Positions 1 to 33,521 of a stretch of 33,521 nucleotides of DNA are shown here, one piece after another (position 1 is the first letter of the stretch; each line of letters opens with the position of its first letter). The DNA is from Bradyrhizobiaceae bacterium (lineage in GTDB: Bacteria > Pseudomonadota > Alphaproteobacteria > Rhizobiales > Xanthobacteraceae): NCBI GenBank assembly GCA_947479905.1, contig CANKBJ010000022.1:1-33521 (forward strand). Direction: 5' to 3'. The notes beneath the pieces were generated by a model. The model searched no databases. It worked only from the letters and a program-made list of their open reading frames with translations, and was not told the DNA's origin. The translations under genes and the position numbers were made by a program.

Positions 1-144
1 CACCGCCTCAATGTCAGCGCGAAAACTCTCCCACGGCACCAGTCGATCAATGGCTGCGAGCGGATCACCCTTCGCTGATAGCCCCGCCAACCGCTTCTCC
101 GTATCGAAAAACCCGAGCTGACCCATCCGCGCCTCCCGAATCAT
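1..144 (-). CDS. IS5-family transposase, N-terminal fragment (runs off window)
   Basis: The minus strand from 144 to base 1 is open and encodes 48 residues beginning MIREARMGQLGFFD, followed by KRLAGLSAKGDPL and a segment reading VPWESFRADIE. This MGQxGFFD...LSAKGDPL...FRxDIE pattern is the typical start of IS5-family (DDE) transposases, which cut and join DNA during insertion-sequence movement. The catalytic domain lies outside the window, so completeness cannot be judged. A second possible start is the internal Met at 126 (MGQLGFFD). No clear ribosome binding site precedes either one. The gene is transcribed away from the neighbouring histidine kinase, whose stop codon at 149-151 lies only 5 bases from this start. 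The insertion-sequence end therefore probably reaches into the last codons of that kinase. Confidence 0.75.
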   Translation of the reverse strand, partial: MIREARMGQLGFFDTEKRLAGLSAKGDPLAAIDRLVPWESFRADIEAV

Positions 145-148
145 GCCG

Positions 149-1387
149 TCATCCGGAAGACTCGCACAGGAGAGTAGACGCGGCTATTTTTCGAGGTGCC
201 CTTGTCGCCAAAGCCTGCGCCAGTTTGCCGGGGCTGATCGGCTTGACGAAATAGAAATTCATGCCGGCGGCGAGCGCGGCGGTCTGGTGCGCGGCCTCGC
301 CACGCCCGGAAATGCCGACGATCATGACCTGCCCGGCCTTGCCCGGCAGCGCGCGGATGCGGCGCGTCGCTTCCAATCCGTCGAGCCCCGACAAGGTCAC
401 ATCCATCAACACCGCGTCGTAGCCGCCGCGCGTGGCGGCCTTCACCACCGCCTCGCCGCTATCCACGAAGTCGACCTTGTGGCCGAGTTGCGTCAGAATC
501 GTATTCATCACCACGCGGCCATACGGATTGTCCTCGGCGCATAGCAGCGACAGCGCGCGCGCCTGCCCGGCGCGGTTTCCATCGCCGGCGCGGCGGTCCT
601 CGGCCGGCGCGACCAGCACGGTGAGGCGGAATGTCGAACCTTCGCCCGGCTTGCTGACCACGGTGAGATCGCCGCCCATGACCTTGGCGATGCGTTTGAC
701 GAAGGTCAGGCCGAGCCCGGCGCCGCCATAACGGCGGGCGATCTGCTCGCTCGCCTGCGCGAACGGTTTGAACAGCCGCTTCAATTCAGCGGCGCTGATG
801 CCGATGCCGCTGTCGGCGATGCTGAAGACCAGCCGCAGGCGGCCACGCGCGGCCTGCTCGCATCGCGCGGTGAACGTGACGGCGCCCTGGTTGGTGAATT
901 TCACCGCGTTGTCGGCGAGATTTTCCAGCGCCGCGCGCAGGCGCACGACGTCGCCCGACACCATCGCCGGCAGATCGGGCGCGATCGCAATCCGGGCCTC
1001 GACGCCCTTGTTGCCGGCGCGCGCGGCCAGCGCCTGGCCGACCGCGGTGGCGAAGGCGCGCGGCGAGAACGGCTCGTTGCGCAACACCAGCCCGGTCGCG
1101 TCGGCCTTGACCGCGTCGACGATCAGCGAACTAAAGGCGGCAAGATGCTCGGCGCCGCTTTTGACCGCGCTGGCCCAGTCGCGCTCGCGTTGACCCAGAT
1201 TGGAGGCGGCCAGCAATTCGGCCAAGGCGACGATGCCGGTCAGCGGCGTGCGGATGTCATGGGCGATGCCGGCGAGCGCAGCTTCGACGCCGCGCAAATC
1301 GGCGCGGCTTGGCGGCCGACGGACCGGCGCGCGTTTTTTAGCCGTGCCTCTTTTAGGCTTGGCCTTTTTGACCTTGCGTTTTGCCAT
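149..1387 (-). CDS. Soluble hybrid histidine kinase (HisKA, HATPase_c, receiver)
   Basis: This 412-residue protein starts with a very basic tail (Lys/Arg-rich, residues 1-27) and has no membrane segment or recognisable sensor domain. A HisKA H-box HDIRTPL carries the phospho-acceptor His43. The ATP-binding domain shows an N-box (NLADNAVKF, Asn160), G1 (DSGIGI, 192-197) and G2 (GGAGLGLT, 221-228). A C-terminal receiver domain has acidic residues in AEDN (284-287), the phosphorylatable Asp329 in LMDV and the conserved Lys382 in VKP. It is therefore expected to autophosphorylate and pass phosphate to its own receiver. No response regulator or output gene lies next to it, so its signal and target are unknown. 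The last residues (about ASTLLCESSG) follow the end of the receiver fold and may be encoded by the adjacent insertion sequence. Confidence 0.9.
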   Translation of the reverse strand: MAKRKVKKAKPKRGTAKKRAPVRRPPSRADLRGVEAALAGIAHDIRTPLTGIVALAELLAASNLGQRERDWASAVKSGAEHLAAFSSLIVDAVKADATGLVLRNEPFSPRAFATAVGQALAARAGNKGVEARIAIAPDLPAMVSGDVVRLRAALENLADNAVKFTNQGAVTFTARCEQAARGRLRLVFSIADSGIGISAAELKRLFKPFAQASEQIARRYGGAGLGLTFVKRIAKVMGGDLTVVSKPGEGSTFRLTVLVAPAEDRRAGDGNRAGQARALSLLCAEDNPYGRVVMNTILTQLGHKVDFVDSGEAVVKAATRGGYDAVLMDVTLSGLDGLEATRRIRALPGKAGQVMIVGISGRGEAAHQTAALAAGMNFYFVKPISPGKLAQALATRAPRKIAASTLLCESSG

Positions 1388-1429
1388 TCGTCCCCTGCCC
1401 CAAAGGAGACAATGGCACGGCGGGCCGGT

Positions 1430-2278
1430 TCAATCGAGCCCGAGGACTTTACGGATATCGGATGGCGTCGCCCCTGATGCGCGGCGCTCCCGCAGGGCCG
1501 TCGCCTGCGTCGATTTCGACAGTTTGCGGCCATCGGCGTCGAGGATGAGCCGGTGATGATGGTAACGCGGCGCCGGCAGGTCCAGCAGGCTTTGCAGCAG
1601 GCGATGGACGCTTGTGGCGTGAAACAGGTCGTTGCCGCGCACCACGTCGGTGACGCCTAGGGCGGCATCGTCGACGACCACCGCCAGATGATAGCTCCCG
1701 GGTGCGTCCTTGCGGGCGAGGATCACGTCGCCCCAGGCGGCGGGATCGGCGGCGTGTCCGGAACCGCCTTCCAACCACGTCAGCGGGCCGATCCGTTGCA
1801 CCGCCGCCGCCATATCGAGACGCAGCGCATAAGGCGCGCCGGATGCGATCAGCCGCGCCCGCTCCGCCGGCGTCAGCGTCTTGGCATCGCCCGGATAAAG
1901 CGGAGCGCCGTCGGGATCGCGCGGCCAGGGCGCATGCTGCTCGCGCGCGGCGACCAGAGCGGCGATCTCGGCGCGGCTTTCGAAGCTCGGATAGATCAAG
2001 CCCATGGCGTCGAGCCGGGTCAGCGCGGCGCGATACTCGTCGAAATGCTCGGACTGCCGCCTCACCGGCTGTTCCCAGTTCAAACCAAGCCAGGCGAGAT
2101 CCTCATAGATCGCCGCCTCGAATTCGGGACGGCAGCGGGACCGATCGATGTCCTCGATGCGCAATAGTAGTCGCCCGCCCGAATCGCGCGCCATCCCAGC
2201 ATTCAGCAATGCCGACAGTGCGTGGCCCAGATGCAAATAGCCATTCGGCGACGGCGCGAAGCGGAAAACGGGTGGCAT
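1430..2278 (-). CDS. gluQRS: Glutamyl-Q tRNA(Asp) synthetase
   Basis: The 282-residue protein is a short class I synthetase-like enzyme that attaches glutamate to the queuosine base of tRNA(Asp). It opens with FRFAPSPNGYLHLGHA, which includes the HIGH-type signature HLGH at 16-19, and has RIEDIDRSR as in GluRS. The KLSKS ATP-binding loop is at 252-256, only 26 residues before the end, so the anticodon-binding domain of true GluRS is absent, as expected for this family. The family's usual zinc ligands appear to be missing: the CxC position reads YPSFESR and the YxxxC position reads YPGDAK. It sits 42 bp downstream of the kinase start on the same strand. A REP-like palindrome pair lies just upstream of its start. 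Confidence 0.93.
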   Translation of the reverse strand: MPPVFRFAPSPNGYLHLGHALSALLNAGMARDSGGRLLLRIEDIDRSRCRPEFEAAIYEDLAWLGLNWEQPVRRQSEHFDEYRAALTRLDAMGLIYPSFESRAEIAALVAAREQHAPWPRDPDGAPLYPGDAKTLTPAERARLIASGAPYALRLDMAAAVQRIGPLTWLEGGSGHAADPAAWGDVILARKDAPGSYHLAVVVDDAALGVTDVVRGNDLFHATSVHRLLQSLLDLPAPRYHHHRLILDADGRKLSKSTQATALRERRASGATPSDIRKVLGLD

Positions 2279-2291
2279 TCAAATTCGACTC

Positions 2292-2371
2292 GTCATACCC
2301 CGCGAAGGCGGGGTATCCAGCACTATCTATCATTTAAGCGAAGGGCTGGATGCCCGCTTTCGCGGGCATGA
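2292..2371. repeat. Inverted pair of REP-like palindromes
   Basis: Two imperfect copies of one short palindrome face each other. The first (2295-2315) has CCCCGC-GAAG-GCGGGG with ATA/TAT flanks. The second (2350-2369), read on the minus strand, is CCCGC-GAAA-GCGGG with ATG/CAT flanks. Each copy has an adjacent TCCAGC-type tail, and the tails point toward each other. The pair fills the gap between the divergently oriented gluQRS and DNA glycosylase genes. The same 14-base core as the second copy recurs at 33061-33074. This is the layout of REP or BIME-like elements. It may fold as a cruciform or hairpin, but no function can be assigned. Confidence 0.8.
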
Positions 2372-2386
2372 CAGCGAGAGAGAGGC

Positions 2387-3169
2387 ATGACCCACTTCCT
2401 TCATACACAAGGCGACCTCGAGGCCGGGCTCGCCGAACTCATCAAGCTCGATCCGCGTCTGGGTCCGGCCGCGGAAATCGCCGGGGCATTCAATCTGCGC
2501 CGGCGCGAGGGCGGCTATCCGGGCCTGTGCGCCATCGTCTGCGGCCAGCAATTATCCGTCGCCAGCGCCGCGGCCATCCGCGAGCGCTTGTTCGCGGCCT
2601 TCGAGCCGTTTCATCACGACGCGGTGGCACGCGCGCGCAGCGACAAACTCAAGCGGCTCGGCCTGTCCAATGCCAAGATCAAGTCGATCAAGGAAATCGG
2701 CAAGGCGGTCGCCACCGGCGCGATCGACCTCACCGCCGTCGGCGAAATGGATGCCGACGCCGCGCATGCGTTGCTCACCGCGCTGCATGGCGTGGGCCCT
2801 TGGACCGCCGATATTTATCTACTGTTCTGCCTGGGCCATGCCGACGCCTTTCCGGCCGGCGACCTTGCCGTGCAGGAGGCGGCGCGCATTGCGCTATCCT
2901 TACGCAAACGTCCGGACGCCAAGCAGCTCAACAAGATCGCGGAAGCCTGGCGGCCGTGGCGCGGCGTCGCAGCACATTTGATGTGGGCCTATTATCATGT
3001 CGTGAAGAAGCGGGACGGCATTGGCCTGCAGACCAAGGCCAAAGCCGCCGCTAAAAAACACTGGCCGCAAATCAAAAAGACAAAGGCCGTGAAGAAGGCC
3101 GGGAAGGCTGCTAAGACGGCCAAGAAGAAAAAAGGAGTACGCCGTGCCAAGCGACGGTCAGAAAATTAG
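2387..3169 (+). CDS. DNA-3-methyladenine glycosylase (AlkA-like, HhH-GPD superfamily)
   Basis: The 260-residue protein belongs to the helix-hairpin-helix GPD glycosylases that excise alkylated bases in base excision repair. Residues 133-141 (LHGVGPWTA) form the helix-hairpin-helix. Asp159 in DAFPAGDLAVQ occupies the catalytic aspartate position of AlkA. The CGQQLSVASA segment at 52-61 also fits the family. The AlkA N-terminal domain is absent, giving a compact core as in many alphaproteobacterial versions. The last 55 or so residues form a Lys/Ala-rich tail that probably binds DNA non-specifically. The start is an ATG after a purine-rich AGAGAGAGG. The gene overlaps the following esterase gene by 26 bp, so the two are likely translationally coupled. 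Confidence 0.88.
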   Translation: MTHFLHTQGDLEAGLAELIKLDPRLGPAAEIAGAFNLRRREGGYPGLCAIVCGQQLSVASAAAIRERLFAAFEPFHHDAVARARSDKLKRLGLSNAKIKSIKEIGKAVATGAIDLTAVGEMDADAAHALLTALHGVGPWTADIYLLFCLGHADAFPAGDLAVQEAARIALSLRKRPDAKQLNKIAEAWRPWRGVAAHLMWAYYHVVKKRDGIGLQTKAKAAAKKHWPQIKKTKAVKKAGKAAKTAKKKKGVRRAKRRSEN

Positions 3170-3827
3170 CGGTCCTGGCCTTGAACCGAAATCCGGCATG
3201 GCCAAGCAGCTCGTCGTGTTCCTGCACGGCTATGGCGCCGACGGCAACGACCTGATCGACATTGGACGTGCTTGGGCCGCGCTGCTGCCGGACGCGGCCT
3301 TCGTCTCGCCGCATGCGCCGAATCCTTGCGGGCAATCGCCGATGGGCCGCGAATGGTTTCCGCTGACCTTCCGCGATCCGAACGAACGCTGGGTCGGCGT
3401 CAACGCGGCGGCTCCGGCGCTCAACGCCTTTATCGATGCCGAACTCGAGCGCCGCAAGCTGCCGCCCTCCGCGCTCGCTCTGGTCGGCTTCAGCCAGGGC
3501 ACGATGATGTCGCTGCATGTCGGGCTGCGCCGTGCCGTCGCACCGGCGGCGATCGTCGGCTATTCCGGCATGCTGGTGCTGCCGGAAGACCCGGACCCGG
3601 ACGCCTTCGCAGCCGAAATCAAGAGCAGGCCTCCCGTGCTGCTGGTGCATGGCGACGGCGACGAGATGATTCCGGTCCAGGCGGTTTTCCACGCCTCGCA
3701 AGGACTGGCGGCGCTGGAAGTACCGACCCAGTGGCACATCTCGCCCGGTATCGGCCACGGTATCGATCAGGAAGGCCTGCGCCACGGCGGGGAGTTTCTC
3801 GCCAAGCAGTTTGCCGCCCGAAAATAG
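3144..3827 (+). CDS. Phospholipase/carboxylesterase family alpha/beta hydrolase
   Basis: This 227-residue serine hydrolase belongs to the small carboxylesterase/acyl-protein thioesterase group. The oxyanion region reads FLHGYGADGND (27-36). The nucleophile elbow GFSQG carries Ser117, the acid is Asp173 in HGDGDEMIP, and the base is His205 in GIGHG, giving a complete triad. No signal peptide or membrane segment is seen, so it is cytoplasmic. The start is GTG at 3144, fixed by a strong AAAGGAG seven bases upstream. That Shine-Dalgarno lies inside the Lys-rich 3' codons of the preceding glycosylase gene. The natural substrate (short acyl esters or thioesters) cannot be read from sequence. Confidence 0.9.
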   Translation: MPSDGQKISGPGLEPKSGMAKQLVVFLHGYGADGNDLIDIGRAWAALLPDAAFVSPHAPNPCGQSPMGREWFPLTFRDPNERWVGVNAAAPALNAFIDAELERRKLPPSALALVGFSQGTMMSLHVGLRRAVAPAAIVGYSGMLVLPEDPDPDAFAAEIKSRPPVLLVHGDGDEMIPVQAVFHASQGLAALEVPTQWHISPGIGHGIDQEGLRHGGEFLAKQFAARK

Positions 3828-3939
3828 CTGGGCCGAGGACTTGCCCCCAGCACGGCTTCACAAGCCCGTCATGCTGCACTATTAGTAGAGGGTAAGCTGC
3901 GTGGCGGCAGCGTTCCTTAGGAGGTTGAGGAGCGTCACT

Positions 3940-4497
3940 TTGAATGTGCACGTTTCGCCTGCTGGATTTCCGGCCCTGGTACTCAACGCGGACTTCCGAC
4001 CGCTGAGTTACTATCCCTTGTCGCTATGGTCCTGGCAGGACGCGATCAAGGCCGTCTTCCTTGACCGCGTCAACATCGTCGCCAATTACGACCACGCGGT
4101 GCATTCGCCCAGTTTCGAGATGAAGCTACCGAGCGTGGTGTCGCTCAAGACCTATGTGAAGCCGTCGACGCATCCGGCCTTCACCCGCTTCAACGTCTTC
4201 CTGCGCGACCGCTTCTGCTGCCAGTATTGCGGCGAGCGCAGCGAGCTGACCTTCGATCACCTGATCCCGCGCTCGCGCGGCGGACACACGACCTGGGACA
4301 ATGTGCTGGCCGCCTGCTCGCCGTGCAATCTGCGCAAGGGCAGCCTGACCATGCAGGAGGCGCGCATGTATCCGGCGCAGATGCCGTTCCAGCCGACGGT
4401 GCATCACCTGCACCGCAACGGCCGGCTGTTCCCGCCGAACTATCTGCACGATAGCTGGCTGGATTATCTTTACTGGGATACGGAACTCGATCCGTAA
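3940..4497 (+). CDS. HNH endonuclease family protein
   Basis: About 185 residues in the preferred frame. The central HNH/McrA-type module runs CQYCGERSELTFDHLIP, then RSRGGHTTWDNV and a second pair in CSPCNLRKG. It supplies two CxxC zinc knuckles, the DH catalytic pair and the Asn. The N-terminal third (NADFRPLSYYPLSLWSW) is typical of the stand-alone HNH proteins common in alphaproteobacteria, whose biological role is not established. I place the start at TTG 3940, because GAGGAG at 3927-3932 sits seven bases upstream and the protein then begins NVHVSPAGFPALVLN. A longer form from GTG 3901 is possible but has no obvious ribosome site. No restriction-modification partner is adjacent. Confidence 0.85.
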   Translation: MNVHVSPAGFPALVLNADFRPLSYYPLSLWSWQDAIKAVFLDRVNIVANYDHAVHSPSFEMKLPSVVSLKTYVKPSTHPAFTRFNVFLRDRFCCQYCGERSELTFDHLIPRSRGGHTTWDNVLAACSPCNLRKGSLTMQEARMYPAQMPFQPTVHHLHRNGRLFPPNYLHDSWLDYLYWDTELDP

Positions 4498-4615
4498 CCC
4501 GCTTGCGCAAGGCCGACGCGCTTTCTTCAATTTCCATCGATTTGACGCGCATCAAAGGCCGCGCCGCCCTCATCCGCTAGCTTTCCGGTCACCGGGGGCA
4601 AGCGGAGTTGGCAAT

Positions 4616-5908
4616 ATGAGCAAACCGGTGGATATCGGCGCGACGCGCGTTGAGCAGCCCGCGCCTGTCGTCCTTATGCCAAAATCGCCAACATTGCCCG
4701 CGGCTCCGTCGCGATTCCGGCGGCTATGGCCGATCGGCAGCGTACTGGCCGTCGCCCTGCTCGTCATTGCCGGCGGGGTCTGGTGGCTTTCAAGCGCCGA
4801 CGGAACGATCAACTACACCACGGCGGCGGTCGCTCGCGGCGATGTGACGCGCACAGTAACCGCCACCGGCACGGTCAATCCAGTCCTCACGATCATTGTC
4901 GGCTCTTATGTTTCCGGCGTCATCCAGGAAATCAAATGCGACTACAATACCAAGGTTTCCAAGGGCCAAGTTTGCGCCAAGATCGACCCGCGTCCGTATC
5001 AGAGCGTCGTCGACCAGAATAGTGCGAACCTGACGCAGGCGAAGGCGCAGCTCGTCAAAGACAAGGCCAATTTCGACTACACGCAATTGAACTACGATCG
5101 CAACGCGCGACTGGCACAGACGAGCGCGATTTCAAAAGACACGCTCGACATCGCCAGGAATGCGCTCGATCAGGCCCGCGCCCAGGTTGGCGTCGACGAG
5201 GCCGCCATTCTCCAGCGCCAGGCGCAACTCGAAGCGGCGCAGGTCAATCTCGGCTACACCGATATCGTGTCTCCGGTCGACGGCACCGTGGTGTCGCGCA
5301 ATGTCACCGTCGGCCAGACCGTGGCGGCTAGCTTCCAGACGCCAACCTTGTTTCTGATCGCCACCGACCTCACCAAGATGCAGGTCGATACCAATGTCAG
5401 CGAAAGCGATATCGGCGGCATCAAGGAGCAGAACAAGGCCAACTTCACCGTCGATGCATTCCCCAGACGCACCTTCGAGGGCACGGTGACCCAGGTGCGG
5501 CAATCGCCGCAAACCGTGCAGAACGTCGTGACCTATGACGTGGTGGTCAGCGTCGCCAATCCAGATCTCGCGCTCAAGCCAGGCATGACGGCGGCCAACC
5601 GCATTGTGATCGACGAACGTCGCGATGTCCTGCGCGTGCCGAGTCAGGCGCTGCGCTACACACCGGCAAGCGCCGGCGGGACCGCGACGCGGCGCAGTGG
5701 CACATCCGCCAGGACCCAGGCAGCAGCACATGCCGCGGTATGGGCGTTGCGCGATGGCAAGCCGGTGCGGGTCGCAGTGACCGCGGGCCTCGACGATGAT
5801 GCCTTCACCGAGATCATCGAAGGCGATCTGAAAGCCGGCGACCGGGTCATCGTCTCAGAGCAACGCATCACCAACAGCAGGGCGGCGGCGCCGCGCCTGC
5901 AACTGTGA
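4616..5908 (+). CDS. macA: MacA-type periplasmic adaptor subunit of an efflux pump
   Basis: The 430-residue membrane fusion protein has an N-terminal membrane anchor at about residues 38-58 (WPIGSVLAVALLVIAGGVWW). It continues with a barrel-sandwich segment, a long Gln/Ala-rich alpha-helical hairpin (about 125-210) and the return half DIVSPVDGTVVSRNVTVGQ. The beta-barrel and membrane-proximal domains follow, with LKPGMTAANRI. Such adaptors link an inner-membrane ABC transporter to an outer-membrane TolC-like channel. The ATG start follows GCGGAG. The 3' end overlaps the next gene by four bases (GTGA), and that gene encodes the matching MacB subunit, so the two form one operon. No TolC gene is present in the window. 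A low-complexity insert (about 350-375, rich in Ala, Thr and Arg) precedes the last domain. Confidence 0.92.
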   Translation: MSKPVDIGATRVEQPAPVVLMPKSPTLPAAPSRFRRLWPIGSVLAVALLVIAGGVWWLSSADGTINYTTAAVARGDVTRTVTATGTVNPVLTIIVGSYVSGVIQEIKCDYNTKVSKGQVCAKIDPRPYQSVVDQNSANLTQAKAQLVKDKANFDYTQLNYDRNARLAQTSAISKDTLDIARNALDQARAQVGVDEAAILQRQAQLEAAQVNLGYTDIVSPVDGTVVSRNVTVGQTVAASFQTPTLFLIATDLTKMQVDTNVSESDIGGIKEQNKANFTVDAFPRRTFEGTVTQVRQSPQTVQNVVTYDVVVSVANPDLALKPGMTAANRIVIDERRDVLRVPSQALRYTPASAGGTATRRSGTSARTQAAAHAAVWALRDGKPVRVAVTAGLDDDAFTEIIEGDLKAGDRVIVSEQRITNSRAAAPRLQL

Positions 5909-8046
5909 CACCGCCAATGGCCAGCGGCACGAGCGGGCCGATCATCAAGCTCGAACACGTCATGCGAACTTATCACGTCGGCGATGTCGATGTGCATGCA
6001 TTGCGCGATGTCAGCCTCACGATTGAGACCGGCGAATTTGTGGCCATCATGGGTTCGTCGGGCTCGGGCAAGTCGACGCTGATGGCGGTGGTCGGTTGCC
6101 TCGATCGCCCCAGCAGCGGCCGCTATTTCTTCGACGGCGTCGACGTCGCCGGCCTCGAAGAGCCCGAACGGGCGCGGCTGCGCAGCGAGCGGCTGGGCTT
6201 CGTGTTCCAGAGCTTCAATCTTCTGTCGCGCACCAGCGCGCTTGAGAACGTGGCGTTGCCATTATTCTATGCCACCTCGGGGCCGGCGAATGCGGCCTCG
6301 CGCGTCGAGCGGGCGCGGGCATCGCTCAAACTACTGGGCTTAAGCGACCGCGAGCGCAACACGCCCGGCCAACTGTCGGGCGGCCAGCAGCAGCGGGTTG
6401 CCATCGCTCGCGCTCTGATCAATACGCCCGGTCTGCTGCTCGCCGACGAGCCTACCGGCAATCTCGATACCCGAACGTCGCACGAAATCATGGAGACGTT
6501 GACCCGCCTGAACCGGGAACAGGGTGTCACCATTATCGTTGTCACCCACGAATCCGACATCGCCGCTTACACCGATCGCACCTTGACGATGCGCGACGGA
6601 CAGATTGTTTCGGACGTGCGCAATCCGGCGCCGGTCAAGGTCGCTCCGACATTGGAAGCAGCGGCGCCGGGCGAACCGCTGTCACTTGCACAGCCGTCCC
6701 GGCCATTGCCCGCGGTCGCCCGAAAGGCCGGCACTGTGTGGGGCTTCGCTCTGATGATCATGGCAGCCGCCATGCAGGCTATCTGGCGCAACATGATGCG
6801 TTCGGCCTTGACGATGCTGGGCGTCTTCATCGGCGTCGCCGCCTTGATCGCCATGGTCGCGGTCGGCCAGGGCGCCAATGACGCGGTGCGCAAGCAGATC
6901 GAGCGGCTCGGCACCAATCTTGTCGTGGTGCTGCCGGGCGCAAGGACGGCAGGCGGCATGCGCGCCGGGTCCGGCAGCGCCTCCACGCTCACCACCAGCG
7001 ACGCGCAAGCGATCCGACGCGAGAGCACGGCGGTCAGCGCGGTCAGCTACCTCATCCGCCAGAACGGCCAGGTCCAGGCCGGCAATCAGAACTGGGCGAC
7101 CAATATCCAGGGCATCAGCCCGAACTATCCGCCGATGACGAATTGGCGGGTCGATGACGGCCGTGAAATCACGGCCGATGACAATGATTCGGCGGCGCTT
7201 GTGGTCGTGATCGGGCGAACCGTGTCGAAGCAGTTGTTCGGCGAGCAGCAGAATCCCGTCGGCGCTTTCGTACAGGTGAAAGGCGTGCCGTTGCGGGTGA
7301 TCGGCATCCTGGAGCCCAAAGGGCAGACATCATTCGGCCAGGATCAGGACGATCTGGTGATGATTCCGTTCACCACCGCGGAACGCAAGGTGCTCGGCGT
7401 GGCCGCGCCGTCGCAGACGCAGACCCAACTCAATTGGATTTATCCGGTACCGCCTAATCCATATGGTCTGACGCCGCACCTCGCCGGCTACGTCAACCAG
7501 ATTTACGTGCAGGCCGCCAATTCGGCGGACGTTCAGCCGGCAATTCGCCAGATCACCGAGATTCTCGCCCGCCGTCACCGTATTCAGCCCGGCGATGAAA
7601 ATGATTTTTCAGTGCGCAATCTCAGTCAGATCGCCGAGGCAGCCGAAAGCTCAAGCCGCATTATGGCGCTGCTGCTTGCCGCCGTCGCGTCGATCTCGCT
7701 CGTGGTCGGCGGCATCGGCATCATGAACATTCTGCTGGTGTCGGTGACCGAGCGGACCCGGGAAATCGGCCTGCGCATGGCGATCGGGGCGCGGCGCATC
7801 CATGTGCTGCTGCAGTTTCTCGCCGAGGCGGTGTTTCTGAGCGTCACCGGCGGCATCGCCGGCATTATCATGGGCGTGGCGTTTTCCGCGGCAATTTCGT
7901 ATTTCGCCGGCTGGCCGGCGCCGATTTCCGGGACAGCCATCGCCGGCGGATTCCTGTTTTCCGCCGCGGTCGGAATCTTCTTTGGCTACTATCCGGCGCG
8001 CAAGGCCGCACGCCTTGATCCGATCGAGGCGCTGCGCTACGAGTGA
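5905..8046 (+). CDS. macB: MacB-type ABC transporter, fused ATPase and permease
   Basis: The 713-residue protein carries an N-terminal ABC ATPase: Walker A GSSGSGKST (50-58), signature LSGGQQQR (157-164), and Walker B LLLADEP (177-183) followed by TGNLD. A linker of about 50 residues leads to a first membrane helix (about 295-320), a periplasmic MacB core domain, and three C-terminal helices of an FtsX-type permease (LLVSVTERTREIGLRMAIGARR region). This is the MacB architecture, a mechanotransmission pump that drives substrate from the periplasm through an outer-membrane channel. Substrates range from macrolides to peptides and lipids and cannot be predicted here. Translation may start at GTG 5905, overlapping the macA stop, or at ATG 5917. 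The gene converges on cytochrome b561 with only 12 bases between stops. Confidence 0.93.
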   Translation: MTPPMASGTSGPIIKLEHVMRTYHVGDVDVHALRDVSLTIETGEFVAIMGSSGSGKSTLMAVVGCLDRPSSGRYFFDGVDVAGLEEPERARLRSERLGFVFQSFNLLSRTSALENVALPLFYATSGPANAASRVERARASLKLLGLSDRERNTPGQLSGGQQQRVAIARALINTPGLLLADEPTGNLDTRTSHEIMETLTRLNREQGVTIIVVTHESDIAAYTDRTLTMRDGQIVSDVRNPAPVKVAPTLEAAAPGEPLSLAQPSRPLPAVARKAGTVWGFALMIMAAAMQAIWRNMMRSALTMLGVFIGVAALIAMVAVGQGANDAVRKQIERLGTNLVVVLPGARTAGGMRAGSGSASTLTTSDAQAIRRESTAVSAVSYLIRQNGQVQAGNQNWATNIQGISPNYPPMTNWRVDDGREITADDNDSAALVVVIGRTVSKQLFGEQQNPVGAFVQVKGVPLRVIGILEPKGQTSFGQDQDDLVMIPFTTAERKVLGVAAPSQTQTQLNWIYPVPPNPYGLTPHLAGYVNQIYVQAANSADVQPAIRQITEILARRHRIQPGDENDFSVRNLSQIAEAAESSSRIMALLLAAVASISLVVGGIGIMNILLVSVTERTREIGLRMAIGARRIHVLLQFLAEAVFLSVTGGIAGIIMGVAFSAAISYFAGWPAPISGTAIAGGFLFSAAVGIFFGYYPARKAARLDPIEALRYE

Positions 8047-8058
8047 ACGTTGGTGGCC

Positions 8059-8595
8059 CTAGCGCGGCAGCATCCGCTTCAGAACGCCGTCGTGACGCAC
8101 GAAGTGATGGTACAGCGCGGCCGCGACGTGCAGGCCGACCAGCCCGAGCATCACATAATTCGCCAGCAGCCCATGCACATCGCCGGTCCAGCCCCAACCG
8201 GGCGCGCGGGTGGCGAGCAGCTTCGGCAATTCGAAGCCGAACATTTCCACGGGCATGCCGCGCCGCGAGGCGTCCATCCAGCCGAGCAAGGGGACCACGA
8301 ACAACAAGGCGTAAAGCAGCCAATGCACGATAGTCGCGGACTTGGTTTGCCACGGCGGCAGACCGTCTTCCGGCTCGGGTTCGCGATGGGTCACGCGCCA
8401 GGCCAGGCGCACGATGGCGACGGCCAGAATAATGATGCCGAAGGTGAAATGCAGGCTGATCAAGGTCGTCGCCGGCGTGTCGCGGCGTATTTCCGGCATG
8501 ATCCAGGCGAAAATGAACTGCGCGATCAATAGCGCAACGATCAGCCAGTGCAGGGCTTTGGCGGTGCCGGTGTAGCCTGAAGACGTCGGTGTCAT
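8059..8595 (-). CDS. Cytochrome b561 family membrane protein
   Basis: The roughly 178-residue protein has four predicted membrane helices of the bacterial (YodB/YceJ-type) cytochrome b561 family, which transfers electrons between quinol and other acceptors through two b hemes. Histidines occur at the expected places: ALHWLIV in helix 1, SLHFTFG in helix 2, TIVHWLLY in helix 3, and DVHGLLAN and LHVAAALYHH in helix 4. The C-terminal VRHDGVLKRMLP motif is characteristic. I chose the ATG at 8595 (MTPTSSGYTG) because GAGGA lies just upstream. An in-frame ATG at 8610 and one at 8628 give slightly longer products. No obvious partner dehydrogenase or YceI gene is next to it. Confidence 0.9.
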   Translation of the reverse strand: MTPTSSGYTGTAKALHWLIVALLIAQFIFAWIMPEIRRDTPATTLISLHFTFGIIILAVAIVRLAWRVTHREPEPEDGLPPWQTKSATIVHWLLYALLFVVPLLGWMDASRRGMPVEMFGFELPKLLATRAPGWGWTGDVHGLLANYVMLGLVGLHVAAALYHHFVRHDGVLKRMLPR

Positions 8596-8779
8596 GCAAT
8601 CCTCGCTCATCCCCCTTGCAGGGAACAAAATCGTCCCTATATGCGTTCTGACATTGGTGTCGAGCGCAGAATAAATCTTTGCGTTCCATCAATGCGCTGC
8701 GGGAAACTGCGGTCGACGGCCACGAAAAGCAGGCGACGGCGGATGTACCCGCGCCCCTCCTTCGTGGTCGTTATCATTT

Positions 8780-9313
8780 TCACTCGGGTTTGGGCCGCGC
8801 GCGTGCCACCTTCGCGCCGAAGCCGGCGGCGATCGCCAGAAACAGCGATATCAGCACGTCGTAACCGGCCATCGATATGCCGAACATCCGCCAGGCCGCT
8901 TCGTCGCAGCGGACGATTCTGATGTTTTGCAATTTCTGCATCAGGCCGCCGACCGAACCGAGCGAATTGAGCGGACCGGAACAATCGGTCGGGCCTTGCC
9001 AGAGCTTCCATTCGACGCCGGCGTGGAATGCGGCGAGGCCGGTGTTCCACAGCATCAGCGCCGCGATGACCAGAAAGCCGAGCAGCAGCACCTTGCGCGC
9101 CGCGCCATGGCCGGCGCCGAGCCAGAGCAGCGCCGCCAGCGGCACGCTGACATAGAACGCCATGCGCTGATCGAGGCAAAGCGGGCAAGGCGGATAGCCC
9201 AGCACATATTCGAAGAACAAGAAGCCGCCAATGGTGGCGAGGCCGACGACGAAAATGACGGCGGCGGCCGATACCGCCTGGTCCTTGCGCAGCCAGATCA
9301 TCACGTCGTTCAT
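8780..9313 (-). CDS. dsbB: Disulfide bond formation protein DsbB
   Basis: The 177-residue membrane protein passes electrons from periplasmic DsbA to quinone. The CPLC active site (Cys43, Cys46) is in the first periplasmic loop after helix 1, inside GYPPCPLCLDQR. The second redox pair is Cys111 (TDCSG) and Cys136 (RCDE) in the second loop. Four hydrophobic helices are visible. The start is the ATG at 9313 (MNDVMIWLRK), preceded by AGGGG. The open frame continues upstream to 9508, but that extension is Arg-rich, runs into the tRNA gene and is not part of the family. tRNA-Leu lies about 160 bp upstream on the same strand. No dsbA is present in the window. Confidence 0.9.
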   Translation of the reverse strand: MNDVMIWLRKDQAVSAAAVIFVVGLATIGGFLFFEYVLGYPPCPLCLDQRMAFYVSVPLAALLWLGAGHGAARKVLLLGFLVIAALMLWNTGLAAFHAGVEWKLWQGPTDCSGPLNSLGSVGGLMQKLQNIRIVRCDEAAWRMFGISMAGYDVLISLFLAIAAGFGAKVARARPKPE

Positions 9314-9476
9314 GAATGGAAATCCCCTGCCCCGCACGCCAACAAGCGCGACATTGCGGCGCCGGAATGGCGGGCGCCGGCGCGCGAGCAGTACCGTCCG
9401 CCTTCGCCAAGGCGACGGCGGACACCCCACGCTATAATATGAAGTGGCGAAGCCATCCGTCGCTAACAGCGTAGGA

Positions 9477-9561
9477 TGGTGCCCCTGGCCGGACTCGAAC
9501 CAGCACACCTTGCGGTACCTGATTTTGAGTCAGGCGCGTCTACCAATTCCGCCACAGGGGC
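9477..9561 (-). tRNA. tRNA-Leu (anticodon CAA)
   Basis: On the minus strand the sequence begins GCCCCTGTGGCGGAATTGG and ends with CCAGGGGC-A-CCA. This gives a seven-base-pair acceptor stem (GCCCCTG/CAGGGGC), discriminator A and an encoded CCA (9477-9479). The anticodon arm is CCTGA-CTCAAAA-TCAGG, so the anticodon is CAA, reading UUG. The T arm contains GGTTCGAGTCC. A long variable arm (TACCGCAAGGTGT) identifies a class II tRNA, as expected for leucine. The length is 85 nt including CCA. Confidence 0.96.
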
Positions 9562-9723
9562 AACGTGTCCGGCGCAACCGGCCGGCGGCGGGATAATAGC
9601 GGCGCAAAACCTGCGGTCAACGGCGGCTTGAGGTGTGATTTTCGCCCTTGCAGGGTGGCGCTTTCGCGCCCAGTCCGCATTAGCTATGGTTATTCCGCCC
9701 CGAAAACCGCCAGGGAGCCTCCG

Positions 9724-9930
9724 ATGAACGAAGATGTCCTCAACACGTCGCTGCGCAAATTCCTCAAAACCGTGGGGGTCACCTCGCAACGCGAGATCGA
9801 AACGGCGATCCGCGACGCCGTCGCCGCCGGCCGTATCAAGGGCAACGAGGCGCTCAAGGCGCGCATGGTGCTGACCATCGATACGGTCGGGCTTAGCCAT
9901 ACGATCGACAGCACGATCGAGCTGGAATAG
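9724..9930 (+). CDS. Small conserved protein, DUF6494-like (68 aa)
   Basis: The gene encodes a 68-residue soluble protein starting MNEDVLNTSLRKFLKTVGV and continuing with SQREIETAIRDAVAAG and an ALKARM segment, ending in IDSTIELE. I recognise it as resembling the small DUF6494 proteins of alphaproteobacteria, whose function is unknown. It is likely mostly helical with a short beta hairpin at the end. The ATG follows AGGGAGCCTCCG, a good ribosome binding site. It is convergent with the broken oxidoreductase gene, with eight bases between stops. It has no cysteines, membrane segment or signal peptide. Confidence 0.8.
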   Translation: MNEDVLNTSLRKFLKTVGVTSQREIETAIRDAVAAGRIKGNEALKARMVLTIDTVGLSHTIDSTIELE

Positions 9931-9938
9931 CGGGGCGC

Positions 9939-11308
9939 TTAAGCCCCCACCCGGGCGGCGGGCGAATTCGCCCGGCCGAAGGCTGCTTCCATTTCGCGGC
10001 GCACCTTCACCGCCATGTCGTTCTGGTCATAGACCACGTCCGACCATTTCAGCGCCTGGCCTTCGGCGATGTCGTTCCTGAGTTTGACGTTGTGCGCCAG
10101 ACCGAGCGGCAGCAGCCCGCGATCGAGGGAGACATCGGCGGGGGTCTGCTTGCCCCAGACGCAAAAGCCGCCCTCGCCGTCCAGTATCGAACCTGCTTTC
10201 AGCGCGGTTTTCGCCGTCGCCACCACGTCGGAGCGGAAACCAGTCGGCGCGCCGGTCGCCTCGCGACGCAGCGCGCAGGAGGCGACCGAAATGCCCAGCT
10301 CGAGCCCGATCATATGGATCGGCCGGTACAGCGCGGCGTATTTGCCGCTCTTGTCTGGCAGCATCGCGTATTCCTTGAAACAGCGCCGTGCGTATTCTGT
10401 GTCGCCTTCGAACACGACATAGGTGCCAAGCGCGAGATGATGCGGTACGTCGCGGCCGTCGCGGTAGACCGACGAAGTGACTTCGGTGACGCCTTCCTTT
10501 TCCAGAGTGCCGCCGTCCGATTTAGGCTTGCAGATATCGGCCAGTTCGAAGCGTGTCGCCGGCGGAAAGCGTAGGCCGTCGCTCTGCGGCAACAGACCGG
10601 TGCGTTGCATACGGCCGTCATCTCGATGCCGGACTTGGTGCCGTCGACGAAGGAGTTGAACATCTTCGGGTTGATCGAGGCGCGATCCGAAATGTTCAAG
10701 TACTTGTCGAGAATATCCCATACATTGTCGGGATTGGACTTGTGATAATGCGGCTCGTATCGCGTGCCCTTGCCGGCGCTGATGACCTTGAAGCCGGCGG
10801 CGCGCGCCCAGTCGACCTGCTCGCAGATCAAGGCCGGCTGGTCGCCCCAGGCCAGCGAATAGACCACGCCGGCGGCTTTCGCCTTGCGCGCCAGCAAGGG
10901 CCCGGCGACCGCGTCGGCTTCGACATTGACCATGACGATGTGCTTGCCATTCTTGATGGCCGCGAGCGCATGATGAATGCCGGCGCCGGGCACGCCGGTC
11001 GCCTCGACGATGACCTCGATGCGCGGATCGGCGATCATGGCCTCGGCATCGGCGGTGATGAAAGTGGCGCGTCGCTTGTGCGCGTCATCGAGCGAGGTCG
11101 CGGCATAAAGCTCCGCCGGCCAGCCGGCCGTCTGCAACTGGCTGCGCGCGCGGGCAATATCGAGATCGGCGACGGCGACGACATGCGTGCCCGCGGTCAG
11201 CCGCGCCTGCGACAGATACATGGTGCCGAATTTACCGGCGCCGATGACGCCGACGGTAACCGGTTTGCCGGCGGTTTCGCGTTCGAGCAACTTGGCGTGA
11301 AGGTTCAC
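9939..11308 (-). pseudogene. SAF-domain NAD(P)-dependent oxidoreductase, broken by a frameshift
   Basis: Two overlapping minus-strand frames together make one protein of about 456 residues. The first starts at GTG 11308 behind GGAGGA. It has a Rossmann nucleotide-binding start (VGVIGAGKFG) and homoserine-dehydrogenase-like features (EATGVPGAGIHHA, HIVMVNVEADA), and runs well to GIEMTAVCNA. It then turns to Arg/Cys-rich nonsense. The continuation, TGLLPQSDGLRFPP through LNAFGRAN-type C-terminal sequence with an SAF-like region (PADVSLDRGLLP), is in another frame ending at 9939. Restoring one base at about 10599-10604 joins them as CNA-TGL. Related proteins are often annotated as homoserine dehydrogenase-like or FlgA-like SAF proteins. 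A real mutation and a sequencing error cannot be told apart here. Confidence 0.85.
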
Positions 11309-11392
11309 CGGCGCCGTCCTCCGCTATGTTTTCGTTCTTGGCAAAAACGGAAACACAGGCGCGGCGTCAAGACAAGCGACCGCGAGGCCCGG

Positions 11393-11896
11393 CTATTGGC
11401 AGAGGGCGCGCGACACGAAAGTTTCGGTCTTGCAGCCCGGGCCGCTGCTGCGGCCGGAGAGATAGACCTGCGCCGGACAGACTTCGGCGGTGGTCATGTC
11501 GGCGCTCTTGCCGGACTCGAAACCCTTGGCCTTGCACATGGCCGTCGCCGCGGCGACGCAGTCGGGTGCGCCGTTCGGCGCGTTCGGGCATTTTTCGTGG
11601 CCGCTGACAACGCGGGCGACGGGGATGCGCGCGACCGCACCGGCGGCATCCTTCGCGCCTTCGACCGTGCTCTTGGCAGCGACACCAGCCTCGTGGCCGA
11701 GCGTCTCGACCTTCCTGCCGGCGTCCTTGAAGGTCGAACTGATCTTGTCGCCCTGTTCCTCGAACCAGCGGCCGATGCTGCCCAGGAAACCCGGGTCATC
11801 GTTGCGCGGCCTTGATTCCTGCGCGACGGCCAGCGCCGAAGTCATGACAAAGCCGGCCACCAACAGGTGGCGCGTGATCGATAGAGTCCGGGTCAT
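11393..11896 (-). CDS. Hypothetical exported protein with C-terminal cysteines
   Basis: The gene encodes about 167 residues with a clear secretion signal (MTRTLSITRHLLVAGFVMTSALAVAQ), probably cleaved after an Ala. The mature part has an amphipathic Lys/Gly/Ala helix region (WFEEQGDKISSTFKDAGRK, then about 40 residues). A compact C-terminal domain of about 70 residues follows with six cysteines (EKCP, PDCV, AMCK, EVCP, PGCK, ALCQ), suggesting three periplasmic disulfides. I do not recognise a named family. The open frame could start six codons earlier at 11914, but the chosen Met gives the better signal peptide; neither has a strong ribosome site. dsbB about 2 kb away would be needed for its disulfides, though the genes are not linked. 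Confidence 0.7.
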   Translation of the reverse strand: MTRTLSITRHLLVAGFVMTSALAVAQESRPRNDDPGFLGSIGRWFEEQGDKISSTFKDAGRKVETLGHEAGVAAKSTVEGAKDAAGAVARIPVARVVSGHEKCPNAPNGAPDCVAAATAMCKAKGFESGKSADMTTAEVCPAQVYLSGRSSGPGCKTETFVSRALCQ

Positions 11897-12005
11897 TTCC
11901 GGGTGCAATGACATCGCGGCTGTATGGCTCTCAGGTGCCTAGCGGCATTTGCGCCATTCTACCTCTAGTTCCGCCGGATGGCAGAATTGAGGAATGTCGA
12001 TTCGT

Positions 12006-12629
12006 TCAGATCAAGTATACCGCAATGACGATGCCGATGACGACCACCGCGGCGCCCAACGACACCCACAGGCCGAGGCGCTTTTCGATGATCGCGCGGG
12101 CCTGTTCGCCGTAGCGGTGCAACAGGAAGGCCAGCAGGAAGAACCGGCCGGCGCGGGCGATAATCGAGAAAACAATAAACAGCGCAAGGTTGTAGCCGGC
12201 GAAACCCGAGGTAATGGTGACGATCTTGTAGGGGATCGGCGTCAGGCCCTTGAGCAGAATGATCGCGGCGCCCCATTGCGCGTAAGCCGCACGAAAACCT
12301 TCGACCTTGTCGGTATAGCCATAGAGATGCATGAGCCAAGCGCCGACCGAATCGTACAACAGCGCGCCGATGGCATAGCCAACCAAGCCGCCGGCAACCG
12401 AGGCCGCCGTACACCAGGCCGCCATCACATAGGCCCGTTCAGGCCGCGCCAGTGCCATCGGGATCAACATCACATCCGGCGGGATCGGGAAGAACGAGCT
12501 TTCGGCGAAGGCGATCGCTCCCATGGTCCACATCGCATGCGGCTTGTGGGCGGCGTCGATGCACCAATCGTATAGTCGGCGCAATAAATTACGCGGCGGG
12601 ACGGCCTCAACGGTCATATCTGCACTCAT
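12006..12629 (-). CDS. DedA/YqaA-family (SNARE-associated, VTT) membrane protein
   Basis: The 207-residue integral membrane protein has about five hydrophobic segments. Family hallmarks include AFAESSFFPIPPDVML near the first helix, a GGLVGYAIGALL re-entrant segment, and LLKGLTPIPYKIVTITSGFAGYN with its Pro-rich turn. The YqaA branch of the DedA superfamily has these features. DedA-type proteins affect membrane phospholipid distribution and proton-motive-force-linked tolerance, but the YqaA-like group has no settled substrate. The start is ATG 12629 or ATG 12617; neither has a clear ribosome binding site. It is followed on the same strand by the exported Cys-containing protein gene after about 110 bp. 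Confidence 0.85.
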   Translation of the reverse strand: MSADMTVEAVPPRNLLRRLYDWCIDAAHKPHAMWTMGAIAFAESSFFPIPPDVMLIPMALARPERAYVMAAWCTAASVAGGLVGYAIGALLYDSVGAWLMHLYGYTDKVEGFRAAYAQWGAAIILLKGLTPIPYKIVTITSGFAGYNLALFIVFSIIARAGRFFLLAFLLHRYGEQARAIIEKRLGLWVSLGAAVVVIGIVIAVYLI

Positions 12630-12688
12630 GGATTGGGTTTGGCTGAAAACTGTGACGGCTCAACGACGCTCTAGGATCCTCGTCGCTT

Positions 12689-13093
12689 TCAGCGACGCTT
12701 GGGTAAGCGCCGGGCTTCCAAAGGAACCACCTTCGGCAGGGCCTTGGGCGCGACCTTACGCCGCGGCGCACCCGGTACCATATCCTTGGGCAATTTTTCG
12801 GCGATGCCGAACATTTTCTCGCGCCGCCGCATCTCGCCCCAGACATCGTCAGGGTGGACGCCGGCATGGACCCAGAGCACAACCAGATTATAGAGCAGAT
12901 CGGCACTTTCCCGCACAACGGCCTCGGTCTGGCCGTGCATGGCGTCGATCACGACCTCGACCGCCTCTTCCGCCAGCTTCTTGGCCATTTTGGCGCGGCC
13001 GGAGCGCAACAGGCGAGCCGTGCGCGATTTCGTCGGGTCCGTGCCCCGAACGGCAATCACGGCGTCATAAAGCCGGGCAACCGAATCAGCCAT
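12689..13093 (-). CDS. hisE: Phosphoribosyl-ATP pyrophosphohydrolase-like protein
   Basis: The 134-residue protein has the all-alpha MazG/PRA-PH fold of HisE, which removes pyrophosphate from phosphoribosyl-ATP in the second step of histidine synthesis. Metal-binding carboxylates are in AEEAVE (Glu42, Glu43, Glu46) and RESADLLYN (Glu62, Asp65), with KMAKKL before them. Family members are usually about 105-110 residues. This one has a roughly 25-residue basic, Pro-rich tail (from VPGAPRRK). It stands alone rather than behind hisF as is common in this order, so it may be a paralogue acting on another nucleotide. It lies 59 bp upstream of the DedA-like gene on the same strand. Confidence 0.8.
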   Translation of the reverse strand: MADSVARLYDAVIAVRGTDPTKSRTARLLRSGRAKMAKKLAEEAVEVVIDAMHGQTEAVVRESADLLYNLVVLWVHAGVHPDDVWGEMRRREKMFGIAEKLPKDMVPGAPRRKVAPKALPKVVPLEARRLPKRR

Positions 13094-13194
13094 GCGCGAC
13101 CATAGCCGATCCGCTCTGAAAACCGGTTAACGAATAGGGCGCAGCCGCTGAAATAGGGCTTTTAAGCTTACTGCCGGCCGCGATGCTTCGCGCG

Positions 13195-13488
13195 TCACCG
13201 CCAATGGCGGTGACCATGCCAGCGCCGATGGCCGTAATACGGCGCGTAGCCATAGCCCGGACCATAGGCGTAGGGGCCGTAATAGCCGCCACCGTAGTAG
13301 CGATCGCGATAGCTGTCGGCGGCGGCGATCGCCGCGATGGTGCCGAACAGGCCGATGACGGCGCCAACCGCCGCGGCATTGCCGCGATGATAGTGGCGGG
13401 GGCGGGCTTCCGCCGAATTGATACCAAGCGAACCGATAACCACCGCCGTGGCCAGAGCCGCGGCGATGACGCCTTTCAGGCTTCGCAT
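13195..13488 (-). CDS. Small exported Tyr/Gly/His-rich protein
   Basis: A 97-residue protein starting MRSLKGVIAAALATAV, with a signal peptide ending near NSAEA. A short hydrophobic Ala/Gly-rich segment (AAAVGAVIGLFGTIAAIAAA) follows, then a repetitive tail rich in Tyr, Gly, His and Arg (for example GGGYYGPYAYGPGYGY). Such low-complexity exported proteins are frequent in Hyphomicrobiales; their function is unknown. A Gly-zipper-like segment suggests envelope association. The ATG at 13488 follows AAGGGAG with good spacing, which favours it over the longer open frame starting at 13572. The His-rich end might bind metals, but this is speculation. Confidence 0.75.
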   Translation of the reverse strand: MRSLKGVIAAALATAVVIGSLGINSAEARPRHYHRGNAAAVGAVIGLFGTIAAIAAADSYRDRYYGGGYYGPYAYGPGYGYAPYYGHRRWHGHRHWR

Positions 13489-13777
13489 GACGAACTCCCT
13501 TCTGGATGTCTTGTGCATTGAACGGGGCGCCCGGATGCGCCCCTGCGCCGGAACCCGGTCCGAACACGGCAACGTGACGGAATGTCGTGACGACTGCCTA
13601 AGTCTGCGGCAGTTTCGGTGAATTGCTGGGCAGTGCCTTAAAACCGCGCGCCGATATCTTGCACTTTACGACGGCATGTTCTTTGCTGGTTCCAGTTCAT
13701 TCGTCAGCCAAGTTCTTTCGTCAGCCTGGCCGAGATCGCATTGCTGCATGCGCGGGCCGAAAAAAAGGATCGATAAA

Positions 13778-14842
13778 ATGAGCACCTTAAACGCGCGCCG
13801 GCCGGCATTCGCAGGCCACAAGGCGGGAGTTCTGGTCAGTGCCTTGCTCGCGACCGCATTGGCGAGCGGCGCCGGATTGACGGCCGCCTCGGCCGCCGAC
13901 ACCGACATCAAATTCAGCCTCGACTTCAAATTCGAGGGGCCGTCGGCGCCGTTCCTGGTGCCAATCGACAAGGGTTACTACAAGGCCGAAGGCCTCAACG
14001 TCACCATCGACAGCGCCGCCGGCTCGCTCGAACCGATCAACCGCGTCGCCTCCGGCACCTATGACATGGGCTTCGGCGACATCAATTCGCTGATCAAGTT
14101 CCGCGACGCCAACCCGGCCGTGCCGCTCAAGGCGGTGTTCATGGTCTACAACAAACCGCCGTTCTCGATCGTCGGCCGCAAGAGCCGCGGCATCAGCGAT
14201 CCGAAAAGCCTAGAGGGTAAGAAGCTCGGCGCGCCGGCGCCGGACGGCGCCTATGCGCAGTGGCCGATCTTCGTCGAAGCCAACAAGATCGACGCTTCCA
14301 AGGTGACGATCGAGAACGTCGGCTTCCCGGTGCGCGAGCCGATGCTGGCCGCCGGCCAGGTCGACGCCATTACCGGCTTCTCGTTCTCGTCCTTCATCAA
14401 TCTCAAGGACAAGGGCGTGCCGGTCGACGACATCGTCGTGCTGCTGATGGCCGATTACGGCGTCAACCTCTACGGCAATGCGATCATCGTGAACCCGAAA
14501 TTCGCCGCCGAGAAGCCGGAAGCGGTCAAGGCCTTCCTGCGCGCCTTCGTCAAAGGCCTCAAGGACACGGTGAAGTCGCCGGACACCGCGGTCGACTCGG
14601 TGCTCAAGCGCAATGACGTCGCCAAGAAGCCGACCGAACTCGAGCGTCTGACCATGGCGATCCGTGACAATATCGTCACCGCCGAAGTGAAAGCCAGTGG
14701 CTTTGGCGGCATCGACGAGGCCCGTTTCACCAAGGCGATCGACCAGATCGGCCTGACCTATAAGTGGAAGAGCGACAAGCCGAAGACGGCGGACATCTTC
14801 GACGGCTCGTTCCTGCCTGCCGCCGCCGACCGCAAGTTCTAA
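13778..14842 (+). CDS. ABC transporter substrate-binding protein (NMT1/SsuA/TauA type)
   Basis: The 354-residue protein has a long signal sequence cleaved after AASAA (about residue 40). The mature part begins DIKFSLDFKFEG and shows the NMT1/THI5-like fold: PIDKGYYKAEGLNV, GSLEPINRVASGTYDMGFGD and APAPDGAYAQWP. This class binds aliphatic sulfonates, taurine, nitrate/bicarbonate, aromatic acids or thiamine precursors; the ligand here is not identifiable. The ATG follows AAAAAAGGATCGATAAA. An upstream in-frame ATG at 13676 would add an unrelated 34-residue leader and is rejected. The ATPase gene follows with no intergenic base, and the permease gene overlaps that, so all three form one operon. 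Confidence 0.92.
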   Translation: MSTLNARRPAFAGHKAGVLVSALLATALASGAGLTAASAADTDIKFSLDFKFEGPSAPFLVPIDKGYYKAEGLNVTIDSAAGSLEPINRVASGTYDMGFGDINSLIKFRDANPAVPLKAVFMVYNKPPFSIVGRKSRGISDPKSLEGKKLGAPAPDGAYAQWPIFVEANKIDASKVTIENVGFPVREPMLAAGQVDAITGFSFSSFINLKDKGVPVDDIVVLLMADYGVNLYGNAIIVNPKFAAEKPEAVKAFLRAFVKGLKDTVKSPDTAVDSVLKRNDVAKKPTELERLTMAIRDNIVTAEVKASGFGGIDEARFTKAIDQIGLTYKWKSDKPKTADIFDGSFLPAAADRKF

Positions 14843-15625
14843 GTGAGCGCCTTCGTCACTCTTGACGGCGTCGATCACGCCTATGCCGGCGCCGGTTCGG
14901 CGCTGGCGGTCGAAGAGCTGTCGATCGCGGTCGAACAGGGCGAATTCGCCGCCGTGGTCGGCCCGTCCGGCTGCGGCAAGTCCACCTTGATGAAACTCGC
15001 CACCGGTCTGCAGTTTCCGCGTCGCGGAACGGTGACGGTGGCGGGGCAAAAGGTCACCGCGCCGGTCAAGATTGCCGGCATGGCGTTTCAGGCGCCCACC
15101 TTGCTGCCGTGGCGCACCACGCTGGAAAACCTTTTGCTGCCGCTTGAAATCGTCGAGCCGCACCGCAGCGAAATGCGGCGCCGCAAGGTCGAGTTCGCGG
15201 CGCGCGCGCGCAACCTCTTGACCTCGGTTGGTTTGCGCGACCAGGGCGAAAAGTTTCCGTGGGAATTGTCCGGCGGCATGCAGCAGCGAACCTCGCTGTG
15301 CCGCGCGCTGATCCACGAGCCGCAACTCCTGATGCTGGACGAGCCGTTCGGCGCGCTCGATGCTTTCACCCGCGAGGAACTGTGGTGCGTGATCCGCGAT
15401 CTGCAAGCGGCGCGCAAGATCACGGTCATTCTGGTGACGCACGATCTGCGCGAGGCGGTATTTCTCGCCGACCGCGTCTTCGTGATGTCGTCGCGGCCCG
15501 GCCGCATCGTCGTCGAACGCAAAATCGATCTGCCGCGCCCGCGCGATCTTGAAGTCACGTTCACGCCGGCATTCACCGACATCGTCCACGAATTGCGCGG
15601 CCACATCGTAAAGGCGCGGCAATGA
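14843..15625 (+). CDS. ABC transporter ATP-binding protein (SsuB/TauB type)
   Basis: The 260-residue ATPase energises import by the adjacent permease. It has Walker A GPSGCGKST (40-48), Q-loop AFQAPTLLPW (81-90), signature LSGGMQQR (142-149), Walker B LLMLDEP (162-168), D-loop GALDA and switch His in LVTHD. The Q-loop LLPWRTT sequence is typical of nitrate/sulfonate/taurine importers. Translation starts with GTG directly after the TAA of the binding-protein gene. The last four bases overlap the start of the permease gene, indicating coupled translation. Confidence 0.93.
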   Translation: MSAFVTLDGVDHAYAGAGSALAVEELSIAVEQGEFAAVVGPSGCGKSTLMKLATGLQFPRRGTVTVAGQKVTAPVKIAGMAFQAPTLLPWRTTLENLLLPLEIVEPHRSEMRRRKVEFAARARNLLTSVGLRDQGEKFPWELSGGMQQRTSLCRALIHEPQLLMLDEPFGALDAFTREELWCVIRDLQAARKITVILVTHDLREAVFLADRVFVMSSRPGRIVVERKIDLPRPRDLEVTFTPAFTDIVHELRGHIVKARQ

Positions 15626-16395
15626 ACCGGACCGCCCTCCTGATCCGGCTTTCGCCCTGGCTGTTCACCATCGGCCTTTTTGTCGTCTGGGAAGCCGCCG
15701 TTTACATTTTCAAAATCCCGGTGTTCTTCCTGCCGCCGCCAACCGCGATCGCGCAAGCCTTCGTCGATTACTCCGGCCCGCTGGCGCGCAACTCGTGGAT
15801 CACGTTGCAGACGACCTTGATCGGATTTGCGCTCGCCGTCGGCTTCGGCCTGTTGCTCGGCCTGGTGGTCGGCTGGTCGCGCGCGATCTATGCCGGCCTT
15901 TACCCATTGATGATCGGCTTTAACGCCATTCCGAAAGTCGCGCTGGTGCCGATTCTGGTACTGTGGTTCGGCATTGGCTTCGTGCCGGCGGTGCTGACCG
16001 CCTTCCTGATCTCGTTCTTCCCCATCGTCGTCAACGTAGCGACGGGGCTGGCCACCATCGAGCCAGAACTGGAAGACGTGCTGAAGGCGCTTGGCGCTTC
16101 CAAGCTCGACATCATGCGCAAAGTGGGCATTCCACGCACGCTGCCTTACTTCTTCGGTTCTCTGAAGGTGGCGATCACCTTGGCCTTCGTCGGCTCGGTG
16201 ATTTCGGAAAGCGTCGCGTCCAATTACGGCATCGGCAATCTGATGCTGCAGGCGCAGGCGCAGTTCCAGGTGCCGTTGATCTTCGCCGGACTGGTGGTGC
16301 TGGCGATCGAAGGCATCGCCATGTACGCGGCCATGGCGATCCTGGAACGGCGCATGACCGGCTGGGCGCAGCGCTCCGGCTTCGCGCAGGCATAA
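15622..16395 (+). CDS. ABC transporter permease (SsuC/TauC type)
   Basis: The 257-residue inner-membrane permease has about six helices. The binding-protein-dependent transport EAA loop is present around DVLKALGASKLDIMRKVGIPRTLPY, where it contacts the ATPase. The segment IPKVALVPILVLWFGIG is typical of the sulfonate/nitrate/taurine permease group. The ATG overlaps the stop of the ATPase gene by four bases. A LysR-type gene faces it on the other strand with 43 bases between stops. Confidence 0.93.
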   Translation: MNRTALLIRLSPWLFTIGLFVVWEAAVYIFKIPVFFLPPPTAIAQAFVDYSGPLARNSWITLQTTLIGFALAVGFGLLLGLVVGWSRAIYAGLYPLMIGFNAIPKVALVPILVLWFGIGFVPAVLTAFLISFFPIVVNVATGLATIEPELEDVLKALGASKLDIMRKVGIPRTLPYFFGSLKVAITLAFVGSVISESVASNYGIGNLMLQAQAQFQVPLIFAGLVVLAIEGIAMYAAMAILERRMTGWAQRSGFAQA

Positions 16396-16438
16396 GGCGC
16401 AGGCCTTTCAACCCACATTACATTTTTCGCGACACGAA

Positions 16439-17359
16439 TCAGGCGGCGGAATTCTTCTTGCGGCCGCTTTCCATGTTGCTGATGAGCTTTGCCTGCGCCG
16501 CGCCGGGCGAGAAGATCGCGTCGGCGATTTCGTCGGCCAGTTGTTCGTAAATCGGGCGGGCGCCGCCTTCGCGGACATAGATGCCGCTGTAGAGGTCCGG
16601 TAATTTCGGCAGCGGCGCGTCCTCCCAGCGCATGATGCCGGCGTCGTCGGCCCGGTTACGGGTGATCGGCATGACGCCAAGGCCGGCGGCCACCGCGCCT
16701 TTCAGGCTGTTCAGGCTCGGACCGATGAAGACATCCTCCCAATCCATGTTGGCCGCCTTGAGTGCCTGCACGACCGTGCGATGGTAAATGCATGGCGGTC
16801 CGTAGGAGACCAACGGCACAGGACCGTCCGGGTCAAACCGGGTATTCTTGCCGCGCGCCCAGACCACTTCGCGGGTGACGCAATGGCGGGCGTCCCGCGG
16901 CTGCGCCATCGACAGGCCGATCATCAGGTCGATCTCGCCGCCGCGAAGCTGCCGCGCCAACGGATCGAAGTAGTCGGTGCGGACCGAAAAGCGCACATCC
17001 GGCCAGCGCTCCCGGAACGACGCCAGAGTCGCAGGCAGAATCGACGCGACATATTCGCTTGGCGTGCCGACGCGTATAACCAGTTCCGGCGCCGGCTCGA
17101 CCCCGCCGAGGCGGACGATCTGGTCGTTCACCGACAAGAGGCGGCGGGCATAATTGAGCACGGTCTCGCCGTGCGGCGTCAGGCTAACGCCTTGCGTGCT
17201 GCGGTCGAAAATGTCGTCGCCGAGAAGAAATTGCAGACGTTTGATCTGGGCGCTGACCGCCGGCTGCGTCACACCCAGCGAATTAGCTGCCTTGGTGAAG
17301 CTGCGCAGGTCCACCACGGCGACAAAAGTCCGTAGCAGATCGGTCGGAATATTCGTCAT
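16439..17359 (-). CDS. LysR-family transcriptional regulator
   Basis: The roughly 306-residue protein has an N-terminal winged helix-turn-helix (SFTKAANSLGVTQPAVSAQIKRLQ, about residues 15-38) and a LysR effector domain with VRTDYFDPLARQLRGGEIDLMIG and SLKGAVAAGLGVMPITR. These proteins bind as tetramers and respond to a small metabolite. I prefer ATG 17359 (MTNIPTDLLR) because a GGGG tract sits about six bases upstream; a longer form from 17371 adds MGAR. Gene order suggests it may control the ABC importer (convergent) or the thiolase upstream on the same strand, but no divergent target promoter is present. A TTGC-N7-GCAA palindrome lies about 145 bp upstream. Confidence 0.92.
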   Translation of the reverse strand: MTNIPTDLLRTFVAVVDLRSFTKAANSLGVTQPAVSAQIKRLQFLLGDDIFDRSTQGVSLTPHGETVLNYARRLLSVNDQIVRLGGVEPAPELVIRVGTPSEYVASILPATLASFRERWPDVRFSVRTDYFDPLARQLRGGEIDLMIGLSMAQPRDARHCVTREVVWARGKNTRFDPDGPVPLVSYGPPCIYHRTVVQALKAANMDWEDVFIGPSLNSLKGAVAAGLGVMPITRNRADDAGIMRWEDAPLPKLPDLYSGIYVREGGARPIYEQLADEIADAIFSPGAAQAKLISNMESGRKKNSAA

Positions 17360-17502
17360 GCGAGCCCCCATAACGTCGCTTCGACAGCGCCGGCACCTTC
17401 AGGCACTTCAAATAACCTAGACAACCGCGAGTAATATTGCAGAACTCTACCACGTCCAAGCGAGTGATCAATTTCACGATCAGCCCCCTAGCAACAGACC
17501 TT

Positions 17503-17523
17503 AAAGTTGCATGAAACGCAACT
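17503..17523. promoter_or_regulatory. Perfect 7-bp inverted repeat, possible LysR box or weak terminator
   Basis: AAGTTGC (17503-17509), spacer ATGAAAC, GCAACTT (17517-17523). The centre contains TGC-N7-GCA, which fits the T-N11-A form of a LysR-type binding box. It lies between the thiolase stop (17565) and the LysR start (17359). It may therefore be an autoregulatory operator or a hairpin ending thiolase transcription; no U-rich run follows on the minus strand, so a strong intrinsic terminator is less likely. Confidence 0.4.
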
Positions 17524-17564
17524 TCACGCTTTATGAAATATGCTCAGCCGCCTGCCTCAGGCCG

Positions 17565-18731
17565 TCACTTTATGCGCTCGAGAATGCTGACATAATTGGC
17601 GACGGCCGCCCCACCCATGTTGAATATGCTACCCAGACGTGCATTTTTTATCTGAAGGTCTCCGGCCGTGTCGGTTAGCTGCATCGCGGCGAGGGCATGC
17701 ATCGATACGCCGGTGGCGCCGATCGGGTGACCCTTGGCCTTCAGGCCGCCGGACGGATTGACCGGCAGCCTGCCGTCCTTTTGCGTCCAGCCCTCCTTGA
17801 TGGCGCGGGCGCCCTGACCTTCGGGGGTCAGGCCCATCGCCTCGTATTCGATCAACTCGGCGACGGTAAAGCAGTCATGCGTCTCGACAAATGAGAGATC
17901 GCTGAGTTCGAGGCCCGAATTTGCCAGCGCGCGCTGCCAGCCCAGCGCGCAGCCCTCGAACTTGAGAATGTCGCGCTTCGACATCGGCAGAAAATCCTGC
18001 ACATGTTCGGCGGCACGAAAAGCGACCGCCTTGCCGAGCCTGAGCGCGGTCCCGACATCGGCCAGCACGACCGCGGCGGCGCCATCCGACACCAGCGAGC
18101 AATCGGTGCGCTTGAGAGGTCCGGCGACGAACGGATTTTTCTCGCTCTCGGTGCGGCAGAAATCGTAGCCGAGATCCTTGCGCATCTGCGCGTAAGGGTT
18201 GCCGACTCCGTTCTTGTGATTCTTGGCGGCGATCATGGCCAGCGCATCGGACTGGTCGCCGTATTTCTGGAAATAACGCGCGGCGATCTGGCCGAAGACG
18301 CCGGCAAAGCCGCCTTCGATCTCGGCCTCCTCGCGCACGTAAGACGCTTTCAACAGATTGCGGCCAATTTCGGCGGCAGGCGTCGTCGTCATCTGCTCGA
18401 CGCCGACCGCCAGCACGATGCGCGCCGCCTTAGCCTCGATCGACTTGATGCCCTGATGCACGGCGGCGGAACCCGTCGCACAGGCATTTTCCACCCGCAG
18501 CGCGCGCTTGAAGCGCAGATCGGGCGAGGCTTGCAGCACCAGCGAGGCGGTAAAGTCCTGCGGCGAAAAGCCGGCGTTGAAATGGCCGAGGACGATTTCG
18601 TCGACATCCCTCGCCTCAATGCCGGCATCGGCCAGGGCCTCGGTGGTCACCCGAACGATCAGGCTTTCGACCGTCTCGCCGTTAAGCTTACCGAAGGGGG
18701 TGTGAGCCCAGCCGACTATCGCCGCGGTCAT
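17565..18731 (-). CDS. SCP2-type thiolase (acetyl-CoA acetyltransferase family)
   Basis: The 388-residue enzyme belongs to the thiolase superfamily that cleaves or condenses acyl-CoA thioesters. The nucleophile is Cys84 in VENACATGSAAVHQG. The C-terminal motif NPSGGLKAKGHPIGATG supplies the catalytic His. Instead of the usual CxG motif near the end it has NMGGAAVAN, and it carries HDCFTVAELIEYEAMGL in the middle, the HDCF pattern of SCP2/SCPx thiolases. The start is ATG 18731 (MTAAIVGWAH) with GGGAG seven bases upstream. The frame extends 30 codons further upstream without family resemblance. The substrate is unknown; acyl-CoA ligases elsewhere in the window would produce plausible CoA esters. 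No OB-fold partner gene lies next to it. Confidence 0.9.
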   Translation of the reverse strand: MTAAIVGWAHTPFGKLNGETVESLIVRVTTEALADAGIEARDVDEIVLGHFNAGFSPQDFTASLVLQASPDLRFKRALRVENACATGSAAVHQGIKSIEAKAARIVLAVGVEQMTTTPAAEIGRNLLKASYVREEAEIEGGFAGVFGQIAARYFQKYGDQSDALAMIAAKNHKNGVGNPYAQMRKDLGYDFCRTESEKNPFVAGPLKRTDCSLVSDGAAAVVLADVGTALRLGKAVAFRAAEHVQDFLPMSKRDILKFEGCALGWQRALANSGLELSDLSFVETHDCFTVAELIEYEAMGLTPEGQGARAIKEGWTQKDGRLPVNPSGGLKAKGHPIGATGVSMHALAAMQLTDTAGDLQIKNARLGSIFNMGGAAVANYVSILERIK

Positions 18732-18974
18732 CGAATTCTCCCAGAATGTCTCATTGCCGAACTTTGGTCTTATTGCTTGGTCAGGAACAGCGATGGTCGT
18801 CATGGCTAGCGACCTTCGCAAGGCCGGTCACCATGTTTTACAGGCGGGGCGTCGCCGCCTTTGCCTCAGATCAAAAGCTTCGTTAGTTTAGCGTTACGAC
18901 GCATGGAACCCAACCACTCAGTGGCTCCGTGATGAGGCCCGCAATCGCCAATCCAGCAGACCGGACCCACGATT

Positions 18975-20321
18975 TTGACCGTTTTTAACCGCTTCAGCCG
19001 CCGTGCCCTGATCATCGCCATCGCCGCCGCGGCACTGGCGACACAGGCATCCGGCCGCGCCCAGGCCGAGGCCCAGCTATTGATCGAAGCCGCGACCGGC
19101 AAGGTTCTGCACGCCGAAAATGCCAACTATCCGTGGTATCCGGCTTCGGTCACCAAACTGATGACCGCCTACACAACTTTGCGCGCCGTCAAGGAACAGC
19201 GCATCACCTTCAACACGCTGCTGACCATGTCGCGCAACGCGGTGGCGCAGCAGCCGACCAAAATGGGCTTCAAGCTCGGCACGACGCTGACCGTCGACAA
19301 CGCGCTCAAGATGCTGATGGTGAAATCCGCCAACGACGTCGCGGTCGCCATCGCCGAAGGGGTCGGCGGTTCGCTCGATGGCTTCGCCGACATGATGAAC
19401 GCCAATGCGCGCCGGCTGGGCATGTCGCAGAGCAATTTCGTCAACCCGAACGGATTGCCGGCGGAAAACCACGTCTCGTCGGCGCGCGACCTCGGCATTC
19501 TGGCGCGCGCGCTGATCCAGGAATTTCCCGAGGCCGATTCCTATTGGCACATTCATTCGATCCGCTACGGCAACCGGGTGATGAAGAACTACAACAATCT
19601 GATCGACCGCTATCCCGGCGCCGATGGCATGAAAACCGGCTTCATCTGCGCCTCGGGTTACAATGTCGTCGCATCCGCCACCCGCAACGGCCGCCGCCTG
19701 ATCGCGGTCGTGCTCGGCGCCTATTCCGGCGCGGTGCGGGCGCAGAAGGCGGCGCAATTGCTCGAACGCGGCTTCGGCAGCGGCGGGCTGAGCTGGCTGA
19801 CGCCGTCGCTCGGCACCGTCGACGCGCTGGCGCCGATCGATGCCCAACCGCCGAATCTGCGCGAGGAAATGTGCGGCGGTCATCGGCGCAAGCCGCCGTC
19901 GGAAGACAATCAGGAAGAAGAAACCGAAGCCGCCGGCACGCCGGCCGAAGGCGAAGCCGGCAACGGCCAGGCGAACGGTGGCCAGGCCTTCATGCTGTCG
20001 AATCTGAAGACCGCGGCCGGCAAGTTCGTGCTCGGTCCGCCGGTCGATACGACGCCGCCGGTCGTGGTGTTTACCGGCCCGGCCGACAGACCCGATACTG
20101 TCGCGCAGACCGCGGGCGGCGGCGGCGGCAAAAAGAAAAAGAAAGTCGCCGCCAAGCCCGCGGCAGCCAAATCATCGGAAGCGAAGCCTGCCGACACGAA
20201 GCCTTCCGCCGAGGCCAAGCCGGCGGCAGCGCCAAAGCCGGCGGCGGCGGCAAAGCCCACGGCCACGCCGAAAGCCGCGGCCAAGCCGGCAAAGCCGAAA
20301 GTCTCGTCGGCCGCGCAATGA
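18975..20321 (+). CDS. D-alanyl-D-alanine carboxypeptidase (PBP5/DacF family)
   Basis: The 448-residue protein has a signal peptide (residues 1-31). Penicillin-binding motifs are SVTK (Ser58-Lys61), SAN (118-120) and KTG (220-222). It trims the terminal D-Ala of peptidoglycan pentapeptides in the periplasm. The C-terminal part lacks the usual PBP5 stalk and amphipathic anchor. From about residue 295 it is low complexity: acidic Glu/Gly stretches, then a Gly5-Lys5 run and a tail of Lys-Pro-Ala repeats to the end, possibly binding cell-wall polymers. The start appears to be TTG 18975 (TVFNRFSRRALIIA), since no ATG or GTG exists in frame before the catalytic domain. The stop overlaps the next start by four bases (ATGA). 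Confidence 0.9.
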   Translation: MTVFNRFSRRALIIAIAAAALATQASGRAQAEAQLLIEAATGKVLHAENANYPWYPASVTKLMTAYTTLRAVKEQRITFNTLLTMSRNAVAQQPTKMGFKLGTTLTVDNALKMLMVKSANDVAVAIAEGVGGSLDGFADMMNANARRLGMSQSNFVNPNGLPAENHVSSARDLGILARALIQEFPEADSYWHIHSIRYGNRVMKNYNNLIDRYPGADGMKTGFICASGYNVVASATRNGRRLIAVVLGAYSGAVRAQKAAQLLERGFGSGGLSWLTPSLGTVDALAPIDAQPPNLREEMCGGHRRKPPSEDNQEEETEAAGTPAEGEAGNGQANGGQAFMLSNLKTAAGKFVLGPPVDTTPPVVVFTGPADRPDTVAQTAGGGGGKKKKKVAAKPAAAKSSEAKPADTKPSAEAKPAAAPKPAAAAKPTATPKAAAKPAKPKVSSAAQ

Positions 20322-21460
20322 GCGAGTCCGACAGAAGCGCGGCGCGCCGAACGCCGCCAGTGCCAATCCCGCTCACTTTGCTCACCGGCTTTCTCGGCGC
20401 CGGCAAAACCACTTTGCTCAACCGGCTCTTGGAAGACCCGGCGCTGGCCGACACCGCCGTCATCATCAATGAATTCGGCGAGGTGTCGCTCGATCATCTG
20501 CTGGTCGATTATGTCGGCGACAACATGGTGGTGCTGCAATCGGGATGTCTGTGTTGCACGCTGCGCGGCGACCTGGTCGACGGGCTTGAGAAGCTTTTGC
20601 GCGATCTCGACAATGGCCGGATCAAATTCAGCCGCGTGCTGCTGGAAACGACCGGTCTGGCCGATCCGGCGCCGGTGCTGCATACCGCGATGGCGCATCC
20701 CTATCTGGTCAAGCGCTTCCGCCTCGACGGCGTGGTGACGGTTGTCGATGCGATCAATGGCGAAGGCGCGCTCGACGCGCATCCGGAAGCGGTCAAGCAG
20801 GTCGCGGTCGCCGACCGCATCGTGCTGAGCAAGACCGATCTCGCAGACGCGGAGGTCACGCAGCATCTGCTCGATCGCCTGCGCGCGCTTAACCCAGCCG
20901 CTGTCGTACTCGATGCGGCGAAAGGCGAAGCGACCGCCGAGCGCCTGGTCAATTGCGGGCTATACGACCCGGCGCACAAAATTCCGGATGTCAAAAAATG
21001 GCTGGCGGCGGAGGCCTATGCCGACGCGCATTCGCACGGGCACCACCATCACCACCATGATGTGAACCGGCACGACGATCATATCGTCTCGTTTGTTCTG
21101 ACGGCCAACAAACCGATCCCCGCCGGCACGCTCGACATGTTCCTGGAACTTCTGCGCGCCACCTATGGCGCCAATCTGCTGCGCATGAAAGGCATCGTCG
21201 ATGTCGCCGAAATGCCAGGGACGCCCGTGGTGGTCCATGGCGTACAGCACATATTCCATCCCACCGCGCAGCTTGAGCGGTGGCCCGACGACGACCGCCG
21301 GACCAGGCTTGTGTTCATCACCAAGGACCTGCCCGAGCGTACCGTGCGCGAGCTTTTTGACGCTTTTCTGGGCGCGGCCGCGCCCGACCGTCCCGACCGT
21401 GCCGCCCTGACCGACAATCCGCTCATCCCCTTCGGCGGGTCAGATAGCCGCGTGCGATAG
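20318..21460 (+). CDS. COG0523/CobW-family GTPase, zinc or cobalt metallochaperone
   Basis: The 380-residue G3E GTPase has a P-loop GFLGAGKT (24-31), the metal-binding GCLCC motif (76-80), ETTGLADPAP in switch II and the guanine-specificity SKTD (171-174). A histidine-rich loop at 238-255 holds 11 histidines, including six in a row, and should bind zinc, cobalt or nickel. A CobW C-terminal domain follows (from about residue 257). Such proteins deliver metal to client enzymes using GTP hydrolysis. The ATG overlaps the dacF-like stop by four bases, so the two are translationally coupled. No cobalamin biosynthesis genes are nearby, which favours a zinc role, but this is inference. The same frame is open far upstream through the carboxypeptidase gene without meaning. 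Confidence 0.92.
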   Translation: MSESDRSAARRTPPVPIPLTLLTGFLGAGKTTLLNRLLEDPALADTAVIINEFGEVSLDHLLVDYVGDNMVVLQSGCLCCTLRGDLVDGLEKLLRDLDNGRIKFSRVLLETTGLADPAPVLHTAMAHPYLVKRFRLDGVVTVVDAINGEGALDAHPEAVKQVAVADRIVLSKTDLADAEVTQHLLDRLRALNPAAVVLDAAKGEATAERLVNCGLYDPAHKIPDVKKWLAAEAYADAHSHGHHHHHHDVNRHDDHIVSFVLTANKPIPAGTLDMFLELLRATYGANLLRMKGIVDVAEMPGTPVVVHGVQHIFHPTAQLERWPDDDRRTRLVFITKDLPERTVRELFDAFLGAAAPDRPDRAALTDNPLIPFGGSDSRVR

Positions 21461-21558
21461 GTTCCTCCGGCCTTGCGTGCGGGGCCGGTTGGTCGGATGC
21501 TGGTAACGGTTTGACCGCCGGCCAGAGGGAAAACGGACCGGCGGCAAAGGGGGGATTC

Positions 21559-23232
21559 ATGGAACGCATCTGGCTCAAGAGCTATCCGCCCGGCGTGCCG
21601 GCCGAGATCGATCCGTCGGCCTATCCGTCGTTGGTCGCCATTTTCGAGGAAAGCTTCAAGGCTCATCGCGGCAAGAAAGCTTTCATCTGCATGGGCGCGT
21701 CGATCACCTTCGACGAACTCGACCGTTCCTCGCAGGCGCTCGGCGCCTGGCTGCAAAGCAGGGGCCTCAAGCGCGGCGCGCGCGTCGCCATCAAGATGCC
21801 GAACGTGCTGCAATATCCGATCGCACTGCTGGCCATTCTGCGCGCCGGCTATACGGTGGTGAACGTCAATCCGCTGTACACGCCGCGCGAGCTGGAATTC
21901 CAGCTCAATGATTCCGGCGCCGAAGCCATAATCGTACTGGAAAACTTCGCACATACTTTGGCGCATGTGATCGCCAAGACCAATGTCAAACACGTCGTCG
22001 TCGCCAGCATGGGCGACCTGCTCGGCACCGTGAAGGGCGCGATCGTCAATTATGTCGTGCGCCACGGCAAGAAGATGGTGCCGCCATTTTCGCTGCCGGG
22101 TTCCTTCCGATTCAAGGAAGTCATCGCCGCCGGACGCGGCATGAAGCTGGACAAACCGACGCTCGGGCCCGACGACATCGCGTTCCTGCAATATACCGGC
22201 GGCACCACCGGCGTCTCCAAGGGCGCTACCCTGTCGCACCGCAACGTCGTCGCCAACACCATGCAGGCTTACGCCTGGCTGCAGCCGGCGCTGATGCGCG
22301 AACCGCGCGTCGAGCAACTGTTCATGGTGGCGGCGCTGCCGCTGTCGCACATCTTCGCGCTGACGGCCTGCGCGCTGATCGGCGTGCGGCTCGGCGGCGT
22401 TTGCCTGCTGATCCCCAATCCGCGCGACATTCCGAACTTGATCAAGGAACTGTCGAAGTACAAGATCAACTTCTTCCCGGCCGTGAACACCTTGTTCAAT
22501 GCGATGCTCAACCATCCCAACTTCGGCAAGATCGACTGGAGCATGCTCAAATCGGCGATCGGCGGCGGCATGGCCGTGCAGCGATCGGTGGCGGAGCGCT
22601 GGCTGGCGGCGACCGGCAAGCCGATCATCGAAGCGTACGGGCTGTCGGAAACCTCGCCCGGCCTCACCGCCAACCGCTGCGACATCGCGGAATGGACCGG
22701 CGGCATCGGCTATCCGTTCCCCTCGACCGACATCGTCATCCTCGACGCCGACGACAAGGAAGTGCCGCTCGGCGAAGCCGGTGAAATCTGCGCCAAAGGA
22801 CCGCAGGTGATGGTCGGCTACTGGAACCGGCCGGACGAGACCGCCAAGGTGATGACCACGGATGGCTTTTTCCGCACCGGCGACATCGGCATCATGGAGT
22901 CGTCAGGCATGGTCAGGATCGTCGACCGCAAGAAGGACATGATCTCGGTGTCGGGCTTCAAGGTCTTCCCCAACGAGGTCGAGGATGTGGCGATGATGCA
23001 AGGCGCGATCGTCGAATGCGCCGCCGTCGGCGTGCCCGATCCGCATTCCGGCGAAGCGGTGAAGCTGTTCGCGGTCAGCAAGTCGCCCGATCTGACCGAC
23101 GCCGAATTGCGCAAATTCATGCACGGCAAGCTCGCCGCCTACAAGCTGCCGAAATACATCGAATTCCGTCACGAACTGCCGAAGACAAATGTCGGCAAGA
23201 TCCTGCGCCGGGCGCTGCGGGATAATCCATGA
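21559..23232 (+). CDS. fadD: Long-chain fatty acid-CoA ligase (FadD-like)
   Basis: The 557-residue ANL-superfamily enzyme activates fatty acids to acyl-CoA through an acyl-AMP intermediate. It has the phosphate loop YTGGTTGVSKG (212-222), the adenine/acyl motif YGLSETSPG (about 375), the hinge region TGDIGIMESSGMVRIVDRKK and FKVFPNEVE, and the C-terminal catalytic Lys in TNVGKILRR. The N-terminal WLKSYPPGVPAEID is typical of FadD. The ATG at 21559 follows AAAGGGGGGATTC; an earlier in-frame Met at 21511 adds 16 unrelated residues. The stop overlaps the start of the DUF924 gene by four bases. Confidence 0.92.
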   Translation: MERIWLKSYPPGVPAEIDPSAYPSLVAIFEESFKAHRGKKAFICMGASITFDELDRSSQALGAWLQSRGLKRGARVAIKMPNVLQYPIALLAILRAGYTVVNVNPLYTPRELEFQLNDSGAEAIIVLENFAHTLAHVIAKTNVKHVVVASMGDLLGTVKGAIVNYVVRHGKKMVPPFSLPGSFRFKEVIAAGRGMKLDKPTLGPDDIAFLQYTGGTTGVSKGATLSHRNVVANTMQAYAWLQPALMREPRVEQLFMVAALPLSHIFALTACALIGVRLGGVCLLIPNPRDIPNLIKELSKYKINFFPAVNTLFNAMLNHPNFGKIDWSMLKSAIGGGMAVQRSVAERWLAATGKPIIEAYGLSETSPGLTANRCDIAEWTGGIGYPFPSTDIVILDADDKEVPLGEAGEICAKGPQVMVGYWNRPDETAKVMTTDGFFRTGDIGIMESSGMVRIVDRKKDMISVSGFKVFPNEVEDVAMMQGAIVECAAVGVPDPHSGEAVKLFAVSKSPDLTDAELRKFMHGKLAAYKLPKYIEFRHELPKTNVGKILRRALRDNP

Positions 23233-23783
23233 GAGAGGCGACGACGGCGAGCGCCGCCGATGTCGTCGCCTTCTGGCGCGAGGCCGGGCCGAAAGCCTGG
23301 TTCAAGAAGGACGAGACTTTCGACACCGACATTCGCCGGCGATTTCTCACGAAGCACGAAGCCGCGGCCGCCGGTCAGTTGAGCGATTGGGAGCAAAGCG
23401 CCGAGGGCGCGCTGGCGCTGCTCATCCTGCTCGACCAGTTTCCGCGCAACATGTTTCGCGGATCGCCGCGCATGTTCGCGACCGATTCCATGGCGCGCGC
23501 CATCGCGGCGGGCTCGATCGTGCGCGGCCATGATGCGCAGGTCGACAAGACGCTTCGCAATTTCTTTTACCTGCCTTTCGAGCATTCCGAAGACATGGCC
23601 GATCAGGAACGGTCCATCGCGCTGTGCAAGGCGGCGGGAGACGCCGACAATCTGAAATGGGCGGAAATCCACGCCGACATCATCCGCCGCTTCGGCCGCT
23701 TTCCGCACCGCAACGCCGTCCTCGGCCGCGTCACCACGCCGGAGGAACAGAAATTTCTCGACGAAGGCGGATTTGGCGGGTGA
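23229..23783 (+). CDS. DUF924 family protein
   Basis: The 184-residue soluble protein matches the DUF924 family. The N-terminal [14 protein letters not shown] has the usual FWF-like segment, followed by [12 protein letters not shown]. The strongly conserved core is [20 protein letters not shown], and a later block reads [16 protein letters not shown]. It is all-helical and TPR-like in known structures; its biochemical function is not known. The ATG overlaps the FadD-like stop (ATGA), so expression is coupled to fatty acid activation. The next gene starts 26 bases after its stop. Confidence 0.9.
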
Positions 23784-23809
23784 CCGTCAATGCGTGTAAG
23801 AGAACTGCC

Positions 23810-24682
23810 ATGACAAAATTTCACGGCGTTTACCCCTATCTCGTCTCGCCCATCGACGCGCAAGGCCGCATCAAGACCGATGTGCTGGGCAGACTGTCGA
23901 CCGATCTGATCGATGCCGGCGTACACGGCCTGACGCCGCTCGGCTCGACCGGCGAATTCGCTTATCTGACACGCGAGCAGCGTGACGCCGTGGTCAAGAC
24001 GACGATAGAAGCGGCGCACAAGCGCGTGCCGGTGATTGCCGGCGTGGCTTCGACCTCGACCACCGACGCCGTCGACCAGGCGAAGCGCTATCAGGCCTTC
24101 GGCGCCGACGGCATTCTCGCCATTCTCGAAGCCTATTTCCCGCTCAAGGATGGGCAGGTCGAGGCCTACTTCCGCGCCATCGCCGACGCCGTCGACATTC
24201 CGGTGGTGCTGTACACCAATCCGAATTTCCAGCGCAGCGATCTGACGCTTGACGTGATTGCGCGGCTGGCGAGCCATCCGCGCATTCAGGCGATCAAGGA
24301 TGCCTCGACCAATACCGGCCATTTGCTGTCGATCATGAATCGCGCGCCGGAGATCAATGTGTTCTCGGCGTCGGCGCATATTCCGGCGGCGGTAATGATG
24401 ATCGGCGGCGTCGGCTGGATGGCCGGACCGGCCTGCATCGTGCCGCGCCAGAGCGTGAAACTTTACGACCTGTGCCGCGCGAAAAAATGGCCGGAGGCGA
24501 TGAAGCTGCAGCGCGAGATGTGGCGCATCAACGAGGCCTTTGCCAGGTTCAATCTGGCCGCCTGCATCAAGGCCGGTCTGCAAATCCAGGGCTATGACGT
24601 TGGCGACCCGGTGCCGCCGCAGAGCCCGCTGAGCGCCGAGGACCGCAAGGCGGTCGAGCAGATACTGGCGGCATTGCCGTAG
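23810..24682 (+). CDS. Dihydrodipicolinate synthase (DapA) family aldolase or lyase
   Basis: The 290-residue class I aldolase-fold protein belongs to the DapA/NanA family. It has the GSTGE loop (45-49), Tyr135 in VVLYTNP and the Schiff-base Lys163 in AIKDAS. Residue choices around the pocket (for example [14 protein letters not shown] and the C-terminal half) differ from housekeeping DapA, so it may act on another 2-oxo acid substrate. It lies 26 bp behind the DUF924 gene and is probably in the same transcript as the FadD-like ligase. The ATG at 23810 is preceded by only a weak ribosome site (AAGAGAACTGCC). Confidence 0.88.
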
Positions 24683-24725
24683 TCGCGGCCACCGAATGTT
24701 AACGATTCCTTGCTAACCGGTTTCG

Positions 24726-26072
24726 ATGACTTTCGGTTTCGACGCAGCATCGTCGCCCGCGCAATCGTTTGCGCGCGTTGTCGCGCGCGTCAGAGCAATT
24801 CTGGCGGACCGCGGCGACAGCCGGCTGGCGCAGCTTGTTGCCGGCAAGGTGTTTCTGGTGCGCGTCGGCAATGCGATGCTGGCGCTGGTCAGCCAGGTGC
24901 TGCTGGCGCGCTGGATGGGCTCGTTCGAGTTCGGCATCTTCATCTATGTCTGGACCTGGGTGCTGATGATCGGCGCTCTGTCCGACATGGGCCTGTCCTC
25001 GGCGGCGCGGCGCTTCATTCCCGAATACACCGAGCTGAAGGCCTACGATAAACTGCGCGGATTTCTCAGCGGCAGCCGCTGGCTTGCTTTCGCCATCGCC
25101 ACCGCGATCGGCGCCGCCGGCGCGCTCGGCGTGACCTTGATCCAGCCGTGGCTCGATCACTTCCTGGTCGTGCCGCTCTATCTCGCCTGCGTGATGATCC
25201 CGATCTACGGACTGGTGCAGGTGCAAGCCGGCATTGCGCAGTCCTATGACTGGCCGAACCTCGCTCTGATGCCGTTCTACATCATCCGCACGCTGGCCAT
25301 GCTCGCCTTGATAGGCGGTGCGTGGCTGATCGGCGCGCCGACCGACGCGATGACGGCTTTGTATATTTCCATCATCACGATTTACGCCGTCACCATCGGC
25401 CAGCTTGTCGTGCTCGACCGCCGTCTGCACAGGAAGGTGCCGCCCGGCCCGAAAACCTACGAGCCGAAGGTCTGGCTGGCGACGTCGATGCCGATCTTCG
25501 CCGTCGAAGGCCTCTACCTGATGCTGACCTATGTCGACATTCTGGCGCTCGAACATTTCCGCTCGCCCGATGAAGTCGCGGTCTATTACGCGGCGGCGCG
25601 CCTGCTCGCTGTCGTGGCCTTCGTCTATTTCGCCATCGCCGGCGCCACCACGCACAAGTTCACCGAATATCATGTGTCGGGCGACAGAGCGCGGCTGGCG
25701 CAGTTCTTCGGCGAGACCATCAAGTGGACATTCTGGCCGTCGCTGGCGATCTGCATTGCGATCCTGATTTGCGGCAAGCCGCTACTGCGGCTGTTCGGGC
25801 CGGGCTTCGACGCCGCTTACGACGTCATGTTCATTCTGGCGATCGGCATGCTGGCGCGCGCCGCGGTCGGCCCCGCCGAACGGCTGCTGATTATGCTCGG
25901 CGACCGCAAGAAGTGCGTGGCGATCTATGCCCTCGCCTTCGCGGTCAATCTCGCACTGTGTTTCGTGCTGATTCCGCGCATCGGCATCGAAGGCGCGGCG
26001 GCCTCGGTATCGATGGCGCTGGCCGTCGAATCGATCTGTCTGTACTTTGCCGCCAGACGCCGCCTCGCTTAG
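24726..26072 (+). CDS. Polysaccharide/lipopolysaccharide flippase (MOP/Wzx-like)
   Basis: The 448-residue integral membrane protein has about 12 hydrophobic helices and belongs to the multidrug/oligosaccharide-lipid/polysaccharide exporter superfamily. The typical opening QLVAGKVFLVRVGNAMLAL is followed by QVLLARWMGSFEFGIFIYVWTW. Charged loop residues and the LFGPGFDAAYDVMFILAIG segment fit Wzx-like flippases. It likely moves lipid-linked sugars across the inner membrane. No glycosyltransferase or polymerase gene is adjacent, so it is an orphan of its pathway within the window. The ATG at 24726 lacks a strong ribosome binding site. Confidence 0.85.
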   Translation: MTFGFDAASSPAQSFARVVARVRAILADRGDSRLAQLVAGKVFLVRVGNAMLALVSQVLLARWMGSFEFGIFIYVWTWVLMIGALSDMGLSSAARRFIPEYTELKAYDKLRGFLSGSRWLAFAIATAIGAAGALGVTLIQPWLDHFLVVPLYLACVMIPIYGLVQVQAGIAQSYDWPNLALMPFYIIRTLAMLALIGGAWLIGAPTDAMTALYISIITIYAVTIGQLVVLDRRLHRKVPPGPKTYEPKVWLATSMPIFAVEGLYLMLTYVDILALEHFRSPDEVAVYYAAARLLAVVAFVYFAIAGATTHKFTEYHVSGDRARLAQFFGETIKWTFWPSLAICIAILICGKPLLRLFGPGFDAAYDVMFILAIGMLARAAVGPAERLLIMLGDRKKCVAIYALAFAVNLALCFVLIPRIGIEGAAASVSMALAVESICLYFAARRRLA

Positions 26073-26078
26073 TTCGAC

Positions 26079-26122
26079 GCGTTTTCTTCACGCGAACCGG
26101 TACCCACTTCGCTCGAAAACGC
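26079..26122. repeat. Palindromic intergenic repeat between convergent genes
   Basis: GCGTTTTC (26079-26086) and GAAAACGC (26115-26122) bracket a 28-base core that itself contains CGCGAACCGG and CACTTCGCTCG. I remember near-identical 45-50 base sequences as common interspersed intergenic repeats in Hyphomicrobiales genomes. It occupies almost the whole gap between the flippase stop (26072) and the acyl-CoA synthetase stop (26124). It could act as a bidirectional terminator. Confidence 0.65.
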
Positions 26123-26123
26123 T

Positions 26124-27740
26124 TTAGTCACGCTCCCGCAATAATCTCCGGATCACCTTGCCCGTCGTCGTCATCGGCATGTCGTCGATGAAGGCGACCT
26201 CGCGCGGATATTCGTGGCCGGACAGCCGCGTCTTGACGAATGTCTGAATCTCGGAAGCGAGCGCGTCGGTCGGGGCGTGTCCGGGTTTGAGCACGATGAA
26301 GGCCTTGACGATCTCGGTGCGCAAAGCATCGGGCTTGCCGACCGCGGCGGCGAGCGCCACGGCCGGATGGCCGATCAGGCAATCCTCGATTTCGCCGGGG
26401 CCGATGCGGAAGCCGGAGGATGTAATCACATCGTCGTCGCGGCCGACGAAAGTGAAATAGCCGTCTTCATCCATCGTGCCCTGATCGCCGGTGGTCATCC
26501 AGTCGCCGATGAATTTGTCGCGGGTGGCGCCCTCGCGTTTCCAGTATTCGAGAAACATCACCGGGTCTGGTCTTTTGACGGCGATTTGTCCGATCTCGCC
26601 CGGCTTCAAGACGGTGCCGTCGGGACCGATCACCGCCACCGTGTGGCCGGGCACCGCCTTGCCCATCGAGCCTTCGCGCGCCTGCCCGAGCTGCGCGCAG
26701 GCGCCGATCACTAGATTGCATTCGGTCTGGCCGTAGAATTCGTTGATGGTCAGGCCGAAGGCCGAGCGGCCCCATTCGAGCGCCTCGATGCCGAGCGACT
26801 CACCACCGGAGCCCATAGCGCGCAATTTGAAATCGTAGCGGCCGGCCGGATTGGGCGCCGCGCGCATCATGCGCAACGCGGTCGGCGGAATGAAAGCGTT
26901 GCGCACTTGCGTTTTCTGCATCAGCGCGAAGGCTTCCTCCGGATCGAACTTGTCGAACTTGCGCGCCACCACCGCGACGCCGTGATGCAAGCTCGGCAGC
27001 AGCACGTCGAGCAGGCCGCCGGCCCAGGCCCAGTCGGCCGGCGTCCAGAAGCGATCGCCCTGTTGCGGAAACGGATAATAGGGCAGCTCGGCGCCGGGCA
27101 GATGGCCAAGCAGAACGCGATGGCCGTGCAGCGCGCCTTTCGGCTGGCCCGTCGTACCCGAAGTATAGATCATCATCGCCGGGTCGTCCGGCGTGGTGAT
27201 TTCCGGCGTGAAATTAGATGAAGCGCGCGCCGCGAGGTCCGGCCAGCTATCGGCGCTATCGCCCGCGCCATCGACCGACAGCACGCAAGCAAGATCCGGC
27301 GCTTCGGCGCGAATGTCGTTGAGCTTGGCAAGGCCGGCCGCGCTGGTCAGCAGCGCGCGGGCGCCGGAATTCTGCAAGCGGTAAGACAGCGCGTCGGGGC
27401 CAAACAGCACCGCGACCGGCAGCGCCACCGCCCCTAACTTGTAGATGGCGATGTGCGCCACCGCGACATCCGGCGATTGCGGCAGGAAGATCGCGACGCG
27501 GTCGCCGCGTGCGATGCCTTTTGCGCGCAGCACATTGGCGAGACGGTTCGAGGCGTCGCGCAGCGCGCCGTAGGTAACGCGGTCTTCGCGGCCGTCGCTT
27601 TGCACATGCAGGATGGCAAGCCGTTGCGGATCGGCCTCGGCCCAGCGGTCGCAGACATCGACGCCTATATTGTAGCGCGCCGGAATATTCCAGCGGAATT
27701 GGCGGGTGAGTGTGTCGAAGTCTTTGGCGTCCGGCAGCAT
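26124..27740 (-). CDS. Acyl-CoA synthetase (AMP-forming, acetyl/medium-chain type)
   Basis: The 538-residue ANL-superfamily ligase resembles acetyl-CoA and medium-chain acyl-CoA synthetases more than FadD. It has the phosphate loop YTSGTTGQPKG (192-202), the motif FYGQTECN, the signature TGDQGTMDEDGYFTFVGRDDDVI and the hinge region SSGFRIGPGEIE. The C-terminal catalytic Lys is in TTTGKVIRRLL. It forms acyl-AMP and then acyl-CoA; the acid substrate (short, medium or aromatic) is not determined by visible residues. It is a single-gene unit converging on the flippase. Upstream lies the long repeat-filled intergenic region. Confidence 0.9.
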   Translation of the reverse strand: MLPDAKDFDTLTRQFRWNIPARYNIGVDVCDRWAEADPQRLAILHVQSDGREDRVTYGALRDASNRLANVLRAKGIARGDRVAIFLPQSPDVAVAHIAIYKLGAVALPVAVLFGPDALSYRLQNSGARALLTSAAGLAKLNDIRAEAPDLACVLSVDGAGDSADSWPDLAARASSNFTPEITTPDDPAMMIYTSGTTGQPKGALHGHRVLLGHLPGAELPYYPFPQQGDRFWTPADWAWAGGLLDVLLPSLHHGVAVVARKFDKFDPEEAFALMQKTQVRNAFIPPTALRMMRAAPNPAGRYDFKLRAMGSGGESLGIEALEWGRSAFGLTINEFYGQTECNLVIGACAQLGQAREGSMGKAVPGHTVAVIGPDGTVLKPGEIGQIAVKRPDPVMFLEYWKREGATRDKFIGDWMTTGDQGTMDEDGYFTFVGRDDDVITSSGFRIGPGEIEDCLIGHPAVALAAAVGKPDALRTEIVKAFIVLKPGHAPTDALASEIQTFVKTRLSGHEYPREVAFIDDMPMTTTGKVIRRLLRERD

Positions 27741-27812
27741 GCGAGGGAAACTAGTCGGGAGAGAGGGTGAGGTAAAGGAAGACGGCTATTCTCAATTTGT
27801 CGTCGCTCCTGT

Positions 27813-27952
27813 CTTATCCCTCCCCTGAAAGGGGAGGGTGGCCCGCCTGAGCAAAAGCGGAGGCGGGTCGGGTGGGGTTATCCCTCCGTCGAACATCGCC
27901 CCACCCCCGGCGCTTTCGCGCCGGACCCTCCCCGTAACCGGGGAGGGATAAG
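27813..27952. repeat. MITE-like element, 140 bp, with 13-bp terminal inverted repeats
   Basis: The ends are exact inverted copies: CTTATCCCTCCCC at 27813 and GGGGAGGGATAAG ending at 27952. Inside are more stems: CCCTCCCC/GGGGAGGG next to each end, CCCGCCT/AGGCGGG, GGTGGGG/CCCCACC and CGGCGC/GCGCCG. No credible coding frame is present. The form is that of a non-autonomous palindromic intergenic repeat, and similar elements are in my experience frequent in this bacterial order. Confidence 0.75.
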
Positions 27953-28029
27953 AAGCGCATGCGTCATCGCCCGTGTTGTTTGCGGCCCCGGGCAAGCCAA
28001 CTCCCATTTCGTCTCCCTCAAAAATAATC

Positions 28030-28345
28030 GAGGGTGTGGCGCGCCAAAGGGCGCTCCATTATTTCCGTGTGTGAGCGCTTCGTTGCCAAAGCGCCCGCGC
28101 CTCTCGGCGCGCCACGGCGGCGTCTTAACAGCAGCCGGGCCGCGCTTCTGGCGGCTGTTGACCTTCCCGAAGAACCCAGTGAACCGGCCCCTTTCGGAGC
28201 ACCGATTCAGTCCGAGCATCGGGCAAGGCCAATGGCTACGCACCATCAGCGAGCTCCTCGCAGGAGGTCCTAGTGCCTCCGGGCGGGGCCCCGGCACCGC
28301 CCGGGCGCGATGACTGCGTTTGTCACCGCCCGCGGGCGCCGCATC
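28030..28345. other. Gene-free block with many perfect stems, possible structured RNA
   Basis: Perfect pairings visible include GTGGCGCGCC (28036-28045) with GGCGCGCCAC (28106-28115), enclosing the hairpin GCGCTT/AAGCGC (28075-28094). Others are CCGAT (28202) with ATCGG (28218-28222), CTCCT (28254) with AGGAG (28262-28266), CCGGGCGG (28279-28286) with CCGCCCGG (28297-28304), and the palindrome GCCCGCGGGC near 28328. Open frames across it on both strands lack ribosome sites and protein-like composition. From memory, closely similar blocks occur in other Bradyrhizobium-type genomes, which could not be checked. The transcribed strand, if any, is unknown. Confidence 0.4.
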
Positions 28346-28447
28346 CGGTCCCATCATTTAGACGCCTCTAGATGACGCCTTCGAACGGACCGAACAGAAG
28401 GACTATAAGCATAGGTTTAAAGGCCGGTCAAGGCCAGCCTCAAATAT

Positions 28448-28535
28448 CTTGTAGGGTGGCGCTGAGCGAAGCGAAGCCCACCAACTTTGGCAACGGTGGG
28501 CTCGGCGCGTACCGCGCCTTAGCCCACCCTACAAG
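28448..28535. repeat. 88-bp palindromic repeat (CTTGTAGGGTGG type)
   Basis: The element opens with CTTGTAGGGTGG and closes with CCACCCTACAAG, an exact 12-base inverted repeat. An inner near-palindrome contains AAGCCCACC and GGTGGGCTC around CAACTTTGGCAACG. It ends one base before the stop codon of the CAP-domain lipoprotein gene (minus strand), so transcripts of that gene run directly into a large hairpin. Palindromes of this TGTAGGGTGGGC form are widespread interspersed repeats in proteobacteria. Confidence 0.75.
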
Positions 28536-28536
28536 C

Positions 28537-29070
28537 CTACTTCACATCCGGCTCGGCCAGGATCAATGCCCAGAACACCTTGTACTTCGACTTCGGCGTA
28601 TAGACCGCCGCCATGCCCATGCGCGTCGCGCCTTTCAAAAGCATGTTGGCCTTGTGCGGCGGACTATCGCGCCAGCCGGAGAAGGCTTCCGCCAAGGTGT
28701 GATAGCCGGCGCCGATATTCTCGGCCGCGGATTTTGCGTCGTAGCCCGACGCCTTGAGCCGGCCGAGAAACGGCTTGCCGGCGGCGTGATCGAGTTTGTC
28801 GCGCTGCGCCATGAGCGCGGCCTGCGCCTGCGCCAGGCGGGTGAGTTCCGGATCGAGCGTCACCGCAGGCAGGCCGTTATTGGCGCGGTAGCCGGAAATC
28901 ATCGACGCCGCCGCCGCATCGTCGAGCTGCGCGCCGGCCTGCGCCATGCTGCGATACATGCTCGGCTCTTCCTTCACCACGTAGTTTTCGGTGCCGGCGC
29001 AATTGGCGAGCGCGAGAACGGCGAGCGCAAGGACGGCGGGCGTCAAGGCGCCAGATCGGAACAATTTCAT
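28537..29070 (-). CDS. CAP (SCP/PR-1) domain lipoprotein
   Basis: The 177-residue protein starts MKLFRSGALTPAVLAL and has a lipobox LANC with Cys24 as the predicted lipidated residue. The mature part holds a CAP domain (about residues 55-175). The usual helical start is followed by AQRDKLDH, SAAENIGAGYHTLAEAFSGWRDSPPHKANML, and a C-terminal strand region (KYKVFWALILAEP). The HE/HxN-type pocket residues of CAP proteins are at least partly present (His in LDH, Glu in AENI, His in PPHKAN). Bacterial CAP proteins have no generally agreed function. I rejected the upstream Met at 29145 because it would bury the lipoprotein signal. It is transcribed divergently from the Bug-type gene. Confidence 0.88.
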   Translation of the reverse strand: MKLFRSGALTPAVLALAVLALANCAGTENYVVKEEPSMYRSMAQAGAQLDDAAAASMISGYRANNGLPAVTLDPELTRLAQAQAALMAQRDKLDHAAGKPFLGRLKASGYDAKSAAENIGAGYHTLAEAFSGWRDSPPHKANMLLKGATRMGMAAVYTPKSKYKVFWALILAEPDVK

Positions 29071-29270
29071 GCTGTGACAATCGTTGATTCGGAACAGCGG
29101 GCAAAATGCCCGCCGAGAGTGGCCGAACGGTGGTGGCCGATCCAATCGATGTGCGGCATGTACTGGCGCGCCGGTAAAGCGTCAATTAGCATATACGGCA
29201 CTTGACCGGAGAATTGCGGCACGGGCGCGAAGACACCCGGCCTCATAGCAACAGAAGTTGGGGGGAACCG

Positions 29271-30278
29271 ATGCAACGCCGACGCCTTGTCCTATTGTCC
29301 GCCGCCTGCCTCGCCGCGACGCTGGCCGCCGGCCTTTCCGCCGCCACGGCGCAAGGCAAATATCCCGACCGCCCGGTCAAGGTGCTGATCCCTTACGGGC
29401 CCGGCGGCGCGACCGATATTGTCGCCCGCATCGTCGGCGAGGAATTTCAGAAAGTCACCGGCCAGCCTTTCGTGGTGATCAACAAACCCGGCGCCTTCGG
29501 CATGCTGGCGATCGACGAAATGGTGAAGTCGGATCCCGACGGTTACACGCTGATGGTCGGCAATGTCTCGACCAACGCCATCACGCCAATCCTCTACGCC
29601 AAGAAGATGAGCGCGGATTACAGGACAACGGTGAAGGCGGTGACAAACCTGATCGACGTGCCGGCGTTTCTGCTGGTGACGACGGCGAACGATTTTCCCG
29701 CCAAGACGGTGCCTGAGCTGATCGCTTACGCGAAAGCCAATCCGGGCAAGTTCCGTTACGGCACCGTCGGCGTAGGCTCCTATCCGCATTACGACATGGC
29801 CTATTTCGCCAAGCGCGCCGGCGATCTCGATATGGTCGGGCTGCCGAACAAGAACGGCGCGCCCGGCGTCGTGCAGGACATGCTGCGCGGCGACGCGCAG
29901 GGCGCCTTCCTCAACGTCGCCTCGACCGCCGGCATGGTGCAGGCCGGCAAACTGCGCGCGCTGGCGATCGCCAACCGCGCCCGGCTGCCCGATTATCCCG
30001 ACGTGCCGACGATGCAGGAAGTCGGGCTGGGCGATGTCGGCACGGTGGCGTGGAACGCTCTGTTCGCGCCGGCGGCGACGCCGCAGCCGGTGCTGCAGGC
30101 GTTGTTCGCGGCGGTACAAAAGACGCTGCAATCGCCCGACCTGATCGCCAAGCTGCACAAGCAGAACTTCAATATCGTGCCGAGCCAATCCCTAGCCGCC
30201 GCCGATGCCTGGCTGGCTGAAGAAATCAAGCATTGGCAGACCATCACCACTTCGGTGACCATCGAGGTGCCGCAATAG
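29271..30278 (+). CDS. Bug/TctC-family tripartite tricarboxylate transporter binding protein
   Basis: The 335-residue periplasmic binding protein has a signal peptide (MQRRRLVLLSAACLAATLAA, cleaved near residue 28). The family opening is YPDRPVKVLIPYGPGGATDIVAR. Further signatures are INKPGAFGMLAIDEM, DPDGYTLMVGN and the C-terminal WNALFAPAATPQPVL. Family members bind carboxylates or amides such as citrate, aromatic acids or nicotinate. TctA and TctB membrane subunits are not next to it, so it is an orphan, which is common for Bug proteins. The ATG at 29271 follows a strong GGGGGGAACCG; the open frame from 29202 is leader only. Confidence 0.92.
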   Translation: MQRRRLVLLSAACLAATLAAGLSAATAQGKYPDRPVKVLIPYGPGGATDIVARIVGEEFQKVTGQPFVVINKPGAFGMLAIDEMVKSDPDGYTLMVGNVSTNAITPILYAKKMSADYRTTVKAVTNLIDVPAFLLVTTANDFPAKTVPELIAYAKANPGKFRYGTVGVGSYPHYDMAYFAKRAGDLDMVGLPNKNGAPGVVQDMLRGDAQGAFLNVASTAGMVQAGKLRALAIANRARLPDYPDVPTMQEVGLGDVGTVAWNALFAPAATPQPVLQALFAAVQKTLQSPDLIAKLHKQNFNIVPSQSLAAADAWLAEEIKHWQTITTSVTIEVPQ

Positions 30279-30375
30279 GAATTGCCGTTAACCTCTGGTT
30301 CACCATTTAAGTAGCGGAAATTAACTGCAAAAAAACCAGGCAGGCCTAGGTTACCGCCCGACCGGGTGGGGAATC

Positions 30376-31824
30376 ATGGCTGATGCAACCGCTATACTGG
30401 CAACCGCGCGCGTCTGGCGCCCGGTCGCACTGATCGGCGCCATCGGATTTTCGGCAAGCTTCGCCGCTTTGATTGCGCTCAGCCCGGACGGCGCATCAGT
30501 CGCCACGGCGCTGGCCGCCGGCGTGATCGCAACCGCCGCCATGGTGCTGTACGTCGGCTTTGTCATCCACCGCACGCGCCAGCTCAACCGCCGCATGCAC
30601 ATCGCGTTCGACAATATTTCGCAGGGCCTGTGCATGTTCGGCCGCGACGAAAAACTGGTCTTTTGCAACAAGCGCTACATCGAAATCTATCAACTCTCCG
30701 CCGCGATCGCCACGACCGGCGTCTCAATCACCGAGATGCTGGAATACCGCGCCGCCAACGGCACTTTCATGAGCGACCCGAAAACCTATCGGCAGAAACT
30801 GGTCGACGACATGGCGCAAGGCAAGGTCACCAGCGCGGAAGTCAAGACGCCGGGCGGCCGGCTCATTCAGGTGCATAACCGCGCCATGCCCGGCGGCGGC
30901 TGGGTCGGCAGCCACGACGACATCACCGATCGGCGCAATGCCGAGCTGGAGCGCGCATCCATCCAGAAGCAACACGACCGGCGCGCCATGATCGAACGGG
31001 CGATCGCCGCCTTCCGCCAGCGCGTCGAGGAGCATCTGCGCACCGCGAGCGCCGGCGCCATGGCGATGCGCGCCACCGCGACGACGTTGCGCGCCAATTC
31101 CAACCGCAGCTCGGCGAGCGCCGAGGGCGCCGTGTCGGCGTCGAACGAAGCCTGCGCCAATGTCGAAACCGCCGCGGTCTCGGCCGACGAACTGGCGACG
31201 TCGATCGGCGAGATCGGCCGGCAACTGACCTCGACCACCGACATCGTCCGCGTCGCGGTCACCGAGGCGCAAGGCACCAACCGGCAGATCGATGCGCTGG
31301 CGCAGGCGGCGCGCAAGATCGGCGACGTCATCAAGCTCATTCGCGATATCGCCGGTCAGACCAATCTCCTGGCGCTCAACGCCACCATCGAGGCGGCGCG
31401 CGCCGGCGATACCGGCAAGGGCTTCGCCGTCGTCGCCTCCGAGGTCAAATCGCTGGCGGTGCAGACCGCCAAGGCGACCGAGGATATTTCGGCGCTGATT
31501 ACCGCGGTGCAGACCGCGACCACCGGCGCGGTGGCGGCGATCGGCCGCATTTCAAACCGCATGCGGGAAATCGACGACTGCGCCACCGCGGTGTCGGCGG
31601 CGATCGAGGAGCAAAGCGCGGCGACCACGGAAATTTCGCAGAATGTCGCCGGCGCCGCCGACGGCACACGGCAGGTGGTGTTCTCGCTCGGCGAAGTCGC
31701 CGGCGCGGCGGACGAAACCGCGCGCACGGCGGAAAGCGTGCTGACCGCGGCGCAGGCGGTGGAAGCCGCCGCGACCGAACTGCGCGCCGAGGTCGAGGGT
31801 TTCCTCGCCAGGGTCGCGGCCTGA
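30376..31824 (+). CDS. Methyl-accepting chemotaxis protein with cytoplasmic PAS domain
   Basis: The 482-residue transducer has two closely spaced N-terminal membrane helices (about residues 16-36 and 42-64) with almost no periplasmic loop. A PAS-like sensor follows (about 72-190: [22 protein letters not shown] through [15 protein letters not shown]), then a coiled-coil signalling domain (about 235-480). The tip reads [23 protein letters not shown] followed by [15 protein letters not shown], which matches the CheA/CheW contact hairpin. No HAMP domain is evident. The layout suggests sensing of an internal or redox/energy signal rather than an external ligand. No che genes are in the window. The start ATG follows a weak GTGGGGAATC. 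Confidence 0.9.
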
Positions 31825-31932
31825 CCCCCCGACGCAACTTTCGTCCCGTCAAATTTGCACTTTGCGCTTGGAGGCATGCCTTCAATCCGCGATAACATTG
31901 CACGCGGGATACGCGACGATATGGAGACGATG

Positions 31933-33045
31933 ATGCGGTTGGGTTACTTCACGATGCCGGTGCATCCGCTGGGCCGGGACTGGTCGCAGACTTTGCGCGA
32001 GGACCGCGAGGCGATCATTCTGGCCGACCGTCTCGGCTACCATGACGCCTTTGTCGGCGAGCATCTGACCGATGCCTGCGAGAACGTCACCAACAGCATG
32101 CTGTTTCTGGCGACGTTGATCGGCGACACCAAGACGATCAAGCTCGCCACCGGCACCACCAACCTGTCGCAGATTCATCCGGTCGTGATCGCGCAGAACG
32201 CGGCGATGTTCGATCACCTGGCGCAAGGCCGCTTCATCTTCGGCATCAGCCCGGGGGCGCTCGCCTCCGACGCCGAGGTTCTCGGCCTGCTGGACGAAGA
32301 TCGCAACAAGATGTTCGCCGAAGCGATCGATGTCATTCTCGAAATCTGGTCGCGCGAACCGCCCTACGACATCGATCTGCCGAACAACCGCTTCAAGGTT
32401 GCCGTCAACAAGCATGCCTCTTATGCGCTCGGCACCGGCATCCTGGGCAAGCCGTTCCAGAGGCCGCGGCCGGAAATCGTCGGCACCGTGGTGGCGCCGT
32501 TCTCGCCGGGATGCGTGCTGATGGGCAAGCGCGACTTTCACCCGCTGTCGGCCAATTTCCTTCTGGCCAAGCATCTCAAGTCGCACTGGACGAATTTCGC
32601 CAAGGGCAAGGCCGAGGCCGGACAAAAGGCCGACGTCAAGGACTGGCGCGTCGCCCGCACCATTTTTGTCGCCGACGACGAGGCGACGGCGCGCTCCTAC
32701 GGCCGTACGAATGCCAACAGCCCGTACCGGTTCTATTTCGAGCAGATGCTGGCCAAGATGAAGCGCAGCAACCGGCTTTACGTGTTCAAGAGTCACAAGG
32801 AGCAGCCGGACGAGGAGATCACCCTCGACTTCGTCATGGATCACTGCGTCATCAATGGCACGGTCAACAAGGTGGTCGATTCGATCCTGGCGCTGCGCGA
32901 GGAAACCGGCGACTTCGGCGAACTGGTCTATGCCGGCATGGACTTTGTCGATTCCGAACTGGCCAAGCGCTCGATGACCTTGCTCGCCGAACAGGTGATG
33001 CCGCGCGTCAACGAGGCGATCGGGAAGAGCGTCGCTGCCGAGTAG
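31933..33045 (+). CDS. LLM class flavin-dependent oxidoreductase
   Basis: The roughly 370-residue protein has the luciferase-like monooxygenase TIM-barrel fold, using reduced flavin and often oxygen. Family features are MRLGYFTMPVHPLGRDW, GYHDAFVGEHLTD, LATGTTNLSQIHPVVIAQNAAMFDHLAQGRF and FGISPGAL. The best start is ATG 31933, since GGAG (31923-31926) sits six bases before it; ATG 31921 and 31930 are in frame and would add a few residues. Substrate and reductase are unknown. It converges on an alpha/beta-hydrolase gene across a REP-like hairpin. Such hydrolase and LLM pairs occur in catabolic clusters, but convergent orientation argues against a shared operon. Confidence 0.92.
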   Translation: MRLGYFTMPVHPLGRDWSQTLREDREAIILADRLGYHDAFVGEHLTDACENVTNSMLFLATLIGDTKTIKLATGTTNLSQIHPVVIAQNAAMFDHLAQGRFIFGISPGALASDAEVLGLLDEDRNKMFAEAIDVILEIWSREPPYDIDLPNNRFKVAVNKHASYALGTGILGKPFQRPRPEIVGTVVAPFSPGCVLMGKRDFHPLSANFLLAKHLKSHWTNFAKGKAEAGQKADVKDWRVARTIFVADDEATARSYGRTNANSPYRFYFEQMLAKMKRSNRLYVFKSHKEQPDEEITLDFVMDHCVINGTVNKVVDSILALREETGDFGELVYAGMDFVDSELAKRSMTLLAEQVMPRVNEAIGKSVAAE

Positions 33046-33051
33046 GTTTAA

Positions 33052-33079
33052 CCGTTCGTCCCCGCGAAAGCGGGAACGG
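33052..33079. repeat. REP-like hairpin between convergent genes
   Basis: CCCGC-GAAA-GCGGG (33061-33074) is extended by an outer CCGTT/AACGG stem (33052-33056 and 33075-33079) with a four-base bulge. It contains the same 14-base core as the palindrome copy at 2353-2366 (read on the opposite strand). It fills the gap between the stops at 33045 and 33087, so it may terminate transcription from both sides. Confidence 0.75.
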
Positions 33080-33086
33080 GCGGAGG

Positions 33087-33521
33087 TTAGACATCCCTCT
33101 CCAGGACCCGATCAACAAATCCGGCTATCTCGTTCAACGTCACCTCCGGCGCCTCGCGCTGCGGCGAATGCTTGACACCCGGCAGCAACGCGACCTCGAC
33201 CGGGCAATAGCATTCCTGTTCGGCGGCCTCGGCCTGCGCCACGGTGCCGTATTGATCGTCCGCGCCTTGCACGATCAGGATCGGTACGCGGATATAGGCG
33301 AGTTGCCCGGTGATATCCCATTCCCGGAATTCCGGATCGAGCCAGGCGCCGTTCCAGCCGTGGAAGGCGTTATCGGGGTCCTTGTGCCAGCGTGCGAGCT
33401 TTTGTTTGAGGTCCGTTGTCTCGTAAGCTTTCTTCGCCTCGACGATGGCGGCGATGCCCGTATCCTCGGTAAAGAAATGCGGCGCCATCAGTACAAGGCC
33501 GCCGACGCGGTGATCCTGATG
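33087..33521 (-). CDS. Alpha/beta hydrolase, C-terminal part (truncated by window end)
   Basis: The frame is open from the window edge to a stop at 33087, giving the last 144 residues of the protein. Visible are the strand after the nucleophile elbow (HQDHRVGGLVLMAPHFF), a lid-like helical region (AAIVEAKKAYETTDLKQKLA), the strand IRVPILIVQGADDQYG with the catalytic Asp, and VKHSPQREAP with the catalytic His. The serine elbow lies beyond the window. The pattern fits the large family of alpha/beta-fold esterases and C-C hydrolases. The internal Met at 33488 is not the start because homologous sequence continues upstream of it. Confidence 0.85.
   Translation of the reverse strand, partial: HQDHRVGGLVLMAPHFFTEDTGIAAIVEAKKAYETTDLKQKLARWHKDPDNAFHGWNGAWLDPEFREWDITGQLAYIRVPILIVQGADDQYGTVAQAEAAEQECYCPVEVALLPGVKHSPQREAPEVTLNEIAGFVDRVLERDV

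What the first reader, a model, noticed from the sequence alone, without database searches (positions are those of the whole stretch)
3901..4497. HNH endonuclease likely starts at a TTG codon
GAGGAG stands seven bases before TTG 3940, and the family-like sequence begins right there, while the upstream GTG 3901 has no ribosome site. A TTG start would keep expression of a nuclease low.
Basis: partly seen in the sequence, partly recalled or inferred. Interest (0 to 1): 0.2.

Follow-up and report, generated by a model that had tools for sequence, protein, structure and literature searches.

The report
Nuclease gene keeps weak start codon
This bacterial DNA-cutting enzyme gene most likely begins at an unusual weak start codon (TTG), and its relatives in a large group of bacteria mostly keep TTG or GTG instead of the usual ATG, together with a shared promoter-like sequence, as if the cell takes care to make little of it.

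Summary
The TTG start at 3940 is right. In 117 same-family orthologue rows the aligned start is TTG 96, GTG 20, ATG 1; of the 105 starting exactly at the aligned codon, 44 have no in-frame start codon further upstream. The 3901-3939 stretch is not conserved as protein. "No ribosome site" for GTG 3901 is inexact: GAGG stands 9 nt upstream, but at or before the predicted transcription start.

More than was claimed: of 14 inferred start changes, 1 goes to ATG and 13 are TTG/GTG swaps, against 38:12 for alphaproteobacterial genes (p=4e-6). Two upstream neighbour genes mostly use ATG. Upstream lies an element, CTTCACA-N5-GWCAYR plus a -10-like box, kept across the order (54 of 66 loci within two mismatches; 0 of 66 shuffled). 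Of 40 exact matches in 47 genomes, 26 are at this gene.

Best explanation: a conserved HNH nuclease held at low expression by its own promoter and a weak start codon. Start site: near certain. Selection against ATG: likely. Low expression and the element's binder: untested. Not a new kind of system.

The parts
3940..4497 (+). HNH endonuclease coding sequence, 185 aa, from TTG 3940 to TAA
   Evidence: Pfam PF01844/PF14279; orthologue alignment; D-H, N and two C-x-x-C conserved in a 31-row alignment
3940..3942 (+). TTG start codon
   Evidence: aligned start TTG 96, GTG 20, ATG 1 of 117 orthologue rows
3927..3932 (+). Shine-Dalgarno-like GAGGAG, 7-nt spacer to TTG
   Evidence: an AGGAG, GGAGG or AGGAGG core within 20 nt in 78 of 105 aligned orthologues (47, 22 and 9)
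3919..3924 (+). second SD-like AGGAGG, 15 nt before TTG (long spacing)
3856..3873 (+). conserved element CTTCACAAGCCCGTCATG: -35-like CTTCAC plus conserved spacer half G(T/A)CA(C/T)R
   Evidence: TTCACRA upstream in 105 of 117 (shuffle expectation 1.2); order-wide; 26 of 40 exact matches in 47 genomes are at this gene
3880..3885 (+). -10-like TATTAG (TATARA or TGTAGT in many relatives), 17 nt after TTCACA
   Evidence: column counts. The tool's E. coli-type scan found no promoter here
3886..3888 (+). in-frame TAG stop upstream of GTG 3901
3896..3911 (+). possible small 5' hairpin GCTGC-GTGGCG-GCAGC; its loop holds GTG 3901
   Evidence: stem of 5 pairs or more in 59 of 100 orthologues, mean 4.52 against 3.66 shuffled; not significant in the window alone (z -1.0)
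3901..3903 (+). GTG start proposed by ORF calling; rejected
   Evidence: no conserved peptide after it, frame not kept in all close relatives
2387..3169 (+). HhH-GPD DNA glycosylase gene, conserved upstream neighbour
   Evidence: PF00730; same strand, less than 6 kb upstream of HNH in 51 of 58 genomes holding both
3144..3827 (+). phospholipase/carboxylesterase gene between glycosylase and HNH (GTG start here, ATG in most relatives examined)
   Evidence: PF02230; start control

Best explanation
The gene is a chromosomal HNH nuclease, one close copy in this genome, translated from TTG 3940 with GAGGAG as ribosome-binding site. Its own sigma-70-like promoter (CTTCAC 3856, TATTAG 3880) starts an mRNA at about 3891-3894, so GTG 3901 sits only some 7-10 nt from the 5' end and is not used. 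The weak start (TTG or GTG) has been kept and ATG mostly avoided in the Hyphomicrobiales (order name taken from record titles), most likely because the cell needs a small amount of a potentially harmful nuclease. Shown: start site by comparison; conservation of the non-ATG start and of the promoter element. Inferred: transcription start, low protein level, reason for it.
For: Start codons 96 TTG, 20 GTG, 1 ATG in 117 orthologue rows from 116 same-family genomes; in 80 named loci 64 TTG, 6 GTG, 1 ATG of the 71 with a start at the aligned codon, 7 others with a TTG at a shifted place, 2 cut off; TTG in 13 of 13 further same-genus rows that align from residue 1. 44 of 105 have no in-frame start upstream; in L127 and L140 a stop stands directly before TTG. 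Other families of the order, by the SD rule: GTG 38, TTG 17, ATG 11 of 66. Start changes 1 to ATG against 13 between TTG and GTG, compared with 38 and 12 read from Belinky et al. 2017 (PMC5622118, passages): Fisher p=4e-6. At 57 four-fold sites of the same gene T is 417 of 6642 (6%) and G 3202 (48%), so composition does not explain T as first base in 82% of starts. Flanking codons change (LNAH, LTAA, LHAA) while TTG stays, so it is not part of a longer fixed motif. Neighbour controls by the same rule: esterase ATG 24, GTG 6, TTG 0 of 30; glycosylase ATG 19, GTG 7, TTG 4 of 30. Promoter element.
Against: The start codon is not frozen: 14 changes on the tree against a median of 22 (range 4-41) at four-fold sites. 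One orthologue has ATG (L031), and the order has 11 of 66 and the other orders 9 of 27 ATG by the SD rule. 61 of 105 do have some in-frame start codon upstream. SD sequences are strong, which offsets a weak start. The SD rule and the aligned position disagree in 7 of 117. The element is not wholly private: 14 of 40 exact matches lie elsewhere, more than its reversed control gives (2 in the same 47 genomes). No expression data were seen.
Confidence: 0.8

Rival explanations
1. Translation starts at GTG 3901, giving a 198-aa protein with 13 extra residues.
For: In-frame GTG with GAGG 9 nt upstream; the ORF tool lists it; the GTG is still in frame in L034 and L039.
Against: Extra residues not conserved and frame lost in L036, L037, L041; 44 of 105 orthologues have no start codon upstream; GTG begins 16 nt after the end of the -10-like box.
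Confidence: 0.03
2. TTG/GTG is an inherited accident: a strong SD makes ATG unnecessary, so there is no selection for a weak start.
For: Strong SD in most orthologues; start-codon changes do occur; compensation by strong SD is reported for GUG/UUG genes (PMC5622118, passages).
Against: Inferred changes go to ATG in 1 of 14 although ATG is favoured genome-wide; T held against a G/C-rich third-position bias.
Confidence: 0.2
3. The non-ATG start serves regulation (for example growth- or initiation-factor-dependent translation, or SD masking by a leader fold) and not a low constant level.
For: Leader can fold over GAGGAG in the window; small hairpin enriched.
Against: Fold not clearly better than shuffles (z -1.06); SD-masking pairing not seen by eye in the Bradyrhizobium-type leaders printed.
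Confidence: 0.12

Closest known systems
HNH endonucleases of Pfam PF01844 / PF14279
   Same: HNH core with D-H, N and two C-x-x-C, above both gathering scores; closest solved chain 4h9d, HNH endonuclease, E 1.5e-9
   Different: Function of this 185-aa group unknown to me; no Pfam domain before about residue 94 of 185
IscB / Cas9 HNH domain
   Same: HNH part resembles NCBIfam guided_IscB (42.7 bits) and PDB 9k30 TbaIscB (E 8e-7)
   Different: Far below the IscB cut-off of 175 bits; only 185 aa; no RuvC hit
Genes with conserved non-AUG starts that limit expression (E. coli infC AUU, cyaA UUG; recalled, not looked up)
   Same: Weak start kept through long evolution
   Different: Here a nuclease, TTG and GTG interchange, and no expression effect has been measured
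Rhizobial sigma-70 promoter CTTGAC-N17-CTATAT (PMC2573895, passage)
   Same: CTTCAC and a TATA-type -10 at like spacing
   Different: Third -35 base is C in at least 105 of 117 orthologues; an extra conserved GWCAYR in the spacer

Membership tests
HNH endonuclease (PF01844, PF14279) | Score above the curated cut-off | tested here: met
   51.8 against 21.4 and 48.7 against 27.5 bits
HNH endonuclease (PF01844, PF14279) | Catalytic and zinc residues kept (D-H ... N ... C-x-x-C) | tested here: met
   Invariant in the 31-row alignment; assignment of catalytic roles recalled
HNH endonuclease (PF01844, PF14279) | Cuts DNA | not testable with these tools
   No assay
IscB RNA-guided nuclease | Score above NCBIfam guided_IscB cut-off; RuvC domain | tested here: not met
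   42.7 against 175 bits; no RuvC in Pfam
Septu PtuB and other defence HNH proteins | Full-length match to the PADLOC model | tested here: not met
   Partial HNH-only matches, best PtuB 30.5 bits over 33-85 of 227; neighbours were not scanned with PADLOC
Genes with a conserved expression-limiting non-AUG start | Non-AUG start conserved beyond genus | tested here: met
   116 of 117 rows in the family; 55 of 66 elsewhere in the order by the SD rule
Genes with a conserved expression-limiting non-AUG start | Change to AUG raises protein level | not testable with these tools
   Needs a reporter
GcrA/CcrM-controlled promoters | GANTC in the promoter/leader | tested here: not met
   None in window 3841-3960; found in 28 of 66 order-level leaders against 11.4 expected by shuffle

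The most novel reading that the evidence does not exclude
The CTTCACA-N5-GWCAYR site, kept across an order and found mainly at this gene, is a dedicated operator over the -35 and spacer: the HNH protein (or a partner) binds it and represses its own gene, and together with the ATG-avoiding start forms a two-step lock on a DNA-repair-linked nuclease that is toxic in excess.
Probability: 0.1. Interest if true: 0.6.

Novelty: new member of a known kind. Interest (0 to 1): 0.4.

Why it matters
Weak start codons are often treated as noise that drifts towards ATG. Here is an orthologue group in which ATG was mostly avoided across an order, next to ordinary ATG-using neighbours, with a promoter element found mainly at this gene. 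It gives a clean natural case to test whether start-codon weakness is selected, and it points to a widespread nuclease (a match in 118 of 119 same-family genomes) beside a base-excision glycosylase, whose function I could not find in the searches made.

Tried and rejected
GTG 3901, TTG 3925 and GTG 3946 as starts: rejected by comparison (only 9 of 105 orthologues have a start-capable codon at the 3946 position). Hairpin as a dispersed repeat: the exact 13-mer was found 6 times in 4 genomes, its reversed control 5 times. RNA structure: window leader not clearly better than shuffles. Sigma-70 scan with E. coli consensus: 0 sites. Regulon search with the element: 40 distinct exact matches in 47 genomes, 26 at the HNH gene, 14 elsewhere (3 of the 26 placed by coordinates), reversed control 2. 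I saw no second shared target among the 14, but did not annotate them; an open-frame test does not tell coding from upstream places here, since HNH leaders also lie in long open frames. 15 of the 40 genomes had no exact match. CenR (TGA-N8-TGA, PMC9275681 passages) and PhoB (CTGTCAT-N4-CTGTCAT, PMC2573895 passage) sites considered by eye: spacing or letters do not fit well. AlphaFold2 model: mean pLDDT 48, only the HNH core confident, so no fold search was made. Rfam at gathering scores: only a tRNA. Papers: 10 searches, seen as listings with abstract starts, showed nothing on this HNH group's start codon or promoter; most subscription journals are not held. PMC3885167 (passages) was not relevant.

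Rows dropped or set by hand: of 120 family rows 3 are paralogues with ATG starts (L199-L201) and were left out of counts of 117; 12 of the 117 have small indels and their start was set by hand (11 TTG, 1 GTG); G036 and G048 lack the N-terminus and were not fetched; G031 has two copies, both kept. Order set: 66 loci, out of 132 genomes of other families with a match, 26 being top-ranked and 40 chosen mostly one per family. Class set: 28 top-ranked loci out of 99 genomes with a match, 1 without a start. Neighbour controls: the 30 best loci, out of 47 (esterase) and 58 (glycosylase) genomes with a match. The hairpin count used 100 of the 105 rows with the promoter motif. Table digits in PMC5622118 were printed run together and split by me.

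Full report
Observation. The letters are as described: GAGGAG 3927-3932, a 7-base spacer, TTG 3940. The ORF tool starts the frame at GTG 3901; an in-frame TAG at 3886-3888 closes it upstream, and TTG 3925 and GTG 3946 are also in frame. GTG 3901 has a weak GAGG 9 nt upstream, so 'no ribosome site' is inexact. The protein is an HNH endonuclease (PF01844, PF14279); its closest solved chain is 4h9d, an HNH endonuclease, with weaker likeness to the HNH part of IscB, and the best phage family is PHROG 16726 over residues 12-181 of the 184-aa query. One close copy was found in the window's own genome, which is 87% complete.

Start site. 118 of 119 genomes of the same family and 137 of 150 of the order have a match. 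Reading each family orthologue from the in-frame stop to the conserved block, the codon aligned with 3940 is TTG in 85, GTG in 19 and ATG in 1 of 120 rows; the other 15 are 12 shifted by indels and 3 paralogues. With the 12 placed by hand: 96 TTG, 20 GTG, 1 ATG of 117. An independent rule, best SD within 4-12 nt, gave 92 TTG, 24 GTG, 4 ATG of all 120 rows including the paralogues, and disagreed with the aligned codon in 7 of 117. 44 of 105 have no start codon further upstream; in two the stop codon touches the TTG. In 80 named loci the aligned start is TTG 64, GTG 6, ATG 1 of the 71 with a start there, and 13 of 13 further same-genus rows have TTG. The upstream stretch shows no shared peptide; the counterpart of GTG 3901 is out of frame in L036, L037 and L041 (88-90% protein identity) and in frame in L034 and L039. 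TTG 3940 is the start.

Is the weak start selected? Published switches in alphaproteobacteria, as I read the table (PMC5622118, passages), are 38 from GUG/UUG to AUG and 12 between GUG and UUG. On the gene tree of 117 rows I count 1 and 13 (Fisher p=4e-6; midpoint root, parsimony). Third bases at 57 four-fold sites of the gene are 48% G, 42% C, 6% T, 3% A, so T as first base in 82% of starts is not drift with composition. Against a strict reading, the start codon changes 14 times, within the range of four-fold sites (median 22, range 4-41), so what is kept is 'not ATG', with TTG preferred, and not one fixed triplet. In other families of the order GTG dominates (38 GTG, 17 TTG, 11 ATG of 66), and in other orders the pattern fades (13 GTG, 9 ATG, 5 TTG of 27). 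Controls, the 30 best same-family loci of each neighbour: the esterase is ATG in 24, GTG in 6; the glycosylase ATG in 19, GTG 7, TTG 4 by the same rule, and its usual position (21 codons before the anchor) carries ATG in 22 of 30. The three ATG paralogues lack the promoter element (best 4-6 mismatches).

Upstream anatomy. TTCACRA occurs within 200 nt upstream in 105 of 117 (expected 1.2), followed by a conserved G-T/A-C-A-C-G and, 17 nt after TTCACA, a -10-like box. Across the order, CTTCACA-N5-GWCACG is found with at most 2 mismatches in 54 of 66 and in 0 of 66 shuffled leaders; in other orders in 3 of 27, and 0 of 27 shuffled. The exact pattern CTTCACA-N5-GWCAYG occurs 0-3 times per genome: 40 distinct matches in 47 genomes, 26 at the HNH gene and 14 elsewhere, against 2 for the reversed control; so it is mainly, not only, at this gene. 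In a control, the top 7-mer upstream of the glycosylase is in 11 of 30, upstream of HNH in 24-28 of 30 in three random draws. The element sits 60-198 nt from the start (mostly 70-107), so it is promoter-like and not part of the ribosome site. In the window it is 3856-3873, with TATTAG at 3880-3885, which puts the predicted transcript start near 3891-3894 (inference). It resembles the rhizobial sigma-70 consensus CTTGAC-N17-CTATAT (PMC2573895, passage) with C for G in the -35; the E. coli-type scan sees no promoter there. A small hairpin follows in many leaders (59 of 100 with 5 pairs or more), but the window's fold is not clearly better than shuffles, so I give it little weight.

Setting and mechanism. 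A HhH-GPD DNA glycosylase lies on the same strand within 6 kb upstream in 51 of 58 genomes with both genes, yet HNH keeps its own element where the glycosylase is further off (G024, 8 kb). I take the gene to encode a low-abundance nuclease, perhaps repair-linked, held down by a non-consensus promoter of its own and a weak start. The level, the need for it, and any binder of the element are inferred, not shown.

Verdict. The finding was correct in its main point and modest; the follow-up shows order-wide, though not complete, avoidance of ATG and an order-wide promoter element. It is a new member of a known kind (conserved weak starts), of moderate interest.

Noticed in passing
window 3856-3873; loci L002-L031, L112-L198, L205-L270: Order-wide conserved promoter-like element CTTCACA-N5-GWCAYR upstream of the HNH gene, with TCAC repeated at 11-bp spacing in the commonest form; its binder is unknown.
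   Followed up: partly
leaders of order-level loci, e.g. L206, L214, L215, L218, L231; not in the window: GANTC (CcrM methylation site) within 60 nt before the start in 28 of 66 order-level loci against 11.4 by shuffle (next of seven like pentamers 14 of 66), 35 of 117 in the family against 19.3 (but AGNCT 30 of 117), 7 of 27 in other orders against 4.1; may hint at cell-cycle control in some clades.
   Followed up: partly
window 2387-4497: Gene order glycosylase - esterase - HNH recurs in many genera of the family; the glycosylase is within 6 kb upstream in 51 of 58.
   Followed up: partly
L199, L200, L201 (G101, G010, G117): Second HNH paralogues, 55-66% identical to the window protein, start with ATG and lack the promoter element.
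   Followed up: partly
L362 (G056): An exact copy of the element stands shortly upstream of a frame that looks like a cyclic-nucleotide-binding protein (read by eye); possibly chance.
   Followed up: no
window 19133-21460: Long frame with a CobW domain only in its second half (residues 413-746 of 775); first half matched no Pfam family at the cut-off used, true start unclear.
   Followed up: no
window 9480-9561: tRNA gene on the minus strand.
   Followed up: no
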